Below are positions 1-64,000 of a stretch of DNA of 64,000 nt, piece by piece (the first letter of the stretch is position 1; every line of letters starts with the position of its first letter). The translations under genes were made by a program, and so were the position numbers. Under the pieces are notes generated by a model. The model was not told the DNA's origin and made no database searches. It was given only the letters and a program-made list of their open reading frames with translations. This stretch comes from a virus, in IMG/VR virus record IMGVR_UViG_3300047552_000255, positions 1-64,000 of that record; one strand, 5' to 3'.

Positions 1-380
1 TTCCCCATCATCGGACAAAGAACGGTATTGCTTCCCGTGTAAGCCTGACACATGCCACAAGATATCTTTTGGAGAAGTGCTTCTTGGATGGAAGCCCGGA
101 ACCGTTCGCCGGGATGGACGGGCAGACTCTTGCCAGAGTACCGGCGCGCCTGAAGCTGGGATGGACGCCGCACGATCTGCGCCGCACGATGGCTACCCAC
201 ATGGCCGACATGGGCGTGATGCCGCACGTCATTGAGAAGTGCCTGAACCACAAGATGGCCGGGGTGATGGCCGTCTACAACCGGGCAGAGTACGCTGCGG
301 AGAAGAAGGCTGCGTGGCAGCTGTGGCAGCGCAAGCTGTTGCGACTGCGCAAAAAAGAAGCCCCCGGTGAAGGGGGCTAA
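1..380 (+). CDS. int: Tyrosine recombinase (phage integrase), C-terminal fragment cut by window edge
   Basis: The reading frame is open from base 3, so the gene starts outside the window. The visible part is the catalytic C-terminus of a site-specific tyrosine recombinase: the HxLR box reads PHDLRRTMATH, the second catalytic His lies in CLNHKM, and the nucleophile Tyr is in MAVYNRAEY. This arrangement and the trailing basic helix resemble P4-type integrases. It converges on the polyvalent protein gene, whose stop is at 429. It is a different gene from the complete integrase at 55209, so two recombinases flank or belong to this element. Whether it is the integrase of this phage, a neighbour prophage or an island cannot be told from the visible part. 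Confidence 0.9.
   Translation, partial: PHHRTKNGIASRVSLTHATRYLLEKCFLDGSPEPFAGMDGQTLARVPARLKLGWTPHDLRRTMATHMADMGVMPHVIEKCLNHKMAGVMAVYNRAEYAAEKKAAWQLWQRKLLRLRKKEAPGEGG
350..378 (-). terminator. Leftward rho-independent terminator embedded in the integrase 3' end
   Basis: Read on the minus strand, a perfect 7-bp stem (AGCCCCC / GGGGGCT, 359-378) with a six-base loop is followed by TCTTTTTTG. It sits about 50 bases past the stop of the minus-strand virion/polyvalent gene and overlaps the last codons and stop of the plus-strand integrase. It would end the long leftward late transcript. On the plus strand there is no U-tract after the stem. Confidence 0.7.
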
Positions 381-406
381 GTAGTCAGGTCAACTACAGG
401 GAGGTG

Positions 407-418
407 CTTACGCGTTAG
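407..418. promoter_or_regulatory. Copy of the CTAAC/GTTAG operator-like element
   Basis: CTTACGCGTTAG, one mismatch from the perfect palindrome CTAACGCGTTAG seen at 30238. It lies in the short gap between the convergent integrase and polyvalent protein genes. No -35/-10 pair is obvious here, so it may be a binding site without a promoter. Confidence 0.4.
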
Positions 419-428
419 CAAGTATACG

Positions 429-3400
429 TCATTGCGCGAATCTTGCAACTGGGTTGTAAATCCCGTCCTTCTTGTTGCCCATCTTCACGCCAGCCCCGGT
501 GCGGCCCTGTGCCGAATCCCGTACGTCCTTGCGCCACTGCGCTTCCTGCTTGCCGGTGATCGGGTTCTCCGGGTGATCGGCGTTGAACTTGTTGATCATC
601 TCGCGCACATCGCCCATGTCACCGGTGCGAACTGCTTCCTTGAACTGGTTGCCGATACTGCCGATGCGTGACTTGACCGCCGACTCGGTATTCTTCTTGG
701 CCGCAGTGCCTTCGTAGTAGTCGGACTCGCGCGTCGGGTTGAAGCCGAACGCCTTGGACACGACATCCGCACCATCCAGCCCGGTGCCGGTTGGGTTACC
801 CTTGCCGTCGGAGAATCCTTCCGTGGCGTAGCGCCCGGCCTTCATCAGGTCAGCAGCCACCTTGGGCAGCATCTTCTCTGCGCCCTTCTGGAACTCCCCT
901 TCCCCCATCATCTGGATGCCGTCGTACATGCGTGCGCTCAACCCGGCAGCGGGCCCCATCGCGGCCATCGTCACCTGACCGCCCATCTCGGCGCCGGTCT
1001 TCCCATCGAAGCGGCCCATCGGGAACGGAGACGCCACATCCCCCAGACCAATACGCTTGGACACATCCCAGCCCCACGCGGCGGGCAGGCCCTTGCGCAG
1101 AACATCTGCGGCCTTCTTGTCGCCGGTGACGTCGAACAGCCAGTTGGCGAACTGCGTCTCTGCGTCACCTTCTGGGTCATCGTCGTCAAGGAACGCGTTG
1201 GCCAGCGCGAACACTGCGGCAGCGAACGGCAATCCCGTCGCGCCAGCGGCCATACCGCTCGTCAGGGACAGATACGCCAGCGTGTACGCTGCCTCCTTGC
1301 GCTGCGCCGGGTCGGCCAGTTTGCGGATGTTGCTGCCCAGCGCGTACAGCATGCCCTGCTGGAACTTGCGGAACTGGAACACCAGCTTGGCCATCGGGAC
1401 GCCGCCGCCTTCGCGCATGAACCGGGCAGTGCCCTCTTGGGAGTAGTCGAACTGCGAGTTCAGCGTGGTGTCGTAGGCGTACTGGAGCGCCTTTTCGTAG
1501 TCCATACCGGACTGCTTGGCCAAGCGGAACGCTGCCAGCGCAGTTGACGTACGGTTCACCAGCTCGACCTGTTGATTTCCCCAGCCCATCCAGCGGTTGA
1601 ACTGCGCCAAGCCACGGCTCTTGCCGTCGGCGAACATGTTGAGTTCGTGCTGCAGACCTTCGTCCACAATGCCGCGCTCCATCAGCTTACGCAGGGCGGT
1701 ACGTTCTTCCTTGTCGGTCAACGAGTTCTCGCTGATGCCAGACCACCAATCAATCTTCCCCTCTTTCAGGCGCGCGTCCTTCATGATCTTGGTGGCGTCT
1801 GCGTACGCCCGGCCCAGTTCACGGGTGGACTTCATCATGCCGAACCGGCCCGCCATCATCGGCACCGACACCAGCCAAGGCTGCGTGGCGTTCAGAACCC
1901 AGTTCGAGGGCGACATGCCCATGTGGTACACCCACGACGCGGATGCGATGAAGTCTTGGACTGGCGTCTCCTTGAACTGCATGTCCAGCGCCATGCGCTT
2001 CTCCATCTCGCGGTGGACGTGCTGCAGGTCGATGTTGCCCTTGGCTTCGCGCTTCATCTGGAACAGCGTATCTGCCATCTCTGCGCCGTGCTTGAGGCGC
2101 GACTGGTAGAAGGACCCGGATTGGCCCGCCGACGCGAAGGCCCGCAGCATATCTGGGTTGGCGCCTTCGATACCTTTACGGTGGGCTTCGCGGCGCAGCG
2201 CGTGCATCTCAGGCAGCGAGCGCAGGTACACGTTGGCCAGCCCGTCATTCACTGCCCGTGCCGAATCTTCATCCAGCGTAGCGGACACCATGTGCCCCAG
2301 CTCGGCCACGATCTTGGCAGAGTCACGGCTGACGCCATCAAGGTACTGGTCGGTCATGTCTTCGCGCGGCGTCAGACCCTTGCTTGCCATGTCGCGCTTT
2401 GCGGCGTTCAGCTGCCCACGAGTCTCATGCGCCGACACTGCGTAGTGCTTGGGGTCCTTCTTCATCTTCTCCAGCTGGGCCTCCAGCTTGTGGCGCTCAT
2501 CGCCGACAGCGGCCTTCACCTTCTCCTTCATGTCCACCAGCTCTTGAGATTCACCGATAGCCAGATAGGTGCCGAAGCGCATCAGTGGGAAGTACGGGCC
2601 CTTCAGGGTGTCCAGCTGCTTCTTGTACGCTGCCTTGGCGTCGGCTTTGTCCTTCTCGATGCTGGTCACAGCGTCGGTGTCGCCCTTGGCTTTGGCGTCA
2701 GCCAGCCGCCCGCTGAAGGTGTAGTCCACCAGCGAGTAGTAGGATTTCTCCCGGTCGCCCCACTGCTCCTTCAGGGCGTTCTTGGCATCCTGATATACCT
2801 TCTGCGCATTCGGCCCGAGGGCGTTGTACTGCGCTGCAAGCGCTGCGTGTTTGGCTTGGGCCCCGGCGTCAAGATGCTTGTTGTCTGGGTGCGTGAACGA
2901 CAGGTCGGGGTGCATCTGGTCGAGTGTGGCGCGCAGCATCAGCTTGTTCAGGCGGTCCTTGACCCCAGCCTCCAGCTTGTCCCACTCAACAGAGATGTGG
3001 TGGAACTTCATACCCGCGCGCGTGCGCTCCTGTGTCATCACCTGCTGCAGCCCAACGTACTGCTTCAACGGCTTCAACTTCCCGCCGAACTGCTCAACAA
3101 GCTGGTAGTTTGACAGGAAGGCCGGGGCGAACTTCTTGAACACGTCGGTGACGGTGGCCCAGTTATCCTTGGTCTTGTCGGACAGCATGGCGCGGATGCG
3201 GTCGATGTCGTCAACCTGCTGCTTGAGGGCGGCGTCAACTTGCGGCTGCGCCGCCTTGGAGAACTGCACCTTTTCGACGTGGATGTTCTCCGGGTTGCGC
3301 ATCACCTGCTCCACGTTCTTGTCGGAGTAGATGACGTAGTTCTGCGCGGTCCCATCGTTATATGCGCTGCCCACGATACCGGCGCCATTCAGAAGCTGTG

Positions 3401-4589
3401 ACGTTGCCTTGTACTTCGTGCGGAACTCCGCCGCGTCGTCGGACCCGGCCAGCAGCGACGCCACCTTCTGGTAGAACTCTTCCCCGTCCATCGCGCGAAT
3501 GTCCAATGGCCCGTCGTTCATCTCTTCCAGTTTGGGCATCAGCTTGGCGACAGCATCCTGCACCACCTTGCTCTGTTGCGCCATCGGCGTCTCCAAGTCA
3601 AGCAGGTCTTCCTTGTTTGCGTTGTACGCTGTGGCGACTACGTCACCCTTGCCCTTGGTGTACTTCTTGGCCTTGAACTCTGCCTCGGTCAGGTAGTGCC
3701 CCCAGCCGCGCAAGCTGCTGTTCAACTCCTTTACCTTAGAGTCAGAGAAAGCATCGAACACCTTGTCGGTGCCGTGGTACGTATCGCGGATCGTGTAGTT
3801 GGCGGCGCCGTACGCCAGATCGACCAAGTCCTGTGCAGTCAGGCGCTCGGGCTCGATGCCCATCTTGATCAGCACTTTCTTGAACGCGCCCCACAGGTTA
3901 GCGAACCACTCGGACAGTCCGTTCGACAGCGCCTTGGGCTTCATCCATGCGTCGGCAGCTTCTTCAACGAAGTACGCCATCAGCTCGGTGTCCTGCTGTG
4001 ACTTCTCGGTATTGGCAGCGGCCACGCGCACCAGCGCCTTGCGGGCCAGAGTAGCTTCCTTGCTGTTGCCGGGCATAGCTGCCCACGCGCGAACCTGATT
4101 CACAAGTTTCTGGAATGACGCTGTGTCAAGGATGCGCTGGAACCCAAGGTGGGCCCCGACTTCATGCAGGAACACACCGCGCTCTTTGCCCTTGCGGATG
4201 CGATCGGCGATCAGAACGGCCTTGCCGTCGCGGGTCCACGCCACAGCGTCTTGGTCTTCGGCGATCTCTGCGTCGATGCCGTCAAGGTCGAACTCACTGT
4301 CCACGATGATGACGCGGCTGCCCAGAGACTTGGCGTTCATGAACCCCAGCAGCGCCTCTTTCAGGGATTCTTCTGTGTGCACGTCCGTGGCGTCGAACAT
4401 CGCTTCCTTGACGTTGGCCAGCAGTTCTTCCTTCTGCGCCAGCAGGTCCTGTGTTGCTGACAGGTAATCACCTGCAATGTCACCGGTGGAATACTGATCC
4501 GCCAGAGCTTCGATCTGCTTGATCTCGGTCGGAGTGATGCCCATCGCTGCTGAGAAGCAGGCTTTTGTTTTGCCGTTAGACCGTGCCAT
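429..4589 (-). CDS. Large polyvalent protein: zincin-like peptidase, ADP-ribosyltransferase-like and LPD38-like regions
   Basis: A 1386-residue multidomain protein at the distal end of the late operon. Around residues 140-150 the sequence GVFLHEVGAHLG is a zincin-type HExxH motif. Around 268-440 lies an ART-like domain that opens with YHGT and WGHYLTE and closes with a QNYVIYSDKNV strand. The long helical middle is followed by a C-terminal module (about 1000-1386) with a QFRKFQ segment and hydrophobic helices, resembling the LPD38-type tail of polyvalent phage proteins. Such proteins are thought to be injected with the DNA and to act early on host defences; that role here is inference. The C-terminal third is paralogous to the partial protein at 62994. 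Start overlaps the upstream gene by 14 bases. Confidence 0.75.
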   Translation of the reverse strand: MARSNGKTKACFSAAMGITPTEIKQIEALADQYSTGDIAGDYLSATQDLLAQKEELLANVKEAMFDATDVHTEESLKEALLGFMNAKSLGSRVIIVDSEFDLDGIDAEIAEDQDAVAWTRDGKAVLIADRIRKGKERGVFLHEVGAHLGFQRILDTASFQKLVNQVRAWAAMPGNSKEATLARKALVRVAAANTEKSQQDTELMAYFVEEAADAWMKPKALSNGLSEWFANLWGAFKKVLIKMGIEPERLTAQDLVDLAYGAANYTIRDTYHGTDKVFDAFSDSKVKELNSSLRGWGHYLTEAEFKAKKYTKGKGDVVATAYNANKEDLLDLETPMAQQSKVVQDAVAKLMPKLEEMNDGPLDIRAMDGEEFYQKVASLLAGSDDAAEFRTKYKATSQLLNGAGIVGSAYNDGTAQNYVIYSDKNVEQVMRNPENIHVEKVQFSKAAQPQVDAALKQQVDDIDRIRAMLSDKTKDNWATVTDVFKKFAPAFLSNYQLVEQFGGKLKPLKQYVGLQQVMTQERTRAGMKFHHISVEWDKLEAGVKDRLNKLMLRATLDQMHPDLSFTHPDNKHLDAGAQAKHAALAAQYNALGPNAQKVYQDAKNALKEQWGDREKSYYSLVDYTFSGRLADAKAKGDTDAVTSIEKDKADAKAAYKKQLDTLKGPYFPLMRFGTYLAIGESQELVDMKEKVKAAVGDERHKLEAQLEKMKKDPKHYAVSAHETRGQLNAAKRDMASKGLTPREDMTDQYLDGVSRDSAKIVAELGHMVSATLDEDSARAVNDGLANVYLRSLPEMHALRREAHRKGIEGANPDMLRAFASAGQSGSFYQSRLKHGAEMADTLFQMKREAKGNIDLQHVHREMEKRMALDMQFKETPVQDFIASASWVYHMGMSPSNWVLNATQPWLVSVPMMAGRFGMMKSTRELGRAYADATKIMKDARLKEGKIDWWSGISENSLTDKEERTALRKLMERGIVDEGLQHELNMFADGKSRGLAQFNRWMGWGNQQVELVNRTSTALAAFRLAKQSGMDYEKALQYAYDTTLNSQFDYSQEGTARFMREGGGVPMAKLVFQFRKFQQGMLYALGSNIRKLADPAQRKEAAYTLAYLSLTSGMAAGATGLPFAAAVFALANAFLDDDDPEGDAETQFANWLFDVTGDKKAADVLRKGLPAAWGWDVSKRIGLGDVASPFPMGRFDGKTGAEMGGQVTMAAMGPAAGLSARMYDGIQMMGEGEFQKGAEKMLPKVAADLMKAGRYATEGFSDGKGNPTGTGLDGADVVSKAFGFNPTRESDYYEGTAAKKNTESAVKSRIGSIGNQFKEAVRTGDMGDVREMINKFNADHPENPITGKQEAQWRKDVRDSAQGRTGAGVKMGNKKDGIYNPVARFAQ

Positions 4590-4857
4590 CGAGTATCTCC
4601 ATCTGGACGAGTGCGGTGATGAACTCAGTTGCTAACATGTCATCACGTTTGATGCGTAATTGTCGCTGATATTCCCGATTCATCCTATCCACGTAGCCCT
4701 TCATATCGGGGGCGGATGATCGGTGCTTCTTGGCAGCGCCAGAGGGCGGCTGCTCTTCTTTCTTCAGTTCGTCCAGCAGACCTTGGACGGCAAGCTGGAT
4801 CGGCGAGAGCGGGAACCCCGCGCCCTGTAACGCTATGCGGAGTGCATCAAGGCTCAC
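4576..4857 (-). CDS. Small hypothetical late protein
   Basis: 93 residues, charged, with no recognised domain. It sits between the repeat-rich tail protein (4-base ATGA overlap upstream) and the polyvalent protein (14-base overlap downstream), so all three are probably translationally coupled. The C-terminal half is rich in Arg/Lys/Asp and predicted helical. A chaperone or co-packaged partner of the polyvalent protein is possible, but nothing in the sequence proves it. Confidence 0.7.
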   Translation of the reverse strand: MSLDALRIALQGAGFPLSPIQLAVQGLLDELKKEEQPPSGAAKKHRSSAPDMKGYVDRMNREYQRQLRIKRDDMLATEFITALVQMEILDGTV

Positions 4858-5945
4858 GATGTCACCGTCGTTGTTGTACCGTCGCTGCTGATAGTCTGGT
4901 GCACCGAGCCTGCGTCGCGCGATGTGGCGGTCACTACCAGAGGCGAGGTCAGTCCGTGCACTGCGGCCAGCGCGTCGATCCAGTCGTCAATGCTGCCAGA
5001 GAGGATGTCGCTGGAGACGGTAGTTACCGTTACCGGCCCGGTGCCAGAGATGGTCTGCACCACGTTACCCGCCGCACGCTGTGTCGCCGAGACAGTCAGG
5101 GGGTTGCCCGGAACCAGCCCGTGCAGCAGCGCGATCTCGTAGATCAGGTTCGCCCGTGCTTGGCTGATAGTGATCGTGCCGCCAGTGCCCGACGCGGAGC
5201 CAGAGATTGCAGCCAGCGTGACGCCGGGTAGCGAGCCAGTCGCCAGAGCGGAGCCGGTGGCCGAGCCAGACGGAGGTGTGAGCGTGACGCCGGGGATTGA
5301 TACCGTAACCGCACCGGAGCCAGACCCTGTACCAGACGGAGTGGTGAGTGTTACACCGGGGATGGAGCCGATGGCCGACGCGGTGCCCGAGGCTGCGCCT
5401 GACGGAGTGGTGAGCGTGACCCCGGCAATGGAGCCAGTGGCGAAGCCATCCGCGCCGCCAGAGGTCCCGCTGGCCGTACCAGTAACTGCCGTGAGGGTTA
5501 CACCGGGGATGGTGACTGTACCGAGAGCCGTGCCCGTGGCCGAGCCCGATGGCGTGGTGAGCGTGACACCAGCGATGGTGCCTGTGCCCCGTGCAGTTCC
5601 AGATGCAGCGCCAGCAGGGGTGGTAAGCGTGACGCCGGGGATCGACCCGGTGCCCAGTGCCGTGCCAGACGCTGCACCGGATGGTGTGGTGAGAGTGACC
5701 CCAGCGATGGAGCCAGTCGCGTTGCCGTCAACCCCGCCAGATGTGCCCGTCGCAGAACCAGTGATCGCGGTGAGGGTTACGCCAGCGAGCGACCCGCCAC
5801 CAAGCGCAGTGCCCGAGGCCGCGCCTGTGGGCGCGGCGAGGGTTACACCAGCAAGGGAGCCACTGGCGTTGCCGTCTACGCTGCCGCCTGCGTCAATCTG
5901 GAACGCATCTTCTTGCCACGCTCCTGATTGAAAGGCCGTGGTCAT
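4854..5945 (-). CDS. Repeat-rich tail/fibre protein
   Basis: 363 residues. After a short N-terminus the protein is made of about a dozen repeats of roughly 17 residues with the pattern GVTLTxPxGxASGTA, interrupted by SGGxDG blocks; this low-complexity Gly/Thr/Ser design fits a beta-rich fibre shaft. The last 110 residues contain two copies of a different unit (xxALLHGLxxxxPLxVxATxRxAGxVxQTI), also seen in phage virion proteins. It lies in the distal tail gene group. The repeats make slippage and length variation between relatives likely. Function as a fibre or baseplate decoration is inferred. Confidence 0.7.
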   Translation of the reverse strand: MTTAFQSGAWQEDAFQIDAGGSVDGNASGSLAGVTLAAPTGAASGTALGGGSLAGVTLTAITGSATGTSGGVDGNATGSIAGVTLTTPSGAASGTALGTGSIPGVTLTTPAGAASGTARGTGTIAGVTLTTPSGSATGTALGTVTIPGVTLTAVTGTASGTSGGADGFATGSIAGVTLTTPSGAASGTASAIGSIPGVTLTTPSGTGSGSGAVTVSIPGVTLTPPSGSATGSALATGSLPGVTLAAISGSASGTGGTITISQARANLIYEIALLHGLVPGNPLTVSATQRAAGNVVQTISGTGPVTVTTVSSDILSGSIDDWIDALAAVHGLTSPLVVTATSRDAGSVHQTISSDGTTTTVTS

Positions 5946-5947
5946 TC

Positions 5948-6484
5948 CTACCTCTTGGTGAGCGTGACCTGAATGTCAGTCACGGCGTTGTGGTAGTGCT
6001 TCACCGCAAACTGTTGGGCCTCTTGCGCGCGCGGAATCCAGTCGCCGTCCAGAGCGAAGCCGTAGCCGAAGTCGAAGTCGCACTTCATGTCGTACAGGCC
6101 GTGCGTGAGCTTGTTGTCGGTGCGCCACTTCTTGTTGAAGTACAGGAACGACTCCGCGCAGACCGGTGGCCATGCGTGGGTGAAATCCTGAATGGCGCGG
6201 TTGTGTCCAGCGTATGGCACCAGAATCGTGGCGGTCGCGCCCTTCTTCAGAATGCGGTGCAGTTCGTCCATGAACTTGGGGCGGTCGAGGCCGGGGATGT
6301 GCTCGAAGTAGTGCGAGCAGCGCACCTCGTCCACCGAGTTGTCCTTGAACGGCCAAGGGAACTTCTGCAAGTCCACCACCTTGTCCACGCTGGGTGTCTT
6401 CCACTTGTCCACGCCAATGAAGCCATCGGCTTTGTTGTCGCCGCAGGCCAGATCAAGTTTCACGGGTTTTGCTTTTGTTGCCAT
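5948..6484 (-). CDS. Class I SAM-dependent methyltransferase
   Basis: 178 residues from the ATG at 6484. Motif I reads LDLACGDNK, followed by an acidic strand end (IGVDKW) and SVDEVRCSHYFEHIP, the typical post-motif of Methyltransf_11-type enzymes, and then LKKGATATILVPY. The start was placed at 6484 because it follows the glycosyltransferase stop with a one-base gap; a TTG at 6511 would extend it by nine residues into the upstream gene. It is paired with a glycosyltransferase, so a sugar or cell-surface/virion glycan is a plausible substrate; this is inference from context. Confidence 0.8.
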   Translation of the reverse strand: MATKAKPVKLDLACGDNKADGFIGVDKWKTPSVDKVVDLQKFPWPFKDNSVDEVRCSHYFEHIPGLDRPKFMDELHRILKKGATATILVPYAGHNRAIQDFTHAWPPVCAESFLYFNKKWRTDNKLTHGLYDMKCDFDFGYGFALDGDWIPRAQEAQQFAVKHYHNAVTDIQVTLTKR

Positions 6485-6485
6485 A

Positions 6486-7220
6486 TCACCAAACCATGTC
6501 TGCGGGCCCAAACTTGCCCTCGTAATCGTAGTGGCCCACCTTCACCGAGCAGTCAATCGCTGCGCGGTAGCCGTGCTTGAATGCGTCGTTCCAAAAGAAA
6601 AGGTCCTGTGTCGCCACGCCTTCAGTGCTGCTGGCCGATGTCTTGAACCAAGGCTGGCGCAGCTTCTTGTCCTTGAACATCTCCATGCGCCACAGGTTGA
6701 AACCCATGCCTGTGCCGACGCACTCGACCAGCCCACCATTGGGATCAGGCGGCAGAGGCTTGAAGTTCATCGGCTCCTTGGGGTTGCCCCAGATTTGCGG
6801 CTGCCCGCCATAGCCCTTGGTGTAGTACAGGCCGCCGATGCAGGCGTACTCGGGGTGGGCTTCCATGCGCTCAAGCAGTCGCACATGGCCGTCAGGCGGA
6901 GGCATGTTGTCGTGCTCCATCGTCAGGATGTACTTGAACTTCGACAATTCCGGGTGCTCCAGAATCATCTTGATGGTGTTCGTGTACGCCTCTCCCACTT
7001 CCTGCCCCAGCGCCCACAGCGTCACGCGCTTCTGGTTGGGCGGAGAGAACAGGTTCATGAAGGACGCGGCCACCTTGGTGGGCATCATTCCAAGCGCCGG
7101 GATCACGACGATGGTGGACAGGTCTTTGTACGCAGCGGCCTGCTCCAGCCGCTTGACCGTCATGGCGATATCGCGGTTGTGGAACCCTGTGCCGTCGAAT
7201 TGAACGAGTTGTGGCTGCAT
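6486..7220 (-). CDS. GT-A-like glycosyltransferase
   Basis: About 244 residues from the ATG at 7220, which overlaps the stop of the small upstream gene as TGATG. The protein has a Rossmann-like N-terminal half (TIVVIPALG) and an acidic metal-binding-like stretch ILTMEHDNMPPPDG that looks like a GT-A DxD equivalent. The latter part includes ACIGGLYYTKG and VGTGMGFNLWRM. Similar predicted glycosyltransferases occur in tailed phage late regions. A longer start at 7274 is possible but would cover the 50-residue gene. Together with the methyltransferase downstream it may modify a virion or cell-surface glycan (inference). Confidence 0.75.
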   Translation of the reverse strand: MQPQLVQFDGTGFHNRDIAMTVKRLEQAAAYKDLSTIVVIPALGMMPTKVAASFMNLFSPPNQKRVTLWALGQEVGEAYTNTIKMILEHPELSKFKYILTMEHDNMPPPDGHVRLLERMEAHPEYACIGGLYYTKGYGGQPQIWGNPKEPMNFKPLPPDPNGGLVECVGTGMGFNLWRMEMFKDKKLRQPWFKTSASSTEGVATQDLFFWNDAFKHGYRAAIDCSVKVGHYDYEGKFGPADMVW

Positions 7221-7372
7221 CAGTCTGTGTGGTTTGGCACTTCTGTCCAAGGTGTCCACATTCCCTTGAAGCATTGGCGGTACTGGAGGATCATCTTCAC
7301 GCGCACGCGCCCACGGTGGGGCACTTCCACTTCGGTCAGCCTGAACTCAATCAGTCCGTCGCGGGTTTCCAT
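7220..7372 (-). CDS. 50-residue late protein
   Basis: A short ORF starting METRDGLIEFRL and ending at the TGATG overlap with the glycosyltransferase. Its ATG directly abuts the TAA of the upstream gene. The packing on both sides with no spare base, together with G/C-ending codons, argues that it is real. The protein alternates hydrophobic and charged residues like a small beta protein. Function unknown. Confidence 0.65.
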   Translation of the reverse strand: METRDGLIEFRLTEVEVPHRGRVRVKMILQYRQCFKGMWTPWTEVPNHTD

Positions 7373-7624
7373 TTAGCAGACCCACTCGATGTCGGAGGCA
7401 ATCAGCACCAGTGGGATGCCCATAGCTGCGATCTGTGCGTTCACGGACGGCACAAGTTGCTCCTGCACCTGCTGGCGGGCAGAGGTTGCAAGGTTCTGGC
7501 TGATGGGCGGGCACACCACAGACATGGTGATATCTTGTCCAGACTCACTGTCGAGCAAATGCCCCAACACTTCAAATACGCCACCAGTGCCGCCGGCAAT
7601 GCCCGTGATGAAATACCGTGCCAT
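7373..7624 (-). CDS. Hypothetical late protein (83 aa)
   Basis: An AAGGAG ribosome-binding site lies six bases before the ATG. The N-terminus FITGIAGGTGGVFEVLGHLL looks nucleotide-binding-like, but no full motif is present. The C-terminus is predicted to be strand/helix/strand (PLVLIASDIEWV). It belongs to the tail-gene group between a fibre-like protein and the glycosyltransferase set. No function assigned. Confidence 0.65.
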   Translation of the reverse strand: MARYFITGIAGGTGGVFEVLGHLLDSESGQDITMSVVCPPISQNLATSARQQVQEQLVPSVNAQIAAMGIPLVLIASDIEWVC

Positions 7625-7633
7625 GTCTACTCC

Positions 7634-8566
7634 TTAAACTTCAAATTGGATGTACATGCGGTTCTGAGACACCGCGTTGGTCAAGCCGCTCATGGCGATG
7701 TTTGCAGGCAGGTTGCTCGACGTTGCCGAGTACACGCCCTGCGCGAAGTCGCCAACAAACGATGCGTTGCTCACCAGTGCAGTGGTGGCGTACAGCTTGC
7801 CGACTGACAAGTTGGTGTACTGCGAGAGTTCCTTCATCCCGATACGCAGCGGAGAAGTTCCGACCGTTGTGGCTGAACTCATGCGCATAGCAAGCGCGTA
7901 CTCTCCGCCCATAGTCAAGGTGGATGTGAACGGGAAGTAGAAGTGCTTGAAGCCAGACAGCGCGGACATGACCGCCGTCCCGCCAGAAGTTGTCGTGAAA
8001 CTCGCCGCACCTTGGCTGATGGTGTACCCCGCAGCGGTGTTGCTGTTGAAGCTCGCTTGCAGGTACAGGCGAGACGACGCCACCAATTCGTACCGCGTGT
8101 TGTTTGTCCCCGTGCCTCGGCTGTACAGCCCGTAGTCATAGGTGTGCGCCGCAACTTGCGAGTTGGTACTCGACACTGTTGATATTGACGCCCGGCGCTC
8201 AATGTTGTTGAAGCTGACGTTGCTCTGGCAGATGAACCGCTGCAAGTAGAGGGAGTTTTGGCCCATCGTGGAGAACGCCGTGTTCGCACCCAACGGGAAC
8301 AACTCCGCCCCACCCACCGTTGCAGCGCCGCCACCGCCACCCGCAGCACCGCTGAAGATGAGCTTGCTATTCGCAGTATCCGCACTCAGGGTGACGTTGT
8401 TGCCACCCTCGAAGATAACATCAGCGCCGCTGATCTGCGAACTGCCGAGCGTGTTGCCCGACAGGTTGTAGACCATCTGGTGGTTGCTATTCCAATCGCT
8501 TGGGCGAACGACGGACGTTGCCGTCCCGTCCGCAACCGTCTGCGAGTAGAAGTGCTTGATGGACAT
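7634..8566 (-). CDS. Tail fibre or spike-like structural protein
   Basis: 310 residues. The first 70 residues (KHFYSQTVADGTATSVVRPSDWNSNH) resemble the start of phage tail proteins that hold a short attachment module, followed by a Gly-rich hinge (about residues 90-100) and a Ser/Thr/Asn-rich beta-sandwich-like C-terminal domain. It follows the smaller virion protein gene directly, with a four-base gap. A receptor-binding or adhesin role is likely from composition and position. Confidence 0.65.
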   Translation of the reverse strand: MSIKHFYSQTVADGTATSVVRPSDWNSNHQMVYNLSGNTLGSSQISGADVIFEGGNNVTLSADTANSKLIFSGAAGGGGGAATVGGAELFPLGANTAFSTMGQNSLYLQRFICQSNVSFNNIERRASISTVSSTNSQVAAHTYDYGLYSRGTGTNNTRYELVASSRLYLQASFNSNTAAGYTISQGAASFTTTSGGTAVMSALSGFKHFYFPFTSTLTMGGEYALAMRMSSATTVGTSPLRIGMKELSQYTNLSVGKLYATTALVSNASFVGDFAQGVYSATSSNLPANIAMSGLTNAVSQNRMYIQFEV

Positions 8567-8570
8567 CGTC

Positions 8571-8999
8571 TTATCGAGTGATGTACAGCGGTGTGCTGTA
8601 GGTGATCGAGAAGTTGCCAGCCGTGCAGGTGATCGTGCCTGCGAAGTCCACGAACGAGATCAGGTAGTCCGTGCTGGACGTACCGCTGTTCTTGTAGATG
8701 ATCGCGCCCAGCGCCGAGAACGATGCTGTGGTCCACCCGTTGGTGATGTTGGTCAGCGTGATCGGCTGGCGGTTGTTTGTCGTGTCGATGGCGTCGAATG
8801 TGTACGCCTGCGCGATGCCGCCAGCGGTGTAGCCTGTGCCAGTAATCTCGTTGGTCACGTCAGCGCGGGAAACCCATGCGTCGATGTTCGCCTCCGACGG
8901 TACGCTGGACACCAGCAAAACCTTGAGTGTGTCGCTGCTGAAGTTGTGTCGTGCCTGCGCCAGATTGCGCGTGAGGTTGGTGAAGTTAACTGAAGCCAT
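8571..8999 (-). CDS. Virion structural protein (142 aa)
   Basis: A strong AAGGAG site six bases before the ATG. The sequence opens MASVNFTNLTRNLAQAR and has a Ser/Thr/Asn-rich beta pattern, with a WTTASFSALGAIIYKN strand near the middle. Similar short beta proteins are common between tail-fibre genes of tailed phages and are usually annotated as virion structural proteins. It may form a collar or fibre base. No catalytic motif. Confidence 0.7.
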   Translation of the reverse strand: MASVNFTNLTRNLAQARHNFSSDTLKVLLVSSVPSEANIDAWVSRADVTNEITGTGYTAGGIAQAYTFDAIDTTNNRQPITLTNITNGWTTASFSALGAIIYKNSGTSSTDYLISFVDFAGTITCTAGNFSITYSTPLYITR

Positions 9000-9009
9000 T
9001 GGTTACTCC

Positions 9010-9363
9010 TTAGTTGGCCTTGGCCCGGATTGATTTGATGGTTCCATCAGCGTTGCGCTCAAACGTGAACGTCCAGTCAAGGACACGCTGCTGGGGTTGA
9101 ACTACTACCTGCGCTGGCGGCACATTGACCACCGGGGCGGACGGCTGCTGCACATGCAGCTTGCTCATCATGTCGGCCAGAGCGGCGGTCAGCTTTTCGT
9201 GCCCGTTGTCTTCTGGTGGCGTGGGAGCCGCCCGTTTGGGCAAGCGGTAAACCCCTGTGCGCCCTGCGGCGTTGAACACTTCTCCGTTAGCGCGATGAAC
9301 CGCCGCCCCCGACTCAAGGGCGTAGTCCTCCAGCATCGACGGGTCAAGATTCAGATCGGCCAT
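9010..9363 (-). CDS. Hypothetical late protein (117 aa)
   Basis: An N-terminal charged segment (MADLNLDPSMLEDYALESG), a Pro/Val/Gln-rich linker (about residues 75-95) and a C-terminal strand pair (VLDWTFTFERNADGTIKSIRAK) that is frequent in phage virion proteins. Immediately upstream of its ATG is one copy of the GTTAG operator-like element, and no ribosome-binding site is evident there. Function unknown, probably structural. Confidence 0.65.
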   Translation of the reverse strand: MADLNLDPSMLEDYALESGAAVHRANGEVFNAAGRTGVYRLPKRAAPTPPEDNGHEKLTAALADMMSKLHVQQPSAPVVNVPPAQVVVQPQQRVLDWTFTFERNADGTIKSIRAKAN

Positions 9364-9376
9364 GTTAGTGCGTTAG
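9364..9376. promoter_or_regulatory. GTTAG-type operator-like element at a start codon
   Basis: GTTAGTGCGTTAG, identical to the site at 30867. It touches the ATG of the minus-strand gene that starts at 9363 and lies within the 14-base gap to the next gene. No -10 follows at the right distance, so unlike other copies it is not in a promoter spacer. It could act as a roadblock site inside the late operon. Confidence 0.5.
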
Positions 9377-9377
9377 T

Positions 9378-12300
9378 TTACCCCAGACACTGCACGAGCG
9401 CCTCAAGTTTTTGTATCTTGGACTCGATGCGGCGTACCTCCAGCTCGGCGTCCTTGATCTTGATGGTCGAGCCATCCGAGTTCTTCAGCTCCACCTCGAT
9501 GGGCACCGGGATCGGGGAAATCTCCTGCGTGGCGGCGATGGACAGCTTGCCGTCCACATATGCCTGACGCCACTTCTCCTGCTGCTCTGGCTTCAGATCA
9601 GCCCACTTACCCTGCTTGGCGGTATCTGCGTAAGTACCCCACTGGTTGCCAGCCAGAACGAGCTGACCCTTGCGCTCACTTGCATCCACCCGCGCTTTAC
9701 GCTCCTCAGGCGTCTCGACCTTCTTGGCCCTAGTGGTCGCGGGTTTGGCGGGCTTGGCTGGCACGCCTGCTACGCTGCCTGTTATCCGCCCGGTCTCTTG
9801 GTCGTTGAAGCCGCCCATTCGGTTGGAGATTGAGCGCAACTCGCCTTCCAGCAAACCCAGCTTGGAGAGCTTGGTGATCAGTTCTTCGCGGCTAAGCTCA
9901 TCGTTCATGAAGTCAACGATGGCCCGCTGGCCCGCTACGATCTTTTGCGGAAACCCGAGGTCCGCCGGATACTCGTACCGCTGCTTTACTTCGACGTCAG
10001 TGGCTTCGGAGCCTTTGTTGACGGCAGGGGTTGGTTTGCCGACCGGCTTTCCATTTCCTTGTTCGACTGTGCTTCCGCCTTCTGGTTTCGGCTGTGTCGC
10101 TGCGCTATCTCCTGCTGGACTTGCTTCAACGACGTTTGTTGCAGGCTGTCCTGATACGCGTTTAGTGCCGCCAGCATCCGCTTCACTGGCTGTGGATCGC
10201 TCGCTCTTGCCTTGAAGGTACCCATCATCAATTCCTATTCCGGCCTGCTCAGCCGCACGTTGTTGTTCCTCGAACGGGGCAACATCCACGATACCACGGT
10301 CGGCCAAGTTTTTGTAAGCGGCGTACCACAGCAGCTTGCCCAGATCGTTGAGTTGAGAGAACTCAGCAGTGCCCGAGGAGCGCATGTCGTCCCAGTCGGC
10401 AGCAGCTTGGCTCATCACGTCGGGGTCAACGTGGTGCTTGAGCATCAGACGACGCTGGTCGGGTGTCGCAGCTTGGATGGCCGCAGCCACCTCGTCCATC
10501 TGGTTGAACCGCTTTTCGTCAACCGCGTCCTCAACAGAGTTGGCCTGAGTGGCTTGCACCATCTGCCCGGTGCCGTCCTCGTTGAACTCCATCGCGGTGA
10601 CGCCGTCGTCCTTGGCCGCGAGGTTGCCCTGCTTGGTCATCTGCTTGACCGCAGTCATACCGAAGCCACCCATCTCGTTGAGGGCCTTGGTCACGGTCGA
10701 GCGGCTCTTCATACCTAGAGCGTCGGCGATCTGCTGGGCGTTCATGGGCTGGCGGGTAGAGTGACCTTCCTCGTCCAGACCGCGAGCCATGCGCAGGATG
10801 TCCCAATACTGCTTCTTCAGCGCCTTGATGCTTCCGTCTTGCCCGTGAACCAGAATGAGCTGGTCGCTGTGGCGTCCGGTCTTGGCTTCTTGCAGGGCGG
10901 TCGTGACCTTTGGGTCCGCGCCTTCCAGATTGTTGACGGGAACCAGCCCGCCCTCGGGGTTCAGGATAGAGACCAGCGCCTTGCGGTCGCGGCCTTGGGT
11001 GTCCTTGCCGAACACCACCGGGGCGTGGGCTTGTGTTGCTACTGCACCTTGCCCTGCGTTGCTGGGAACGACTGCGCTGGATACCCCGCTTTGTGCATCA
11101 GTTCCAGTTGATACAGGTACGCCACTTGCTGCGGCGGTATTTGGAGCTGCTGCGCTAGTCTGCGCTGCTCCCGTGTCAGTCGGGGCGTCTTTACCGAGGA
11201 GGACATCGGCGGCTTGTTGGAGGTCTTGTACATGCGGAACGGCAGGTGGCGCAACCGGAGCAGCGGGTGCTGTGGTGGCGGCTTGAGCGGCAGCGGCGTT
11301 GTCGGCCACGGCCTGAGTAGTGACTTGCTTGTCTTCGGCCTTTTGCTTTGCGGCTTTCTCGGCATCTCGCTTGGCTTTCTCGGCGTCACGCTTTGCTTGG
11401 GCCTGCGCCTTGTCGAACGCACGCTGGGCTTCTTGCATGTCGGAGCGCACAGCAGCAACGCCGGACTTGTCGCCCTCTTGGAGCGCCACGCGGATGCGGG
11501 CCGTAGCCTCGTCGTAGTTGTCCTGAGTCAGCACACCATTCGCTACGCCGGAGCGCAGGTCTTCGTGCAGCTTGACCAGTTCGGCTGTGACCAGCCGCTT
11601 GCCCTTGCCGTCCACCGGGCTTACCTTGCCGTCCTTGCCGGGAGACAGGAATACGCCTTCAGCGTCGGACTGCTTTTGCTTCCATGCCTGCTCGTTGGCG
11701 GCACGCTTCTCTGACTCGGCCTGTGCGGCGGCTGCGGCAGCTTGTTCCTCGGGTGTCGGAGGGGGAGCTTGCGGAACCGGAGCCGGTGGCGGAATGGTGA
11801 TAGGCGAGGCGGGCGGAGCCCCAGCGGGTGTGAGGTTCTGCCCGGTCAAGACGTTTGTAGACGCCCCACCCTCTACGAGCGCAGCGGGGGTGTTGGAGCG
11901 ACGACCGTGTATGCCGCCGAACGAACCGAGCAGACCCTCGACCATACCCCCGGCCACGCCAGCGTTAAGGCGTCGAGACGCGGCTTCTTCTGGCGACACA
12001 CTGCCGTTGTACCCCATCTCCATTTCGTTCTGGAGCAGTTCACTGGTAGCCCCGGTCGCCGCCTGAGACGCCCCGGACTTGCCCATGCGGGTGAGGAGGT
12101 TCCCGCTGAAACCGGTGCCGCGCTTGATACGCCCTAGCAGCATAGCCTCGGGCAGGGTTTCAGTGAGTCCGTATGGAACGCCACCTAGTAGTGCCGCGCC
12201 GCCCCCGTCAGGGTTTCCACCGTCTACCGACTCTTGGTACAGGGAGCCTACGCCTTGGGCGTAATTCATCGCCGCGCCGCCCATGATGTCGGACGCCATG

Positions 12301-12791
12301 CCGCGCCCCGCTTGGACGGCAGCTTTCTTGGCAGCGTAGCCTTCTGCGGCACCCATTGCACCGCCACCCAGCCACTTGGGGGCGAACGCCAGCCCACGAG
12401 ACAAGGCTGTCGGTATAGCCACTTCGGGCATCACTGCACTGGCGGCTACGGTCCCTGCGATATTGGGAACCTGCTTACCGACTTGATACATCAGCCACGC
12501 AGGCATGGAGCCGACGGACTGATCCTCGACACGCTCAAGGTCCGGGCGACCGTTGATCCGAGACTCGTACTGGTTCTCGTCAGCGCGTTGGTTCAGCCAG
12601 TCACGCGCACCTGTGGCCCCAACGGCATCCGACGCAGCAGCACCGGCTGAGTACATCAGCCCTTGGAAGTCGTCAACCCCGGACGACAAGCCCGCCGCGA
12701 GGGCGTTGCGCTTCTGCGGCTCCGGCAGGCGAACCTCATGGACGTCGCGCCACGAGTCGCTGCTCGTTACATCTTTCCAGTTTCCTGCCAT
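9378..12791 (-). CDS. Large internal virion (ejection) protein with HTH-like segment
   Basis: 1137 residues. The N-terminal third contains several Ala/Gly-rich hydrophobic stretches, as in phage internal/ejection proteins that cross the envelope. Around residues 330-600 is a long Pro/Ala and Lys/Ala/Glu low-complexity helical region. Near residues 680-730 the sequence QPMNAQQIADALGMKSRST looks like a helix-turn-helix. Residues around 840-960 are another Ser/Thr/Pro-rich linker. Two linkers are overlapped by good out-of-frame ORFs (9986-10228 and 11039-11206). An AAGG site precedes the start. The ejection role is inferred from size, composition and position. Confidence 0.65.
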   Translation of the reverse strand: MAGNWKDVTSSDSWRDVHEVRLPEPQKRNALAAGLSSGVDDFQGLMYSAGAAASDAVGATGARDWLNQRADENQYESRINGRPDLERVEDQSVGSMPAWLMYQVGKQVPNIAGTVAASAVMPEVAIPTALSRGLAFAPKWLGGGAMGAAEGYAAKKAAVQAGRGMASDIMGGAAMNYAQGVGSLYQESVDGGNPDGGGAALLGGVPYGLTETLPEAMLLGRIKRGTGFSGNLLTRMGKSGASQAATGATSELLQNEMEMGYNGSVSPEEAASRRLNAGVAGGMVEGLLGSFGGIHGRRSNTPAALVEGGASTNVLTGQNLTPAGAPPASPITIPPPAPVPQAPPPTPEEQAAAAAAQAESEKRAANEQAWKQKQSDAEGVFLSPGKDGKVSPVDGKGKRLVTAELVKLHEDLRSGVANGVLTQDNYDEATARIRVALQEGDKSGVAAVRSDMQEAQRAFDKAQAQAKRDAEKAKRDAEKAAKQKAEDKQVTTQAVADNAAAAQAATTAPAAPVAPPAVPHVQDLQQAADVLLGKDAPTDTGAAQTSAAAPNTAAASGVPVSTGTDAQSGVSSAVVPSNAGQGAVATQAHAPVVFGKDTQGRDRKALVSILNPEGGLVPVNNLEGADPKVTTALQEAKTGRHSDQLILVHGQDGSIKALKKQYWDILRMARGLDEEGHSTRQPMNAQQIADALGMKSRSTVTKALNEMGGFGMTAVKQMTKQGNLAAKDDGVTAMEFNEDGTGQMVQATQANSVEDAVDEKRFNQMDEVAAAIQAATPDQRRLMLKHHVDPDVMSQAAADWDDMRSSGTAEFSQLNDLGKLLWYAAYKNLADRGIVDVAPFEEQQRAAEQAGIGIDDGYLQGKSERSTASEADAGGTKRVSGQPATNVVEASPAGDSAATQPKPEGGSTVEQGNGKPVGKPTPAVNKGSEATDVEVKQRYEYPADLGFPQKIVAGQRAIVDFMNDELSREELITKLSKLGLLEGELRSISNRMGGFNDQETGRITGSVAGVPAKPAKPATTRAKKVETPEERKARVDASERKGQLVLAGNQWGTYADTAKQGKWADLKPEQQEKWRQAYVDGKLSIAATQEISPIPVPIEVELKNSDGSTIKIKDAELEVRRIESKIQKLEALVQCLG
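9986..10228 (-). CDS. Candidate nested gene inside the 1137-aa virion protein (80 aa)
   Basis: An out-of-frame ORF on the same strand. Three ATGs in a row (10231, 10228, 10225) follow TAGGA at 4, 7 and 10 bases. The product is soluble, basic and helical (e.g. RMLAALNAYQDSLQQTSLKQ), and its codons mostly end in G or C like real genes here. Over the same stretch the main frame is a low-complexity linker (KPEGGSTVEQGNGKPVGKP) with unusually many A/T-ending codons. This is the expected mark of overprinting, but it could also reflect an old pair of compensating frameshifts. No homology was recognised. Confidence 0.45.
   Translation of the reverse strand: MMGTFKARASDPQPVKRMLAALNAYQDSLQQTSLKQVQQEIAQRHSRNQKAEAQSNKEMESRSANQPLPSTKAPKPLTSK
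11039..11206 (-). CDS. Candidate second nested ORF in the 1137-aa virion protein (55 aa)
   Basis: Same strand, shifted frame. The ORF reads MSSSVKTPRLTREQRRLAQQ and continues as a compact helical sequence with many G/C-ending codons. The main frame here is an Ala/Thr/Ser/Pro linker with A/T-ending codons. No good ribosome-binding site is visible before the ATG at 11206, so support is weaker than for the ORF at 9986. Upstream of 11206 the same frame looks like an ordinary shadow. Confidence 0.3.
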   Translation of the reverse strand: MSSSVKTPRLTREQRRLAQQLQIPPQQVAYLYQLELMHKAGYPAQSFPATQGKVQ

Positions 12792-12799
12792 GTTAAGCC

Positions 12800-14518
12800 T
12801 TATTGGATGTAGCCAGCTTGCTTACCTTGGGCGATTTCTGCGGGCGTGAGCGGGGGCATCTTGTTGCGAGCCCGCATACCGTTTACTTCTTCCAGAGTTC
12901 GGGGGCCTGTGGGCTCTGCGCCGTCATACCCGATGATCACTCCGCCCCGACCACGAATCGGCGTGCCTTGCAGTTTTGGGCCAGCCATTGCTGCGGGCTT
13001 CGCGGTGCTCGGCTCGGCGGGCTTCTTCTGGGGCTTGGACATGCCAGCTTCTTTGACGCTGAGCATGCGTTCCCCGCTCGGGCCAACGTAGACATAACGC
13101 AGTTCACCTGCGTCGTTCTCCTGCAAGACCATCTGCACGCCTGCTTTCGCGGCTTCCTGTTTGAGCGTCTTGTACTCGCCGATCTCCATGCCAAGCGGCA
13201 TCTTCTCGCCGTTGTAGCCGTTGTACAGCGGCTGGCCGTTTTCCTTATCGACGTAGGTGTACGTGCCGTCGTCGTTCTTTTGCTGGATAACTGCACGCTT
13301 GAGTACAGACCCACCGGAGCCGCGACTGCTTCCATCGTTGAGGCTCAGCGGCTGGCCGTCCTTCACGTTGAGCACGTTGAACCGCGTGATGAGGGCGCGG
13401 CGTTTTTCCGCGTACTTCGGATCAGACGGGTCGAGGTTGCTCAACTCCTCTTGGATACCAGCAGCTTCCGTGCGGCGGGCCTTCTGATCGTCGATGACCC
13501 CGATCTGCGCGTTCTTGTAGTCGGCGTTGGTCTTGGCGTTAGTTGCCGCAGCGTTGGCCGTGATGCGCCCGTTCTCATCCGTAACGCTCTGGTGCTTGGT
13601 GTTGTTGCCGGTGTCCACAGTGCCTTTGAGAGACGCGTTGAACTTGCTGACCAGCTCGCCCATGTCCTTGCTTACCCCGGACAGCATAGTGAGTCCATCT
13701 TGAGCAAAGCCGCCATCCATCAGCGCGTGCGCCGTGGCGATCTGGCGGAGCTGGGCGGGGCTTACCTGAATGAACTCAGACTTGCCGTTCTTCACCAGCT
13801 TCAGTTCCCGGTAGCCTGTCGGCTTGCCCTTGGCGTCCAGTACGTCACCAGCGTCGTAGATAGGCAGTCCGGACATGCTCGAAGCGTTGAGGCCGGGCAG
13901 CATCTCACGAATCTGGTCGTCGGTCATCTTGCCGACCTTGCCGTACACATCTTCCTTGTCCAGCTCGCGGGACTTCGCATCCAACGCGGCAAATACGTCC
14001 GGCCCGGCCCGCTTGGCTGCTGCCAGTGTGTAGAGGGCTTGCAGGTTGTCGCGGGGGTTAGCCGCACGCGTCTGCACCGTGGGGCCTGTCATTGCACCTT
14101 GGCCCGTAGCCTGCCCTGCGTCGTTGTACTGCGTCGGGGCCTGCCCACTCACGTTGTACTTGGGGGCCATGCCCGGCATGGCAGACTTGCCGAGCATCGC
14201 AGCTTCCTCGTTTCCGAGACGAGCTGTTGCATCCACCAACCCTTTACCGCCGCTCGTGTTCAACACCTGCACGGACTTGTCGCTCATGCCGGACGTGTTC
14301 CCGGCCACCACGCCGTTGGTACGCAGACCAGTCAAGCCACGAAAGGCCTCGTCCTCGTTGGCCCGGTCGCGCATGCGGTTTGAAAAATCCATTGCCTGCC
14401 GGTCAGCTTCCGCCTGCGCACGTTTCTCTGCTGCGTCGCGGCGGTCGTCTTCCAGCAACTTGAAGTAGACGTCTTGGCCCCTGTCGAAGCCCTGAACAAA
14501 GCTATTGCCGAATCCCAT
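12800..14518 (-). CDS. Internal virion / tail-associated protein (572 aa)
   Basis: AAGGAG precedes the ATG by six bases. The N-terminus (GFGNSFVQGFDRGQDVYFKLL) is followed by a charged coiled-coil-like stretch (residues 22-60) rich in Asp/Arg/Ala, then long Ala/Gly/Asp/Lys-rich helical segments and a basic Pro-rich C-terminus. There is no enzymatic motif. It lies between the S74-tailed protein and the 1137-residue protein, the usual place for internal core proteins in podoviruses. The assignment is by context. Confidence 0.6.
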   Translation of the reverse strand: MGFGNSFVQGFDRGQDVYFKLLEDDRRDAAEKRAQAEADRQAMDFSNRMRDRANEDEAFRGLTGLRTNGVVAGNTSGMSDKSVQVLNTSGGKGLVDATARLGNEEAAMLGKSAMPGMAPKYNVSGQAPTQYNDAGQATGQGAMTGPTVQTRAANPRDNLQALYTLAAAKRAGPDVFAALDAKSRELDKEDVYGKVGKMTDDQIREMLPGLNASSMSGLPIYDAGDVLDAKGKPTGYRELKLVKNGKSEFIQVSPAQLRQIATAHALMDGGFAQDGLTMLSGVSKDMGELVSKFNASLKGTVDTGNNTKHQSVTDENGRITANAAATNAKTNADYKNAQIGVIDDQKARRTEAAGIQEELSNLDPSDPKYAEKRRALITRFNVLNVKDGQPLSLNDGSSRGSGGSVLKRAVIQQKNDDGTYTYVDKENGQPLYNGYNGEKMPLGMEIGEYKTLKQEAAKAGVQMVLQENDAGELRYVYVGPSGERMLSVKEAGMSKPQKKPAEPSTAKPAAMAGPKLQGTPIRGRGGVIIGYDGAEPTGPRTLEEVNGMRARNKMPPLTPAEIAQGKQAGYIQ

Positions 14519-14527
14519 ATCAGCTCC

Positions 14528-15628
14528 TTACAGCTTGGAGTAGTCCACGCCGTCAAACCCGTTCCATGCGCCAGCGATGTACGCATCGGGGCGGAACACC
14601 GCAACCTCATCAGCCATGACGCCGACGATTGTTGGCCCGCCGTCGATGAAGTTGTACGAATAAACATTGAGCCCGTCTGGGCGGGTGCCCAGCAGCTTCA
14701 CGTTGGTCTTCAGTCGGCGGTCGGACAGGAACGCTGCCATCGACGCCATACCGCCTTGCGTTGCAGCGGCTTTTCCGAGCCCAGCAGCCAGCGCACCGGC
14801 ACCTTGACCCAAGATAGCCCCAAACGGATCGGCCTCGGACTGAGAGAGCTTGTCCATGCCGAGCTTGTACTGGGACTGGGCACCATACATGCCAGTTGCG
14901 TTGGAGCCCATAGCCCCACCGAGACCGCCAGCGGTGTTCCAGCCAGAGTTCATGCCCGAGAGGCCGGAGTTGGTCAGGCCAAGGCCTGCGGCTCCGAAGC
15001 CAGCGCCAGCGCCAGTGGCTTGCATGCCCATCGTCGGGTAGCCGTTCAGTGCGCCAGCGGCGCGGTCGGTCAGTGCGTAGCCCTCTTGGCGAGCAGCTTC
15101 ACGAACCTTGTTTCCTGCGTTGGCAGCGGCCACGGCCTGCATCAGGCTGTTGTCATTCATCGACGCGAGCGCCGCGCCGGAGTTCATGTTGATACCGCGA
15201 GAGGCCAGATTGCGGGCCGTCATGCCTTGGGCGTTGGCGAACGAGGCGTTCACACCCTGCATTGCTTCTTCGCCAAGCTGGTTGGCGCGGTCGCCCTCGT
15301 TGAAGCTCTTGGCGTCGGAGATCATCCGGTCTTGCATGCCGGTGAGTTCGCCACGACGGCCCAGTGCCCACTCGCGGTCAGCTTGAGATTGATCCCACGC
15401 TGTCTTCGACGAGTCCAATCCAAACTGGAGCTGCTGCCGTTGCAGTGGTGCCATGTCGCGGGAGTTGGACATGATCTCTTTGATCGCGTCGTTCTGGACG
15501 CCCATCGAGTCGATCTGTGCTTGAACCAGACGCGGGTCTGGCGGAGGAGCCGAATTGCCGCCCTTGCCACCGCCGGGGTACAGGCGAATGCCTGACTGGT
15601 AACCGCTGTGTTTGTTAGGGATTAACAT
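14528..15628 (-). CDS. Virion protein with C-terminal peptidase S74-like chaperone domain
   Basis: 366 residues. The middle is Ala/Gly/Asn/Met-rich and helical (residues 100-270). The last 75 residues begin FLSDRRLKTNVKLLGTRPDG and include VGVMADEV and VDYSKL. That is the pattern of intramolecular chaperone autoprocessing (S74) domains, where the Ser of SD-R-LK is the self-cleavage site. S74 domains normally end tail spikes and fibres; here the protein lies among nozzle and core genes. Starts 14 bases inside the GNAT gene. GGAG lies seven bases before the ATG. Confidence 0.75.
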   Translation of the reverse strand: MLIPNKHSGYQSGIRLYPGGGKGGNSAPPPDPRLVQAQIDSMGVQNDAIKEIMSNSRDMAPLQRQQLQFGLDSSKTAWDQSQADREWALGRRGELTGMQDRMISDAKSFNEGDRANQLGEEAMQGVNASFANAQGMTARNLASRGINMNSGAALASMNDNSLMQAVAAANAGNKVREAARQEGYALTDRAAGALNGYPTMGMQATGAGAGFGAAGLGLTNSGLSGMNSGWNTAGGLGGAMGSNATGMYGAQSQYKLGMDKLSQSEADPFGAILGQGAGALAAGLGKAAATQGGMASMAAFLSDRRLKTNVKLLGTRPDGLNVYSYNFIDGGPTIVGVMADEVAVFRPDAYIAGAWNGFDGVDYSKL

Positions 15629-16034
15629 ACTTGCACTCCGAGCGTCGCATGACGTACAAAATCACATCGCCGCCGTCGCTGGCTGCGCCTTGAAGGGTGG
15701 CCTCCTGCCGGAAGCCGAGATGCTCATCAAACTTCCGAGCGTCCATATTCCATGCCTCCACGTACCCGCTTACGCGTGAGCACCCAAGCTGCACGAACGG
15801 GTACAAAAACGCGGCCCGCAGATACTCTTTGGTCATCCAGCGCTTGCCCGGAACGGCGGCAACGTGCATCCACACGTTGTGCTTGTTGTAGCCCTCGTAG
15901 ATCACGCCGGCTATCAACTCCCCGTCTCGCTCCAAGCCGAGCGCCTGCATTCCGGCTACCATGTTGACTGAGGTGTACTGGCTTACAAACGCGTAAACCC
16001 GTGCTGGATTGTCCCAAACAATACGTGTAGCCAT
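15615..16034 (-). CDS. GNAT-family N-acetyltransferase-like protein
   Basis: 139 residues with a GNAT-like layout: an internal strand (GELIAGVIYEGYN), a following strand (VWMHVAAVPGKRW), a helix and AFLYPFVQLGCSRVSGYVEAWNMDARKFDEHLGFRQEA-like core (the NxxSxxLxEKLGF-type helix is recognisable as ARKFDEHLGF). Similar small GNAT proteins lie between tail genes of many podoviruses; the substrate is unknown. It has its own promoter-like sequence upstream with the operator element in the spacer (16042-16070). Confidence 0.7.
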   Translation of the reverse strand: MATRIVWDNPARVYAFVSQYTSVNMVAGMQALGLERDGELIAGVIYEGYNKHNVWMHVAAVPGKRWMTKEYLRAAFLYPFVQLGCSRVSGYVEAWNMDARKFDEHLGFRQEATLQGAASDGGDVILYVMRRSECKYVNP

Positions 16035-16041
16035 CGCGGGG

Positions 16042-16070
16042 ATTGTAAGCTAACACGTTAGACATGGCTA
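16042..16070 (-). promoter_or_regulatory. Minus-strand promoter with operator in spacer
   Basis: -10 TACAAT (16042-16047), 17-bp spacer, -35 TAGCCA (16065-16070). The spacer carries CTAACACGTTAG (16050-16061), a near-perfect 12-bp palindrome. It would drive the GNAT gene and the genes downstream toward 429. The same architecture repeats at 21774, 27506, 30229 and 30857. Confidence 0.55.
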
Positions 16071-16268
16071 GGTCGTTCCCTGCAAGCGGGCGATGATTTC
16101 GTTGACCTTGGAGATGATCTGCGCGGTTGTGGCGGCGCTGTCCAGTGGCTTGATGACTGGCTGGGCCTGCGCGGTGATGTAGCTGGTGACGTCCTGAAGC
16201 GCCCGCAGTAGCTGGGCGTCGTTGTTCCCGTTGTACGGGGGGACTGTCTGGAACTTGCGGGATGCCAT
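16068..16268 (-). CDS. Small late protein (66 aa)
   Basis: Starts MASRKFQTVPPYNGNNDAQL and continues as two amphipathic helices. Its start overlaps the stop of the tail-nozzle gene by one base. Very short virion-associated proteins in this position are common in podoviruses. No function recognised. Confidence 0.7.
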   Translation of the reverse strand: MASRKFQTVPPYNGNNDAQLLRALQDVTSYITAQAQPVIKPLDSAATTAQIISKVNEIIARLQGTT

Positions 16269-18058
16269 CAGCTTGCCTTCAGTTCTTGGATGGAGTTCGC
16301 CAGCTCAATGCCCATGACTTCCCGCTGGCCGACGATCATCAGCTCCCAGCCAAGCGACTTGAAGCCTCCGGGCAGAGTGTGCACCGTGTTCAGGTCCAGC
16401 TCTTTGGAGAACCGCAGCTCCGACCCGGCGTAGACGTACAACGTCACCGTGGACAGCACCGAGGGTGTCAGCGCCTGCAAGGTGGAGTCGTTCAGGGCGA
16501 TCTCGTTGAGCGCCCCGTGGTCGTTCAGGCCGGAGTACAGCGCCCCAGTCGCAAAGGTGGCGGCGTTGGTGGCGGTGATGGCTGCGTTGGACGCAGCAAC
16601 CGCAGCGGCGTACTGGACGTCGGCGGCGGAGTCTTCACGACCAAGCACCTGCACGTATCCCATGTTCACAGGCTGCGGGGCCCGGAACAGCTTGGACTTC
16701 CATGTGTAGGTCATCGGCACCGTACCGGTCGGGTCCAGCGAGTACAGGGCGTTGTTGGTCGAGTCGATATACAGAAGCTGCCCGCTCAACGGCTCGATGG
16801 TTGCAGCAGACACGCCGATGTTCACGGTCCGCATTCCGCTCTGCTCGCGCGGGGAGAACACGAACCCCAGTTTGTTGGAGCCGGTATCGTAGAAACCGTA
16901 GTAGCGCCCCTCGAACACCGCCCCGGTGATGGTGTACGGGTAGTAGGAGTTGAACTCTTGACGTGTAAGCACGGCGTCAGTTATCAAGCTGTCGCCACCA
17001 AGCCCGATGGACACGAGACCGTTGGAGCTGGCGTAGATCGCACCTGTCTCGTCGCCCGCCATCGAACGCTTGGACACGCAGGGCTCAAGGCGAGGAATCT
17101 TCTGGAAGGTGAAGGAGTCAGGGTAGACGCCGGAGCCGACGTATGGGTTGGTCTGTGTTGCCACGGCCAAGTTGTTGCCGAACGCCCAGATCGCCACGAT
17201 CTTCGACTCCAGCGCCTGCATGTACTTCACCGGCCAAGCGTGGGGGTAGCCCGGCTCGCAGAACCAGATTTCGTTCTCGCGGAACGCGGCCATCGTGCCC
17301 GACGGCAGGGAGACGATACCTTTGAGATCAGCCGACGGCGGTAGCCAGCCTACGGTCGCCAGCGGGTCGCCGGGGATGGCGGTGGACGCCAGTGTGTCAG
17401 TGTATGAGGCGGTGGCAAACGAGACTTGCGCCACGAGCTGGAACGTCGTGCCCGTCGTGCGGTACACCCGCTTGTAGACGTAGTTGCGCCCGGTCGTGCT
17501 TGGGTTGGTCGGGAATGTGACGGTGACGCCGCCTGTGGCCCCGAGGGTTGTCGTAGCTGACGGCGACGGAGCGGACTCCTCCAGCAGGACTGTGCCGAAC
17601 TGGGTCACGTACGTGAAGACGTACACGTAGGTTCCGGCCGGGACGCTACCTGTAGTGTTGGCAAGGGTCGGCGCAGCGGTGGGAGCCGGAACCCCCATCT
17701 CGTACTCGGCCACGGGGAACGGGCCGATGCCTGCGCCGGAGGCCATCGTCAGGTTTGTCTTCTTCGGGGCCGTGCCGTTGGTGTAGTAGATGCGGTACTC
17801 GGAGTCCGAGATCGGGCTACGCGCCACGTCGGTATCCGTCGCCCACGACAGGATGTAAGAGCCGCCAGCAGGCCCGAGCGAGTAGATCGACTTGGCGCTG
17901 GTAACAATGGTGGAGGACGCCTTGGACGGCGTGTTCAGCGCCCGCAGCGAACCAGAGGTCACGCGCACGTTCGTGGCGACCTGTGCTGCCTCATCGGGGA
18001 TGAGGTTCGGGGCTAGCTTGGGAGCCATCCCCTTGAACGAGCTGATGCTGATTTTCAT
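16268..18058 (-). CDS. Tail nozzle / phage stabilisation-type protein
   Basis: 596 residues. It begins MKISISSFKGMAPKLAPNLI followed by DEAAQVATNVRVTSGSLRAL, the common opening of the beta-propeller-like tail nozzle proteins of P22-like podoviruses. The body is beta-rich with repeated Trp/Tyr/Gly strands. The C-terminal part carries an insert of Ala-rich helix and ends with strand GWELMIVGQREVMGIELANS. It overlaps the holin by four bases. In podoviruses this protein extends the portal/adaptor channel and anchors the spikes. Confidence 0.75.
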   Translation of the reverse strand: MKISISSFKGMAPKLAPNLIPDEAAQVATNVRVTSGSLRALNTPSKASSTIVTSAKSIYSLGPAGGSYILSWATDTDVARSPISDSEYRIYYTNGTAPKKTNLTMASGAGIGPFPVAEYEMGVPAPTAAPTLANTTGSVPAGTYVYVFTYVTQFGTVLLEESAPSPSATTTLGATGGVTVTFPTNPSTTGRNYVYKRVYRTTGTTFQLVAQVSFATASYTDTLASTAIPGDPLATVGWLPPSADLKGIVSLPSGTMAAFRENEIWFCEPGYPHAWPVKYMQALESKIVAIWAFGNNLAVATQTNPYVGSGVYPDSFTFQKIPRLEPCVSKRSMAGDETGAIYASSNGLVSIGLGGDSLITDAVLTRQEFNSYYPYTITGAVFEGRYYGFYDTGSNKLGFVFSPREQSGMRTVNIGVSAATIEPLSGQLLYIDSTNNALYSLDPTGTVPMTYTWKSKLFRAPQPVNMGYVQVLGREDSAADVQYAAAVAASNAAITATNAATFATGALYSGLNDHGALNEIALNDSTLQALTPSVLSTVTLYVYAGSELRFSKELDLNTVHTLPGGFKSLGWELMIVGQREVMGIELANSIQELKAS

Positions 18059-18576
18059 TTTGCCGGGGCGCTGTTAGCCAGAAGTGTTGTCTTCTCTTGG
18101 CTGTTGCGGGTGGTGCCAAACCAGAACGCAATGGTCACGCCCCAAGCGGTGCCGAGCTGGCCCAGCATGATGAGCATCACCTGCGAGTCGGACGCCTTGA
18201 ACCAGCCTTGCAGCATGCCGAAAAGCGTCGTGAAGTAGCCCACCGTCACCATGAACGTGAGCGTCGCCGGGACGTACGAGCCTGTTGCCTTGAGCATGTC
18301 ACGGGCAGAGTTTCTATCCGCTGCGTGTACTTTCTCAATGTCGATGTCGTTCTGCTTGAGGAACTTCTGGAACTCGATTTCCGCAAGTTTCAGTTGAGCC
18401 ACTTGGGCCGGGTCGAGCTTTCCCCCCTGAATCGCATCCGTGACTGCCGAGACTGTCTTTTCAGATAAGCCCAGTTTATCAGCGACAAAGGAAGCAGCAA
18501 CGCCGCCAAGAGGACCACCGAGAGCAGTCCCAACAAGAGGAGCAACAGTTCCGAGAAGTTTCTTCCAATCATCCAT
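18055..18576 (-). CDS. Holin, 3TM GTA-type
   Basis: 173 residues. The N-terminal KKLLGTVAPLVGTALGGPLG hydrophobic segment is followed by a charged helix with DRNSARDMLKATGSYVP and two further membrane segments (about residues 100-125 and 132-155), ending in a charged tail. That is the layout of the 3TM holin family. It would make the inner-membrane lesions timing lysis. GGAGG lies five bases before the ATG. The first 45 codons are unusually rich in T-ending codons, exactly where a second ORF overlaps (18390-18572). Confidence 0.8.
   Translation of the reverse strand: MDDWKKLLGTVAPLVGTALGGPLGGVAASFVADKLGLSEKTVSAVTDAIQGGKLDPAQVAQLKLAEIEFQKFLKQNDIDIEKVHAADRNSARDMLKATGSYVPATLTFMVTVGYFTTLFGMLQGWFKASDSQVMLIMLGQLGTAWGVTIAFWFGTTRNSQEKTTLLANSAPAK
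18390..18572 (-). CDS. Candidate nested membrane peptide overlapping holin start (60 aa)
   Basis: Out-of-frame ORF whose ATG lies four bases after the holin ATG; the same GGAGG is nine bases upstream, so one ribosome-binding site could serve both starts. The product has one strong membrane segment (FSELLLLLLGLLSVVLLAAL...) and then a very basic tail. The overlap coincides with a switch to T-ending codons in the holin frame. It may be an antiholin-like partner, or a by-product of the Leu/Val/Gly-rich holin sequence. Confidence 0.3.
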   Translation of the reverse strand: MIGRNFSELLLLLLGLLSVVLLAALLLPLSLINWAYLKRQSRQSRMRFRGESSTRPKWLN

Positions 18577-18796
18577 TTAGACCTCCAAAAGATGACCCGT
18601 CGCGCGGGTCGTACTCTTCCACAAGCGTGTTCCACGTAACCCAGATACCGACGCCAACCCCACGCGCTTCGAGGTCACGACCTTCGTATGCGTACCGCTC
18701 TCGGATGTCCATCATTCGTCTGATAGCCAGTTCCATGAGCGGTGTGATACGTGGGTCGTTGAAGTCGATGTCGGCAAAGTTGACCAGTCGGCTCAT
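18569..18796 (-). CDS. Hypothetical protein in lysis cassette (75 aa)
   Basis: Starts MSRLVNFADIDFNDPRITPL; acidic and helical, no membrane segment. It overlaps the holin start by eight bases and its own start overlaps the stop of a 23-residue membrane peptide as ATGA, so it is embedded in the lysis operon. It contains the GGAGG for the holin in its last codons. No known domain. Confidence 0.65.
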   Translation of the reverse strand: MSRLVNFADIDFNDPRITPLMELAIRRMMDIRERYAYEGRDLEARGVGVGIWVTWNTLVEEYDPRDGSSFGGLNG

Positions 18797-18864
18797 AGCT
18801 TCATTGTTGTGCTGATGATCACGATGAAGATCAACAGGATCAGCAGTCCGTTAAACAGGTTCAC
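18793..18864 (-). CDS. Tiny membrane peptide in lysis cassette (23 aa)
   Basis: A GTG-started ORF (MNLFNGLLILLIFIVIISTT...) that is almost wholly one membrane segment. It overlaps the stop of the DUF5675 gene at its start and the next gene's ATG at its end, a coupled ATGA-type arrangement. Such single-span peptides often modulate holins. Because it is so short and uses GTG, it may be spurious. Confidence 0.4.
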   Translation of the reverse strand: MNLFNGLLILLIFIVIISTTMKL

Positions 18865-19304
18865 ATGTCCCTCACTTCGATCCAGACTTCTTCGCCATGC
18901 TCGATGGCATCCCTAATTTCAGAAAATACTCGTTCAAACGCTGCTCTTGACTCGGTGAGAGAATTTCCGTCGCTTCCGATTCCAGTTCCTGTGAGGATGC
19001 AGCCGTGGGTCTGCTTGTCGGAATTTCCGGGGTGAATCCTGACCCCCGTGAAGTTTTCAACACCAATAAGGAGAGGAAGATCACGCTGAAAGCGGTTGCT
19101 GAAAGTAATATCAACACGATAGCGGCCAGCAGGAATGGCAGTTTCTCCATAGATTTTTTCCTCTCGCACGACGTCTTCGAGCGTGTAGCACATGTCCACG
19201 CCGTCGATGTACATCTTCCCCAGCGTGCAGGACTTGCCACAGGCGGCGCGGATGACTTCGATAAGCATGGGTTTGTCCTTGAATATGGTTAGGTTTCGAC
19301 TCAC
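18861..19304 (-). CDS. DUF5675-family lysis-associated protein
   Basis: 147 residues. The core TLGKMYIDGVDMCYTLED, AIPAGRYRVDITFSNRFQ and VRIHPGNSDKQTHGCILTG matches DUF5675. The H-x-x-N...T-x-GC pattern resembles L,D-transpeptidase-like cell-wall enzymes, with the Cys as candidate nucleophile. It sits between the membrane and coiled-coil lysis genes, so a cell-wall role is plausible. Codon use changes from G/C-ending to mixed A/T-ending right after 19150, where an out-of-frame ORF begins. Confidence 0.75.
   Translation of the reverse strand: MSRNLTIFKDKPMLIEVIRAACGKSCTLGKMYIDGVDMCYTLEDVVREEKIYGETAIPAGRYRVDITFSNRFQRDLPLLIGVENFTGVRIHPGNSDKQTHGCILTGTGIGSDGNSLTESRAAFERVFSEIRDAIEHGEEVWIEVRDM
18872..19150 (-). 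CDS. Candidate nested membrane protein inside the DUF5675 gene (92 aa)
   Basis: Same strand, different frame. AGAGGA lies eight bases before the ATG. The product starts MEKLPFLLAAIVLILLSATA, has a single membrane segment of about 28 residues and a 58-residue soluble tail (PTSRPTAASSQELESEATEI... region) with no Cys. The nested frame shows ordinary codons (CTG, GTG, ATC, TTC), while the DUF5675 frame loses its G/C-ending preference only across this interval. An inner-membrane lysis factor (antiholin or spanin-like) is a reasonable guess; no homology was recognised. Confidence 0.5.
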   Translation of the reverse strand: MEKLPFLLAAIVLILLSATAFSVIFLSLLVLKTSRGSGFTPEIPTSRPTAASSQELESEATEILSPSQEQRLNEYFLKLGMPSSMAKKSGSK

Positions 19305-19708
19305 TGCTCTGTCTGTTTGTCTGTTGCTCTACGACCCATCGTCTGCTCCGGCTTGATGAGTTCTTCGATCTCTTCGCGCAGCGGTGCCGGGATGCTGATG
19401 TCGTGCAGGGTTAGCAGGTCCATCAGCTTGTGGACAGCCATCTCCAGCTTTGTGATCGTGCGTTGCTGCATGTGCACCTTGCGGTCCATCTTGTGGAACT
19501 CGCCGCGCAGAAGCTCCATCTCGACCGACATTGCCTTGATGGACTGGCGGAATGCTTCAAACTGCTCCGCTGTGGCAGCAGAACTCGTCTGACCGGCCTT
19601 CTCTGCCCGGAAGAAACTGATAGCCTTCATCCCGGCGACCGCGATCAGGCCCAACGTGCCAGTTCCTGCGGCTACCTTCTCTAGAACACTCAAGTTTTCA
19701 AAGCTCAT
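19301..19708 (-). CDS. Membrane-anchored coiled-coil protein, spanin-like
   Basis: 135 residues from the ATG at 19708, which overlaps the upstream stop as ATGA. A longer frame to 19948 is only a shadow of the upstream gene. One membrane segment (about residues 12-32: AAGTGTLGLIAVAGMKAISF) is followed by an extended helical coiled coil (residues 45-105), then a charged tail. This shape is compatible with an i-spanin (Rz-like) protein or a tail-length unrelated membrane tether. No o-spanin lipoprotein was found next to it. Confidence 0.65.
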   Translation of the reverse strand: MSFENLSVLEKVAAGTGTLGLIAVAGMKAISFFRAEKAGQTSSAATAEQFEAFRQSIKAMSVEMELLRGEFHKMDRKVHMQQRTITKLEMAVHKLMDLLTLHDISIPAPLREEIEELIKPEQTMGRRATDKQTEQ

Positions 19709-20118
19709 TCCGCATCCGCCAGTGTGTGCGCCCCCACCCATACTTCGCCAATACACATGGCAAGTACGGTGATGTCTGCTGCGCCTGAGGGGCGTACCTG
19801 ATTGCCTGTGAAGCTGAAGAACGTGAACAGCCAGAGTGACAGGCCAAACAAAATGAACAGGAACAGGATGGGCTTCGGTATGCCCTTGGCGAGGTGGAAT
19901 GCGATCAGAAACTTCGCGCAGGCGTAGAACCCGAAGATCGCCGCCCATGCCTCCGGGCTGGCGAACTTGAGCATGGTGTCGTAGGCACCGCCCTCTGTGT
20001 GGGCAGTGATGAAGCCAATGGACAGCAAGCTGGCGATGATCGCCATCATGATCCGCACTGCGGTCACGTCGGCCAGAACGATGCTGGCAATCTTGCGCTC
20101 AATGGGCGAAAGGATCAT
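19705..20118 (-). CDS. Integral membrane protein, holin-like
   Basis: 137 residues with about four hydrophobic segments (roughly 23-40, 55-75, 82-103 and 112-130). It precedes the spanin-like and DUF5675 genes with four-base overlaps on both sides, so it is part of the lysis cassette. It may be a second holin or an antiholin. It has no charge or motif signature that identifies a family. Confidence 0.65.
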   Translation of the reverse strand: MILSPIERKIASIVLADVTAVRIMMAIIASLLSIGFITAHTEGGAYDTMLKFASPEAWAAIFGFYACAKFLIAFHLAKGIPKPILFLFILFGLSLWLFTFFSFTGNQVRPSGAADITVLAMCIGEVWVGAHTLADAE

Positions 20119-20384
20119 GGCTTCGGATACTTGGCCTTGACAGCCAAGCAGGCGTCTTTGTATGCCTGAATCTGGGCGGCATCGTCCTTCACCAGACCGT
20201 CGATCAGGTCAATCAGCGGCGGGTACTCCGCGCGGCGCAGGTCTGCGTAGGTGGGCGCAGGTGGCACGGGCTTGAGGGCTTCAGCTTCCTCGTCGGTGAT
20301 GGCAACGGAGCCAGCAGGGAGGAGGTTGATGAAGTTGTCATCGTCCAGAAAGTGGACGGTGTTGTCGGGGGACTTGTAGTGCAT
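20115..20384 (-). CDS. Small tail-fibre-associated protein (89 aa)
   Basis: Begins MHYKSPDNTVHFLDDDNF and has a C-terminal helix YPPLIDLIDGLVKDDAAQIQ that is widespread in short proteins encoded just after tail-fibre genes. It directly follows the fibre gene (10-base gap) and overlaps the lysis cassette by four bases. Probably a fibre accessory or assembly protein. Confidence 0.7.
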   Translation of the reverse strand: MHYKSPDNTVHFLDDDNFINLLPAGSVAITDEEAEALKPVPPAPTYADLRRAEYPPLIDLIDGLVKDDAAQIQAYKDACLAVKAKYPKP

Positions 20385-20393
20385 GGTGATTCC

Positions 20394-21749
20394 TTATCGA
20401 AGTTCAGCCGCGCCACCAGACATAGTTCCTGTCCAGAGATAGCTGGCCCCCGGAGGCACAATCCCTGATGCGTGCCCGCGTCCGTTAGAGCCAGAACCGG
20501 CTCGCCCATATCCACACTCGGAAACACCTATTCCAGCCACGCGCAGGTCTAGCGTCACGGCGGAGTCCACGTTGTTGCCGATGAACCCCACAACATAGAT
20601 GGGTCGCCCTGTGGTGTTGTAGTAGGTGGTGCCTGCGGAGCGAGATGCTGTCTGCCACGTCTGCCCGTAGCCCAGAGCCAGCATTGCTGCGGTTGCCTGC
20701 CCGCCAGCGCCCTGAACCGTAGAAGGTGCGGACGCCCAAGTGCCAGCCGTTGCCTGCGTGGAGTCGATGAAGCCAATGACTCGGTACGCCACGTTGGAGC
20801 GAGCGGTGGTCGAGTAGGCTACGTTGGCGGAGTCAGCGGCGGCGGATATGGCTGTCGTGCTGATCAAGCCGGTCTCATCCAACGTGATGCCGCCGGTTGT
20901 GGTGCTGACAGAGTTGTACTGGTTGATGACAGCCAGTTCGATGGTCCCAGCGTTGTTGATCGCAAGGACGTACAGGCGCGATGCGACTGCGTTGGATGTG
21001 CCGAGGGTCGCGCCGCTTGGGATAACCAGATCGGCAGGTGTGCTCTTGACAGTGGTGACAGCGCCGCTGTTGGCCGTGGTGCTGCGGAAGTCGAGCGTGA
21101 GCGCCGGGGCAGTGACCGTCATCGCGCTTGCGGCGACAGTGGCACCAACGGCCTTGATGTCTGCGTACTGAGTGGTCGTAGTCCACGCGGGTGGGAGGTC
21201 AACGCCCTGAGAAGCCAGAACCTGCCCGGCGGTGCCAAGGCCCAAGAAGCCTGTGGTTCCGACAGCGGACTGGTACGGCAAAGCGCCGATAGCCCCGGCA
21301 GCGAGGTTGGTCGCCGTGGTCGCAGCAGTTGCCGAAGACGCTGTTCCCGTCAGGTTTCCGGTGACGTTGCCAGTGACGTTGCCCGTCACGTTACCGACGA
21401 AGGACGATGCTGTTACAGGGCCGGTGAAGGTCGGGCTGTCCAGCGGGGCCAGCTCGTTGATCACGGCGGCGGTCAGGTTCAGGGAAACGCGGGTGCCAGC
21501 GCCGGAGGCGGCGAACGCGCGAGCGGAAGTGCCGTCTTGTGCCCGGTCGATGGTGAACACGTCTACAGCACGGGTGGTGACCTTGACAACTTCTGGGACG
21601 TTGCCGCTGTCGAGCAGGGTGACGTAGAAGTACCCGCTGGATGGGAACTTGCTGCCCGTACCGGCAGCCACAGTCATGGACGTGGCTACGTTGGTGATGT
21701 CTGCCGCCAAGGTCGTGACGGCGTTATTTGTAAGCTGTGCGCGAGCCAT
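20394..21749 (-). CDS. Tail fibre protein
   Basis: 451 residues. The N-terminal 90 residues are a compact attachment-like module; then comes PTFTGPVTASSFVGNVTGNV with VTGN repeats typical of fibre shafts; the C-terminal 230 residues are Ser/Thr/Gly/Tyr-rich beta sequence ending GASYLWTGTMSGGAAELR. AGGAG precedes the ATG by about seven bases. It has its own promoter with the operator element (21774-21802). Confidence 0.8.
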   Translation of the reverse strand: MARAQLTNNAVTTLAADITNVATSMTVAAGTGSKFPSSGYFYVTLLDSGNVPEVVKVTTRAVDVFTIDRAQDGTSARAFAASGAGTRVSLNLTAAVINELAPLDSPTFTGPVTASSFVGNVTGNVTGNVTGNLTGTASSATAATTATNLAAGAIGALPYQSAVGTTGFLGLGTAGQVLASQGVDLPPAWTTTTQYADIKAVGATVAASAMTVTAPALTLDFRSTTANSGAVTTVKSTPADLVIPSGATLGTSNAVASRLYVLAINNAGTIELAVINQYNSVSTTTGGITLDETGLISTTAISAAADSANVAYSTTARSNVAYRVIGFIDSTQATAGTWASAPSTVQGAGGQATAAMLALGYGQTWQTASRSAGTTYYNTTGRPIYVVGFIGNNVDSAVTLDLRVAGIGVSECGYGRAGSGSNGRGHASGIVPPGASYLWTGTMSGGAAELR

Positions 21750-21773
21750 TGGCTACTCCTGCGAAGTTATGCT

Positions 21774-21802
21774 AGTTTAACCGACTAACACGCTTACATC
21801 AA
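21774..21802 (-). promoter_or_regulatory. Minus-strand promoter with operator in spacer
   Basis: -35 TTGATG (21797-21802), exactly 17 bp spacer, -10 TAAACT (21774-21779). The spacer ends with the element CTAACACGCTTA on the plus strand (21785-21796), i.e. TAAGCGTGTTAG on the transcribed side. It drives the fibre and lysis genes. Confidence 0.6.
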
Positions 21803-21803
21803 C

Positions 21804-22142
21804 TCAGATGTGTTTGCCGCGCCGGTCGAATGGGTCCAGAAAGTGCTTGGCGAACCAGACTGCCACCGTATGCCGCCAGTCGCTGTAGTGGTCCTTGTAA
21901 CGGGTCAGGCGCTCGGACACGGTCATTTCCTTGGGTAGGTCAAGGAACAGCAGGGTGACAAGCACATTGGCTGTGAAGTCGATCATCAGCCCCAGCAGCA
22001 GGACGGAGTAGGCAAACGGCTTACAGACCCACGTCAGCTTGTCTTCTGCGTAGGCCCGGTCAAGGCTCATGACGGCCAAGAAGAACATCCACAGGACGCA
22101 GAGCAGGACGTAGTAGGCGGCGATGGTGTACAGGATTTCCAT
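21804..22142 (-). CDS. Membrane protein (112 aa)
   Basis: Two to three membrane segments (residues about 5-25, 45-67) and a soluble C-terminal part rich in Trp/His/Arg/Asp (DHYSDWRHTVAVWFAKHF). It is encoded within the fibre cluster, between the cupin-like gene and the fibre promoter. It could be involved in superinfection exclusion or lysis control; nothing in the sequence decides. Confidence 0.65.
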   Translation of the reverse strand: MEILYTIAAYYVLLCVLWMFFLAVMSLDRAYAEDKLTWVCKPFAYSVLLLGLMIDFTANVLVTLLFLDLPKEMTVSERLTRYKDHYSDWRHTVAVWFAKHFLDPFDRRGKHI

Positions 22143-22144
22143 GT

Positions 22145-22501
22145 TTACTCCTTGGCTGTCAGTGGGTGGGAATACTCCATCGGGTCGCCGCCCGGCGGGA
22201 TCATGTCCGGGTCGAGCAGTTCCCCGGCTGGGTCGCGCAGGGCGTGGATGCAGTACGCCAGCGTGTCGTCCTCAAGGGCCACCAGCGTGTGCAGCTTTCT
22301 GGCGCGAATGTAGATCATCTGGGGGGCTTTGAAGACCTTCTCCACACCCTCAACTGCCACACGCAGTGAACCCTTCGCCAGCAGCGTCAGGTGGTCAAAG
22401 TGGTGGTCGTGCGGCTGCTCAACGTCACCGGCCCGGACAAAGTGCATCTGCCTTGTCCACAGGTTGGCAACGGTGCCTAGCTGGATGACTGGGTCGCTCA
22501 C
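22145..22501 (-). CDS. Cupin-fold protein
   Basis: 118 residues. The pattern QPHDHHFDHLTLLAKGSLRV is a cupin metal-binding motif (HxH...G), and the second half has HTLVALEDDTLAYCIHALRD. Small cupins are found between tail genes of several phages; the substrate is unknown. It overlaps the DUF4376-type gene by four bases. Confidence 0.75.
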   Translation of the reverse strand: MSDPVIQLGTVANLWTRQMHFVRAGDVEQPHDHHFDHLTLLAKGSLRVAVEGVEKVFKAPQMIYIRARKLHTLVALEDDTLAYCIHALRDPAGELLDPDMIPPGGDPMEYSHPLTAKE

Positions 22502-23214
22502 AGGGTCACCGCCGGGATCGCGTATCCGAGGGCCGGGACAACCACCGAGTTCACCTCTTCAACCGTTGTGCATGCGTCAACCATCGACGCCAGAGTCTTC
22601 TCCTGTGTGAAGCAGGACTGAACGTGCTGGGCAACTGCGGCTGCAACGGCGCTCACCGCAGCCAGATCAAGCTGAACGAACACGCCATTCGCGTCCTTCC
22701 AGTCGATGGCCTGAAGCGCCCCGCTCTGCAAACTCAGCATGGCCCCGGTGATCAAGCCCTGAGACTCGCGGTCTGTACGCACCTTAGCACCGCCAACAAC
22801 AATACCAGCCACCTCAACGGAGTACCGCCAGTTGGCGATAGCGGCCTTCTTCAGGGTCTTGGCCCGCTCAAGCGAATCTGCTGGCAGCGGAACCGTGGAC
22901 TGCCCCGGAGTCATCTCCTGACCGACAACAGACGCAACAGTTGAGAACACCTGATCCGCAGTGGACGACAGGTTGCGCTCCATGTGTTCAAACCATTCCT
23001 TCTGGGCGAACTTCAGCACGTAGGCTTCGAGGTCTGCGCCAGTGGGTGCTGGGTACGGCAGCATGATGTTCACATCGCTGCGGCAGCGCAGGATATTCCC
23101 GTCGGCATCGACGGTGGTCGCCAGAGACGCCTCCGTCAGAAGATCGGTGTAGAAGCGCACTTCCACGCAGTTCTCTGCGGGGTTCGTAGAGATGTACTTG
23201 TATTTCAGGTTCAT
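22498..23214 (-). CDS. Tail-fibre assembly-like protein with DUF4376 region
   Basis: 238 residues from the ATG at 23214 that overlaps the adhesin stop as ATGA; a longer frame to 23454 is a shadow of the Gly-rich gene. The C-terminal 110 residues (from ERAKTLKKAAIANWRYSVEV) have the alternation and terminal W-x-x-A-N-G-V pattern of DUF4376, a domain of tail-fibre accessory proteins. Position just after the adhesin supports a chaperone role. Confidence 0.7.
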   Translation of the reverse strand: MNLKYKYISTNPAENCVEVRFYTDLLTEASLATTVDADGNILRCRSDVNIMLPYPAPTGADLEAYVLKFAQKEWFEHMERNLSSTADQVFSTVASVVGQEMTPGQSTVPLPADSLERAKTLKKAAIANWRYSVEVAGIVVGGAKVRTDRESQGLITGAMLSLQSGALQAIDWKDANGVFVQLDLAAVSAVAAAVAQHVQSCFTQEKTLASMVDACTTVEEVNSVVVPALGYAIPAVTL

Positions 23215-24002
23215 GTTGAAGTTCCCGTTCGTGTTCCGGTGCTGACCCATGTGATGTTTGCGGTTCCAGTGCCCCAGTTGCCGCGCGCGCCAGCAGAGCC
23301 GCCTGCTCCAGTTCCACCGCCAGAGCCACCCGAGCCCCCTGCGCCGCCGGGGCCGGAGCCACCAGTTCCGCCTGTAGCGCCGGGAGATGCGCCGCCGGGG
23401 CCACCAGCACCGCCAGTACCGGACCCCGGAGAGCCGCCGCCGTAAGAGGGCCATCCATACCCACCGACACCGCCGCCGCCAGTGTCTTTGCCGCCCGTAC
23501 CGCCGCCACCGCCACCGCCGCCACCTGCTCCGGGCGACCCAGCAGAACCGCCAGTGCCGCCAGTGCCCCCAATGAGTGTGCCTACGTTGTCAACAGTGCA
23601 GGCCACAGACACAGCAAGCGCAGTACCGCCAGTTCCGCCGTTTGTGCCGTACGAACTACCTCCGGGGCTTCCGGGCCAACCGCCAGTGAAATTGCCGCCA
23701 CCAGCACCGCCAGCACCGCCAGAGCCATTGACCGCCGTACCGTTCGCACCAGTAGCCCCTGATACGGTGCCGTTGTTGACGAACTTGACGCCGTTGGGGA
23801 ACGAGCCTGAAATCGTGAGCGCCGGGGTGCCGACTGCGGTTGAGCCGATGGTCCCTGATGGGAGTGTGCCGATGACGTATGTAGATGTGTTCCACCCAGC
23901 AGCAATCGCGGCGGTGCGGAAATCTACGTTGTTGGCGGCTGACAGGTTGAATGTGAAGTCGGACGTGCCAACGCCAAGCAACATCTGTTGGATGCCAGCC
24001 AT
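23211..24002 (-). CDS. Glycine-rich receptor-binding adhesin
   Basis: 263 residues. After an N-terminal beta module (about residues 1-75) the protein is dominated by Gly-rich motifs (GGTGGTGGSAGSPGAGG and similar) with a few aromatic/charged inserts. This matches the polyglycine type II sandwich of Gp38-type adhesins that tip long tail fibres. Start abuts the TAA of the fibre gene. It likely sets host specificity together with the upstream fibre. Confidence 0.7.
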   Translation of the reverse strand: MAGIQQMLLGVGTSDFTFNLSAANNVDFRTAAIAAGWNTSTYVIGTLPSGTIGSTAVGTPALTISGSFPNGVKFVNNGTVSGATGANGTAVNGSGGAGGAGGGNFTGGWPGSPGGSSYGTNGGTGGTALAVSVACTVDNVGTLIGGTGGTGGSAGSPGAGGGGGGGGGTGGKDTGGGGVGGYGWPSYGGGSPGSGTGGAGGPGGASPGATGGTGGSGPGGAGGSGGSGGGTGAGGSAGARGNWGTGTANITWVSTGTRTGTST

Positions 24003-25772
24003 TTACGTCAGCCCCGCTCCAGAGGCGAACCAAGTGTTTGCAGCCTGCTTGCGGACAGTCATCATCCCGTACGCAGCGAGGGTGCGGTTCCCGGTGTTTG
24101 CCGTGCCAGCCTGACGCAACGTGCAACCAGTATCCTGCGTGATGGTGATCGACGCAGCCGAGGTGTTGGTGATGGTGAATGTCGCTCCAACAGCGATTGC
24201 TGGCTTCGTCGTGTCGGACGGGATAGTCACCCCAGCCGTTGTGTCAACGGAAGACCCGCGATCAGTGGCGTCAAGCGTGTAGGTTGCAGACTTCACAACC
24301 GACGGGACATCGCGCAGTCGATCAACGAACGCAGTGGTCGCCACGTTGGTTGTGGCATCCCCGTAGGTTTGGGTCGTGTATGTCGGTGCTGCGTGAACGT
24401 GGTCTGCGCGTGCATACCGTGTTGACGTTCCAACGGCGGCAGTTCCTAGTGCGGCTGGCGTGGCGGACGCTGCCTGCCCAAGAACGAATGCAGTGGTTGC
24501 AAGGGCCGTGGTGTTGGTGTCTACAGCTTGGGTTGTGGAAGCGCCAGAGAACGTGGTGGCTATCAGTGTCCCAGACATGGTCAGGGTATTGACAGCACTG
24601 CGGTAAAGGAACGTGTCAGTTCCGAAACTCATCCCGCCAGCTTGGGTGGTAGTGCTAGAGCCAACCCGCAGCACCGCAGATGCGGACGCAAATGCACCAG
24701 CACCAACCGCAATGTTCCGGGCAGCATCCCAGTCGTACGGGACGCTGTACTCACTCCCCAGACCTTGATCCCCCCAACGCGCTGTCAGGCACTTCATCGT
24801 TGAGATGCCAAGCGGCACCGCAGATGTCATGGTGATAGTCAACCGCAGGTACAGATCGCCAGACGGCTGGTTCATCGCAATAGCACACGGCAGCGAATTG
24901 ACTGGGTTGCCAGTTGATGTGTGGCGCACCGTCCAGTTCACGTTGTCGGCGGATGACTCAATGAGAACATCCTTGGTGGAACCGGGGTTGTAGGTGAACC
25001 CGATCAGGAACCAAGAAACCGAAGACCAAGCAACGCCTGTACTCCAAGTCCACCGAGCGGCTGTCTTTGTGACGCCGTCAATGATGTTGGCCCCTGCGCC
25101 TTCTTTCCCGGCGAAGATGGATGTGTTTAGTGTGTCAGCAGCCCAGACAGTTGTGAATGTCTCAAATGCTGGCGTCCCAAAAGCACGGTTGAAGGCCAAC
25201 ATGTCATGCCACACATACATCGGTAGCGGAAACATGTTGATGGCGTTGTTGCTGTTCGGGGCGCTGTAGAAGTTGCTGTTGAGGGCGCTGTTATACACAA
25301 GCCCGTAGTTGCCGACAACGAACTCGCTGGCCTCCAGCCTGCCAGAAGATGGCGTGTACTTCAGCTTGGTGCTGGACGTTTTTACGGTGTTCCCAGCTGC
25401 GGCTGTTGCAACCAGCGGGTAGTAGGCAGCAGCAGTTGAGTTGTCGTCTGTCGAGCTGAACGCGCCGCCAGTAGCTCCCTGCGGGATGCCGAGGTTCAGC
25501 GTCTGGTTCGGTGCTGTGCCCGTGACTGTCGCCGTTGCACTGCTGCCCGGAGTCAGGGTGCTGACAGTGCCAATCGTCAGTGTGTTCGCGGGGCCGTCTG
25601 CGCCATCATTGCCGGGCGCGCCTTGGATGCCCTGCGGACCCTGCGGACCCATCGGGCCAGCCGTTACCAGCGACACCGTGGTGGAAACCGGGGTCTGTAC
25701 CGCTACCAGCGACTGGGAGGACTGGACAACAACCGATGCCGCAGTCTGGCTGACTACGACGAAGTCGGTCAT
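24003..25772 (-). CDS. Tail fibre with collagen-like segment
   Basis: 589 residues. Residues about 40-60 carry a collagen-like PMGPQGPQGIQGAPGNDG triplet run. The middle (SADNVNWTVRHTSTGNPVNS) resembles a carbohydrate-binding beta sandwich, and the C-terminal region has repeated TxATTAFV / ADHVHA motifs typical of fibre tips. Followed directly by the Gly-rich adhesin. Confidence 0.75.
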   Translation of the reverse strand: MTDFVVVSQTAASVVVQSSQSLVAVQTPVSTTVSLVTAGPMGPQGPQGIQGAPGNDGADGPANTLTIGTVSTLTPGSSATATVTGTAPNQTLNLGIPQGATGGAFSSTDDNSTAAAYYPLVATAAAGNTVKTSSTKLKYTPSSGRLEASEFVVGNYGLVYNSALNSNFYSAPNSNNAINMFPLPMYVWHDMLAFNRAFGTPAFETFTTVWAADTLNTSIFAGKEGAGANIIDGVTKTAARWTWSTGVAWSSVSWFLIGFTYNPGSTKDVLIESSADNVNWTVRHTSTGNPVNSLPCAIAMNQPSGDLYLRLTITMTSAVPLGISTMKCLTARWGDQGLGSEYSVPYDWDAARNIAVGAGAFASASAVLRVGSSTTTQAGGMSFGTDTFLYRSAVNTLTMSGTLIATTFSGASTTQAVDTNTTALATTAFVLGQAASATPAALGTAAVGTSTRYARADHVHAAPTYTTQTYGDATTNVATTAFVDRLRDVPSVVKSATYTLDATDRGSSVDTTAGVTIPSDTTKPAIAVGATFTITNTSAASITITQDTGCTLRQAGTANTGNRTLAAYGMMTVRKQAANTWFASGAGLT

Positions 25773-26119
25773 CGGGTCACCTCTTTGCTCAGAGTCACGG
25801 AGCCTTGGACAAGGCGGGTCACGGTGCCATCGCCTGCCACCAGCTCAAGGTCATAGACCGCGCTGCTGAACGACATGGCGGCAGTGGACGCTGCGGAGAT
25901 GACTGCCTGCACAGTCCCGGTTGCCGGGGTAATCACGATGCCGCCGTTGGCGGTGGTCAGGTCTGCGATGGTGGTTGCCGCTGTGATGCTCTGGCGAATC
26001 TGCATGCGGCCTGTGTAGCCAGTGAGGTTGATCGCAACCCCGGCGCTGTCAGTCCACTGGAACGACTGGTTGAAGGTCGCGCCCTGCTCAATAACCAAGT
26101 CTGCTTGTGCTGCTGCCAT
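25769..26119 (-). CDS. Small tail/baseplate-like protein
   Basis: 116 residues from the ATG at 26119; the frame upstream to 26365 is a shadow of the neighbouring gene. The sequence ADLVIEQGATFNQSFQWTDS followed by INLTGYTGRMQIR is a widespread phage tail motif. Overlaps the fibre start by four bases. Probably a baseplate/fibre connector. Confidence 0.7.
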   Translation of the reverse strand: MAAAQADLVIEQGATFNQSFQWTDSAGVAINLTGYTGRMQIRQSITAATTIADLTTANGGIVITPATGTVQAVISAASTAAMSFSSAVYDLELVAGDGTVTRLVQGSVTLSKEVTR

Positions 26120-26120
26120 G

Positions 26121-26771
26121 TTAGAACTCGTTGAAGCGGACGGAGATGCTGCCCTGCACGCGACCGCGTGTGGAGATGCCCTTGGCCCGGTTGATGTAAT
26201 AGCGGAACACGCGCTCTTGCTCCATCGCCTTGCCGTCGTCGCTGTAGAACTGAGCGGGCATGGCGTGAAGACGTTTGCGGGCCCCGGCCACGATGGCTTC
26301 GACCCAGTCGTTGAACAGGATGTCGTCGAGCGACGTCGCGCTGCGGGTGGGCTTGGTAGCCACACGAGCGGAGATCATGTTATCGGCGGACGTGTCGGGG
26401 ACTGGGTACAGGCCGACGACTCCGGGGGTGATCTCGTAATACACGCTAGGCGCGCCGGTCATGGGAGTCGTGGTCCCTGCGGTTGCCACGTACGCCAGAA
26501 CGGTGTCTATCTCAGTGGTGGCTGCGGGTTCGAGAAGTCGAGTGCCGTACCAGACCTTCTTGGTCACAACGACAGCGTGGTCGCTAGGCACGCTCATGTC
26601 GTACGTGCCCTGCCCTGCTACTGCCGACTGAGGGTCCACAGTGAGCTGGGTGATGCCAGTCTCTTCGCAGAACTCGATGGCCGAGTCAACCAGTGCCTGA
26701 CGCGCCAGCGGATCGGGACAGCCCGCGACCCACGGCATCAGACGGGACATGAAGGTGTCGAGTGTTTTCAT
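26121..26771 (-). CDS. Head-tail adaptor / tail tube-like protein
   Basis: 216 residues, starting MKTLDTFMSRLMPWVAGCPD and with an even distribution of helix and strand. It overlaps the preceding adaptor gene by four bases. Proteins of this size and composition between the capsid and nozzle genes of podoviruses form the adaptor ring below the portal. No enzymatic motif. Confidence 0.7.
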   Translation of the reverse strand: MKTLDTFMSRLMPWVAGCPDPLARQALVDSAIEFCEETGITQLTVDPQSAVAGQGTYDMSVPSDHAVVVTKKVWYGTRLLEPAATTEIDTVLAYVATAGTTTPMTGAPSVYYEITPGVVGLYPVPDTSADNMISARVATKPTRSATSLDDILFNDWVEAIVAGARKRLHAMPAQFYSDDGKAMEQERVFRYYINRAKGISTRGRVQGSISVRFNEF

Positions 26772-27457
26772 TTAGCGGTCGCCACACTGGCGGGTGAATA
26801 TGGGAGCTGCTCGTTGTTCGGGTTCTGCTCCAAGAGCTGGTTCTTGAGCGCGTTGATCGAGCCCTCGAACAGAGCGCGGTGGGCAGCGGCCTTGGCACTG
26901 ATGTCGCCGAACTCGGCGTCCTTGGTGAGCGCCCGGTAGCACAGGTAGTCCACCAAAGCGGAGACCGTGGCGTCGGCCAGTGTGATGTTGTCTGTTGTCG
27001 CTGCTACGAGCGCGGGGAGAGCCGCGTAGCGGAGCTGAACCTTGGCCCCAGCCACGGCTGGCGGGTAGACCTGAAACAGCTTGGGGAAGCGCGGGTCGTA
27101 GCAGTAGTGCTTGATCGTTGCCGACTTGGCACCGCTGTGCCAGTCTGGGTCGTAGGTGTCTAACATGTCAGACGACACGACCGTCATGGCCCGACCGGGG
27201 GTTACCCCATCGGAGCCGAGGTTACGCGCCACGCGCAAGATTTGGTGCAGTGTGGCTACGCTCGATGCGTCCTGCGACGCGCCTGCCGCCAGAGTGAACG
27301 CAGCCGATACGGGGTTCAACTCGGGGAAGATGATGACAGCTTCTCGCTGGCCGTCCGAGAGCCAGCCGAGCATTTCAGGGACAGTCCAGCGGACGTTGCC
27401 CACGTCGTTGAGCAGGAACGCAGCTTTGTCGATGACGCTTTGGGCAGTGGTTGCCAT
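26768..27457 (-). CDS. Head-tail adaptor, DUF6682-like
   Basis: 229 residues from the ATG at 27457. The opening TTAQSVIDKAAFLLNDVGNVRW and the later MLGWLSDGQREAVIIFPELN match the DUF6682-type adaptor seen right after capsid genes. The upstream ATG at 27484 was rejected because it lies in the terminator hairpin. Transcribed from a promoter that starts within that hairpin (27506-27535). Confidence 0.75.
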   Translation of the reverse strand: MATTAQSVIDKAAFLLNDVGNVRWTVPEMLGWLSDGQREAVIIFPELNPVSAAFTLAAGASQDASSVATLHQILRVARNLGSDGVTPGRAMTVVSSDMLDTYDPDWHSGAKSATIKHYCYDPRFPKLFQVYPPAVAGAKVQLRYAALPALVAATTDNITLADATVSALVDYLCYRALTKDAEFGDISAKAAAHRALFEGSINALKNQLLEQNPNNEQLPYSPASVATAK

Positions 27458-27470
27458 TGAGATACCCCAA

Positions 27471-27502
27471 GAAAAAGACCCCACCCGGTTAGCCGAGTGG
27501 GG
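27471..27502 (-). terminator. Strong rho-independent terminator after the major capsid gene
   Basis: On the minus strand, a 10-bp stem (CCCCACTCGG / CCGGGTGGGG, 27479-27502, one G-T pair) closes a CTAA loop and is followed by TCTTTTTC. It ends most transcripts that come through the capsid gene, so capsid expression can be set apart from the downstream adaptor and tail genes. Confidence 0.85.
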
Positions 27503-27505
27503 CCC

Positions 27506-27535
27506 ATTTTACACGCTAACGTGCTTAGCGCACAA
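27506..27535 (-). promoter_or_regulatory. Promoter with operator, starting inside the terminator
   Basis: -35 TTGTGC (27530-27535), 18-bp spacer, -10 TAAAAT (27506-27511). The operator element is 27516-27527 and includes the capsid stop codon. The predicted transcript starts near 27499, within the first arm of the terminator, so this RNA cannot form the hairpin and escapes termination. Confidence 0.55.
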
Positions 27536-28547
27536 CCAGCACAGCGAGGGCTTCGGGCTTCACAACCTTGTAGCCGTAGATGTTCAGAGCACGGATGTAG
27601 TCACCGAAATCGTTAGGATTGCGGATGGTTTCCATCTTGGTGATCTGGCTGGCGAAGGTGATACCGGACTTGTGACCAGCCACAACCACGCGGCGCTTGT
27701 TAGCGTTGGTGGTAGCGGTGATGCTGGTCTCGTTGCCAGCGCCCGAGGTCCACACAGTGGCGTTAGCCGCAGCGTAGGGGAGCTGGTTAGTCACGTACAC
27801 CGTGAAGCGGTCGATCATGCCGATCTTGCCGTTGCGAACCACAGACTGGCTGTCACCCATGAATTGGGCTTGTGCCAGATTGGTGTTCATCAACAGGGCG
27901 CGGGTGGCCGGGTCGATCAGCAGGAAGCGGTCAGCTTCAGGCACGTTCTGCTCGTCCAGAACCGAAGACAGTTGCAGAATCTTCGTCAGGATGTTGGCAG
28001 CGTCGCCAGCGGTTGCGTTGATGGCGATGGGGGTGCCGGAGCTGCCCAGATCGTAGGAACCAGACTTCACACCAGCGGTTGCGCCTTGGTTGGCGGCAGC
28101 GGCGGAGAAGATGGTGTTGTAGATCACCGTCGAGTCGATAGCGATCTTCATCTGCTCGCCAGCGTCAGCCGAGAACATGTCGAGCAGGTTCGGCTTGGCT
28201 TGGAAGTCCAGAACGTCGTTGATCTGGAAGGCGAAGGCCTTGCCCTTGTCGATCACCATTTCTTGGGTGTCAGGAGTCGGAACTTGGTAGTTCAGACCGG
28301 AGCCACCGACGGCGTAGTCCGACACAGTGATGGTCGGAGCCGTGTTGATGATGACCTTGTCGCCCATCGAACCGATTTCACCTTGCCAGTTGGTGTTGGC
28401 AATTTCGCCGAAGACGGTGGCGGCATAGAACTTGGCGTTCAGCTTGGCCGACCAGACGGCGGGGATGAAGTTACCCGAGTAGGGGGTAGCGGTGTTGAAC
28501 GGAGCGGACGTCGGGAAGACGGCGGAAGAGTTGCGAGTTACTGCCAT
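27525..28547 (-). CDS. Major capsid protein
   Basis: 340 residues, HK97-fold type of the podovirus coat group. Starts MAVTRNSSAVFPTSAPFNTA, with FIPAVWSAKLNAKFYAATVF and GEIGSMGDKVIINTAPTITV in the N-terminal third, and ends with GYKVVKPEALAVLVVR. TAGGAG lies eight bases from the ATG. The gene follows scaffold and candidate decoration genes and is followed by a strong terminator. Confidence 0.9.
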   Translation of the reverse strand: MAVTRNSSAVFPTSAPFNTATPYSGNFIPAVWSAKLNAKFYAATVFGEIANTNWQGEIGSMGDKVIINTAPTITVSDYAVGGSGLNYQVPTPDTQEMVIDKGKAFAFQINDVLDFQAKPNLLDMFSADAGEQMKIAIDSTVIYNTIFSAAAANQGATAGVKSGSYDLGSSGTPIAINATAGDAANILTKILQLSSVLDEQNVPEADRFLLIDPATRALLMNTNLAQAQFMGDSQSVVRNGKIGMIDRFTVYVTNQLPYAAANATVWTSGAGNETSITATTNANKRRVVVAGHKSGITFASQITKMETIRNPNDFGDYIRALNIYGYKVVKPEALAVLVVR

Positions 28548-28571
28548 GATTTTCTCCTAAATGGCTGTGGG

Positions 28572-28937
28572 TTAAACGGCGCGGTGGAAGTCAGCACCGT
28601 TGGCGCTACCAACAGCGATGAAGACGGCTTGACCAGAAGCGGCCAAGGTGACACCCGCATTCAGGGTTCCGGCGCTGGCGATGGCCGAGATGGTTCCGCC
28701 CAGCGGGGGATAGATAGTCGTGGCAGTTGCAACCGTGTTGGTCACGATCACGATGGAGCCAGCGGGCAGCACAGGCAGGGCCATGCCGGAGGTAGCGTTG
28801 ACCGTGGTGAGCACGTTCAAGCCGCCGGACAGGGTGCCGGATGCGATTGCGAGGGCCTGAGTCGTGAGAGACGCAGGGACAGTCACGGACTTTTCCGCGC
28901 CGCCCACGAACTGGACGGGAGACGAGACGTTTGCCAT
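28572..28937 (-). CDS. Candidate head decoration protein
   Basis: 121 residues, Ala/Thr/Ser/Val-rich, all-beta, beginning MANVSSPVQFVGGAEKSVTV. It lies between scaffold and major capsid genes, the classic place for a cementing/decoration protein. TTGGAG precedes the ATG. No motif identifies it further. Confidence 0.65.
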   Translation of the reverse strand: MANVSSPVQFVGGAEKSVTVPASLTTQALAIASGTLSGGLNVLTTVNATSGMALPVLPAGSIVIVTNTVATATTIYPPLGGTISAIASAGTLNAGVTLAASGQAVFIAVGSANGADFHRAV

Positions 28938-28974
28938 TTGTGTTTACTCCAAAATCGCCCCCGCCAGTGCCGAC

Positions 28975-29937
28975 TTACCTGATGCGGCCTTCGGAGAGAG
29001 CTGTGTTAATCACGGCCTCGATCTGCATGGCTTCTTGCTCACGACCCCGGTAGAGTCCTCGGCGAACGTCGTCATAAAACTTGTTCACGTCGGCCTGCGA
29101 GATCACCCGGTCCTCTTGCGGGGCGGGCTGAGAAGCGCCTGTGCTTTTCGGGCTTACCTGCTTGTCCAAGGGGTCAGGCTGCGGTGCGGCTTTAGTGGGC
29201 CCGGCGAAGGTGCGGAACACGGCTGCTGCCCGTTCTGCGTTAAGCGTCTCGCGTGCATGCGTCAGAGCGTTCTGTCGCGGCACACCATAGACAGGATCAG
29301 CTTCGGCCAGCCAAGCGAGGAATCGCTCGTCGGCGTTGATCTGCTCCCAGTCTGGGACCATCTTTGCCAGCTTGTCGAAGAACATCTCCTCGGCTGTCAC
29401 CACAGTGTGTTGGGTCACCCCAGTCATCTGCTCTGACAACTTTCTGATCTGCTCCTCCAAAGCCGACGCCTTGGTCTCAAACGCTTGGGCGGCATTACGG
29501 ATCGCTCCGCTTGCTACCCGGTTCACCATGTCCACCAAGTCCTCGCCGAAGTTATCGACGTCCTTGGGGTCCACAACGTGTTTCGGTGCTTGCTGCTGCG
29601 GCTCGGGCTGTCGGGACAACTGCTCCATACGCTGCACGGCGTCTGTGAGCTGCTTCTCCAAGTCCTTGACCTGTTTGTGCAGGGCTGGGACTTCAGCGTT
29701 GTACTTTCCTTGCAGAACCTTGTACCGCGCCTCGAAGGGATCGGCTTGGGGTGCTGGGTCCGGTACAGCGGGCGCTGCTTGGGGCTCCGCCACCTGTTGT
29801 GGCTGGGCTTGCTGTTGGGGTTCCGCGTTCTCGGCTGGCAGTAAAGACAGACTGCTTGGCTCTGGGGCTTTGTTGGCCTCGGCCAGCATCGCGTCTGCTG
29901 CATCAACTTGCGCTTGAACCTGTTTGGGCAATGCCAT
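28975..29937 (-). CDS. Scaffolding protein
   Basis: 320 residues, strongly charged and helical. The N-terminal third is Pro/Gln/Ala-rich (PQADPFEARYKVLQGKYNAE), the middle forms long coiled coils (ALEEQIRKLSEQMTG), and the end is basic. The position, directly upstream of capsid genes, and composition fit an internal scaffold expelled before DNA packaging. Its promoter carries the operator element. Confidence 0.75.
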   Translation of the reverse strand: MALPKQVQAQVDAADAMLAEANKAPEPSSLSLLPAENAEPQQQAQPQQVAEPQAAPAVPDPAPQADPFEARYKVLQGKYNAEVPALHKQVKDLEKQLTDAVQRMEQLSRQPEPQQQAPKHVVDPKDVDNFGEDLVDMVNRVASGAIRNAAQAFETKASALEEQIRKLSEQMTGVTQHTVVTAEEMFFDKLAKMVPDWEQINADERFLAWLAEADPVYGVPRQNALTHARETLNAERAAAVFRTFAGPTKAAPQPDPLDKQVSPKSTGASQPAPQEDRVISQADVNKFYDDVRRGLYRGREQEAMQIEAVINTALSEGRIR

Positions 29938-29972
29938 TTCTCTCTCCTAGCCGGTCTTTCCGGTGTTAGGTA

Positions 29973-30001
29973 AACACAACGCTAACGTGCTAACACGTCA
30001 A
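29973..30001 (-). promoter_or_regulatory. Minus-strand promoter region with operator
   Basis: A good -35 TTGACG (29996-30001) precedes, at a distance of 17 bp, a weak -10 TGTGTT (29973-29978). The spacer holds the operator GTTAGCACGTTAG (29982-29994 on the opposite strand). Geometry is the same as at 30229, which supports the site despite the poor -10. Confidence 0.45.
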
Positions 30002-30011
30002 CGGACAAAAA

Positions 30012-30221
30012 TCAGCGTTTCACCGCGCCCGGTGCTACTTCAAGTAGCTTCACCATCTGTTGCAGTAATCCGGCACGCCCTTGAGCGCGGCGAAGCTGAT
30101 CAACATCCGGTGTTTGGATAAGTGCCTCGACTTCAAACGAGAGCTTCTGTTCAAGCCAGTCCCGAAATTTGCTGTTTCGGGCAAGGTAATCAAACAGCGC
30201 CAGCTCTTCGTCCTTAGTCAT
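30012..30221 (-). CDS. Small head-region protein (69 aa)
   Basis: MTKDEELALFDYLARNSKFR; acidic N-terminus, helical, basic C-terminus. Small proteins of this type lie between portal and scaffold genes in many phages. It has its own near-consensus promoter (30229-30257). Confidence 0.65.
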   Translation of the reverse strand: MTKDEELALFDYLARNSKFRDWLEQKLSFEVEALIQTPDVDQLRRAQGRAGLLQQMVKLLEVAPGAVKR

Positions 30222-30228
30222 TGGCGGA

Positions 30229-30257
30229 TATATAACACTAACGCGTTAGACCGTCAA
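30229..30257 (-). promoter_or_regulatory. Best example of operator-in-spacer promoter
   Basis: -35 TTGACG (30252-30257), exactly 17 bp, -10 TATATA (30229-30234). The spacer contains the perfect 12-bp palindrome CTAACGCGTTAG (30238-30249). A protein bound here would block RNA polymerase. This is the reference copy for the motif family. Confidence 0.7.
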
Positions 30258-30496
30258 GCAATATCGCCGCCGAGCAGATCATCAACATTCGCTGTGACTT
30301 CTGCCTTGCGTGCTTTCTTGGCCGGTTTAGCTTCCACGTCAGTGATGTCCTTGAGCTGCGCCAACACTTCTTCGCCCTCGGGGGTCAGAATCATCGCGCC
30401 GCCGGGAACCTTGATGCCGACGTCTTTGTGACGCCAGATCAGACGGTTGCCGAAGTATTCGGCCTTCTCGCTCAGGAACAGTTCTTCGTCGGTCAT
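30254..30496 (-). CDS. Hypothetical head-region protein (80 aa)
   Basis: MTDEELFLSEKAEYFGNRLI at the start, and a Lys/Ala-rich tail ending in DDLLGGDIA. Overlaps the preceding gene by four bases. No domain recognised; probably expressed with the small head genes. Confidence 0.6.
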   Translation of the reverse strand: MTDEELFLSEKAEYFGNRLIWRHKDVGIKVPGGAMILTPEGEEVLAQLKDITDVEAKPAKKARKAEVTANVDDLLGGDIA

Positions 30497-30687
30497 TTCT
30501 TGTTGGTGGCGACAGAGCCACTGATAGCGGACACCGACTTGCCAGTAGTCTTCAGAGCGTCCACGTTGATGGAGCCAGAAGTGTGGGGGTGGCTCTTGCC
30601 GTTACCGAGCTGGTTCGGAGCGCAGTAGCCGCCGTTGGATTCCACCGATTTGGAGGTGGCGCGGAGTTTGTTTACGTCGATAGACAT
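30493..30687 (-). CDS. Hypothetical protein (64 aa)
   Basis: MSIDVNKLRATSKSVESNGG; Ser/Gly/Asn/Thr-rich with alternating Lys, little secondary structure. AAGGAG precedes the ATG by seven bases. Function unknown; lies in the small head-gene group. Confidence 0.6.
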   Translation of the reverse strand: MSIDVNKLRATSKSVESNGGYCAPNQLGNGKSHPHTSGSINVDALKTTGKSVSAISGSVATNKK

Positions 30688-30697
30688 GGATTTCTCC

Positions 30698-30838
30698 TTA
30701 CTTTTTGAACTTGGCGAAGGGGTTACCCTTTGCCTGCTTGCGGTCCAGAGCTTCCTCTTTACGAGAACCCTCTTTCATGCCCTTGGGCTCCTTATCCTTC
30801 TTGGACTTCTCGAAGGGGAGCGGTTTCTTGGTAGCCAT
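30698..30838 (-). CDS. Very basic small protein (46 aa)
   Basis: MATKKPLPFEKSKKDKEPKG and further Lys-rich sequence ending NPFAKFKK; about one third of residues are Lys. GGAG precedes the ATG by six bases. The composition suggests nucleic-acid or capsid-interior binding (inference). It has a promoter with operator at 30857-30885. Confidence 0.65.
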   Translation of the reverse strand: MATKKPLPFEKSKKDKEPKGMKEGSRKEEALDRKQAKGNPFAKFKK

Positions 30839-30856
30839 ACGGACTCCTTGGTGAAA

Positions 30857-30885
30857 ATTGTAATCTGTTAGTGCGTTAGTGTACA
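30857..30885 (-). promoter_or_regulatory. Promoter with operator in spacer
   Basis: -10 TACAAT (30857-30862), 17 bp, -35-like TGTACA (30880-30885). The spacer contains GTTAGTGCGTTAG (30867-30879), the same 13-mer as at 9364. Would start the transcript for the small basic protein. Confidence 0.5.
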
Positions 30886-30887
30886 GG

Positions 30888-30971
30888 TCAGTCTTTGCCC
30901 ATGCGAGCAATCGACCAGCCCCAGTAAGCCAGAACGCCGTAGACGATCATGAGGATGGTGAGGAGACTCAT
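30888..30971 (-). CDS. Tiny membrane peptide (27 aa)
   Basis: Starts MSLLTILMIVYGVLAYWGWS, a single membrane span, then a short basic/acidic tail. Its ATG overlaps the stop of the lipoprotein gene as ATGA, suggesting translational coupling. Possible partner of the lipoprotein in the envelope. Very short, so uncertain. Confidence 0.45.
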   Translation of the reverse strand: MSLLTILMIVYGVLAYWGWSIARMGKD

Positions 30972-31192
30972 TTGTGCTCAAACCCGAAGCAGTGCTTCAT
31001 TTCGTGAGCCACCAGCCAGTCGGGGGCTTCGCGCTCCATTGCAACGTAGCACCTGTCTGCCATCACCAGAGCACATCCTGCCGAGTGGCCGCACTTGCGG
31101 TCTACCCATGTGATCGTTGTTGTCTCGCGCGGGTTGGTCAGTACCATGTCAGAGCAGCCGGTGAGCAGGAGGGCTAGGAGGATGGGCTTCAT
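30968..31192 (-). CDS. Small lipoprotein with metzincin-like zinc motif
   Basis: 74 residues from the ATG at 31192. The signal MKPILLALLLTGCSD has a clear lipobox (LTGC). The C-terminus carries HEMKHCFGFEH, a full HExxHxxGxxH zinc-binding motif of metzincin-type peptidases. The gene is coupled to the head-spike fibre gene (four-base overlap). Size is far below normal metalloproteases, so activity is unproven. It could be an outer-membrane exposed exclusion or lysis factor. Confidence 0.6.
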   Translation of the reverse strand: MKPILLALLLTGCSDMVLTNPRETTTITWVDRKCGHSAGCALVMADRCYVAMEREAPDWLVAHEMKHCFGFEHK

Positions 31193-33378
31193 AGCGAGAG
31201 GGCGTCCTCTGTCGCGTTTGGCAGGCGCGTGTTGTAGTACGTCAGCCTGCGCAGCGGCCCATTCAACTGAAGAAGGCCGGACTCCGAGCAACCAAGGTAG
31301 ATGCTTGTCGGTGCAGCAGCCGTGTATCCAGTAGCCGCAACGCTTGCCTGCGCCCCTGCGTAAGAAGACCGAGCCTCAGTCGTGGAATACGCCAACACAG
31401 CTTTCTTCACGACACCAGCGGTAATCGCGCCTGTTGTTAGGTTGGCGTTCACGGTGCCATTGCCGACAACAAAGTTGCCGGGGAGTGAACTCTCTGTCGC
31501 CCGCATTGCCAGTCGATTGAGCCCAGTGTCGCTCACGGAGAAGGCGAGGTTCCTGTTCGAGTTGAAGTAGCTCACCGCGTACTCGACAACAAAAGTACCT
31601 GCCGTCCCGTTGAACCAACTGGAGAAGTTGGTGCCGTTCATCAGCGGAACATCCGCCGCCCGTGTCGCACTTGCAGCGCCAGTCACGATGATCGTGGACG
31701 CCGTGGATGCGGCTTCGAGTTGGGCGCAGTCTACGATGTAGGTGGCACCGGATACGCGCGTTCCAGAAAGGTTCGCAGATGCACTGCACAGTGCCATCCG
31801 ACCCAGCGTGAATCCACCGTTTAGCGTCACCGTCAAAGTGCAGCGATACCATCCGCCGCCCAGCGGTGTCATCGTGTTTGACGCAGCAGTGGCGACACCA
31901 AAAACAGTTGCCCCGCCTATCGCGCCTGTTTGGAGATTGAACCAGCTATAACCGCCAGCCGCTGCGGTAGAGTCAGCAGCATCCAACCGAACCCACGGGC
32001 AGTTGCCGTACTTCAAAACCTGCGACACCGTTATTGTTCCGCCTGCTGTAAAAGCTGTGGCAGGATTTTGGAAGGTGTACGCCGTGAGAGCAGTCCCCTC
32101 AGTCATCAAACACGCCGTATTAGCCACCCCATCCAAGCCTACTTGCGTTCTCGCAGGGGTAACGTCAGTCTTCGTCCACGCCGCCTGCGTCATGTCACGG
32201 CTATGCAGCAGCAGGTTGGTTCTTTGTTCTTCGATCCACAGGCCGCTGGGGGTGAAGGTGACTTCTTTGATCGACGCAGCGGCGACGGACTGAGTTGAAG
32301 CTACAGCAGCAGCAGCAAACAGGATATTCGACGCGGTTGTTACCGCAACGAAATACAGCGAACCATTGCCGTTCTGGGCGTTGGATACGGTGGTTAGGAT
32401 TGTTCCGCCTCCGCCTCCGCCATCCCTTGCGTAAATTGCCGCAGTGCCAGTTGATAGGCTATACCCCGTCCAATCAACGCGGTACGTCTTACCGGGAACA
32501 GTGGCAAGATTCAGGTATACGCGGTTAGAGCTAGCAACACCTGTTGATACGAACCCAGAGCCTGAGTTTACTGTTACGTTGTCGTACCCAGCGGGGGTAG
32601 TCCATCCGCCATTCGTCACCAACTCCCCACCCGTCACACCCGCTGGCGTTGCAGGGTCGTACATGAACCTCGGGCCGCTGGTGGACGTGCCTTGCGTGGG
32701 GCTGTAGGCGTTTGGAGAAGCACTCAACTCAAACTGCGGTGCAGACACATACAACCCGCTCACACCATCACCAGTGTAGGAAGGCGAAGGAATGCCGGTT
32801 GTGTTCGTGTCCGACACTCCAAATGTCGCGCCAAACGCAGCCCCTGCCTCAGTCAGAGTGATTGAGCAGCGATACCAACCACTGCCAATGCTTGTCATCA
32901 CCGCACTTGGGGAACCTGCTGTTGCCCCAATAGTCCCGCCCACCAAGTCGAAGATTGCGCGTCCCGCAAGCGTTGCAGACTCACACAGGTGCAGGTAGCG
33001 GCGCTCACCAGCCTTGGCGTAAATGGAAAATGTGTAGGTTCCGGTCAGTGCAGTGAACGCTCTTCCGGCATTGTGTGCGCCGGTTGTCGCGGATTCAGTC
33101 AGCTTGAACGCAGTTCCGATAGGCGAGGCAGAAGCGGCTGTGACTGTGCAGTTTGTCTTCGCCCAGTATGCGTTTGTCAGGTCATCGCTATTGAGGGCCA
33201 AATTCACCCCCATCACCTCCATCAACCCAGACGAGTTGAACCGCGTTGCCGCAGGCGCTGCGTCTGCTCGTGTGAATGTGATGCGGGGGTCGAGGGTGCC
33301 TGTGAGGAAGTCGAGATTAAGCGCGGCATACAGCGCCTGCGCCACTCCAGTGAGGGGGAAGCCGATGCCGACGTGCAT
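31189..33378 (-). CDS. Head spike/tail fibre with lectin-like domains
   Basis: 729 residues. The sequence LDPRITFTRADAAPAATRFN followed by SSGLMEV is the signature opening of phage head-spike/fibre proteins; two similar beta-sandwich-like halves with GSGWYRCSITLT and GGGWYRCTLTVT repeat this pattern; the C-terminal 170 residues resemble a laminin-G/concanavalin fold. Likely a virion surface fibre that binds glycans. Located between portal and head genes. Confidence 0.7.
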   Translation of the reverse strand: MHVGIGFPLTGVAQALYAALNLDFLTGTLDPRITFTRADAAPAATRFNSSGLMEVMGVNLALNSDDLTNAYWAKTNCTVTAASASPIGTAFKLTESATTGAHNAGRAFTALTGTYTFSIYAKAGERRYLHLCESATLAGRAIFDLVGGTIGATAGSPSAVMTSIGSGWYRCSITLTEAGAAFGATFGVSDTNTTGIPSPSYTGDGVSGLYVSAPQFELSASPNAYSPTQGTSTSGPRFMYDPATPAGVTGGELVTNGGWTTPAGYDNVTVNSGSGFVSTGVASSNRVYLNLATVPGKTYRVDWTGYSLSTGTAAIYARDGGGGGGTILTTVSNAQNGNGSLYFVAVTTASNILFAAAAVASTQSVAAASIKEVTFTPSGLWIEEQRTNLLLHSRDMTQAAWTKTDVTPARTQVGLDGVANTACLMTEGTALTAYTFQNPATAFTAGGTITVSQVLKYGNCPWVRLDAADSTAAAGGYSWFNLQTGAIGGATVFGVATAASNTMTPLGGGWYRCTLTVTLNGGFTLGRMALCSASANLSGTRVSGATYIVDCAQLEAASTASTIIVTGAASATRAADVPLMNGTNFSSWFNGTAGTFVVEYAVSYFNSNRNLAFSVSDTGLNRLAMRATESSLPGNFVVGNGTVNANLTTGAITAGVVKKAVLAYSTTEARSSYAGAQASVAATGYTAAAPTSIYLGCSESGLLQLNGPLRRLTYYNTRLPNATEDALSL

Positions 33379-33380
33379 GA

Positions 33381-33620
33381 TCAGAACAGTGCGATGATGT
33401 TGGACGCTGTGGTGCCGGTCGCCAGCACCCGACGCGAACTCACCGGGAGGATGGAGCCCCCGTTGACCGAGGGGAACGATACAGTGACGCCTGCGTTGTT
33501 CTGGAGCGCCAGAGTGCCGCCAGTGCCGACGTAGAACGCACGGGCCTGTCCGCCGGGCAGGTCAGTGGAGTCGTTGGGGGCGACGGTTGCGAAGTTATAC
33601 GCGGGATGGGTCATGGGCAT
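33381..33620 (-). CDS. Spike base protein (Rcc01079-like)
   Basis: 79 residues: ARAFYVGTGGTLALQNNAGV followed by VSFPSVNGGSILPVSSRRVLA and TGTTASNIIALF match the small spike-base family first noted in gene-transfer agents (head spike base). It sits between the portal and the head-spike fibre gene, so the two probably form one head spike. AAGGAG precedes the ATG. Confidence 0.75.
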   Translation of the reverse strand: MPMTHPAYNFATVAPNDSTDLPGGQARAFYVGTGGTLALQNNAGVTVSFPSVNGGSILPVSSRRVLATGTTASNIIALF

Positions 33621-33630
33621 GGTGTGCTCC

Positions 33631-35775
33631 TTATGCCGGTTGAGGGCTGAAGTTGTCTGTGATGGGCTGGCCGTCAGCCAGTGTCTGTCCGCTCTGTGGC
33701 CCGGCGCTCGCTTGCTGTGCGGGCTGTCCCTCGGGCTGCTGCATCTGGGAGGCAGCGAGCTGCTTCAAGCGAAGCGCCGAGAGCGAGGGGATCACGTCGT
33801 CGGGGTTCATGTTGAGGTTCTTGGCCGACTCGCGCAGTAGCGCCGCCCGGCCTTCCGGTCCCATGATCTGCATGTCGATGGGGTTGGACGTCATCTGGAG
33901 GAACTGCATGCGAGCTTGGTTAGCCGCGTCCTTGACTTGCAGCGAGAGCGCCCCGCGCGGCACGATGTTGAGGTCGCCCCGGAAGTTGAACTTGGTGTCG
34001 TACTGCATCTTCCAGTCGAAGAGGCGCTTCAGGACTGGCGACGTCACATGGATGTCCAAGCTGGAGACGAGCGACTTGATGACCTTGCTCGCGTTGCCAA
34101 CCATCATGGACAGGCCTGACGCTGTGCGCCCGGCCCCCGGCGTGCCCTCGGTGCCCGTCATGTAGCGCGGGATGCCCGAATACTCGTCGGCCATCAGGCT
34201 GAACTTGTCGTACACGCCCATCAGCTCGGAGGCGTTGGAGCCCGGCTGGAAGAACGATATGGGGCTGGCGCTCGAACCCATCGGGTCGTTGTTGAACTGC
34301 CAGATTTTCCACGGGTATAGCTCGGTCACGTCCTCGCCCGGCGCGATGCGGTCCACGTTGACACCCACCTGCGGCCCCGAGCTGATGCCCATGTTGTTAG
34401 CCAGCGCCCGCGCGGCACTGTTGCACATGCTCTGGCAGTCCTCGATGAGGTCGTACAGGCTGTTATGCCAAAACGCTCCGGGGATGCGGCTGTAGCCGTC
34501 GGCGTAGTACGGACGACGCGCCAGCGGGTCAGGGTTGATCACGGCCTTGATGGCGTACTCGCCAATCTGCCAGACCTCCACCGGGTACTCCTTGGCATCG
34601 TCCTTGATGTCCTTCATACCCCACTCGCGCAGCATCTTGCCCGAGACGTTGCCCCAATACTGGAGCGCGTCGATGAGGTCGTCGCCGCCCATCGCCATGA
34701 CGCTTGAGCGCCCCTCGGCGTGGTGTTTCTGGATGTCGATGGCAAGCCACTCGCGCAAGCCCCCTTGGCCGTGGGTGTCGAGCACCGCACGGATGGCATC
34801 CTCTGAGTAGCCGTCAACACCGATCAGGGCAGACAGCTCGCCACGGCTTAGCCGGTGACGCTGGAACAGGAACGCATCCTGCACGTTCTTCGCCCACGGG
34901 GCGGGATAAATCATGAACGGATCAACCCGCTCCCACTTGAGGGTCTTGACCTCCTGCACGTCGGCCTTGCTGGAGCCGTCGGGCTGCTGCACCCACTGCA
35001 AGCGAGACTCGATGTTGACCACCGGCCCCTTCATGAACGCAGTCTTGAATACCGTGAGGTCGTCCAGAAACTCGCTCAGCGCTTCGAGGTAGTTACCCTC
35101 CACCAGCGCGTCTTCGAGCGCGTCCTCGGCCTTGCTGGACTCGAACCGTGCGGTCTGCATGATCTGGTCTTCGGCCCGGTCGCGTGCGTCGCGCAACAAC
35201 TGGCGGATGATGGGAACTTCCATCGGCATGCCGCTCATCTCGGCTTGCATGACCGTCTGCTGCACCGCCTGCATGATCTGCGTGACGTCTTCTTGCGGCA
35301 GGTCTGGCTTGGGTGAGGGAGAGATGGTCCAAGGTTTCTCAGCGCCCGAGCCGATCATGACGTCGGCCAAGAGCGCCTTGGCCTGCCGCGCCTTGGTAGC
35401 GAAGAGCATCATGTAGATGGTGGAGCCGCCGTTGGCGTTGAGCTTGGCTTCCATCTCGGCGGAGTAGCGCCCGGCCTTGGCGCGGACTGCTTCGAGCATC
35501 TTGCGCTCGGGTTCGAGCTTGGCGATCTTGGCAATGCTCCAGTGCTTCTGCAACTGAGCGACGAGTCCTTGCACCAGCGGCTGGCTGGATTCCTGCATGG
35601 CACGCTGCGTCGCAGCGGCTGTGGCGTCCTCGGCCTGCATAGCGGCCAGAGACTTGACGGGCATGAGCCCACCCAGATTGTTGGGTGTGGGAGCTGCCGG
35701 GGCAGCGACGGTTGGACTTTCCTCGGGTTGAGGTGCCCACGAGAACGATGTCGGAGGGGTCAGACCAAGCGCCAT
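33631..35775 (-). CDS. Portal protein
   Basis: 714 residues from the ATG at 35775; a longer frame exists only as a shadow inside the terminase gene. The central region from SIAKIAKLEPERKMLEAVRA through YSRIPGAFWHNSLYDLIED and GIPRYMTGTEGTPGAGRTAS is typical of large podovirus portals; the C-terminus is Gln/Pro-rich. It forms the dodecameric channel for DNA packaging. It has its own promoter with a special palindrome (35798-35826). Confidence 0.85.
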   Translation of the reverse strand: MALGLTPPTSFSWAPQPEESPTVAAPAAPTPNNLGGLMPVKSLAAMQAEDATAAATQRAMQESSQPLVQGLVAQLQKHWSIAKIAKLEPERKMLEAVRAKAGRYSAEMEAKLNANGGSTIYMMLFATKARQAKALLADVMIGSGAEKPWTISPSPKPDLPQEDVTQIMQAVQQTVMQAEMSGMPMEVPIIRQLLRDARDRAEDQIMQTARFESSKAEDALEDALVEGNYLEALSEFLDDLTVFKTAFMKGPVVNIESRLQWVQQPDGSSKADVQEVKTLKWERVDPFMIYPAPWAKNVQDAFLFQRHRLSRGELSALIGVDGYSEDAIRAVLDTHGQGGLREWLAIDIQKHHAEGRSSVMAMGGDDLIDALQYWGNVSGKMLREWGMKDIKDDAKEYPVEVWQIGEYAIKAVINPDPLARRPYYADGYSRIPGAFWHNSLYDLIEDCQSMCNSAARALANNMGISSGPQVGVNVDRIAPGEDVTELYPWKIWQFNNDPMGSSASPISFFQPGSNASELMGVYDKFSLMADEYSGIPRYMTGTEGTPGAGRTASGLSMMVGNASKVIKSLVSSLDIHVTSPVLKRLFDWKMQYDTKFNFRGDLNIVPRGALSLQVKDAANQARMQFLQMTSNPIDMQIMGPEGRAALLRESAKNLNMNPDDVIPSLSALRLKQLAASQMQQPEGQPAQQASAGPQSGQTLADGQPITDNFSPQPA

Positions 35776-35797
35776 AGTTAGTCCATGAAGTTGGCCG

Positions 35798-35826
35798 AGT
35801 ATATAACAGGCTAACCTGTTTGCAAA
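35798..35826 (-). promoter_or_regulatory. Portal promoter with AACAGG-TTAG-CCTGTT palindrome
   Basis: -10 TATACT (35798-35803), 17 bp, -35 TTTGCA (35821-35826). The spacer is filled by a perfect inverted repeat, AACAGG and CCTGTT around TTAG (35805-35820), a variant of the common element. It would drive portal and all downstream late genes. Confidence 0.55.
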
Positions 35827-35827
35827 C

Positions 35828-37261
35828 CTAGCTGTAAACGTACGAGCTGCGCTTGGGTGTCTGAGCCGCCCTTCGTCCCATGTTGGGGCCGCCGTGGTGG
35901 ATGATGTTGTAGTGCAGCGCCAGATACTGCGCCGCGTCCGAAATGTGGCTGTGGTGGCTCTTGTCGGGGGTGAGCGTCGTCTGACCGCTGGCTGACTTCT
36001 TGTACCGGTAGCCCCACTCACAGGCCTCGATGAAGTACGGGCACTCGGGGTCGATCAAAAAGGCAGGTCCACCGTCGATTTGGCGTGAAAACAGGCCCTC
36101 AACAGCGTCAATTCGCCTCTCCGGGTCGTTTGTGGAGGCCTTTACGACCCTGAAACCCCGGTTCTGGATGGCCTGCGCGATGGTCATTTCGTTGACCTGA
36201 GAGCGCTGAAAACAGGCCGGATCGACCACAAAAACGATACTTTCGGGCCGAATTTGGGGAAATTTGCTCCGCAGCAGGGGTATTAGGAGCCTGTCGAGGT
36301 AGCTCTCCACCCCCATCGTCTGCTCCTCTGGCACGTAGCACTCGGCCAGCACGTTGACCCGCCCGCGCATATCGAGCTGCCCCACCACAGCCGCAGCTTG
36401 CAGCCCGTTGTCCATGCCCACAATCAGCGGATTCACGCTTGCCGAGACGGCCTTGAGCGGGTCTTTTGCTACGTGGAAGTCGCGCCTGAAGCTCGCTTTG
36501 TACACCGGCTGGCCCATGTTGCCCGGCCCGAAGTTGTTCTTGAGGTAGACGTCGATCCACCCCTCGGTGTTCGCAGCCAGTAGGTTGTCGTAGTAGTCGG
36601 CAGCGAGGTTGGACAGGTTTTCCGCGTCGGGGTTGATGGAGCCGTCTGCGAGGATGGCGCTTGGCTGGATAAACACCTCGGTGTTCGTGGGCGGCTTGGT
36701 GATCAACTCGTGCCAGAAGCCCCCAAGAGGCGGCGGGTTGGTCGAGCAGATGACTCCGGGGTAGGTAACCCCGCCGGACGCCATATTAGGGAAGCGGGCT
36801 GTACGGCCTTGGAGACCAGCGAACACCTCGGGGTCCACCTCACGGGACTCCTCCACCCAAGCGGCTGAGCACTCCACAGAGAGCAGGCGTCGCACGTCAT
36901 CTGGCGTGTCTGCGGCCATCAGGACGAACTCAGTGTGCACGACGGTCCCATCAGGAATGCGCACCTTGATCTCAAACGTGTTGTCGGTCAGCCTCCACTG
37001 CCCCATCGGGTGGGGCGGCATCGTAACCATCCACTGGTCAATGAGGGGCTTGACGGTTGCCTTCAACTGAGCGGCAGTGTTGCGCAGCACGATGAACTTG
37101 GTGCGCCGGATGTTGTTGTGCGGCACCTGATTGAATGCGCGGTCGAGCAGGTCAAAGAACGCCACCGTGGACTTGCCCCCACCCACCGGGCCCATGATGA
37201 TCTTGATGAACTTGCGGCTGGCAAGGAACAGGTTGCCCGTGGGGCTTGCGTTGTAGTTCAT
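35828..37261 (-). CDS. terL: Terminase large subunit
   Basis: 477 residues. ATPase domain with Walker A GPVGGGKST (about residues 24-32) and a Walker B-like stretch around CSAAWVEESREVDPE. RNase H-like nuclease domain with GMDNGL, a following acidic strand FVVDPACF and the late HSHISDAAQYLA. It packages DNA into proheads through the portal. Coupled to the upstream small gene by a four-base overlap. Confidence 0.9.
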   Translation of the reverse strand: MNYNASPTGNLFLASRKFIKIIMGPVGGGKSTVAFFDLLDRAFNQVPHNNIRRTKFIVLRNTAAQLKATVKPLIDQWMVTMPPHPMGQWRLTDNTFEIKVRIPDGTVVHTEFVLMAADTPDDVRRLLSVECSAAWVEESREVDPEVFAGLQGRTARFPNMASGGVTYPGVICSTNPPPLGGFWHELITKPPTNTEVFIQPSAILADGSINPDAENLSNLAADYYDNLLAANTEGWIDVYLKNNFGPGNMGQPVYKASFRRDFHVAKDPLKAVSASVNPLIVGMDNGLQAAAVVGQLDMRGRVNVLAECYVPEEQTMGVESYLDRLLIPLLRSKFPQIRPESIVFVVDPACFQRSQVNEMTIAQAIQNRGFRVVKASTNDPERRIDAVEGLFSRQIDGGPAFLIDPECPYFIEACEWGYRYKKSASGQTTLTPDKSHHSHISDAAQYLALHYNIIHHGGPNMGRRAAQTPKRSSYVYS

Positions 37262-37638
37262 GCTTGGTCCAGCAGGTTCTCGAGTGGCGGAATGACCAGA
37301 GCGGGGGTGGTGGGAGCAGGTGGCTCATCTGGTGAGCCAGTGACCTCTTTGATGGTCGCATCTTCGATAACTTCGGTCGCTTCTGGCGCAGCGCTGGGGT
37401 TGGTCACGCCGATGGTGACGTTGCCTCCGTTGATGGTCCAGCTCACCTGCATCATGGAGTCCACCTTGTCGGACTGATTGAGACCGTGCGCCTTGGCAAC
37501 CAGCTCGACCGCTTTGCGCAGGTCGTCGATGCTGGCTTCGGCTTCGTTGCCCAGCCGCTTGAAATACTCGACGATGACCTGATCGCCACCGTCCTCCAAG
37601 TTCTTTTTGAACCGGTCTCGTGCTGTTTGAGTGCTCAT
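37258..37638 (-). CDS. Candidate small terminase subunit
   Basis: 126 residues from the ATG at 37638. It has a helical, charged N-terminal part (TARDRFKKNLEDGGDQVIVE and onward), a short beta segment and a Pro-rich tail. Position just before terL is the usual place for the DNA-recognising subunit. No clear HTH signature, so assignment rests on context. Confidence 0.5.
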   Translation of the reverse strand: MSTQTARDRFKKNLEDGGDQVIVEYFKRLGNEAEASIDDLRKAVELVAKAHGLNQSDKVDSMMQVSWTINGGNVTIGVTNPSAAPEATEVIEDATIKEVTGSPDEPPAPTTPALVIPPLENLLDQA

Positions 37639-37645
37639 GCCCCAT

Positions 37646-37674
37646 AGGATAACGCAACTAACACCTCCGGGCAA
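37646..37674 (-). promoter_or_regulatory. First late promoter (terminase)
   Basis: -35 TTGCCC (37669-37674), 17 bp, -10 TATCCT (37646-37651). The spacer contains GTGTTAGTTGCGTTAT on the transcribed side, half-sites of the operator family. It starts the leftward virion arm at the divide. Confidence 0.45.
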
Positions 37675-38439
37675 CGCACTCCTTGCTAACCAGATGCCGC
37701 CTCGTGGGGTTAGCTAGCTAGGTGTCATTTACTTAACAGGGGCTCAAAAACTGATTTCCACTGAGAGCCAGAGATAAGGCTCGGGGGCGGGGCCAGCCGC
37801 CCTTGTCCCACCCCCCGGCAGGCCGGATTTTCAACAAAAAGCGAGTGGTGTAGCGAGGCTGAAAGATAGCACTGCCAGACCTACCGAACGTTGCAACGCA
37901 AGCCGAAAGGTGGCGATACGGAAGATGTGCAACGTGGGCCGATTGATTAGTCGCGGGCTGGAGGAGCCGGGCGGTCATAGGGCACCCGCCCTTCAGTGTG
38001 GCGGGTAGGGGCTTGACGCTGGTGGCAGTGCGGGCTCGCAGGGCGCGGAGTGAATCGGTGGAACGGCTGGCAACAGCAAGTGTACTGAATGCACGAAACG
38101 AACCGATGGTCGCAAGGCTTGAATCGGGGAGGGTTAGCGTCTGGCGGGCAACATACGCGGGTTCATCAGTGAAAAGCGGTCGATAGCGCATCAAGCCCCC
38201 GAACCAAAAGCATATAGCGGCGCATGGCGCTGCAAGGGTCTATCGAACGGCATAGCGTGAACTATGCAGGCGCCGCAGGGGGCGCCAGTAATACCCTGAT
38301 TGAAGCACGGCAAAGCCCGCGACGCTGGCGCGGTAATACCAGCACTTACACAAATCTGACTACGTCAGTTCCTGTTCACTCTACGCGGTGGGCAGTGGCG
38401 GACGGTGTCCGGCAACCCTCAACAACCAAGGAGAATCGT
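37675..38439. other. Non-coding divide between virion and early arms, with tandem hairpins
   Basis: 765 bases without a convincing gene. At 38217-38286 three stems follow each other: GCGGCGC/GCGCTGC, GCATAG/CTATGC and GGCGCC/GGCGCC. A 13-bp inverted repeat CTGAC-TAC-GTCAG lies at 38356-38368. This suggests a structured leader RNA for the first early gene or replication/packaging control. The opposite-strand frame 37733-38191 lacks a good ribosome site and has unusual codons, and I do not call it. No clear rightward promoter was found. Confidence 0.5.
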
Positions 38440-38916
38440 ATGTTTACATTGGAACAATTCAACACCATCATCGCTAACATTGCCCGCGCTCAAGCCCGCG
38501 CCACGACCGAAATCGGCAAGGCTCTGCTGGCCGCGCTGTACTTCGCTAACGTGAACAAGGATGCTGGCGCAGCTAACGCACTGGTGAAGTGCCTGCGCAA
38601 GTCCACCAAGCAGCAGGCAATCCTCGACCTGCTGGAAAAGCACGGCAAGCTGGCTTGGATCAAGGCTGACAAGAAGTTCGAGTTCTTCGATGCCAAGACC
38701 CCGGACTGGAACGCTGAGACCGTGAAGACCCTGCGCGAGGTGTGCAACAACTGGGAATCCTTCAAGCTGGAAAAGGCTGCGGTCGAAGAGTTCGACCTGA
38801 TGGAAGCAATCCGCAAGCAGCTCGACCGCGCCGAGTCTTACAGCAAGAAGGGCGTGAAGGTCAGCCACGCTGAGCTGGCCGAGAAGATCGCAGCTCTGCT
38901 GGGTGCAACTGCCTGA
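38440..38916 (+). CDS. First early-arm protein (158 aa)
   Basis: From the ATG at 38440, after AAGGAG seven bases upstream; the frame is open further upstream but without a site. The protein is a helical, charged soluble protein (FTLEQFNTIIANIARAQARA; later SYSKKGVKVSHAELAEKIAA). As the first gene of the early arm it may be an early host take-over factor. After it come two hairpins (GGGGGC-GCAA-GCCCCC at 38931-38946 and GGTATG/CATACC at 38953-38975) without U-tracts. Confidence 0.75.
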   Translation: MFTLEQFNTIIANIARAQARATTEIGKALLAALYFANVNKDAGAANALVKCLRKSTKQQAILDLLEKHGKLAWIKADKKFEFFDAKTPDWNAETVKTLREVCNNWESFKLEKAAVEEFDLMEAIRKQLDRAESYSKKGVKVSHAELAEKIAALLGATA

Positions 38917-39086
38917 ACGGGCGGGGTGCAGGGGGCGCAAGCCCCCCTCATCGGTATGTGGGTTCACTGCATACCAATGGGTGAAGTGATAAATGTGCAA
39001 GTGTCAAGAGTATGGGGCAGTCAACTGTCAAGAGAAGAAAACCTGACTCCCTTCTACTCTTGATTGTTTTGATTCTCCAGATTCAT

Positions 39087-39133
39087 ATAACACCCTCCGG
39101 CGATGAGATACACGAGCCGAGTGTTATTTTCTG
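39087..39133 (+). terminator. Long hairpin with T-rich tail, possible terminator
   Basis: Arms ATAACAC (39087-39093) and GTGTTAT (39121-39127) pair perfectly, with inner CCGGC/GCCG pairing, followed by TTATTTTC. It lies after the first early gene and inside the repeat region. It could end that transcript. Confidence 0.35.
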
Positions 39134-39298
39134 GTGGACTGCACCCCGCTGCACTTTTCTACTCTTGATAGTTCCTCTCTCCCAAAAGGGGTGTAATAAG
39201 AATCAAGAGAATCAGAGAAGAACCCCAACTGTCAATGTAAGGAATCAAGAGAACAACTGTCAAGGGTAGGAATTTTATACCCCTGATTACATTGACTG

Positions 39299-39318
39299 TT
39301 GACGTGTTAGTCTGTTAG
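39299..39318 (+). promoter_or_regulatory. Operator-like site with -35 upstream of small early genes
   Basis: TTGACG (39299-39304) is followed after one base by GTTAGTCTGTTAG (39306-39318), the same 13-mer as at 57861. This matches the -35 plus operator geometry of the minus-strand promoters. The -10 at the right distance is poor. Confidence 0.4.
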
Positions 39319-39359
39319 CCTAAGCCCCCTTTCCAACTGTCAATCTAAGGAACCCCATC

Positions 39360-39548
39360 ATGATGCAGTTTTCCCTGTACCTAGCCGCACTCGGTTACCA
39401 GTTCGCCGCAGCCACTCTGATAAAAATGGCAATCGACTACGTCGAGGTTGGCTATGGTCTCAACCCGTGGATTGCCCTGCCCTTGGCAGTAGTTGCGGGT
39501 GCCGCATCCCTGTTCACCGTGTACCACTCAACCCAACTGGAGGACTGA
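39360..39548 (+). CDS. Small membrane protein (62 aa)
   Basis: Two membrane segments (about residues 5-25 and 35-52) in MMQFSLYLAALGYQFAAATL and following. TAAGGA precedes the ATG. It opens a run of four small early genes. Possibly a superinfection-exclusion factor, unproven. Confidence 0.6.
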   Translation: MMQFSLYLAALGYQFAAATLIKMAIDYVEVGYGLNPWIALPLAVVAGAASLFTVYHSTQLED

Positions 39549-39549
39549 C

Positions 39550-39681
39550 ATGCCCGGAATCCAACTGCCCCTGCCCCTTGTGTACAACCTGCCCTACGTG
39601 GGCGACGACACCGGGTGCCACATCTGGGACTTCGATGCTGCCGAGCCCGATGACTTCGCCGACTTCGTGGAGGTAGTGTGA
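39550..39681 (+). CDS. Small acidic protein (43 aa)
   Basis: ATG one base after the previous stop; starts MPGIQLPLPLVYNLPYVGDD and ends in an Asp/Glu/Val-rich tail. Overlaps the next gene by four bases. Codon use is typical of the phage. No known function. Confidence 0.6.
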   Translation: MPGIQLPLPLVYNLPYVGDDTGCHIWDFDAAEPDDFADFVEVV

Positions 39682-39947
39682 CCACGACTACTAGGAGGCC
39701 ACTACTAGGCGAACGTGCGGCCCACGAGTTGCAAGACGCAACCGATGTGGCCTACCACAACCACGTCAAGACGTGCGCACTGCAACTGCGCTGCATGCCA
39801 CTGGGCAAGCAAGTGTTTGCCAGACTGCGCGATGCAGTCTACGGCCCAAGGCAGCACAGCCACCACACCACGATAGTGGTGCGCACAGAACCCGACCAAC
39901 GAATGCGTGTCAACCTGTTAACAGGTGAGACAATGCGCGCCCACTAA
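39678..39947 (+). CDS. Small early protein (89 aa)
   Basis: GTG start overlapping the upstream stop (GTGTGA). MTTTTRRPLLGERAAHELQD then His/Arg-rich sequence. Its early codons contain two copies of ACTACTAGG (39687 and 39701). A CCTGTTAACAGG palindrome, related to the portal operator, lies near 39915 within the gene. Function unknown. Confidence 0.6.
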   Translation: MTTTTRRPLLGERAAHELQDATDVAYHNHVKTCALQLRCMPLGKQVFARLRDAVYGPRQHSHHTTIVVRTEPDQRMRVNLLTGETMRAH

Positions 39948-39964
39948 CCACAGGAGCCCCCGTC

Positions 39965-40378
39965 ATGATGAGCCCCGACGATTTCACCCGCAACCTGCGC
40001 CGCGAGATTGGCAAGCACCTGACCCAGTCCGAGACGCTGCGCCTGCTCAACAAATGGGAGGAGCGGCACCAGTGGCTTGCCACTGCCCGAGCACGCCGCG
40101 AGTCCAGACAGGACTGGTTGCGCCAGTTGCGCGACGACCAAGAGGACGGCCAGATTGCGCTCATCGTGTGGCAACGCGACTGCGACATGTGCGAGGGCAC
40201 GAGCAGGTACGTCCTGCCAGCCGATGCCAAGACGCTGGACGCGTTCATTGACGGCATCTTTGCTAGCGCCGAGGGGCCGGTGCGCTACCACATTGACAAG
40301 CCCAGTGCGTACTTCGAGTCCGAGTTCAGAGACCGGGCGTTCGAGGCCTATGAAGATGGGCACCCGCACTGCATCTAA
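39965..40378 (+). CDS. Early protein (137 aa)
   Basis: CAGGAG precedes a double ATG. Helical, highly charged N-terminal half (TRNLRREIGKHLTQSETLRL), then CDMCEG, a possible metal site, and an acidic C-terminus. No family recognised. Last of the first early group; followed by a structured non-coding stretch. Confidence 0.65.
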   Translation: MMSPDDFTRNLRREIGKHLTQSETLRLLNKWEERHQWLATARARRESRQDWLRQLRDDQEDGQIALIVWQRDCDMCEGTSRYVLPADAKTLDAFIDGIFASAEGPVRYHIDKPSAYFESEFRDRAFEAYEDGHPHCI

Positions 40379-40406
40379 TACGAGAGCATCCGGCGCTCAT
40401 GGTTAG

Positions 40407-40494
40407 CCGTAGGGCTCCAGTGTGGCGAACAACCCCCACTGGTTAGTAGCTGGCCCTTGAAGACCCCACTGGTCAGGTTAGTAAAGCCCTACGG
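40407..40494 (+). ncRNA. Structured leader element, possible cis-regulatory RNA
   Basis: A perfect 10-bp closing stem, CCGTAGGGCT (40407-40416) with AGCCCTACGG (40485-40494), encloses 68 bases. Inside, CCAGTG (417-422) can pair with either of two CACTGG copies (40437-40442 or 40467-40472), which are part of a direct repeat CCCCACTGGT. Mutually exclusive inner stems and a terminator 85 bases downstream suggest a riboswitch- or attenuator-like switch. It lacks tRNA features. Confidence 0.45.
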
Positions 40495-40564
40495 GGCCCA
40501 ATGCGGGGGATGAACTCCGCGCCTGCGTGTGTATCCACGAAACCGAACCCGACCTGCCCGCGTA

Positions 40565-40606
40565 ACAGGCACGTACACCGGGGGCGCGTTAGCCCCTGTC
40601 TTTTTT
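40565..40606 (+). terminator. Intrinsic terminator/attenuator before a small gene
   Basis: GGGGC (40581-40585) pairs with GCCCC (40592-40596), flanked by ACAGG (40565-40569)/CCTGT (40595-40599) as an alternative outer pairing, and the hairpin is followed by C-TTTTTT (40600-40606). It stands only 15 bases before the ATG at 40621, so it would control that gene rather than end the previous one. Confidence 0.6.
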
Positions 40607-40620
40607 CTCAGGAGAACATC

Positions 40621-40851
40621 ATGGGATATTTCAGCGACCTCGATGCCCATCATCAGGACTGGATCAACACATACTTGCTCGACGCAAGCGACGCCGAGGA
40701 GTTCGAGTTCGATGTTGAGTGGCTCATCCACTGCAACACGGCACGCATCGAGGGCTTCACCCCACTGACACGCGAGCAGTTCTACGCGGCGGCTCGGGCC
40801 GCGCTTGCCAAGATTGATGCGCTATTCCCCACAATGCGGGCAGCGACCTGA
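40621..40851 (+). CDS. Small acidic early protein (76 aa)
   Basis: CAGGAG nine bases before the ATG. MGYFSDLDAHHQDWINTYLL, acidic in the first half, helical. Its leader carries the folded RNA and terminator described above. Found just before the amidoligase promoter. Function unknown. Confidence 0.65.
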   Translation: MGYFSDLDAHHQDWINTYLLDASDAEEFEFDVEWLIHCNTARIEGFTPLTREQFYAAARAALAKIDALFPTMRAAT

Positions 40852-40894
40852 CAAGCTAGGGTAAATACCTAGCTGATTCCACTGAATGTGACGT

Positions 40895-40910
40895 GTTAGT
40901 ACGTTATACT
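40895..40910 (+). promoter_or_regulatory. Amidoligase promoter with operator
   Basis: GTTAGTACGTTAT (40895-40907) overlaps a good -10 TATACT (40905-40910). The -35 is weak (CTGAAT about 17 bp upstream). It would drive the amidoligase-amidotransferase pair. Confidence 0.5.
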
Positions 40911-40962
40911 TCAGGTTAACCCAACTGACTAACAGGGCAGTACAGCCCACAAGGAGATCGAC

Positions 40963-43059
40963 ATGGCAACACGCCGCACATCTGCGACTGCACGTCGCTT
41001 GGTAGAAGGCACGGCCTACGAGGTGCCAGTAGCCCGGACTACTAGGAGAGTCACGCGCTCGCTCAGTGCTGTTAGCCGCACCAAGGTGCAGACTAACGTG
41101 TTCTCGAACGGGCAGATGGTGCCCGTGGCTGGCACAGTGACCCCCACGCCCAAGCAGAAGCCCGTAGTGGGTAGCTTGGTGACCCTCCATGCGACCCGCC
41201 GCACCCGAGTACCCGTGGGCATGTTCGGCTCCAACGGCTGGGGCTACACCCAGAACTACGGTCGCGGCACGCTGTATCTGGTGGTGGATGTCAGCACCGA
41301 CGGCAAGTTCCTGAAGGTGTCCCCGTTCTTCAACACCACGACGCACCGGTTCAATCTGGTGCAGGGCATGACGGGTGCGGGCTATACGTGGGACTTCAAC
41401 TACAACCCCGGCGGACGCTGGGATGGTTACGGCAACTATGTGAACGGCGACGCCACAGTCACGCAGTCTGTGGTCAATCAGCACATCTACACGAGCCGTG
41501 GGTTCCATAGCGCCCAAAGCCTGAGTGACTACTCGTATGCCCGCGCTAGCTCTATCGAGCAGGTGTTCGACGTGGAAGACGTCAACCCGATGGCGTTCGT
41601 GGCGCACTGGAACGTGACCAAGAAGCGTGCGTATGGTTCGTGGGTTGAGCGTATGGCTGCACTGGACACCCGTGTGACCAAGTCCCTCGACTACTACCGG
41701 CCCCGTCGTCGTGAGTATCGGCGCGAGCAGGCTCGCATCATTGGTCAGAGCATCAGCAAGGCCATCGAGTGTGCGTTGGAGCGCGACGACTCCAACATGA
41801 GCTACTACATCACGCGCATCGCTTCGGGCTTTGCCAACACCCAGAGCGAGTACCAGCCCACGCTGGACGAGATCATTGCCCGCATCAACGCAGCGGCGGG
41901 TGTCGAGATTAGCCGTGCCGACGGCTGCGGTCACTACCACACGGGCACTTCCGTGGAAATGCAAGGCGTGTATGGCGTGAGCCTGCACTGCCCGCACTGC
42001 GCAGCTAACGCTGTTAGCGCGTTGACTGGTAACGGTGAGACCATACTGGTGCCGCCGACGTACCGTCTGCACACATGGAGTGATGGCACACAACGTGTCA
42101 TCCGTGAGCCCGGCGTTATCAACGGTCGCCACTCAGGCAAGTCCATCGTGGGCTTCGTGCCGAGCCTCGTGGGGGCCAAGCGTGATCAGATGATCACACT
42201 GGGTATGGAGCTGGAGATGCAAGCCTTCGGCGGCACTGACCGGGAGATGACTGCCCGCCAGTTGCGCAACCGCATCACGCTGATCGACGAGGCAACACGT
42301 CGCAAGTACGTGCACTTCGAGGAAGACGGCAGCACTGGGCCCGGTGGGTTCGAGATGGTGACAGGCTTCACCGACTTGGGCACGCATGCAGCACTGCTCA
42401 AGCAGATGTTCGAGAACGCTGACGGCACCAGCCCGTGGAAGGGTAAGCTGCGCAGCCACGATGCCAAGGGTGGTTCGTGTGGTATCCACGTCCACATCCA
42501 GAAGCCCAAGCATCTGGTGCACGCATCCAAGATGCGCTACTTCATCAACCACTCCGGCTCGCAGAAGCTGGTGTCTGATGTGGCACGTCGCTACAACGAC
42601 GGGTTCGCTCGCATTGACAATGCGCTGTGCCGTAGCACGCCGCAGAAGCTGGCGGTGCAGGCTGTCAAGGACGTCAAGTACGGCACGACTACTAGGACGA
42701 CGGCGAACCACGAGCGCATGGCGCTGTCCCGCATCAACGGGGGCAACCGCTACGAGGCGCTGAACTTCCAGAACCAGCACACGGTGGAGTTCCGCATCTT
42801 CCGTGGCACTGTGGTGTACCAGTCCATGATGGCGTGCCTTGAGTTCACTCAGGCAGTGTGGCGCTTCACACGGGACACGGCAGCAACGTCGCTGACTGTG
42901 GACAACTTCGTTGCGTGGATCAACCGCAACGATAACCGCAAGGACACCCGCAACTTGCGTCTGTACCTGTCTCGCAAGGGATGGGCCGATGTGGCTGTGC
43001 CCAAGGCGCAACCCAAGCTGGCTGTGGCCGCTGTGCCAGAGCAGGCTGAAACAGTTTAA
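40963..43059 (+). CDS. Amidoligase-family enzyme with zinc-binding insert
   Basis: 698 residues. The C-terminal half has the amidoligase_2 (COOH-NH2 ligase) signature: LGMELEMQAFG, FEEDGSTGPGGFEMVTGF, CGIHVHIQKPKHL and TVEFRIFRGT, with conserved acids and His for ATP/Mg and substrate. In the middle, CGHYH...HCPHC (about residues 326-350) looks like a zinc site. The N-terminal third is basic and unique. Such enzymes form amide bonds between a carboxyl and an amine; with the next gene it would be supplied with ammonia or glutamine. Substrate (peptide, protein tag or cell wall) unknown. AAGGAG before ATG. Confidence 0.8.
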   Translation: MATRRTSATARRLVEGTAYEVPVARTTRRVTRSLSAVSRTKVQTNVFSNGQMVPVAGTVTPTPKQKPVVGSLVTLHATRRTRVPVGMFGSNGWGYTQNYGRGTLYLVVDVSTDGKFLKVSPFFNTTTHRFNLVQGMTGAGYTWDFNYNPGGRWDGYGNYVNGDATVTQSVVNQHIYTSRGFHSAQSLSDYSYARASSIEQVFDVEDVNPMAFVAHWNVTKKRAYGSWVERMAALDTRVTKSLDYYRPRRREYRREQARIIGQSISKAIECALERDDSNMSYYITRIASGFANTQSEYQPTLDEIIARINAAAGVEISRADGCGHYHTGTSVEMQGVYGVSLHCPHCAANAVSALTGNGETILVPPTYRLHTWSDGTQRVIREPGVINGRHSGKSIVGFVPSLVGAKRDQMITLGMELEMQAFGGTDREMTARQLRNRITLIDEATRRKYVHFEEDGSTGPGGFEMVTGFTDLGTHAALLKQMFENADGTSPWKGKLRSHDAKGGSCGIHVHIQKPKHLVHASKMRYFINHSGSQKLVSDVARRYNDGFARIDNALCRSTPQKLAVQAVKDVKYGTTTRTTANHERMALSRINGGNRYEALNFQNQHTVEFRIFRGTVVYQSMMACLEFTQAVWRFTRDTAATSLTVDNFVAWINRNDNRKDTRNLRLYLSRKGWADVAVPKAQPKLAVAAVPEQAETV

Positions 43060-43081
43060 TAACCAACAAAGGAGAGACCTT

Positions 43082-44170
43082 ATGTGTTTGCTTATCGTCC
43101 AGTCGAAAGACACCGAGTTCACCAACGAACACCTCGCTGACTTCTACACCCGCAACCGTGATGGTATCGGTGTGATGTGGGCAGAGGGTGGCTACCTGCA
43201 CCAAGAGAAGATCATCCCGCGCGATGTGAACGATGCTGTGGACTTCTACAACACGTACGCTCGTGGTCGGGATGCTTGCGTGCACTACCGCATGCGCACC
43301 CACGGTGACATCGACTACGACAACTGCCACCCCTACGAGGTGTTTGGCTTCACCGAGGAAGCTGAGATGCCCATGCTGCTCATGCACAACGGCGTGCTGC
43401 ACACGGGTAACTACGCCGACACCAGCAAGTCCGACACGTATCACTACATCAAGGACTACCTGCGCGTGTTGCTCGCTGCTGACCCCTCGCTTGCGTTCAC
43501 ACCTGAGTTCAACGAGATCATCGGCAAGCACATCGGCAACAACCGGTTCGCCATCATGAACCATGCCGGGCAGATCGCTGTGATCAACAAGCACCAAGGC
43601 GTGACGTTCCAAGGCGCGTGGCTGTCCAACGAGTACGCATGGTCGGCTCAGAAGTACCTGCCCCGCAAGGCAACGTACTACACCCCCAGCATGACGAGCA
43701 AGTGGGGCAACTGGAACCCGACGACGCAGAAGTTCGAGGAGCCCGCAGCAAAAAAGTCGGGGAGCCCGGCCAAGGTGGCGAAGGTCGGGAAGAAGCGCAA
43801 GCAGTACGCCAGCATGGATGGAGCGAGTACGAGCAATGGTGGCAAGAAGCCTACGGGTTTGACCAAGACTGAGAAGAACTCCGTCAATGGCGTGAGCGTG
43901 GACTGCGACTATCTGGACGACGTGCTGGAGATTCGCTCCATGCTGGATGCGTTCTACATCGAGAACGGCACGACCAACAAGCAGATCGAGTGCATGATCG
44001 AAGAGATGGGCGTGACCAAGGCGTACTTGGCAGTGGAACTACTAGGTGACGGGCTCATCAGCGAGAAGATGTGGGACATCGTGAGCACCAACCGCACAGA
44101 GATGAAGTGGTTCCGTGACCAGCCCATGTCCAACTGGTATCCCGACCGCAAGGTCGAAAGCATCCACTAA
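43082..44170 (+). CDS. Class II glutamine amidotransferase (Ntn hydrolase)
   Basis: 362 residues. The N-terminal Cys follows Met directly (MCLLIV) as required for the class II nucleophile after Met removal; HYRMRTHGD with NCHPY, and LLMHNGVLH, complete the GATase fold. The second half is a Lys-rich linker (about 225-285) and a helical acidic domain. Twenty-two bases after the amidoligase, with GGAG in between, so the two are one operon. It probably releases ammonia from glutamine for the ligase. Confidence 0.8.
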   Translation: MCLLIVQSKDTEFTNEHLADFYTRNRDGIGVMWAEGGYLHQEKIIPRDVNDAVDFYNTYARGRDACVHYRMRTHGDIDYDNCHPYEVFGFTEEAEMPMLLMHNGVLHTGNYADTSKSDTYHYIKDYLRVLLAADPSLAFTPEFNEIIGKHIGNNRFAIMNHAGQIAVINKHQGVTFQGAWLSNEYAWSAQKYLPRKATYYTPSMTSKWGNWNPTTQKFEEPAAKKSGSPAKVAKVGKKRKQYASMDGASTSNGGKKPTGLTKTEKNSVNGVSVDCDYLDDVLEIRSMLDAFYIENGTTNKQIECMIEEMGVTKAYLAVELLGDGLISEKMWDIVSTNRTEMKWFRDQPMSNWYPDRKVESIH

Positions 44171-44335
44171 CCAGAGGGTGCATAACGATGCGAGCGAGAC
44201 AGTGGGTGCATCTGCTTATTGCTCGTGGGCGCTCGGCCCCTCTGGTGGTGTGTACTTCTGCCGACGTCCCCTCCTTTACCCTGCGCCGGGCAGGGAATGC
44301 ACAACCCGGCACCCCTAACATTTTTGGAGATTGAC
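44171..44335 (+). other. Folded non-coding gap after the amidotransferase
   Basis: Arms CCAGAGGG (44171-44178) and CCCTCTGG (44238-44245) pair perfectly and enclose GATGC/GCATC (44187-44191/44208-44212) and CGAGC/GCTCG pairings, giving a 75-base multibranched element. Like the element at 40407 it stands before a small gene. It has no U-tract and no T-loop, so it is neither a terminator nor a tRNA. The remaining 90 bases show no feature other than GGAG before the next ATG. Confidence 0.35.
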
Positions 44336-44500
44336 ATGAAGATCGTATATCTGCTCTGGTACAGCGACGGGAAAGACAAATGGGTCGAAGCTGTCCACGC
44401 CAAGGAAGACGAAGCGTTCGCCCACATGCGGATGCTCAAGTCGTCCAGCGACAACGCAATCAAGTACCACTACTGGATTCAAGAGAAGGGGGTCATATGA
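44336..44500 (+). CDS. Small protein (54 aa)
   Basis: TTTGGAG precedes the ATG. MKIVYLLWYSDGKDKWVEAV, mixed alpha/beta, Trp/Tyr/Lys-rich. Ends as ATGA with the next gene. First of a train of about twenty tiny coupled accessory genes. No family recognised. Confidence 0.6.
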   Translation: MKIVYLLWYSDGKDKWVEAVHAKEDEAFAHMRMLKSSSDNAIKYHYWIQEKGVI

Positions 44501-44670
44501 ACGAACCGAAGGTGCCACGCGGCTACACAGCCGAAGAACTGGAGCGGGACAACCCGCACAACCAGTGGATGTATGAAGGCCGGGGCCGTGACCCCGTGCC
44601 TGAGAGCGCCGACGAGTGCGAGTTCGGCGACATGGAATATCAATGGCGATTGTGGGATGCAGGACTATGA
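44497..44670 (+). CDS. Small acidic protein (57 aa)
   Basis: ATGA coupled on both sides. MNEPKVPRGYTAEELERDNP; acidic and Trp-rich at the end (YQWRLWDAGL). Unknown function. Codons follow the phage pattern. Confidence 0.6.
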   Translation: MNEPKVPRGYTAEELERDNPHNQWMYEGRGRDPVPESADECEFGDMEYQWRLWDAGL

Positions 44671-44969
44671 AGAAAGAAACAAGTGCGTTGGCTAACGAGT
44701 TAGCCGTCATGAAGAAGAAGGCGACGCGGGTCAACAGGTTCGCCAAGGACTTGGCTGTGCTGCCCGTGGAGTCCAACCTCGCACCGAAAGAGATGCGCCG
44801 AGCGGGTGGCTACGTGCCGCGAGCGCGCAAGAAGAACGAGGCGCTGCCGATGGAGCACAACACGCTGTGGAACCCGGACACGTACCGCACCGGTATGGGG
44901 GACACGCCGCAAGCAGTGCGACCCGGCGCTATGGACTTCATGAAGTGTAAGAGCAAGGGGATCGGATGA
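44667..44969 (+). CDS. Basic small protein (100 aa)
   Basis: Starts at the ATGA with the upstream gene: MKKETSALANELAVMKKKAT, strongly basic helical first half, then a Pro/Asn/Thr-rich part ending MDFMKCKSKGIG. May bind nucleic acid (inference from charge). Confidence 0.6.
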   Translation: MKKETSALANELAVMKKKATRVNRFAKDLAVLPVESNLAPKEMRRAGGYVPRARKKNEALPMEHNTLWNPDTYRTGMGDTPQAVRPGAMDFMKCKSKGIG

Positions 44970-45142
44970 TTCACCGGCTGATCCTCTACGTGCTGCTGAT
45001 TGTGGTCGTGGCTAACTCTGGCTTCATCGCCGGGTACGCGAGCAAGAAGCAGGAGACCGAGAAAGAAGCTCGCTGCATTAACAGTGCATGCGAAGGTAAG
45101 TGCAAGACGAAGTTTGTTCGACACCAAGGATGTGAAAAATGA
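44966..45142 (+). CDS. Membrane-anchored Cys-rich peptide (58 aa)
   Basis: Starts in the ATGA with the previous stop. An N-terminal membrane segment (MIHRLILYVLLIVVVANSGF) is followed by a Lys/Glu-rich region with four Cys (CINSACEGKCKTK...GC). The Cys pattern suggests disulphides in the periplasm. Coupled to the next gene by ATGA. Confidence 0.6.
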   Translation: MIHRLILYVLLIVVVANSGFIAGYASKKQETEKEARCINSACEGKCKTKFVRHQGCEK

Positions 45143-45615
45143 ATGCAATGACTAACGCAATGACTGAAGCCGGTATGAAGCTGCCCACCGTGAAGTTCCG
45201 TATCTGGCACTGGCTCAAGGATCACCCTGAGAAGACCGCCGAGGACATCAAGAAGGCGCTGGGTCTGAACTACCTGCCCTACGAGGTGCTGCATGAGATG
45301 ACTAAGGCTGACACCCTCAAGGTGTATGGCGACGTGAGCCGCAAGACGTCCATCCACGGACTGCACCCCAAGATCAAGCGTTACAGCGTGACCAACGCGC
45401 AGGAGTACGAGCCCCCACTGCGCAAGAAGCGCACGACCAAGAAGGTCAAGACTATCGCGACGCAACGCGTGTTCGACTCAGCCATGCGTGTCATCGAAGC
45501 CAAGGCCGCACCGCGCATCGAGGTGGCACCAGCGCCAGCACCGGGTCTCACTGAGGCGGAGAAGTTCGCAGCGTTCCTTGAGTACAAGGCCCTGATGAAG
45601 GAGATGAAGAAATGA
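45139..45615 (+). CDS. Possible winged-helix regulator (158 aa)
   Basis: The N-terminal 70 residues (KFRIWHWLKDHPEKTAEDIK ... YLPYEVLHEMTKADTLKVYG) fit a winged-helix fold, followed by a Lys/Arg-rich tail and a C-terminal helix. Could regulate early genes. ATGA overlaps on both sides. Confidence 0.55.
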   Translation: MNAMTNAMTEAGMKLPTVKFRIWHWLKDHPEKTAEDIKKALGLNYLPYEVLHEMTKADTLKVYGDVSRKTSIHGLHPKIKRYSVTNAQEYEPPLRKKRTTKKVKTIATQRVFDSAMRVIEAKAAPRIEVAPAPAPGLTEAEKFAAFLEYKALMKEMKK

Positions 45616-45806
45616 TCAAGGAAGAAATCGAAACCCTGCGCGACTTGGAGCAGGACATCATCGCAGCCATCAGCGCAGACCTTGAGACGGGTTCGCACAA
45701 CTCGAACAATGTAGCGCACGCGACGTTCGCCGCACGTTACCCCAGCCTGATGGGCGCGGTTGCTGCACTTGGCGCGTGGATCGACAAACAGGAGGACTTG
45801 GCATGA
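45612..45806 (+). CDS. Small helical protein (64 aa)
   Basis: MIKEEIETLRDLEQDIIAAI, two helices, slightly acidic; ATGA coupled at both ends. No family recognised. Confidence 0.6.
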   Translation: MIKEEIETLRDLEQDIIAAISADLETGSHNSNNVAHATFAARYPSLMGAVAALGAWIDKQEDLA

Positions 45807-45994
45807 AGGCACTCACCGAGATATGGCGTAACGCGTTCACACCCCCCACAGCCAAGGAGCTGGCATGCCGGGAACTAGCCGACGCGCAGCGCATGCTGCT
45901 GCACTACCAGTCACATCAGGAGTTCTGCACCGCGATGGTTCAGTATGAGAGCGACCGCATCGCACGCTTGCAGCACTACCTGTCCAGCAACTAA
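45803..45994 (+). CDS. Small helical protein (63 aa)
   Basis: MKALTEIWRNAFTPPTAKEL followed by a long helix with His/Gln/Tyr. The stop codon starts the TAACTACTAGGAG that serves as the ribosome-binding site of the next gene. Unknown function. Confidence 0.6.
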   Translation: MKALTEIWRNAFTPPTAKELACRELADAQRMLLHYQSHQEFCTAMVQYESDRIARLQHYLSSN

Positions 45995-46009
45995 CTACTA
46001 GGAGGCGCG

Positions 46010-46375
46010 ATGAAGACATCCGAACTGATAGGCCCCGCCCTTGACTGGGCGGTGGCGAAGTGTGAAGGGGTGCAGATTGGGCAACCGGCTGACCGCACAT
46101 TTGAGTCTGAGTTCGCACTGATGCACGGGGAAGGCGACATGAACTACTCAACCGACTGGGCCCAAGGTGGCCCGATCATTGAGCGTGAGGTAATCGCCAC
46201 GTACTTGCGGCAGACGAACACACGCGGAGACCAAGTGTGGAACGCACAAGCTGGCGGCTGGGCGTTTAGTAGCGGACTAACTCTTACCGGCCCCACACCA
46301 CTGATCGCAGCCATGCGCTGCTATGTGGCGTCCAAGTTGGGCGATGAGATTGACGTGCCGAAGGAGTTGCTATGA
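46010..46375 (+). CDS. NinX-like protein (DUF2591)
   Basis: 121 residues; MKTSELIGPALDWAVAKCEG is the typical opening of DUF2591/NinX phage proteins, with WAQGGPIIEREVI and PLIAAMRCYVASKLG further on. Found in the nin-like region of many temperate phages, function unknown. ACTACTAGGAG ribosome site five bases upstream. Confidence 0.8.
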   Translation: MKTSELIGPALDWAVAKCEGVQIGQPADRTFESEFALMHGEGDMNYSTDWAQGGPIIEREVIATYLRQTNTRGDQVWNAQAGGWAFSSGLTLTGPTPLIAAMRCYVASKLGDEIDVPKELL

Positions 46376-46659
46376 CAGACCTCGAAATAAACAAAGCCCT
46401 CGCGCTTGCGATTGGGTGGAAAGAGTTGGACATTTATGACGATACGGTTGCCGTGTGGTACGGGGCTGGCATCTATGCTAACTGGCGCATCTTCGACTAC
46501 CGCGACTGGGACGTGATCGGGCCGATTGCTGCTCGGTATGACTGCTTTCCATACCAGTCTCAGGACGGGAAATGGGTAACCGATCAGTTTTGTCTTAAAT
46601 ACTTTGACACCCCGCAGAAGGCCATTGCTATGGCGGTGATTCAGGGAGCGAAGCGATGA
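46372..46659 (+). CDS. Small accessory protein (95 aa)
   Basis: MTDLEINKALALAIGWKELD, with WRIFDYRDWDVIGPIAARYD and a C-terminal helix; aromatic-rich alpha/beta. Resembles proteins often encoded next to NinX in phages. Coupled by ATGA to neighbours. Confidence 0.65.
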   Translation: MTDLEINKALALAIGWKELDIYDDTVAVWYGAGIYANWRIFDYRDWDVIGPIAARYDCFPYQSQDGKWVTDQFCLKYFDTPQKAIAMAVIQGAKR

Positions 46660-46763
46660 ACACACTACTTGAATGGATGAGCGATCCTTCTCGCGTCTTC
46701 AACACAGTCTCTGTGTTTTTGGCGGGCGTTGTTGTGGGGATGCTGCTGGTGGAGTTGACATGA
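46656..46763 (+). CDS. Tiny membrane peptide (35 aa)
   Basis: MNTLLEWMSDPSRVFNTVSV then one membrane segment (VFLAGVVVGMLLVELT). ATGA overlaps with both neighbours, which argues that it is translated. Confidence 0.5.
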   Translation: MNTLLEWMSDPSRVFNTVSVFLAGVVVGMLLVELT

Positions 46764-47002
46764 ACGAACAGATCATTGCATGGGCGCGTGAAGCCGGTAT
46801 CAACAACTCGCGCAACGGTGTGTTTTTCCAGTGCAACTTGAATGACCTTGAACGCTTCGCAGCACTGGTAGCCGAGGCCGCTGCTCTTAAAGAGCGAGAG
46901 GCTTGTGCGAAGGTGTGTGAGACGTACGACGGATCGTGGTACGCGTACAGGAAAGGCGCTCAAGAGTGCGCAGCAGCCATACGCAACAGGGGGACAGCAT
47001 GA
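46760..47002 (+). CDS. Small accessory protein (80 aa), first of a duplicated pair
   Basis: MNEQIIAWAREAGINNSRNG, central LERFAALVAEAAALKEREAC, ending AAIRNRGTA. It shares its last residues, and about 25 identical bases across the stop, with the following gene, marking a tandem duplication. Similar small proteins are frequent in phages of proteobacteria. Unknown function. Confidence 0.65.
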   Translation: MNEQIIAWAREAGINNSRNGVFFQCNLNDLERFAALVAEAAALKEREACAKVCETYDGSWYAYRKGAQECAAAIRNRGTA

Positions 47003-47178
47003 CATTTGAAGAATGGTGGAGCGATGCCATCTGGGGCAACGAAGACTTTAAGCGGTGCTGCGAAATAGCGTGGAACGCTGCTGTGGAATCAGAGCGAGAG
47101 GCAATAGCTAAGTGGTTTGAAGACTACGCAGATGCGCCGTACTTGGCAGCGCAGGTACGCAACAGGGGGACAGCATGA
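46999..47178 (+). CDS. Small accessory protein (59 aa), second of the pair
   Basis: MTFEEWWSDAIWGNEDFKRC; EREAIAKWFEDYAD and the end VRNRGTA parallel the previous gene (EREACAKV..., IRNRGTA). ATGA coupled. The shared 3' segment could be a recombination point for shuffling of these small genes. Confidence 0.6.
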   Translation: MTFEEWWSDAIWGNEDFKRCCEIAWNAAVESEREAIAKWFEDYADAPYLAAQVRNRGTA

Positions 47179-47363
47179 CACCAACAAACGAACTGCGCTT
47201 TGTGGAGCGCGAAGTATTCGGTGACGACAAGTGGGAGCGCAAAACAATCCGCGTCTTGCAGCAGAAGTGGACAAACAATGCGCCACGATGGGATGTTGAA
47301 AAACAGATGATTGTGCCCGACGAACAATGGCGCGATGTGCCGCTTGAGAAGGAGGAAACATGA
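47175..47363 (+). CDS. Small accessory protein (62 aa)
   Basis: MTPTNELRFVEREVFGDDKW; basic/acidic mix with several Trp, predicted strands. ATGA overlaps. No family recognised. Confidence 0.6.
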   Translation: MTPTNELRFVEREVFGDDKWERKTIRVLQQKWTNNAPRWDVEKQMIVPDEQWRDVPLEKEET

Positions 47364-48109
47364 GCAAGATTCTTGAACTGGCTGATGCGTATGCCTGCAC
47401 ATACAAACCATTCGGAGAACCCAATGAATGCCGCGCAGACCTAGCTGCTGCTGTGGCTGCGATGGAGAAAGAGCTTGACGTGCTATCGAAACACGCTGGG
47501 TTGCTGGAGAAAGAGAACGAGGCGCTGACAGGGGAAAGGGACTTTGCCACACAAAACTGCGACCTGTATTTCAATGATGCGTTGACACTCCGCGCAGAGA
47601 ACGAGCGGCTGAAGGACACGCTGCAATTCGTGGAGCGTTGGGCCGTACATCACGGAACAAAACCACACATGACGGCAGAGCAGGCACTTAGCTGCATTCA
47701 GCACCACCCTGCAATAACCGCCATCACCAAGAGCTATGCTGACGGCAAGGTGCCTGATACCCACAATCCCTACGCAGAGGTAGAGCGGCTGACAGCACAG
47801 CTAGACAACGCGCAAAAGTGGATAGCCGCCACGGGAACTGGTGTCGAACGTGACCGACTCATGGCAGAGAACGAGCGGCTGCGGGATCTTGCGAGGGAAG
47901 CGGCTAACGCGATGGAAGATTTGCGTGTTGGTGGAACCGCTCCTGAAATCATCAAGGACATTCGCGCAGTTCTTGCGCAATCAGCACTGAATAGACGCTG
48001 CCCATTGTGCAACTACCAGCATGGACACGCTATAGGGTGCAAAAACAATCCGGTCGACATTGCATTAAGCGAAGACGCTGCCAGAGCAGCACTGGGGGAA
48101 GGTAAATGA
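47360..48109 (+). CDS. Coiled-coil protein with C-terminal zinc motif (249 aa)
   Basis: N-terminal LELADAYACTYKPFGEPNEC domain, then heptad-rich coiled coils containing AENERL twice (encoded by nearly identical 15-base units), and a C-terminal CPLCNYQHGHAIGC that fits a CxxC...HxxxC zinc knuckle. The N-terminal domain is paralogous to the gene at 48269. Modular; role unknown. Confidence 0.65.
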   Translation: MSKILELADAYACTYKPFGEPNECRADLAAAVAAMEKELDVLSKHAGLLEKENEALTGERDFATQNCDLYFNDALTLRAENERLKDTLQFVERWAVHHGTKPHMTAEQALSCIQHHPAITAITKSYADGKVPDTHNPYAEVERLTAQLDNAQKWIAATGTGVERDRLMAENERLRDLAREAANAMEDLRVGGTAPEIIKDIRAVLAQSALNRRCPLCNYQHGHAIGCKNNPVDIALSEDAARAALGEGK

Positions 48110-48234
48110 AATCCACACAACTACTCTTGATTGTCGGGGCTGTGTATGCGGCTCCACACATTCACCCGAATGTATCGGTTGCGTTCGGACTCTTGTTGAT
48201 GGTACTGGCGATTGTTATAGAGGTGCTGACATGA
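48106..48234 (+). CDS. Small membrane peptide (42 aa)
   Basis: MKSTQLLLIVGAVYAAPHIH, then a second hydrophobic stretch (SVAFGLLLMVLAIVIEVLT): two spans in a hairpin. ATGA coupled to the previous gene. A 13-residue ORF (48231-48272) bridges to the next gene and is not called. Confidence 0.5.
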   Translation: MKSTQLLLIVGAVYAAPHIHPNVSVAFGLLLMVLAIVIEVLT

Positions 48235-48268
48235 TTGAAGCACACGCCGCAATTTGGGGAGAGAAGAC

Positions 48269-48568
48269 ATGAACATCATGGAACTGGCTGATACATACGC
48301 AGCGCTCTACAAAATTGAGACAGGGCATCAGACAATACGTGCCGCACTCGCTGCTGCTATTGATGCGCTGGAGAAAGAGCATGTCCAGCGACTGCTACGC
48401 ATTGAGAAGGAAGTCGATGCGCTTGTCGCAGAGAACGAGCGGCTGCGGGGGGCGTTGGCGAAAGACATCGAAGAGTGGGGAAGCTATGCGTCTGAGTATC
48501 TACACAAAAAGCACGACCTACAAGCCGCCATCGACACTACCCGTACAAAACGGGAGCCAAAGACATGA
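48269..48568 (+). CDS. Paralogue of the coiled-coil protein N-terminus (99 aa)
   Basis: From ATG 48269: MNIMELADTYAALYKIETGH matches the start of the 47360 protein (ELADxYAxxYK, then AAAI.ALEKE), and AENERLRG repeats the coiled-coil unit. Product of a duplication within the accessory train. Unknown function. Confidence 0.65.
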   Translation: MNIMELADTYAALYKIETGHQTIRAALAAAIDALEKEHVQRLLRIEKEVDALVAENERLRGALAKDIEEWGSYASEYLHKKHDLQAAIDTTRTKREPKT

Positions 48569-48771
48569 ATTGCTCAAAGAAAACCTGCAACTGCAAAGAG
48601 GAACCGAAGTCACGGTGCATCTGGTGGGACGAACCTGAACAAGAGACAGCACTGATGGACGCATGGATTGCTGGCTACTACCACGCCGGTTACACGCATG
48701 ACCGCGCTTACGCCGAAAAGCTGGCTAGGGAATACGTTGACGCTGCCCGTGCAGCACTGGAGAAGCCATGA
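48565..48771 (+). CDS. Small Cys-rich accessory protein (68 aa)
   Basis: MNCSKKTCNCKEEPKSRCIW: a Cys cluster (CxxxxCxC...C) suited to metal binding, then a helix with DAWIAGYYHAGYTHD. ATGA coupled. No family recognised. Confidence 0.6.
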   Translation: MNCSKKTCNCKEEPKSRCIWWDEPEQETALMDAWIAGYYHAGYTHDRAYAEKLAREYVDAARAALEKP

Positions 48772-49469
48772 CTGAACCTATCGCGTACTACGACTTCCAA
48801 GAGCGCGGGTTCTACTGGGCAAACAATGTTGTCCACGGCCCTGTGCCTGTGACCGTGAAGGTTGATCCCATGCCGCTATATGCAGCACCAGTGACCAAGG
48901 TGGAGCCGGTGGAGCAGACACGCAGCCAAAAGTTGACCGCCGCTGGATTTACACGCAGGAAAAAAGGGTTCGGCAAGGAAGAAGATGACGAACACCGCTG
49001 CGGTGGCTCCGGATGTGATGGAAACTGCTGTGTGCCGGTGACCAAGGTGGAGCTTGTGGCGTGGGAATTCAGATACAAAGAATCGAACAAGTACACCGCG
49101 AACTATGGTGAGTGGGGCGAGTGGGAGCGTCTTGTTCCGCGCAATCCATTGGAAACAATAGAAGGCCGCGTAGCTGAAATGCGTCGGTACATAGCTGATG
49201 GGTACAACTATGAACTTCGCGCTCTCTACACCCACCCAGCACTAACAGCCAAAGGTTCATTCGCATCGCACACAGCGGAAGGGCAAGGCACGCTACACGC
49301 AGCAAACCTAAGACAAGCCAACCGAATCGCGGAACAGGACGCTGTGCTGCGGATGGCGCTTGACGTGCTTGAGGACAACAGGGACTGTGTGGACGAACGA
49401 AGTGCGCCACAGTACATGGAAGCACGGTACGACCCAACCATCGCCGCTATCAAGGAGCAACTGAAATGA
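48768..49469 (+). CDS. Accessory protein with Cys-rich insert (233 aa)
   Basis: MTEPIAYYDFQERGFYWANN, two occurrences of APVTKVE / VPVTKVE flanking a HRCGGSGCDGNCC cluster, then a region with LRALYTHP and a C-terminal coiled coil. The repeated P-VTKVE segments suggest internal duplication around the Cys insert. Similar 'YTHP' proteins are common phage accessories of unknown role. Confidence 0.6.
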   Translation: MTEPIAYYDFQERGFYWANNVVHGPVPVTVKVDPMPLYAAPVTKVEPVEQTRSQKLTAAGFTRRKKGFGKEEDDEHRCGGSGCDGNCCVPVTKVELVAWEFRYKESNKYTANYGEWGEWERLVPRNPLETIEGRVAEMRRYIADGYNYELRALYTHPALTAKGSFASHTAEGQGTLHAANLRQANRIAEQDAVLRMALDVLEDNRDCVDERSAPQYMEARYDPTIAAIKEQLK

Positions 49470-49648
49470 AACTCAAATACTTTTTCCCGCCGCTTGTGTT
49501 CATCCTGTCGTGGGCGTTCTGCACACTGATCTACTGGGCCGGTGGTAATGACTTTGAACGTGGCGGAGCGTTGCAGGGGTACTTGGTGTACTCCATGCTG
49601 GTGTCTATCGCTATGACTGTTCCTGTGGTTGGGATGGTGCTGACATGA
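49466..49648 (+). CDS. Small membrane protein (60 aa)
   Basis: MKLKYFFPPLVFILSWAFCT and VYSMLVSIAMTVPVVGMVLT: two spans with a short polar loop. ATGA coupled on both sides. Confidence 0.55.
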   Translation: MKLKYFFPPLVFILSWAFCTLIYWAGGNDFERGGALQGYLVYSMLVSIAMTVPVVGMVLT

Positions 49649-49962
49649 AAGTCAACTGCATGATCTTCTGCAAGCTGATCAAGCTGCTGCACGAGGGCAC
49701 GCGCTCCTGCAAGGAGCTGGCCGACGAGACGGGGCTGCATGTGCTGACCGTGTACCAGTACACCAAAGAGATGCACCGCCAAGGCCTTGTCCACATCGCC
49801 CTGTGGGAAATGAACGACTACGGACGCCCGCAGATCAAGATTTATATGTGGGGGCCGGGCAAGGACGCCAAGCGGGCGACTATCTCACGCGCTGAGACAT
49901 CGCGCCGGTACAAAGAGCGCAAGAAACTGATGGCCGTCGTCAACTCAATGGTGACCGCATGA
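49645..49962 (+). CDS. Winged-helix/HTH DNA-binding protein (105 aa)
   Basis: Residues about 8-60 form an HTH/winged-helix: FCKLIKLLHEGTRSCKELAD, ETGLHVLTVYQYTKEMHRQG as turn and recognition helix, then a wing (IKIYMWGPG). Basic tail. A candidate transcription regulator of early genes or the lysogeny switch; no repressor protease domain. Confidence 0.65.
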   Translation: MKVNCMIFCKLIKLLHEGTRSCKELADETGLHVLTVYQYTKEMHRQGLVHIALWEMNDYGRPQIKIYMWGPGKDAKRATISRAETSRRYKERKKLMAVVNSMVTA

Positions 49963-50147
49963 GGTGCCCCGAGTGCAACGCGCCAGCTAACGTGTTAGAG
50001 ACACGGGACTCACCCAACGGACGAACCCGGCGTCGGTACGAATGTTTCAACTACCACAGGTTTACTACCTATGAGCAACCCGCCAAAGAAAGACAAACCA
50101 AACTTCGCCGCGTGGAGTCACACCAACCTAGCGAACTTCGCCAGTGA
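49959..50147 (+). CDS. NrdR-like zinc-ribbon protein (62 aa)
   Basis: MRCPECNAPANVLETRDSPN with GRTRRRYECFNYHRFTTYE closely follows the NrdR zinc-ribbon, except that the second metal pair reads C-x-x-x-H instead of C-x-x-C. The last 77 bases overlap the next gene in another frame. May bind nucleic acid; NrdR itself represses ribonucleotide reductase genes. Confidence 0.65.
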   Translation: MRCPECNAPANVLETRDSPNGRTRRRYECFNYHRFTTYEQPAKERQTKLRRVESHQPSELRQ

Positions 50148-50259
50148 CGCGTACGACAGACTGCAAGAGCAGGAGTTCGCGCTTGAACAGATACGCCTTG
50201 ACCTCAAGGACGCGATGAAGCTGGTGCGCCAGCAATTTAACAAGGACGACTGGAAATGA
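50071..50259 (+). CDS. Small protein before DNA polymerase (62 aa)
   Basis: MSNPPKKDKPNFAAWSHTNL followed by a long amphipathic helix. It begins inside the zinc-ribbon gene and ends ATGA with the polymerase. Weak ribosome-binding site. Could be a polymerase accessory factor; inference from position. Confidence 0.55.
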   Translation: MSNPPKKDKPNFAAWSHTNLANFASDAYDRLQEQEFALEQIRLDLKDAMKLVRQQFNKDDWK

Positions 50260-52163
50260 AAATCGCAACACTGGACTTCGAGACATTCTGGAGTCAAGAC
50301 CACAGCCTGACCAAGATGCTGCCGCTGTCTTACGTCATGCACCCCGAGACGGAAATCATCTCCTGCTCCATCAAGATGGACGACGCCGACACGGACGTTT
50401 ATTTCGGCGAGGCGCGAGTGCGGAGCGCACTGGAACAGATCGACTGGTCTGACGCTATGGCACTGGGCCACAACATGTCGGCCTTCGACGCAATGATTCT
50501 GGCGTGGCGCTTCGGCATCCGCCCCAAGATGTGGGGCTGCACACTGGCAATGGCCCGGCCCATTCACGCGATCACCGTGGGCAACTCGCTGGCTAAGCTG
50601 GTGCAGCACTACGCGCTGGGTGTGAAGGACAACGCCGCGCTGCTCAACACCAAGGGCAAGCACTTGAAGGACTTCACGACCGACGAGCTGCGCGACATGG
50701 CCCGCTACAACAAGGCCGACACCGATCAGTGCTATGCCCTGTTCAAGAAGCTGAAGCCCCACTACACCGCTGCCGAGATGTGGCAGATCGACGCGACCAT
50801 CCGCATGCTGACCGAGCCTGCGTTCAACGTGGACACCGAGCTGCTGCGAGACGCACTGGTCAAGGAGCGCAACCGCAAGACGACCGCACTACTGCAACTG
50901 GCAGAGCTGCTGGACATGGACATCGACGGCGACACCAGCAAGGTCGAAGACGAGGTGCGCGTGCAACTCCTGTCTGCTGCCAAGTTCAGCGACATATTGA
51001 CCCAGCGCAACGTGCCCATCCCGATGAAGCCCAGCCCCACCAACCCTGACAAGGAGGTGCCCGCGCTTGCGAAGACCGACCAAGAGTTCCTCGACTTGCA
51101 GGAGAGCGACGACACCGTGGTAGCTGCTGCCGCCCGAGCCCGCCTTGCTGTGAAGTCCACACTGCTGGAGACGCGCATCGAAGCGTTCCTCGAAGCCAGT
51201 GCAGCAACTCAGGGGCGACTGCCTGTGACGCTCAACTACTGCGGAGCCACGACCACCGGGCGCTGGAGCGGCTGGGCATACAACCCCCAGAACCTGCCGC
51301 GTGTTAGTGGCAAGCTGTCTGACGCACTGCGCAACTGCATGGTGGCCCCCGCCGGGCACGACGTTGTTGTGGCTGACCTTTCTGGCATCGAGTTGCGGGT
51401 CAATATGTTTCTGTGGAAAGTCCCGTATGCGATGGAGCTGTTCAAGGCGCCGCCCGACAAAGCTGACCTGTACCGCTACTTCGCAGCGCACGACCTGTAC
51501 AACATCGAGGAGTCAGAAGTCAGTAAGGTTCAGCGTCAGGTGGGCAAGGTCGCTCACCTTGGACTGGGCTTCGGTGCTGGCGGTGCTACGTTCCAGAAGG
51601 TTGCCAAGATGATGGGCGGCGTGGACATGACGCTCGACGAGGCCAAGGACGTGGTGTTCAAGTACCGCGACGCGCACGTTGAGATCGCCCGAGGCTGGCG
51701 CACCTGCCACGACTCGCTCATGGACATCTACGAAGGCAACGAGCGGGCTATCGACCCGTGGGGTCTGTGCATAACCTGTGAGCACGGCATCCGCCTACCA
51801 AGCGGGCGCATCATCCGCTACCCCAAGCTGCACATGGAGTCCGATACCAAGGGCAACAACGAGTGGTGGTACGGCGAGGGGCGTCACCGAGCACGCATTT
51901 ATGCCGGGAAGGTTACAGAAAACATGGTTCAGGCACTGGCGCGGGACGCGATGGCGGACTACACGCTTCAGTTCTTCATGGAGACTGGCTACCGCCCTGC
52001 CCTGCTGGTTCATGACGAGTGGGTCGGCGTGCTGCGGGACTCCAAGGCGCAAGACGGGCTGGACACCTTGCAGAAGATCATGCGTACCCCGCTCAAGTGG
52101 TGGCCCGAGCTGGTGACGTGGTCGGAAGGTGACATCGCGCCCAGTTATGGTGCGGCCAAGTGA
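50256..52163 (+). CDS. DNA polymerase, family A
   Basis: 635 residues. A 3'-5' exonuclease-like N-terminal domain starts TLDFETFW with GHNMSAFD; the polymerase domain has motif A VVADLSGIELR, motif B KVQRQVGKVAHLGLGFGAG (in place of RxxxKxxxFGxxYG) and motif C LLVHDEW. It replicates the phage genome with the primase-helicase. Motif A has Leu-Ser where Tyr-Ser is usual. ATGA overlap with the preceding gene. Confidence 0.9.
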   Translation: MKIATLDFETFWSQDHSLTKMLPLSYVMHPETEIISCSIKMDDADTDVYFGEARVRSALEQIDWSDAMALGHNMSAFDAMILAWRFGIRPKMWGCTLAMARPIHAITVGNSLAKLVQHYALGVKDNAALLNTKGKHLKDFTTDELRDMARYNKADTDQCYALFKKLKPHYTAAEMWQIDATIRMLTEPAFNVDTELLRDALVKERNRKTTALLQLAELLDMDIDGDTSKVEDEVRVQLLSAAKFSDILTQRNVPIPMKPSPTNPDKEVPALAKTDQEFLDLQESDDTVVAAAARARLAVKSTLLETRIEAFLEASAATQGRLPVTLNYCGATTTGRWSGWAYNPQNLPRVSGKLSDALRNCMVAPAGHDVVVADLSGIELRVNMFLWKVPYAMELFKAPPDKADLYRYFAAHDLYNIEESEVSKVQRQVGKVAHLGLGFGAGGATFQKVAKMMGGVDMTLDEAKDVVFKYRDAHVEIARGWRTCHDSLMDIYEGNERAIDPWGLCITCEHGIRLPSGRIIRYPKLHMESDTKGNNEWWYGEGRHRARIYAGKVTENMVQALARDAMADYTLQFFMETGYRPALLVHDEWVGVLRDSKAQDGLDTLQKIMRTPLKWWPELVTWSEGDIAPSYGAAK

Positions 52164-52267
52164 CCTCTGATCCGCACGCTTTGTAAAGATGTGCCCTCAT
52201 TCGTACATTCCCACTGGAAAGTGAAGGATAAAGGTGTAAAGTAATATACGAGCTAACGGAGTAGTCA

Positions 52268-52918
52268 ATGGATGAACAAACCAAAGCAGACCTGATAACA
52301 GCAGCCAACCTGCTGATCAAAGCACCTAACGCGCACAGTCTATTTCAGACCATGCTGGACACAGCACCACTGATGGCCCGGCACAAGGAGTTGCGCCTGA
52401 CCGGGGATGCTGCGGCGCTCAATCCGCTGGCGCTACTCAAGGTAGCTCAACCCGATGTGTACGACGGGGTCATCGAGCTGGTGGAGCGCAAGCGAGCCGA
52501 GGCCGGGTACGAACCACTGGAGACGGCACAGGACGACAAGTTCGACAAGTCAGCCTACATGCAACTGTTCATGGAGCAGAAGCGACTGCGCCAGCGCAGG
52601 GCGGCGGACGTCGAGAACTTACAGCGTGCTGACCGGGACAAACTGGTGGGCCGGGCCCGACTCGACTTCATGCAGCGACAGTCAGCTCTCTGGAAGACAG
52701 AGCGAGACGCGTTCCTACAACGAGCCCGAGAAGCTGCGGCACCGAGGCGACTGAAGAAGGACGACATCGCGCTGGTACTGGAGACGTTCTGGAAGAAGGT
52801 TGACGAGCGGCTCGACGCACTGGAAGACGCAGCCCGTAGTGGTAGACACAGCGGCAGCAGAGGTGCTGCATCGCTGGCGGAACTCGAAGCAGTTCTGCGC
52901 CACGATCCTTACAAATAA
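52268..52918 (+). CDS. Early protein with coiled-coil C-terminus (216 aa)
   Basis: MDEQTKADLITAANLLIKAP; an acidic helical N-terminal half, then a strongly charged coil (RLRQRRAADVENLQRADRDK) and a basic Ser-rich tail. Preceded by ACGGAG. It has no recognised domain; may be a replication accessory. The upstream gap (52164-52267) holds an A/T-rich promoter-like stretch with TAATAT and part of the operator (GCTAACGGAG). Confidence 0.6.
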   Translation: MDEQTKADLITAANLLIKAPNAHSLFQTMLDTAPLMARHKELRLTGDAAALNPLALLKVAQPDVYDGVIELVERKRAEAGYEPLETAQDDKFDKSAYMQLFMEQKRLRQRRAADVENLQRADRDKLVGRARLDFMQRQSALWKTERDAFLQRAREAAAPRRLKKDDIALVLETFWKKVDERLDALEDAARSGRHSGSRGAASLAELEAVLRHDPYK

Positions 52919-52949
52919 AAAAAAACGCCCCGCCGGTTAAGGCGAGGCG
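52912..52949 (-). terminator. Leftward-facing rho-independent terminator among rightward genes
   Basis: Stem CGCC-c-CGCC / GGCG-a-GGCG (52926-52949), loop GGTTAA. Eight to nine T residues follow only on the minus strand (A-run 52917-52925 on the plus strand). All nearby genes read rightward, so this terminator points to an antisense or small leftward transcript starting in the gap before 53070. Confidence 0.6.
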
Positions 52950-53025
52950 AATCCCAACTAACAAAGGATGACCGGGAGAAACCAAACAACCGATCACGAA
53001 TAGTCTATCACACCTCGGGTCGGTG

Positions 53026-53037
53026 CTAACACGTTAA
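53026..53037. promoter_or_regulatory. Operator-like element upstream of the RecB-like nuclease
   Basis: CTAACACGTTAA, eleven of twelve bases match the site at 16050. On the plus strand a CACAAT -10-like hexamer lies about 20 bases downstream; on the minus strand TTAACGTGTTAGCAC mirrors the scaffold promoter (TTGACGTGTTAGCAC). It may control both the nuclease gene and a leftward RNA. Confidence 0.45.
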
Positions 53038-53069
53038 CGAAATACCGTGCGATATGGCACAATAACCCC

Positions 53070-53744
53070 ATGACAAAAGGAATCCTACCGTGGTCTTACA
53101 GCAGCTTGACTGCCTTCGAGACATGCCCACGACGCTTCAAGCTAACCCGCATCACCAAAGAAGTGGTGGAGGCGCAGACTGAGGCCACACTGCATGGCAA
53201 CGAAGTGCACAAGGCACTGGAGAACCACCTCAACGGTGACAAGCACCTGCCAGACAAGTACGCGGACTATCTGCCTCTGGTGGAGCGCGTTAAAGCCACG
53301 CCCGGCAAGCGGTTAGTCGAGTACAAGTTCGCACTAACGCAGTCGTTCAAGCCCACCACGTTCTTCGCAAAGGATGCTTGGGTGCGCGGAGTGATCGACG
53401 TTGGTGTGGTGCAGCCGACGCACGCCATCGTGCTGGACTGGAAGACGGGCAAGCCCAAGGACGACCACGACCAGCTCAAGTTGTTCGCAGCTACTGCGTT
53501 CGCCACTCACCCGTTCGTTGAGACGGTGAAGACAGGCTACGTCTGGCTGGCGCACAACAAGATCGACTCGAAAGAATTTACCAAGGACGACGTCGCTGGA
53601 ATCTGGCAGGAGTTCCTGCCCAGAGTGACGAGACTGACTAAGGCAGCAGAGAAGGACAACTTCCCGCCGAAGCCATCGGGGCTGTGCACCAAGTGGTGCC
53701 CGGTGACCAAAGATCAATGTGAGTTTTCAGGAAGGATTAAGTGA
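53070..53744 (+). CDS. PD-(D/E)XK nuclease, RecB/Cas4-like
   Basis: 224 residues. WSYSSLTAFETCPRRF at the start, RGVIDVG with VLDWKTGKPKDDHDQLKLF as the D...DxK...Q core, and a C-terminal CTKWCPVTKDQC which with the first Cys may hold an iron-sulphur cluster. These nucleases process DNA ends in phage recombination/replication. No obvious ribosome-binding site; coupled to the following gene. Confidence 0.85.
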   Translation: MTKGILPWSYSSLTAFETCPRRFKLTRITKEVVEAQTEATLHGNEVHKALENHLNGDKHLPDKYADYLPLVERVKATPGKRLVEYKFALTQSFKPTTFFAKDAWVRGVIDVGVVQPTHAIVLDWKTGKPKDDHDQLKLFAATAFATHPFVETVKTGYVWLAHNKIDSKEFTKDDVAGIWQEFLPRVTRLTKAAEKDNFPPKPSGLCTKWCPVTKDQCEFSGRIK

Positions 53745-53917
53745 TGTTTCCACTAGCATCCATGACACACGAGGAGCTGATTTTGTTTTTGCAGACACGC
53801 GGCAACATGACCGATGCCGAAGCCACGCTGCTGGATCGCCTGATCATGGCGATGGATGAGGTCGAAGCCCTGTCCAAGCAGGTGCGCGATCAGTCTGACT
53901 TGTTGCTGAGCTGCTGA
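53744..53917 (+). CDS. Small helical protein (57 aa)
   Basis: ATG overlaps the nuclease stop. MFPLASMTHEELILFLQTRG, then DAEATLLDRLIMAMDEVEAL: two amphipathic helices, acidic. Reads like a small phage accessory (lambda-type). Two bases separate it from the VRR-NUC gene. Confidence 0.65.
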   Translation: MFPLASMTHEELILFLQTRGNMTDAEATLLDRLIMAMDEVEALSKQVRDQSDLLLSC

Positions 53918-53919
53918 TC

Positions 53920-54201
53920 ATGGGCATGACACCAGAAGGCAAGGTCAAGGCCGCAGTCAAGAAGTACCTCAAGGAGCGTGCAGTCTGGTACTGCATGCCG
54001 ATGGGCACGGGCTTCGGCTCGTCCGGGGTGCCTGACTTCCTGTGCTGCAAGAACGGTCTCTTTATCGCCATCGAGACCAAGGCACCGGGCAAGCGCGGCA
54101 ACACGTCGGTGTTGCAACGCCAACAGATCGACAGCATCCACTTGGCAGGCGGCATCGCAGTCGTCATTGACGACGTTGAACAACTCAGAGGAATCGTATG
54201 A
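53920..54201 (+). CDS. VRR-NUC domain nuclease
   Basis: 93 residues covering a minimal VRR-NUC: GTGFGSSGVPDFLCC (conserved PDF acid), IAIETKAPGKRGNTSVLQRQ (ExK...Q). Stand-alone VRR-NUC proteins are phage junction/structure-specific nucleases. Overlaps the DUF3310 gene by four bases. Confidence 0.85.
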   Translation: MGMTPEGKVKAAVKKYLKERAVWYCMPMGTGFGSSGVPDFLCCKNGLFIAIETKAPGKRGNTSVLQRQQIDSIHLAGGIAVVIDDVEQLRGIV

Positions 54202-54416
54202 CAGCAAGATCAAGACAGGTCGGCGGCGCTCACTACGCCAAGCACAGCATCCAGCCGTGGGATGCAATGGAGCAGTGGATGTCCAACGAAGAGTTCGCGG
54301 GCTTCCTGCGCGGCAACGCGATCAAGTACCTCGCACGCTGCAAAGACAAGGGCGGCGTCGAGGATGTGAAGAAGGCCCAGCACTACATCGAGAAGCTGCT
54401 GGAAATTTTAGGCTAA
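54198..54416 (+). CDS. DUF3310 protein
   Basis: 72 residues: RQVGGAHYAKHSIQPWDAME, then GFLRGNAIKYLARCKDKGGV and DVKKAQHYIEKLL is a complete DUF3310. Common in phage replication regions, role unclear. Its stop begins the TAACTACTAGGAG ribosome site of the next gene. Confidence 0.85.
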   Translation: MTARSRQVGGAHYAKHSIQPWDAMEQWMSNEEFAGFLRGNAIKYLARCKDKGGVEDVKKAQHYIEKLLEILG

Positions 54417-54431
54417 CTACTAGGAGCTGCC

Positions 54432-54725
54432 ATGCCATCGTCACCGGGTTACAAACGAGACTACAAACAGGAATGGTCTTCCGCCAAGAAGCGCGGCGAG
54501 GACACTGACAACGCGATGCGCCACCGCGCTCGCTACAAGCTGGAGAAGGAAGGCAAGGTCAAGCCCAACGACGGCAAAGACGTAGGCCACCTGACCGCTG
54601 TGAAGCGCGGAGGAACCAACTCCGACAGCAACTTGCAGGTTCAGAGTGCTGCTGCCAACCGCAGCTTCGCTCGCAACAAGGACGGCTCCATGAAGTCTGA
54701 GACGTCCAAGAAGGAACGCAAATGA
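54432..54725 (+). CDS. Degenerate HNH-type endonuclease-like protein
   Basis: 97 residues, basic. DVGHLTAVKRGGTNSDSNLQVQSAAANRSF follows the HNH template (D-x-x-H...GG...NL....N) but lacks the Cys pairs, and the canonical first motif DVDH reads DVGH. Could still be active or be a DNA-binding remnant. (Motif at residues about 50-80.). Confidence 0.65.
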   Translation: MPSSPGYKRDYKQEWSSAKKRGEDTDNAMRHRARYKLEKEGKVKPNDGKDVGHLTAVKRGGTNSDSNLQVQSAAANRSFARNKDGSMKSETSKKERK

Positions 54726-54979
54726 CCAAGACCGAGATCGCGCTGCTGGCGGTGTACCGCATGCCCGCCGTGCGGCTTGATGACATCTGCGAGAAGTACC
54801 TGAACATGACACCGAGGCACGCCAACGAGCGTGCGGCCATGAACATGCTGGGCATCCCGACGTTCCGCATTGGGGTGTCGCGCAAGGCCCCGCGCATGGT
54901 GCACATCGAGGACTTGGCGCGGTTCATCGACGCCAGTGCAGCCACTGCAAAGCAGGACTGGGAAACTTCGCAGGTGTGA
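54722..54979 (+). CDS. PrtN-like regulator, possible excisionase
   Basis: 85 residues: TEIALLAVYRMPAVRLDDIC, EKYLNM, GIPTFRIGVSRKAPRMVHIE and DLARFIDA follow the pyocin activator PrtN family. Located just before the integrase, the usual place for an excisionase; both groups use a winged-helix fold. It may direct integration/excision or activate genes. Confidence 0.7.
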   Translation: MTKTEIALLAVYRMPAVRLDDICEKYLNMTPRHANERAAMNMLGIPTFRIGVSRKAPRMVHIEDLARFIDASAATAKQDWETSQV

Positions 54980-55049
54980 CACCAGTGCGCCAACACGGCG
55001 CTAGCCCGCATTAAACTTAACAATCCGTCCAATCCATCATCGGGGCAAC

Positions 55050-55066
55050 ACTTACACGATGTAAGT
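55050..55066. promoter_or_regulatory. Perfect inverted repeat upstream of integrase
   Basis: ACTTACA-CGA-TGTAAGT (7-bp arms, 3-base centre), flanked more loosely by ATCCAT (about 55032) and ATGGAT (about 55071). In the 229-bp gap before the integrase. A candidate attP core or regulator site; gap also holds TATATT/TATACT -10-like sequences at 55133-55150. Confidence 0.4.
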
Positions 55067-55150
55067 CTGAAATGGATGTTTCACGAGGTGTTCCACGGTC
55101 AGTTGGCTTACACATTGTTAGTTTTAATCCGGTATATTGCGCTATACTTT

Positions 55151-55198
55151 GTGACGGTAATTGTGACGATCCCAACTTGTCACACCGCTTGTCACACA
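55151..55198. repeat. Four GTGAC/GTCAC repeats before the integrase
   Basis: TTGTGAC at 55151 and 55163 and TTGTCACA at 55179 and 55191, i.e. two direct pairs inverted to each other, spaced 12 bases. They lie between a -10-like TATACT and the integrase ribosome site. Suggests a cooperative binding array for an excisionase, integrase arm sites, or a repressor. Confidence 0.5.
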
Positions 55199-55208
55199 GG
55201 AGAACCAC

Positions 55209-56267
55209 ATGGCAGTAATACGAGAAAGAGCAGGCAACTATCAGGCCATCGTCCGGGTCAAAGTGGACGGCCACCTGTACAAGGAAGCCCGCACGTTCCG
55301 CACGGAGCGACTCGCCAAGGACTGGGCCAGCCGACTGGAAGCTGACCTCAAGGTCAATGGCGTTGCGCAACGCGTGAAGGGTAACACCACACTGGGCAGC
55401 TTGCTCTTGATGTACCTCGAAGCGCTCAACGCAGTCAAGCCGGTGCGCCGTCAGATGTCATGGGAAATCAACCGCCTTGCAGAGGAGTTCAAAGATGACA
55501 AACTCACATCCATATCTTCCAAGCGACTGGTCAACTTCGGGGTCAAGCGAGCCCAAGCCGGAGCCGCAGGAGCCACAGTCCTCCACGACCTCGCAACAGT
55601 ACGAGCGTGCCTCGGCGCAGCAAAACCAATGTTCGGAATCGCTGTTAATGCAGAGAGCGCAGAAGCTGCAATTGCAGCTCTACAACGCGTTGGAGCAGCC
55701 GCTCGAAGTAAGAGCCGCGAAAGACGCCCAACAAGCGAAGAACTGCTGGCCCTACACCGAGAGTTCGAGCGCATATCATCCCACCCCAGCACCCGCATCC
55801 CGATGGCAACGATTCTCAAAGTGGCTATCGCGTTTCCGCGCAGGCTGGGCGAGCTGATGGACATGCGCTGGGAGGACTTCACTGGCGACCAGATCATCCT
55901 GCGAGACACCAAGCACCCGGTGGCCCCGCGCACGGAGACAGTACCAGTGCCTGAAGACGCTGCCTCAATTTTTGAGTCACTGCCCAAGATCGACGAGCGC
56001 ATGCTGCCGTACAACCCGGAGTCGGTGAGCGCGTCGTTCGAGCGGGCATGCAAGCGGCTGAGCATCGAGGACTTGCGGTTTCATGATCTGCGCCACGAAG
56101 GCATCACCCGGCTGTTCGACGCGGGGCTGAGCATTCAGGAAGTCTCCATGATCTCCGGGCACAAGAGCTGGGGCATGCTCAAGCGTTACACGCACCTTGC
56201 CCCCAAGGCCATAGCTGATAAGCTGCGCGGCACGTCGCGGCTCAACGAATGGAGGGACACCCTCTAA
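55209..56267 (+). CDS. int: Complete tyrosine recombinase (phage integrase)
   Basis: 352 residues, CAGGAG before the ATG. N-terminal arm-binding-like segment (RAGNYQAIVRVKVDGHLYKE), core-binding helices, then the catalytic domain: RRLGELMDMRWEDF (Arg I), HDLRHEGITRLFD (HxxR), GHKSWGMLKRYTHL (His and Tyr nucleophile). The middle (about residues 95-216) has an unusual set of A-ending and rare codons (CGA, ACA, ATA, CTA), just where an out-of-frame ORF overlaps. The stop overlaps the helicase start. Confidence 0.9.
   Translation: MAVIRERAGNYQAIVRVKVDGHLYKEARTFRTERLAKDWASRLEADLKVNGVAQRVKGNTTLGSLLLMYLEALNAVKPVRRQMSWEINRLAEEFKDDKLTSISSKRLVNFGVKRAQAGAAGATVLHDLATVRACLGAAKPMFGIAVNAESAEAAIAALQRVGAAARSKSRERRPTSEELLALHREFERISSHPSTRIPMATILKVAIAFPRRLGELMDMRWEDFTGDQIILRDTKHPVAPRTETVPVPEDAASIFESLPKIDERMLPYNPESVSASFERACKRLSIEDLRFHDLRHEGITRLFDAGLSIQEVSMISGHKSWGMLKRYTHLAPKAIADKLRGTSRLNEWRDTL
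55495..55857 (+). CDS. Candidate overprinted gene inside the integrase (120 aa)
   Basis: The ORF has AGAGGAG seven bases before ATG 55495, stronger than many true genes here. Product: MTNSHPYLPSDWSTSGSSEP, then Pro/Glu/Gln-rich sequence, a Gln-rich helix, and a basic amphipathic C-terminus (RWQRFSKWLSRFRAGWAS). Its codons mostly end in G/C (GAG CCC AAG CCG GAG CCG CAG GAG) while the integrase frame is abnormal over just this interval. No homologue recognised. Confidence 0.55.
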   Translation: MTNSHPYLPSDWSTSGSSEPKPEPQEPQSSTTSQQYERASAQQNQCSESLLMQRAQKLQLQLYNALEQPLEVRAAKDAQQAKNCWPYTESSSAYHPTPAPASRWQRFSKWLSRFRAGWAS

Positions 56268-57817
56268 TGCTAGTCATCAAGGAACACAAGAAGCTGCTGC
56301 TCAACCTCAACGACCCGGACAGGGTGACCACCGTCATCCCCACAGCCAAGGCGGTCGAGGTCAAGGGGCACACACTGGTGTCGGTTCCCCACCGCATGGA
56401 GGAGGTGCGCGTGCTGCGCAACATGGGGTTCGACGCCCCGGCTCCGATGGGCAGCTACTACGACTGGCCGGGCATGTACAAGCCGTTCATCCATCAGAAG
56501 GTGACGGCGGAGTTTCTGACCATGAACCCCAAGTCGTTCTGCCTCAACGGCATGGGCAGCGGCAAGACCATGAGCGTGCTCTGGGCGTTCGACTACCTGA
56601 AGAAACTCGGGATGGTCAACCGCATGCTGGTGCTGGGCCCGCTGTCCACACTGGAGCGCACATGGGGCGACGAGATATTCAAGCACTTCCCCGAGCTGAC
56701 ATTCACCGTGCTGCACGGGACACGCGAGAAGCGGCACAAGCTGCTGGCTAACGACTTCGACATCTACATCATCAACCACGACGGCATCAAGTCCAAGGAG
56801 ACGGTGCAGTTGCTGCGCGAGCGCGAAGGACTCGACGTGATCTGCGTGGACGAGGTGGCGAGTTTCCGCAACGCATCGACCGACCGCTGGAAGTCGCTGT
56901 GGGCCATCTGCAAGGACAAGGACTGGGTCTGGGGCCTTACCGGCACGCCGACCCCCAACGCACCAACCGACGCATGGGCGCAAGTCAGGCTGATCTCCCC
57001 GACCCGAGTGCCCAAGTATTTCGGCGTGTTCCGCGAGCAGGTCATGCGCCCGCTATCCAAGTTCAAGTGGACCCCCCGCGAGGGATCGCTGGAAGTGGTA
57101 CGGCAGGCCATGCAGCCGTCGGTGCGGTTCTCCCGTGAGGAGTGCATCGACTTGCCGCCGACAACGCTCATGACCCGGCAGACGGAGCTGACGCCAGAGC
57201 AGCGCACTGCGTACTACCAGATGCTGACCAAGATGAAGGTGGACTTCGCTGACGGGCAGGTGACTGCTGTGAACGAAGCGGCGAAGCTGACCAAACTCTT
57301 ACAGATTGTCTGCGGTACGGCGTACACACAGGACGGCGAGGTGAGCATCCCCAGCCAGCACCGCATCAATCTGGTCAAGGAGATCATCGAAGAAGCCGGG
57401 GCCAAGGTCATCGTGTTCGTTCCCTTCACCGGGGCGCTCAACGCGGTGGCCGAGGAGATCGCCAAGGACTTCAGCGTGGAGCTGATCCACGGCGGTGTTA
57501 GCAAGACCGAGCGTGACCGCATCTTCGGAGCGTTCCAGAAGACCAAGGAGCCGAGGGTGTTAGTCGCCAACGCTGCGGCCATGAGCCACGGGCTGACACT
57601 CACGGCGGCTAACACGATAGTATGGTTCGCACCCATCAACTCGCTGGAGATTTACGAGCAGGCCAACGCCCGCATCGTGCGCCCCGGCCAGAAAATGAAC
57701 ACCCTGATCGTCAACATCGAAGGCTCCGACTTGGAGCGCAAGATGTACGCCCGGCTCCAGCACAAGGGCAAGATGCAGGGACTGCTGCTGGAACTTCTGA
57801 AAGGAGAAAGTGAGTGA
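56267..57817 (+). CDS. SNF2-type DEAD/DEAH helicase
   Basis: 516 residues from ATG 56267, overlapping the integrase TAA. Walker A in NGMGSGKTMS, motif Ia VLGPLSTLERTW, DEVA as Walker B, GLTGTPTPN (motif III), and C-terminal FVPFTGALNA, VANAAAMSHGLTL and QANARIVRPGQ (motif VI). A superfamily 2 translocase for phage DNA replication or recombination. Four bases overlap no gene downstream; a promoter gap follows. Confidence 0.9.
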   Translation: MLVIKEHKKLLLNLNDPDRVTTVIPTAKAVEVKGHTLVSVPHRMEEVRVLRNMGFDAPAPMGSYYDWPGMYKPFIHQKVTAEFLTMNPKSFCLNGMGSGKTMSVLWAFDYLKKLGMVNRMLVLGPLSTLERTWGDEIFKHFPELTFTVLHGTREKRHKLLANDFDIYIINHDGIKSKETVQLLREREGLDVICVDEVASFRNASTDRWKSLWAICKDKDWVWGLTGTPTPNAPTDAWAQVRLISPTRVPKYFGVFREQVMRPLSKFKWTPREGSLEVVRQAMQPSVRFSREECIDLPPTTLMTRQTELTPEQRTAYYQMLTKMKVDFADGQVTAVNEAAKLTKLLQIVCGTAYTQDGEVSIPSQHRINLVKEIIEEAGAKVIVFVPFTGALNAVAEEIAKDFSVELIHGGVSKTERDRIFGAFQKTKEPRVLVANAAAMSHGLTLTAANTIVWFAPINSLEIYEQANARIVRPGQKMNTLIVNIEGSDLERKMYARLQHKGKMQGLLLELLKGESE

Positions 57818-57860
57818 AAGTTGTCACCCTAAATCGAAAATTTATTTCCGCCGCAGCGAA

Positions 57861-57885
57861 GTTAGTCTGTTAGTTATGATATACT
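57861..57885 (+). promoter_or_regulatory. Promoter with operator before the SSB group
   Basis: GTTAGTCTGTTAG (57861-57873), identical to 39306, directly precedes TATGAT (57875-57880) and TATACT (57880-57885). The -35 is unclear. It starts the late early-arm group with the SSB-like and primase genes. Confidence 0.5.
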
Positions 57886-57913
57886 ACATATCCCAACCAA
57901 GGAGAAACCAACC

Positions 57914-58291
57914 ATGATCGACCAGATCGTTGAAAAATACATCGCACTGCGCGACCAGAAAGCGCAGTTCAAGGCAGAGTACGAAGCCAAGGTCGCCGAG
58001 ATCGAGCAAGCGCTGGATCGCATCGAGCGCCACCTGCTGGAGAAGATGCAGGAGCAGGGCCTGAAGTCAATGCCCACTGCTGCCGGAACCGCCTACATCC
58101 AACACCGCACCGCCGCCACCGTGGCCGACTGGGACTCCCTGCTGGGGTTCATCCGCCAGAACGAAGCGTGGACGATGCTGGAGAAACGTGTTAGCAAGTC
58201 AGCCGTGGAAGAGTACAAGGCGGCTAACGACGAGATGCCCCCCGGCATCAACTGGAACGAATCCATTGTTGTCAACGTAAAAAGGAGTTAA
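57914..58291 (+). CDS. Coiled-coil early protein (125 aa)
   Basis: AAGGAG before ATG. MIDQIVEKYIALRDQKAQFK begins a 60-residue coiled coil, followed by KSMPTAAGTAYIQHRTAATV and a mixed C-terminal domain ending ESIVVNVKRS. This protein type is encoded beside phage ssDNA-binding/recombination genes. Probably a partner of the protein at 58571. Confidence 0.65.
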   Translation: MIDQIVEKYIALRDQKAQFKAEYEAKVAEIEQALDRIERHLLEKMQEQGLKSMPTAAGTAYIQHRTAATVADWDSLLGFIRQNEAWTMLEKRVSKSAVEEYKAANDEMPPGINWNESIVVNVKRS

Positions 58292-58319
58292 CATCATCGC
58301 CCCAACTAAAGGAAACCAA

Positions 58320-58574
58320 ATGCCCAATCCTCCCATGACCCCGGAGGCAAGGCGGGAGCTGTTAGACCACCTGACACGCGCCTGCGTCCTCTGGACTGAA
58401 GATGTAATGAAGGGCTACTTCGACGACCCCCGCGACACCATGTCGCAACAGATGGTTCTGGAGGCATACGCCGGGGCCATCACCACAATAGCTAACCGGC
58501 TACCCAACCGCAAAGCAGTCCTGAAAACTTTTCTGATCGAACTCCAAGACCTCGTTAACAAGGAACCAAAATGA
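58320..58574 (+). CDS. Small helical early protein (84 aa)
   Basis: MPNPPMTPEARRELLDHLTR, three to four helices, AAAGGA before the ATG; overlaps the next gene by four bases. No domain recognised. Confidence 0.65.
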   Translation: MPNPPMTPEARRELLDHLTRACVLWTEDVMKGYFDDPRDTMSQQMVLEAYAGAITTIANRLPNRKAVLKTFLIELQDLVNKEPK

Positions 58575-59521
58575 GCGCAATCATCCCCTTCGACGGCTCC
58601 GCCAAGCTGCCCGCCTACCTCTCCAAGCCCAACCCCCTGCTCGCCGAAATCAACCGCGACGTGGTGGGCGCTGGCCCCGCGTTTACCGTGCTCTCCATCA
58701 AGGGCAAGGTGTTCACGCTGGTTCGCGGCAGCGAGAAGAAAGTCCTGACCCGCGAGATCGACGGTGAGGAAGAAGCAGTGCAGTCGCTGCAAGTGACCGT
58801 GGTGCGGGCCAACACCAAGAGCCGCGTGTTCTACGCCAAGGCCTACACCGAGGGCGAGAGCGATGGCTCCAAGCCCACCTGCTTCAGCCACGACGGCGTT
58901 GCACCCGACCCCTCTGCTTCGGACAAGCAGTGCAAGACCTGCCAAGGTTGCCCACAGAACGTCTGGGGCGTCAAGGACGGCAAGGGCACCGCATGCTCGG
59001 TCAACACCCGACTGGCTATGGTTGACCCCAACAACATGGGTGAGCCGTTCCTGCTGCGCGTCCCGGCAGCATCCCGTGCTGGCTACGCCGAAGTGTGCAA
59101 GGCAGCGGCAGCTCGCAACATCCCGTACAACGCGATGGTCCTGCGTATGTCCTTCGACAAGGAAGCCCCGGCTCCCAAGCTGGTGTTCAAGATCGCAGGC
59201 CTGCTGGACGACGCGACCTACGAGAAGGTGAGCGCCCTGTACGAAGACGACCTGACCAAGGGTATCGTCGGTGTGCACGAAGCCGCCCCCGCGCTGGCTG
59301 CCCCCGAGGTAGACACGTCCGAGCTGGACGCAGCGATTGCCGCCAAGGCAGCAGTGAAATCCGCCAAGGCCACCACGCCCAAGGCACCCGAGGTTTCCGC
59401 AGCGGACCTCGACGACGTGGTTGAGAAGCCCAAGAAGGCCGAGAAGCCCAAGGCTGAGCCTAAAGCCCCCGCAGGCCTGATGTCCGAACTGGACGCGCTG
59501 CTGGGCAACAAGGACGACTGA
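58571..59521 (+). CDS. Putative single-stranded DNA-binding protein
   Basis: 316 residues. N-terminal beta-rich domain (FTVLSIKGKVFTLVRGSEKK), zinc-like CKTCQGC...C with conserved Cys (about residues 118-140), and a long Ala/Lys/Pro-rich disordered tail that ends SELDALLGNKDD, an acidic tip like that of SSB proteins. Location before the primase agrees. Assignment is by composition and context, not by a clear OB-fold motif. Confidence 0.5.
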   Translation: MSAIIPFDGSAKLPAYLSKPNPLLAEINRDVVGAGPAFTVLSIKGKVFTLVRGSEKKVLTREIDGEEEAVQSLQVTVVRANTKSRVFYAKAYTEGESDGSKPTCFSHDGVAPDPSASDKQCKTCQGCPQNVWGVKDGKGTACSVNTRLAMVDPNNMGEPFLLRVPAASRAGYAEVCKAAAARNIPYNAMVLRMSFDKEAPAPKLVFKIAGLLDDATYEKVSALYEDDLTKGIVGVHEAAPALAAPEVDTSELDAAIAAKAAVKSAKATTPKAPEVSAADLDDVVEKPKKAEKPKAEPKAPAGLMSELDALLGNKDD

Positions 59522-59533
59522 CCCCCGATACGT

Positions 59534-59571
59534 CCAGCGCAAGCTGGAGCCGGAACCGTAACCGGCTTTTT
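59534..59571 (+). terminator. Rho-independent terminator after the SSB-like gene
   Basis: First stem CCAGC-GCAA-GCTGG (59534-59547), then AGCCGG / CCGGCT (59548-59553 / 59562-59567) with loop AACCGTAA and TTTTT. Two hairpins stacked before the U-tract. Confidence 0.8.
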
Positions 59572-59590
59572 CCCACTCAGGAGTTTCCAG

Positions 59591-59875
59591 ATGATCGACT
59601 TTTCGGTGCCCATTAAAGCCGGGCTCACACAAACCGAACTAGCCAAGGTGTTAGGTGTTAGCCGAGTGACGCTCAATATGTGGCTGCACGGCAAGATGAA
59701 ACCGCACCGGCTGCACGCCAAGGACATCGAGAGCCGCATGGAGCTGGTCATGCGTGCCATCAACCTCAATCTGATCCCCCCGAAACCGCGACGTGGCTCG
59801 CGTGATGCTGCCATAGCGGTCGCTGTGGAGAAGGCGAACATCCGCCCACTGGGCGAGCTGTTGACTGAAGCGTAA
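59591..59875 (+). CDS. Cro/C1-type HTH protein (94 aa)
   Basis: HTH at residues about 12-35: LTQTELAKVLGVSRVTLNMW. Followed by a basic region and a helical C-terminus; no protease domain. CAGGAG before ATG. Lying between a terminator and the primase, it is a Cro-like candidate for binding the GTTAG operator family; the gene itself contains GTTAGGTGTTAG near 59649. Confidence 0.7.
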   Translation: MIDFSVPIKAGLTQTELAKVLGVSRVTLNMWLHGKMKPHRLHAKDIESRMELVMRAINLNLIPPKPRRGSRDAAIAVAVEKANIRPLGELLTEA

Positions 59876-59896
59876 TTTTTTCTTGTCGGGGGACAG

Positions 59897-62800
59897 ATGC
59901 TAGATACATTCTTCGGGGACGTGCTCCCCGCCACAGGCTTCTTTGCTCTGTGGGACAAAACAACAAAGCAACACCAGTGGTTCGGCTCACAAGACGAGCT
60001 GCTGCAACACACCCAAGCCGCCATCGACGGGCAGGTTCAGGGCATGTATTTCGCCACCGCCGGGTTCGCAGAACAGGCCGCAATCAACGGCAACAAGGAC
60101 GCCCGTACACAGGCCAACGTCACAGCGAAAAAGTGCTTCTATCTGGACTTGGACGCAGGCGAAAAGAAGTTCGCAAAACATGGCGCAGAGAAGGTCTACG
60201 AGACGCAGAAGGACGCCATCCGTGGCGCGGTGGAGTTCATCAAGACAACCGGTCTGGCTCCGACCTACCTGATCTCCAGCGGCGAAGGCCTGCACCTGTA
60301 CTGGGCACTGGAAGAAGCCATCGAGCCGCACCTGTGGACCCCCATAGCACGTCGCCTGTCCAAGGTGTTCCGCCAGCACGGTCTGAAGGAAGACCCGGCG
60401 GTCACGTCCGATAGCGCCCGCATTCTTCGCCCGATTGGCACAGTGCACGAAAACGGAAGCGAAGTTAAGCCTCTCCTGAATCGCGGCAGGCTGTACGATT
60501 TTGACACGTTTTCCAGCTTGGTGACTAACCTGTTAGTTGATGAAGACGAAGATGTTTTCGATGCGCCGACAAAGAAGTACGACACGTCCATCAACAGCGA
60601 CGTGGTCGTCGAAGGCCCACCCAAGTCACTCAAGAAGATCATCCCGCAGTGCGCCGCAATGAAGGAAGCTGCGCGGGTCAAGGGCAACGTGGAAGAGCCG
60701 TACTGGCGTGCCATGCTGGGCGTGGTCAAGTACACCGTCGAGGGTGACGAGTGGGCCCACTTTCTGAGCAGCGGCCACCCCGACTACAGCAAGCGCGACA
60801 CGCAGTTCAAGCTGGACAACTGGAAGACCGGCCCAACCACATGCGCTGAGTTCGCCAAGCGTTGCAGCCACTGCGCCGGGTGCGAGCACAAAGGCAAGAT
60901 CAAGTCGCCTATATCACTCGGGGTTATGAACAACCGCGAAGTTGAGGCACTTCCAGAAGAAAAGAAACCAGAGGCGGCCAAGCCCCCTGCCCCAACCGGC
61001 GCACCGTGGGACGAGTCCATACCTGCTGGCTTCTCTGTAAAGAGCAGCGGCGACACGCACACCCTGATCTACAACATGCCCGTGGAGTCCAAGGACGAAG
61101 ACGGCGAGGCGATCACGATCTACGTCAAGGTGCCGTTCACACACGACATCTTCTGGTTCGGTAGCTGGTCGGACGCCGCCCACACTGACGACTCTGCGCA
61201 GGTGTTCCTGCACAAGTGGAACAAGCGGGAAGTGCAGACCTACACGCTGGATCAGACCCTACTGGCGAATCAGCAAAAGTTCCGCGAGTTTCTCGCTGGC
61301 AAGTCCATCCACACCACATCCCACAAACACGCCCCCAAGGCGCTTGAGGAGTACGCAAAAATGCAGATCGCATCCGTCAAGGCTCTGCGCGACATGCCCA
61401 AGATCAACCGCCGCTTCGGCATGTTCATCGACAGCAATGGGCGCATCAGCGCCGCGCACGGCGACAACGTCATCACCCATTCGGGTGAGATTCACAAGGC
61501 CATCCTCTCGCACGACCTGCGTGAGACCGCCAAGGCACTGGAGATCAACCTGCCGACCACGACCGAAGCGAAGTACGACGCGGACGTCTGGGACGCAGAC
61601 CTGTACCCCAAGGCGCAGCGGTATGTGGAGTTCATGAAGAAGTATTACGGCGACGAGCGGCTGGTGAAGTTCCAGCTTGCCGCCATGCTTGGTCTGGCCT
61701 CGCCCCTGATGCCCTTCGTGACCGGTGAATACGTGAGCGGTGAGACCCTGCCCCCATGCGGCCTGTCGGTGTCCCTGTACTCGCAGGATTCCGGCAAGGG
61801 TAAGTCGCATGTGATGAAGGCTGTTGCGCTGGCGTACGGCAAGCCCTCCGCGCTGTCTGGTGACGGTAATGCAGACACGGCGACCAACGTGTATCGCTTG
61901 GTGAAGCTGGGCCAGATGGGCAACTATCCGGCGTTCTTCGACGAGATGGGCAGCACTCCTGCCAACGACATCGCTGCGCTGGTCAGCGCCATTGCCAACG
62001 GCCAGAGCCGTGGACGCGGCACCAAGGAAGGTGGCCTGCGTGAGGGTGTGCGCTTCGCGCTCGTGGCTCTCATGGCTACCAACAAGAGCGCCCGTGAACT
62101 GGTGACCGAGTCCTCCAACGTGAGCAACGCCATCCAGCTCCGCCTGTTCGAGCTGAACGTGGACGACATCCAAGAGTTCGACAACGACCTCAAGAAGCAA
62201 TACTCCGCAGACTGGGCAGATGTGCAGTCTTGCGCTGGAGCCTTCGGTGCTGTCATCGAGCGCACCCTGTGCAAATACAGTGCAGCGGATGTGAATAAGC
62301 TGGTGACAACCTACGTCAACCGGGCAAGCGAGCTGACCGATGCCAAGCAGGCAGAGCGGTTCCAGTACCGTGGGCTTGGTGCGCTGCTGGCGCTCAACGC
62401 GATCCTCAAGTCGCTGAACCTTGTGATGTTCGATGTCAACGCGCTGATCGAGGCGTTCCGTCAGGCCAACGCACTGGGGCTGGCATACGTGGTGGAGAAC
62501 ACCATGCCGACCGAGGGCACCCACCTGCTGAGCATGGCGCTGCACGACCTGACGGCCAACACTGCGGTGACACTGAACGAGACACGCCGCTCACGCTATG
62601 TGACTGCATACGATGAGCCTCTGGTTCCGGTGCCGCACGTTGTGCATGCCCGCCATGTGGTGAGCCACCGGGTGACCTACGTTTCCAGCGACGCACTGCG
62701 CGACTGGTGCCAGAAGCACAAGGTATCGTTCAGCAAGATGATGCACGACGCACGCCACTCTGGCGTACTCAACCCGGTCTACCCCGGTCGCAAGGTGCCG

Positions 62801-63004
62801 TCTGCTTCGTTCAACCTGCTCAAGGGAATGCGCGGCAGCACTGAGGCGATGGTGACCTGCTACTGCGTCAACGTGCTCAAGCTGGCACAGGTGACCGGCG
62901 AGACGGTTGAATACGATGGCGTGCCCACTGACAACGTGGTGCACCTGAACCAGCCGGAGCCGCAGCAGCCCCCCGAGGGAGGCGATGCTGCCGTCAACCA
63001 GTAA
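59897..63004 (+). CDS. Primase-helicase (AEP primase + DUF927-like ATPase)
   Basis: 1035 residues. N-terminal archaeo-eukaryotic primase: KKCFYLDLDAGEKKF (metal Asp pair), TYLISSGEGLHLYWALEE, then SDSARILRPIGTVH. Zinc-like CSHCAGC at about 317. C-terminal ATPase: SQDSGKGKSHV (Walker A) and AFFDEMG (Walker B), with ATNKSA as sensor, as in DUF927/D5-type helicases. Primes and unwinds phage DNA. The last 11 bases overlap the convergent polyvalent gene. Confidence 0.85.
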   Translation: MLDTFFGDVLPATGFFALWDKTTKQHQWFGSQDELLQHTQAAIDGQVQGMYFATAGFAEQAAINGNKDARTQANVTAKKCFYLDLDAGEKKFAKHGAEKVYETQKDAIRGAVEFIKTTGLAPTYLISSGEGLHLYWALEEAIEPHLWTPIARRLSKVFRQHGLKEDPAVTSDSARILRPIGTVHENGSEVKPLLNRGRLYDFDTFSSLVTNLLVDEDEDVFDAPTKKYDTSINSDVVVEGPPKSLKKIIPQCAAMKEAARVKGNVEEPYWRAMLGVVKYTVEGDEWAHFLSSGHPDYSKRDTQFKLDNWKTGPTTCAEFAKRCSHCAGCEHKGKIKSPISLGVMNNREVEALPEEKKPEAAKPPAPTGAPWDESIPAGFSVKSSGDTHTLIYNMPVESKDEDGEAITIYVKVPFTHDIFWFGSWSDAAHTDDSAQVFLHKWNKREVQTYTLDQTLLANQQKFREFLAGKSIHTTSHKHAPKALEEYAKMQIASVKALRDMPKINRRFGMFIDSNGRISAAHGDNVITHSGEIHKAILSHDLRETAKALEINLPTTTEAKYDADVWDADLYPKAQRYVEFMKKYYGDERLVKFQLAAMLGLASPLMPFVTGEYVSGETLPPCGLSVSLYSQDSGKGKSHVMKAVALAYGKPSALSGDGNADTATNVYRLVKLGQMGNYPAFFDEMGSTPANDIAALVSAIANGQSRGRGTKEGGLREGVRFALVALMATNKSARELVTESSNVSNAIQLRLFELNVDDIQEFDNDLKKQYSADWADVQSCAGAFGAVIERTLCKYSAADVNKLVTTYVNRASELTDAKQAERFQYRGLGALLALNAILKSLNLVMFDVNALIEAFRQANALGLAYVVENTMPTEGTHLLSMALHDLTANTAVTLNETRRSRYVTAYDEPLVPVPHVVHARHVVSHRVTYVSSDALRDWCQKHKVSFSKMMHDARHSGVLNPVYPGRKVPSASFNLLKGMRGSTEAMVTCYCVNVLKLAQVTGETVEYDGVPTDNVVHLNQPEPQQPPEGGDAAVNQ

Positions 63005-64000
63005 CACCTGCGGCCTTCTGCAACTTCTGTTCGCGCTTGGCTTGAGTCTGAGGATACTTGAGCAGCGTGGACAGGGGTTGTACCTTGAGGGCGTCGGTGC
63101 TGTCGTTGAACAGGTAGCGCAGTCGGTTCTTGCCTGACTGCAAGTCCATCCAATCCTGACGTAGCTGGGTCAGGCTGTCTTGGTCTTTGTCCTCAACTGC
63201 ACGGGCGTAGTCACGCTGGATTTCCTTCGTGCGGTCTTGGTAGAACTGCCCGATCTCGTACTGCTGGCTGCGCAGCCAGTCCATGCGCTTCATCTCTGAA
63301 CTCGGCATGCCGAGTGCGTCCAGCGCCAGAGCGAACCCGTTGACGTCTTCGGGCTTGAACATGAGGTCGCCGTTCTTGAGCGTGAAGCCTTCGTTGGCAA
63401 TCCGAAACGCCTTCATGGCATCAGCCGCGCCCTTGGGCATGAACTTCTCAACGCCCTTGTAGTATTCGCCCCGCTGGAGCATTCCCACGCCGTCGGCGAA
63501 CTTGCCACCCAGACCAGCGGCAGGCCCGGCCAGACTCATGCCAGTCTTTGCAAGACCCGATGCGCTTGAGAAGTCCCACTCGCCGTACGGCAGGATGCTG
63601 AAAATCTTGTCGTCGCCCAGCTTGGCCGACATGTCCAGACCGGCAGCAGAGAGCGGCCCGTGCAGCAGCATGTTTGCCATCGTCTCGTCGCCGATCAGCT
63701 CGCGCAAGCTGCGCTCCAAATCTGGCGGTTCCTCGTCACCACCCAGAGCGCCGAAGATCATGGACACGAGGTTCATGAGCGGCAGGCCCAGAGCGCCAGC
63801 GGCGATGCCGGTGTGCGCCATCTTGTATGCCAGCATGCGCCGACCGATGGCACGCTCCTTGGGGTCTGAACTGCGGAACGCTTGCTGGAACGCCTTGGCG
63901 TACAGAGCGGCCATCATGAACTGGTACTTCTTGTACTGTGTCACGATCTTGGGCAGCTTCTTGAGCAGGAGCGGGGAGCCCACGCGGGAGAAGTCACCCT
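62994..64000 (-). CDS. Second polyvalent protein, C-terminal part, cut by window edge
   Basis: The frame is open to base 64000. About 335 residues: SPLLLKKLPKIVTQYKKYQF at the start, then AGALGLPLMNLVSMIFGALG, SLAGPAAGLGGKFADGVGML and GVEKFMPKGAADAMKAFRIA. It aligns along its length with the C-terminal third of the 429-4589 protein (TGLPFAAAVFALANAFLDDD, AAMGPAAGLSARMYDGIQMM, GAEKMLPKVAADLMKAGRYA), so both carry the same LPD38-like module but have diverged strongly. Confidence 0.8.
   Translation of the reverse strand, partial: GDFSRVGSPLLLKKLPKIVTQYKKYQFMMAALYAKAFQQAFRSSDPKERAIGRRMLAYKMAHTGIAAGALGLPLMNLVSMIFGALGGDEEPPDLERSLRELIGDETMANMLLHGPLSAAGLDMSAKLGDDKIFSILPYGEWDFSSASGLAKTGMSLAGPAAGLGGKFADGVGMLQRGEYYKGVEKFMPKGAADAMKAFRIANEGFTLKNGDLMFKPEDVNGFALALDALGMPSSEMKRMDWLRSQQYEIGQFYQDRTKEIQRDYARAVEDKDQDSLTQLRQDWMDLQSGKNRLRYLFNDSTDALKVQPLSTLLKYPQTQAKREQKLQKAAGVTG

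What the first reader, a model, noticed from the sequence alone, without database searches (positions are those of the whole stretch)
55495..55857. Overprinted gene inside the integrase
A 120-codon out-of-frame ORF has an excellent ribosome-binding site (AGAGGAG, seven bases) and G/C-ending codons, while the integrase frame shows rare A-ending codons only across this interval. The product is Pro/Gln-rich with a basic amphipathic end and matches nothing I recognise. If real, integration and another activity are encoded on the same DNA.
Basis: partly seen in the sequence, partly recalled or inferred. Interest (0 to 1): 0.72.

Follow-up and report, generated by a model that had tools for sequence, protein, structure and literature searches.

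The report
Possible overprinted gene in phage integrase
Inside a phage's integrase gene lies a second, out-of-frame reading frame that a sister phage shares, with the same start codon and ribosome-binding site; it may be a real hidden gene, but a third related integrase lacks it and nothing shows yet that it is translated.

Summary
In detail: a 120-codon +1-frame ORF (55495-55857) with AGAGGAG-N7-ATG lies inside a tyrosine integrase (55209-56267), and the integrase's GC3 drops from 0.72/0.82 to 0.55 across it. The 'G/C-ending codons' point is not independent evidence: nested position 3 is the integrase's position 1.

For: a syntenic sister phage (L005, integrase 58% identical) keeps the frame open for 142 codons from the same ATG with GAGGAG. 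Across 7,695 codons aligned between the phages it is the longest shared off-frame run (132, next 87); a shared-ATG ORF this long arises anywhere in the genome in 0.75% of synonymous permutations. Composition-corrected synonymous identity is raised only across the ORF (z 3.1 versus 1.0 and 1.4). Among 89 homologues only these two have an ATG ORF of 100 codons or more there. Against: a 66%-identical integrase (L004) lacks the start and has two stops; the nested stop is not conserved; nested amino-acid similarity is no better than shared codons predict (P=0.10); no relatives were found.

Verdict: a candidate overprinted gene of one phage lineage, about even odds; chance is the main rival.

The parts
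55209..56267 (+). tyrosine recombinase (integrase), 352 aa; host gene of the nested ORF
   Evidence: PF00589 E=9e-16, phrog_1 E=2e-41
55495..55857 (+). nested +1-frame ORF, 120 aa; possible in-frame TTG start at 55477
   Evidence: start and open frame shared with L005
55481..55487 (+). Shine-Dalgarno-like AGAGGAG, 7 bases before the nested ATG
   Evidence: only 9 of 100 off-frame ATGs in the window's genes have a match this long; GAGGAG also in L005
55491..55730 (+). stretch of the integrase with low GC3 (A-ending codons)
   Evidence: GC3 0.45 over 80 codons
56267..57817 (+). SNF2-type helicase gene next to the integrase; marks the syntenic sister phages
   Evidence: 84% identical in L005's contig; phage matches are annotated SNF2 family helicase

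Best explanation
The ORF is most likely, at about even odds, a lineage-specific overprinted gene. Ribosomes would start internally on the integrase mRNA at GAGGAG-N7-AUG and make a small protein in the +1 frame from the DNA that encodes the middle of the integrase. Shown: the shared start, ribosome-binding site and open frame in two sister phages, and synonymous conservation confined to the ORF. Inferred: translation and function. The predicted product has a disordered N-terminus, a long central helix and a basic amphipathic C-terminal helix rich in Trp and Arg (low-confidence models). Such a protein could bind DNA, a membrane or another protein, for example as an accessory or regulator made together with the integrase; that last step is a guess.
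For: The same ATG codon and GAGGAG occur in L005, with the frame open for 142 codons. It is the longest shared same-strand off-frame run in 7,695 aligned codons, 132 against 87, and the only long one with a shared ATG; genome-wide permutation P is 0.0075 for the ATG ORF and 0.08-0.15 for the run alone. Stop depletion P is 0.001 (window) and 0.004 (L005), or 0.02 for L005 with codons shared with the window held fixed, and is absent from the +2 frame. 87 of 89 homologues lack such an ORF, and the family as a whole shows no clear stop depletion (431 seen, 464 expected), so the protein fold alone does not force it. Composition-corrected synonymous identity has z 3.1 inside the ORF, 1.0 before and 1.4 after; the region is in about the top 3% of windows genome-wide. 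The +1 coding score is the highest of all +1 windows in this phage and about 3 SD above the off-frame mean in L005.
Against: L004 (66% integrase identity) has no start and two stops. The nested stop is not conserved (120 against 142 codons). Nested amino-acid similarity is what shared codons alone give (BLOSUM P=0.10, while the +2 control frame gives P=0.018). dNN/dNS is about 0.65 in all three pairs, including those with L004, so it is not specific. No homologue in PHROGs, Pfam, PDB or phage records. The structure models are poor (pLDDT 65 and 59, pTM 0.30 and 0.25). Only two sequences carry the ORF. The tests overlap with each other, and the permutations cover only same-strand frames.
Confidence: 0.45

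Rival explanations
1. The ORF is a chance open frame. The integrase's amino acids and a local run of A- and C-ending codons leave the +1 frame without stops, and the sister phage shares part of the same codons by descent.
For: Four other genes in the window have same-strand off-frame ATG ORFs of at least 120 codons. L004 lacks the ORF but still shows mild stop depletion (2 seen, 5.1 expected, P=0.012), so depletion does not need a gene. Nested amino-acid similarity is explained by shared codons. dNN/dNS is not specific. Distant homologues L115 and L116 also have +1 runs of about 100 codons.
Against: A shared-ATG ORF of at least 120 arises anywhere in the genome in 0.75% of permutations that keep codon sharing. 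Synonymous excess is confined to the ORF. The stop-depletion null is calibrated genome-wide.
Confidence: 0.42
2. The synonymous conservation reflects something other than a protein, such as an RNA structure or a DNA site used in recombination or regulation, and the open frame is incidental.
For: Synonymous excess is present but modest, while nested protein similarity is not in excess.
Against: The excess is spread over about 120 codons and ends near the ORF ends. The start region is not unusually structured (z=+1.0). The rest of the region was not tested for structure.
Confidence: 0.08
3. The middle of the integrase was exchanged by recombination with a lower-GC, L005-like phage, giving the A-ending codons and the similarity.
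For: The window's GC3 in the segment (0.55) is like that of L005's integrase, and synonymous identity with L005 is higher there.
Against: Amino-acid identity with L005 is not raised there (0.51 against 0.56 and 0.60), and at the amino-acid level the segment is closer to L004 (0.59).
Confidence: 0.03
4. The +1 frame is reached by programmed frameshifting at GAG GAG TTC AAA G, an SD-like sequence just before a slippery Lys codon, which would give an integrase N-terminus fused to the nested sequence.
For: SD-like sequence followed by TTC or TTT, then AAA G, in both phages; the layout resembles the prfB site (own knowledge).
Against: No stop or obviously rare codon at the shift site, and an AUG at good spacing makes internal initiation simpler.
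Confidence: 0.02

Closest known systems
Rz1 nested in Rz (phage lambda and relatives)
   Same: A small protein encoded out of frame inside another phage gene (own knowledge; spanins are treated in PMC6139136 and PMC5295617, listed, not read in full).
   Different: Rz1 is a lipoprotein that works with its host gene's product and is genetically proven; nothing of that kind is seen here.
Overprinted genes of viruses (review PMC8227390, abstract only)
   Same: A new ORF inside an older gene, limited to one lineage, without homologues, predicted partly disordered and basic.
   Different: Established cases have evidence of expression or selection (own knowledge); here selection is only suggested and expression is untested.
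Tyrosine recombinases of phages such as Burkholderia phages BcepIL02 and DC1
   Same: The host gene belongs here (about 35% identity).
   Different: None of the 86 distant homologues examined (from viral contigs and genomes, mostly 26-39% identical) carries an ATG ORF of at least 100 codons in +1 at this place.

Membership tests
Out-of-frame nested (overprinted) gene | Open frame with start and ribosome-binding site | tested here: met
Out-of-frame nested (overprinted) gene | Start and open frame kept in relatives beyond chance | tested here: inconclusive
   Kept in L005 (genome-wide P 0.0075), absent in L004
Out-of-frame nested (overprinted) gene | Reduced synonymous change in the host frame over the ORF | tested here: inconclusive
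   z 3.1 inside, 1.0 and 1.4 outside, one pair only; about top 3% genome-wide
Out-of-frame nested (overprinted) gene | Purifying selection on the nested protein | tested here: inconclusive
   Not detected: similarity no better than shared codons give, P=0.10; dNN/dNS not specific. One pair at 41% nested identity has little power.
Out-of-frame nested (overprinted) gene | Translated product | not testable with these tools
   needs ribosome profiling or peptides
Tyrosine recombinase (host frame) | Phage_integrase domain with the HxLRH ... GH ... Y motif order | tested here: met
   PF00589; FHDLRHEG, SGHKSW and KRYTH read in the alignment

The most novel reading that the evidence does not exclude
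A phage integrase gene doubles as the code for a second, unrelated small protein in the +1 frame, started internally on the same mRNA, so that the recombinase and a lineage-specific accessory protein are made together and constrain each other's evolution.
Probability: 0.42. Interest if true: 0.65.

Novelty: new member of a known kind. Interest (0 to 1): 0.45.

Why it matters
Out-of-frame nested genes are missed by gene finders and few are established in double-stranded DNA phages. One inside an integrase, shared by two sister phages, would tie a second activity to the integration gene and give a traceable case of a gene born by overprinting. If it is chance, it is a useful warning: ribosome-binding site, length and codon bias in one genome were not enough to decide.

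Tried and rejected
Family searches of the nested protein gave only chance-level hits (phrog_1065 E=0.017, SPATA3 E=0.27, FXMRP1_C_core E=0.07, one PDB chain E=0.47). tblastn of the nested proteins in phage records gave nothing of note. Eight scans of IMG/VR, one of genome contigs and about 1,170 genomes around the L004 MAG gave no further integrase relative above 50% identity apart from a truncated copy. The raw tblastn E of 2e-16 between the two nested frames was set aside because the overlying integrases are homologous. dNN/dNS was dropped as evidence because it gives the same value for pairs without the ORF. The antisense 204-aa ORF 55451-56065 is open in both phages, but stops in that frame are expected to be rare anyway (0.4-1.0 expected), so it was not pursued. 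The tree could not place the root within the trio, so gain and loss of the ORF cannot be told apart.

Full report
What is there. The window is part of a 68,137-base virus record; an identical stretch lies in IMGVR_UViG_3300042988_000215. It carries terminase, portal/head-tail adaptor, major head, tail fibre, internal virion and DarB-like antirestriction genes. The integrase at 55209-56267 is a tyrosine recombinase. In its +1 frame, ORF 55495-55857 has 120 codons and AGAGGAG seven bases before the ATG. GC3 of the integrase is 0.72, 0.55 and 0.82 before, across and after the ORF. The nested frame's own third position is the integrase's first position, so its G/C richness adds nothing.

Is it more than chance in this genome? 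Resampling the integrase's synonymous codons gives a +1 ATG ORF of at least 120 in 0.4-0.7% of trials. Four other genes have similar off-frame ORFs, so length alone is weak. In 122-codon windows over 23 genes the permutation null is well calibrated, and the integrase region is the strongest +1 stop depletion. Only 9 of 100 off-frame ATGs have an SD match of five or more bases.

Relatives. Only two other integrases above 50% identity over their full length were found. L004 (66%) sits on a contig of a Burkholderiales MAG beside a PIN-like ORF (own reading of the ORF list), and no copy of the phage helicase was found in that genome. Its nested frame has no ATG (TTC CGC AAC GAC), a stop at the 17th codon and another near the 104th. 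L005 (58%) lies in a syntenic sister phage (helicase 84%, other genes about 38-87%). Its nested frame starts with the same ATG (GAG GAG TTT AAA GAT GCA) and is open for 142 codons, running past the window's stop. The three form one clade with an unresolved root.

Tests of the pair. (a) Across 25 gene pairs and 7,695 codons, the nested ORF is the longest shared same-strand off-frame run (132; next 87) and the only long one with a shared ATG. Permutations that keep codon sharing give genome-wide P=0.0075 for the ATG ORF and 0.08-0.15 for the run. (b) Stop depletion is P=0.001 in the window and 0.004 in L005, or 0.02 with codons shared with the window held fixed, and is specific to +1. L004 is also mildly depleted (P=0.012), which fits either a recent loss or a cause other than a gene. 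(c) Composition-corrected synonymous identity is z=3.1 inside the ORF, 1.0 before and 1.4 after, in about the top 3% of windows genome-wide. (d) The +1 codon score is the highest of all +1 windows in this phage; an overlap of the terminase and portal reading frames scores high in the same tests and serves as a positive control. (e) Nested amino-acid similarity, once shared codons are fixed, is not in excess (P=0.10), and the +2 control frame does as well. (f) An OLGenie-like dNN/dNS is about 0.65 in all pairs, so it does not discriminate.

Wider family. In 89 homologues the +1 frame over this region shows no general stop depletion (431 seen, 464 expected). Only window and L005 have an ATG ORF of 100 or more codons there, and it begins at the same codon.

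Product. No family match. AlphaFold models of both nested proteins, at low confidence, show a disordered start, a long central helix and a C-terminal helix (RWQRFSKWLSRFRAGW in the window). Two-sequence alignments of a Q- and A-rich sequence can give helices by default, so this is weak.

Judgement. The evidence lifts the ORF well above the usual chance ORF but stops short of a gene: two sequences, overlapping tests, one contrary relative, no protein-level constraint detected and no expression data. I put a translated, useful product at about 0.45 and chance at about 0.42; these are judgements, not computed posteriors.

Noticed in passing
L039:3031-3408 (IMGVR_UViG_3300037408_000144): In a related phage with the same helicase neighbour, the integrase is reduced to its C-terminal catalytic piece (codons about 209-339, 68% identical); the N-terminal half, including most of the nested-ORF region, was not found.
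   Followed up: partly
31189-33378 (-): A tail-protein gene with a 158-codon off-frame ATG ORF and stop depletion as strong as in the integrase (0 seen, about 4.5 expected); no L005 homologue was found for a comparison.
   Followed up: no
28975-29937 (-): A gene with a 126-codon +1 ATG ORF whose +1 coding score is the highest in L005 and the next after the integrase here; shared open run 85 codons, no shared ATG.
   Followed up: partly
33631-36021 and 35828-37261 (-): Portal and terminase ORFs overlap by 194 bases as listed; the conservation pattern suggests the portal's GTG start at 36021 is too early.
   Followed up: no
9378-12791 (-): A 1,137-aa protein with no PHROGs match and local GC3 dips to 0.39, lower than the integrase's.
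   Followed up: no
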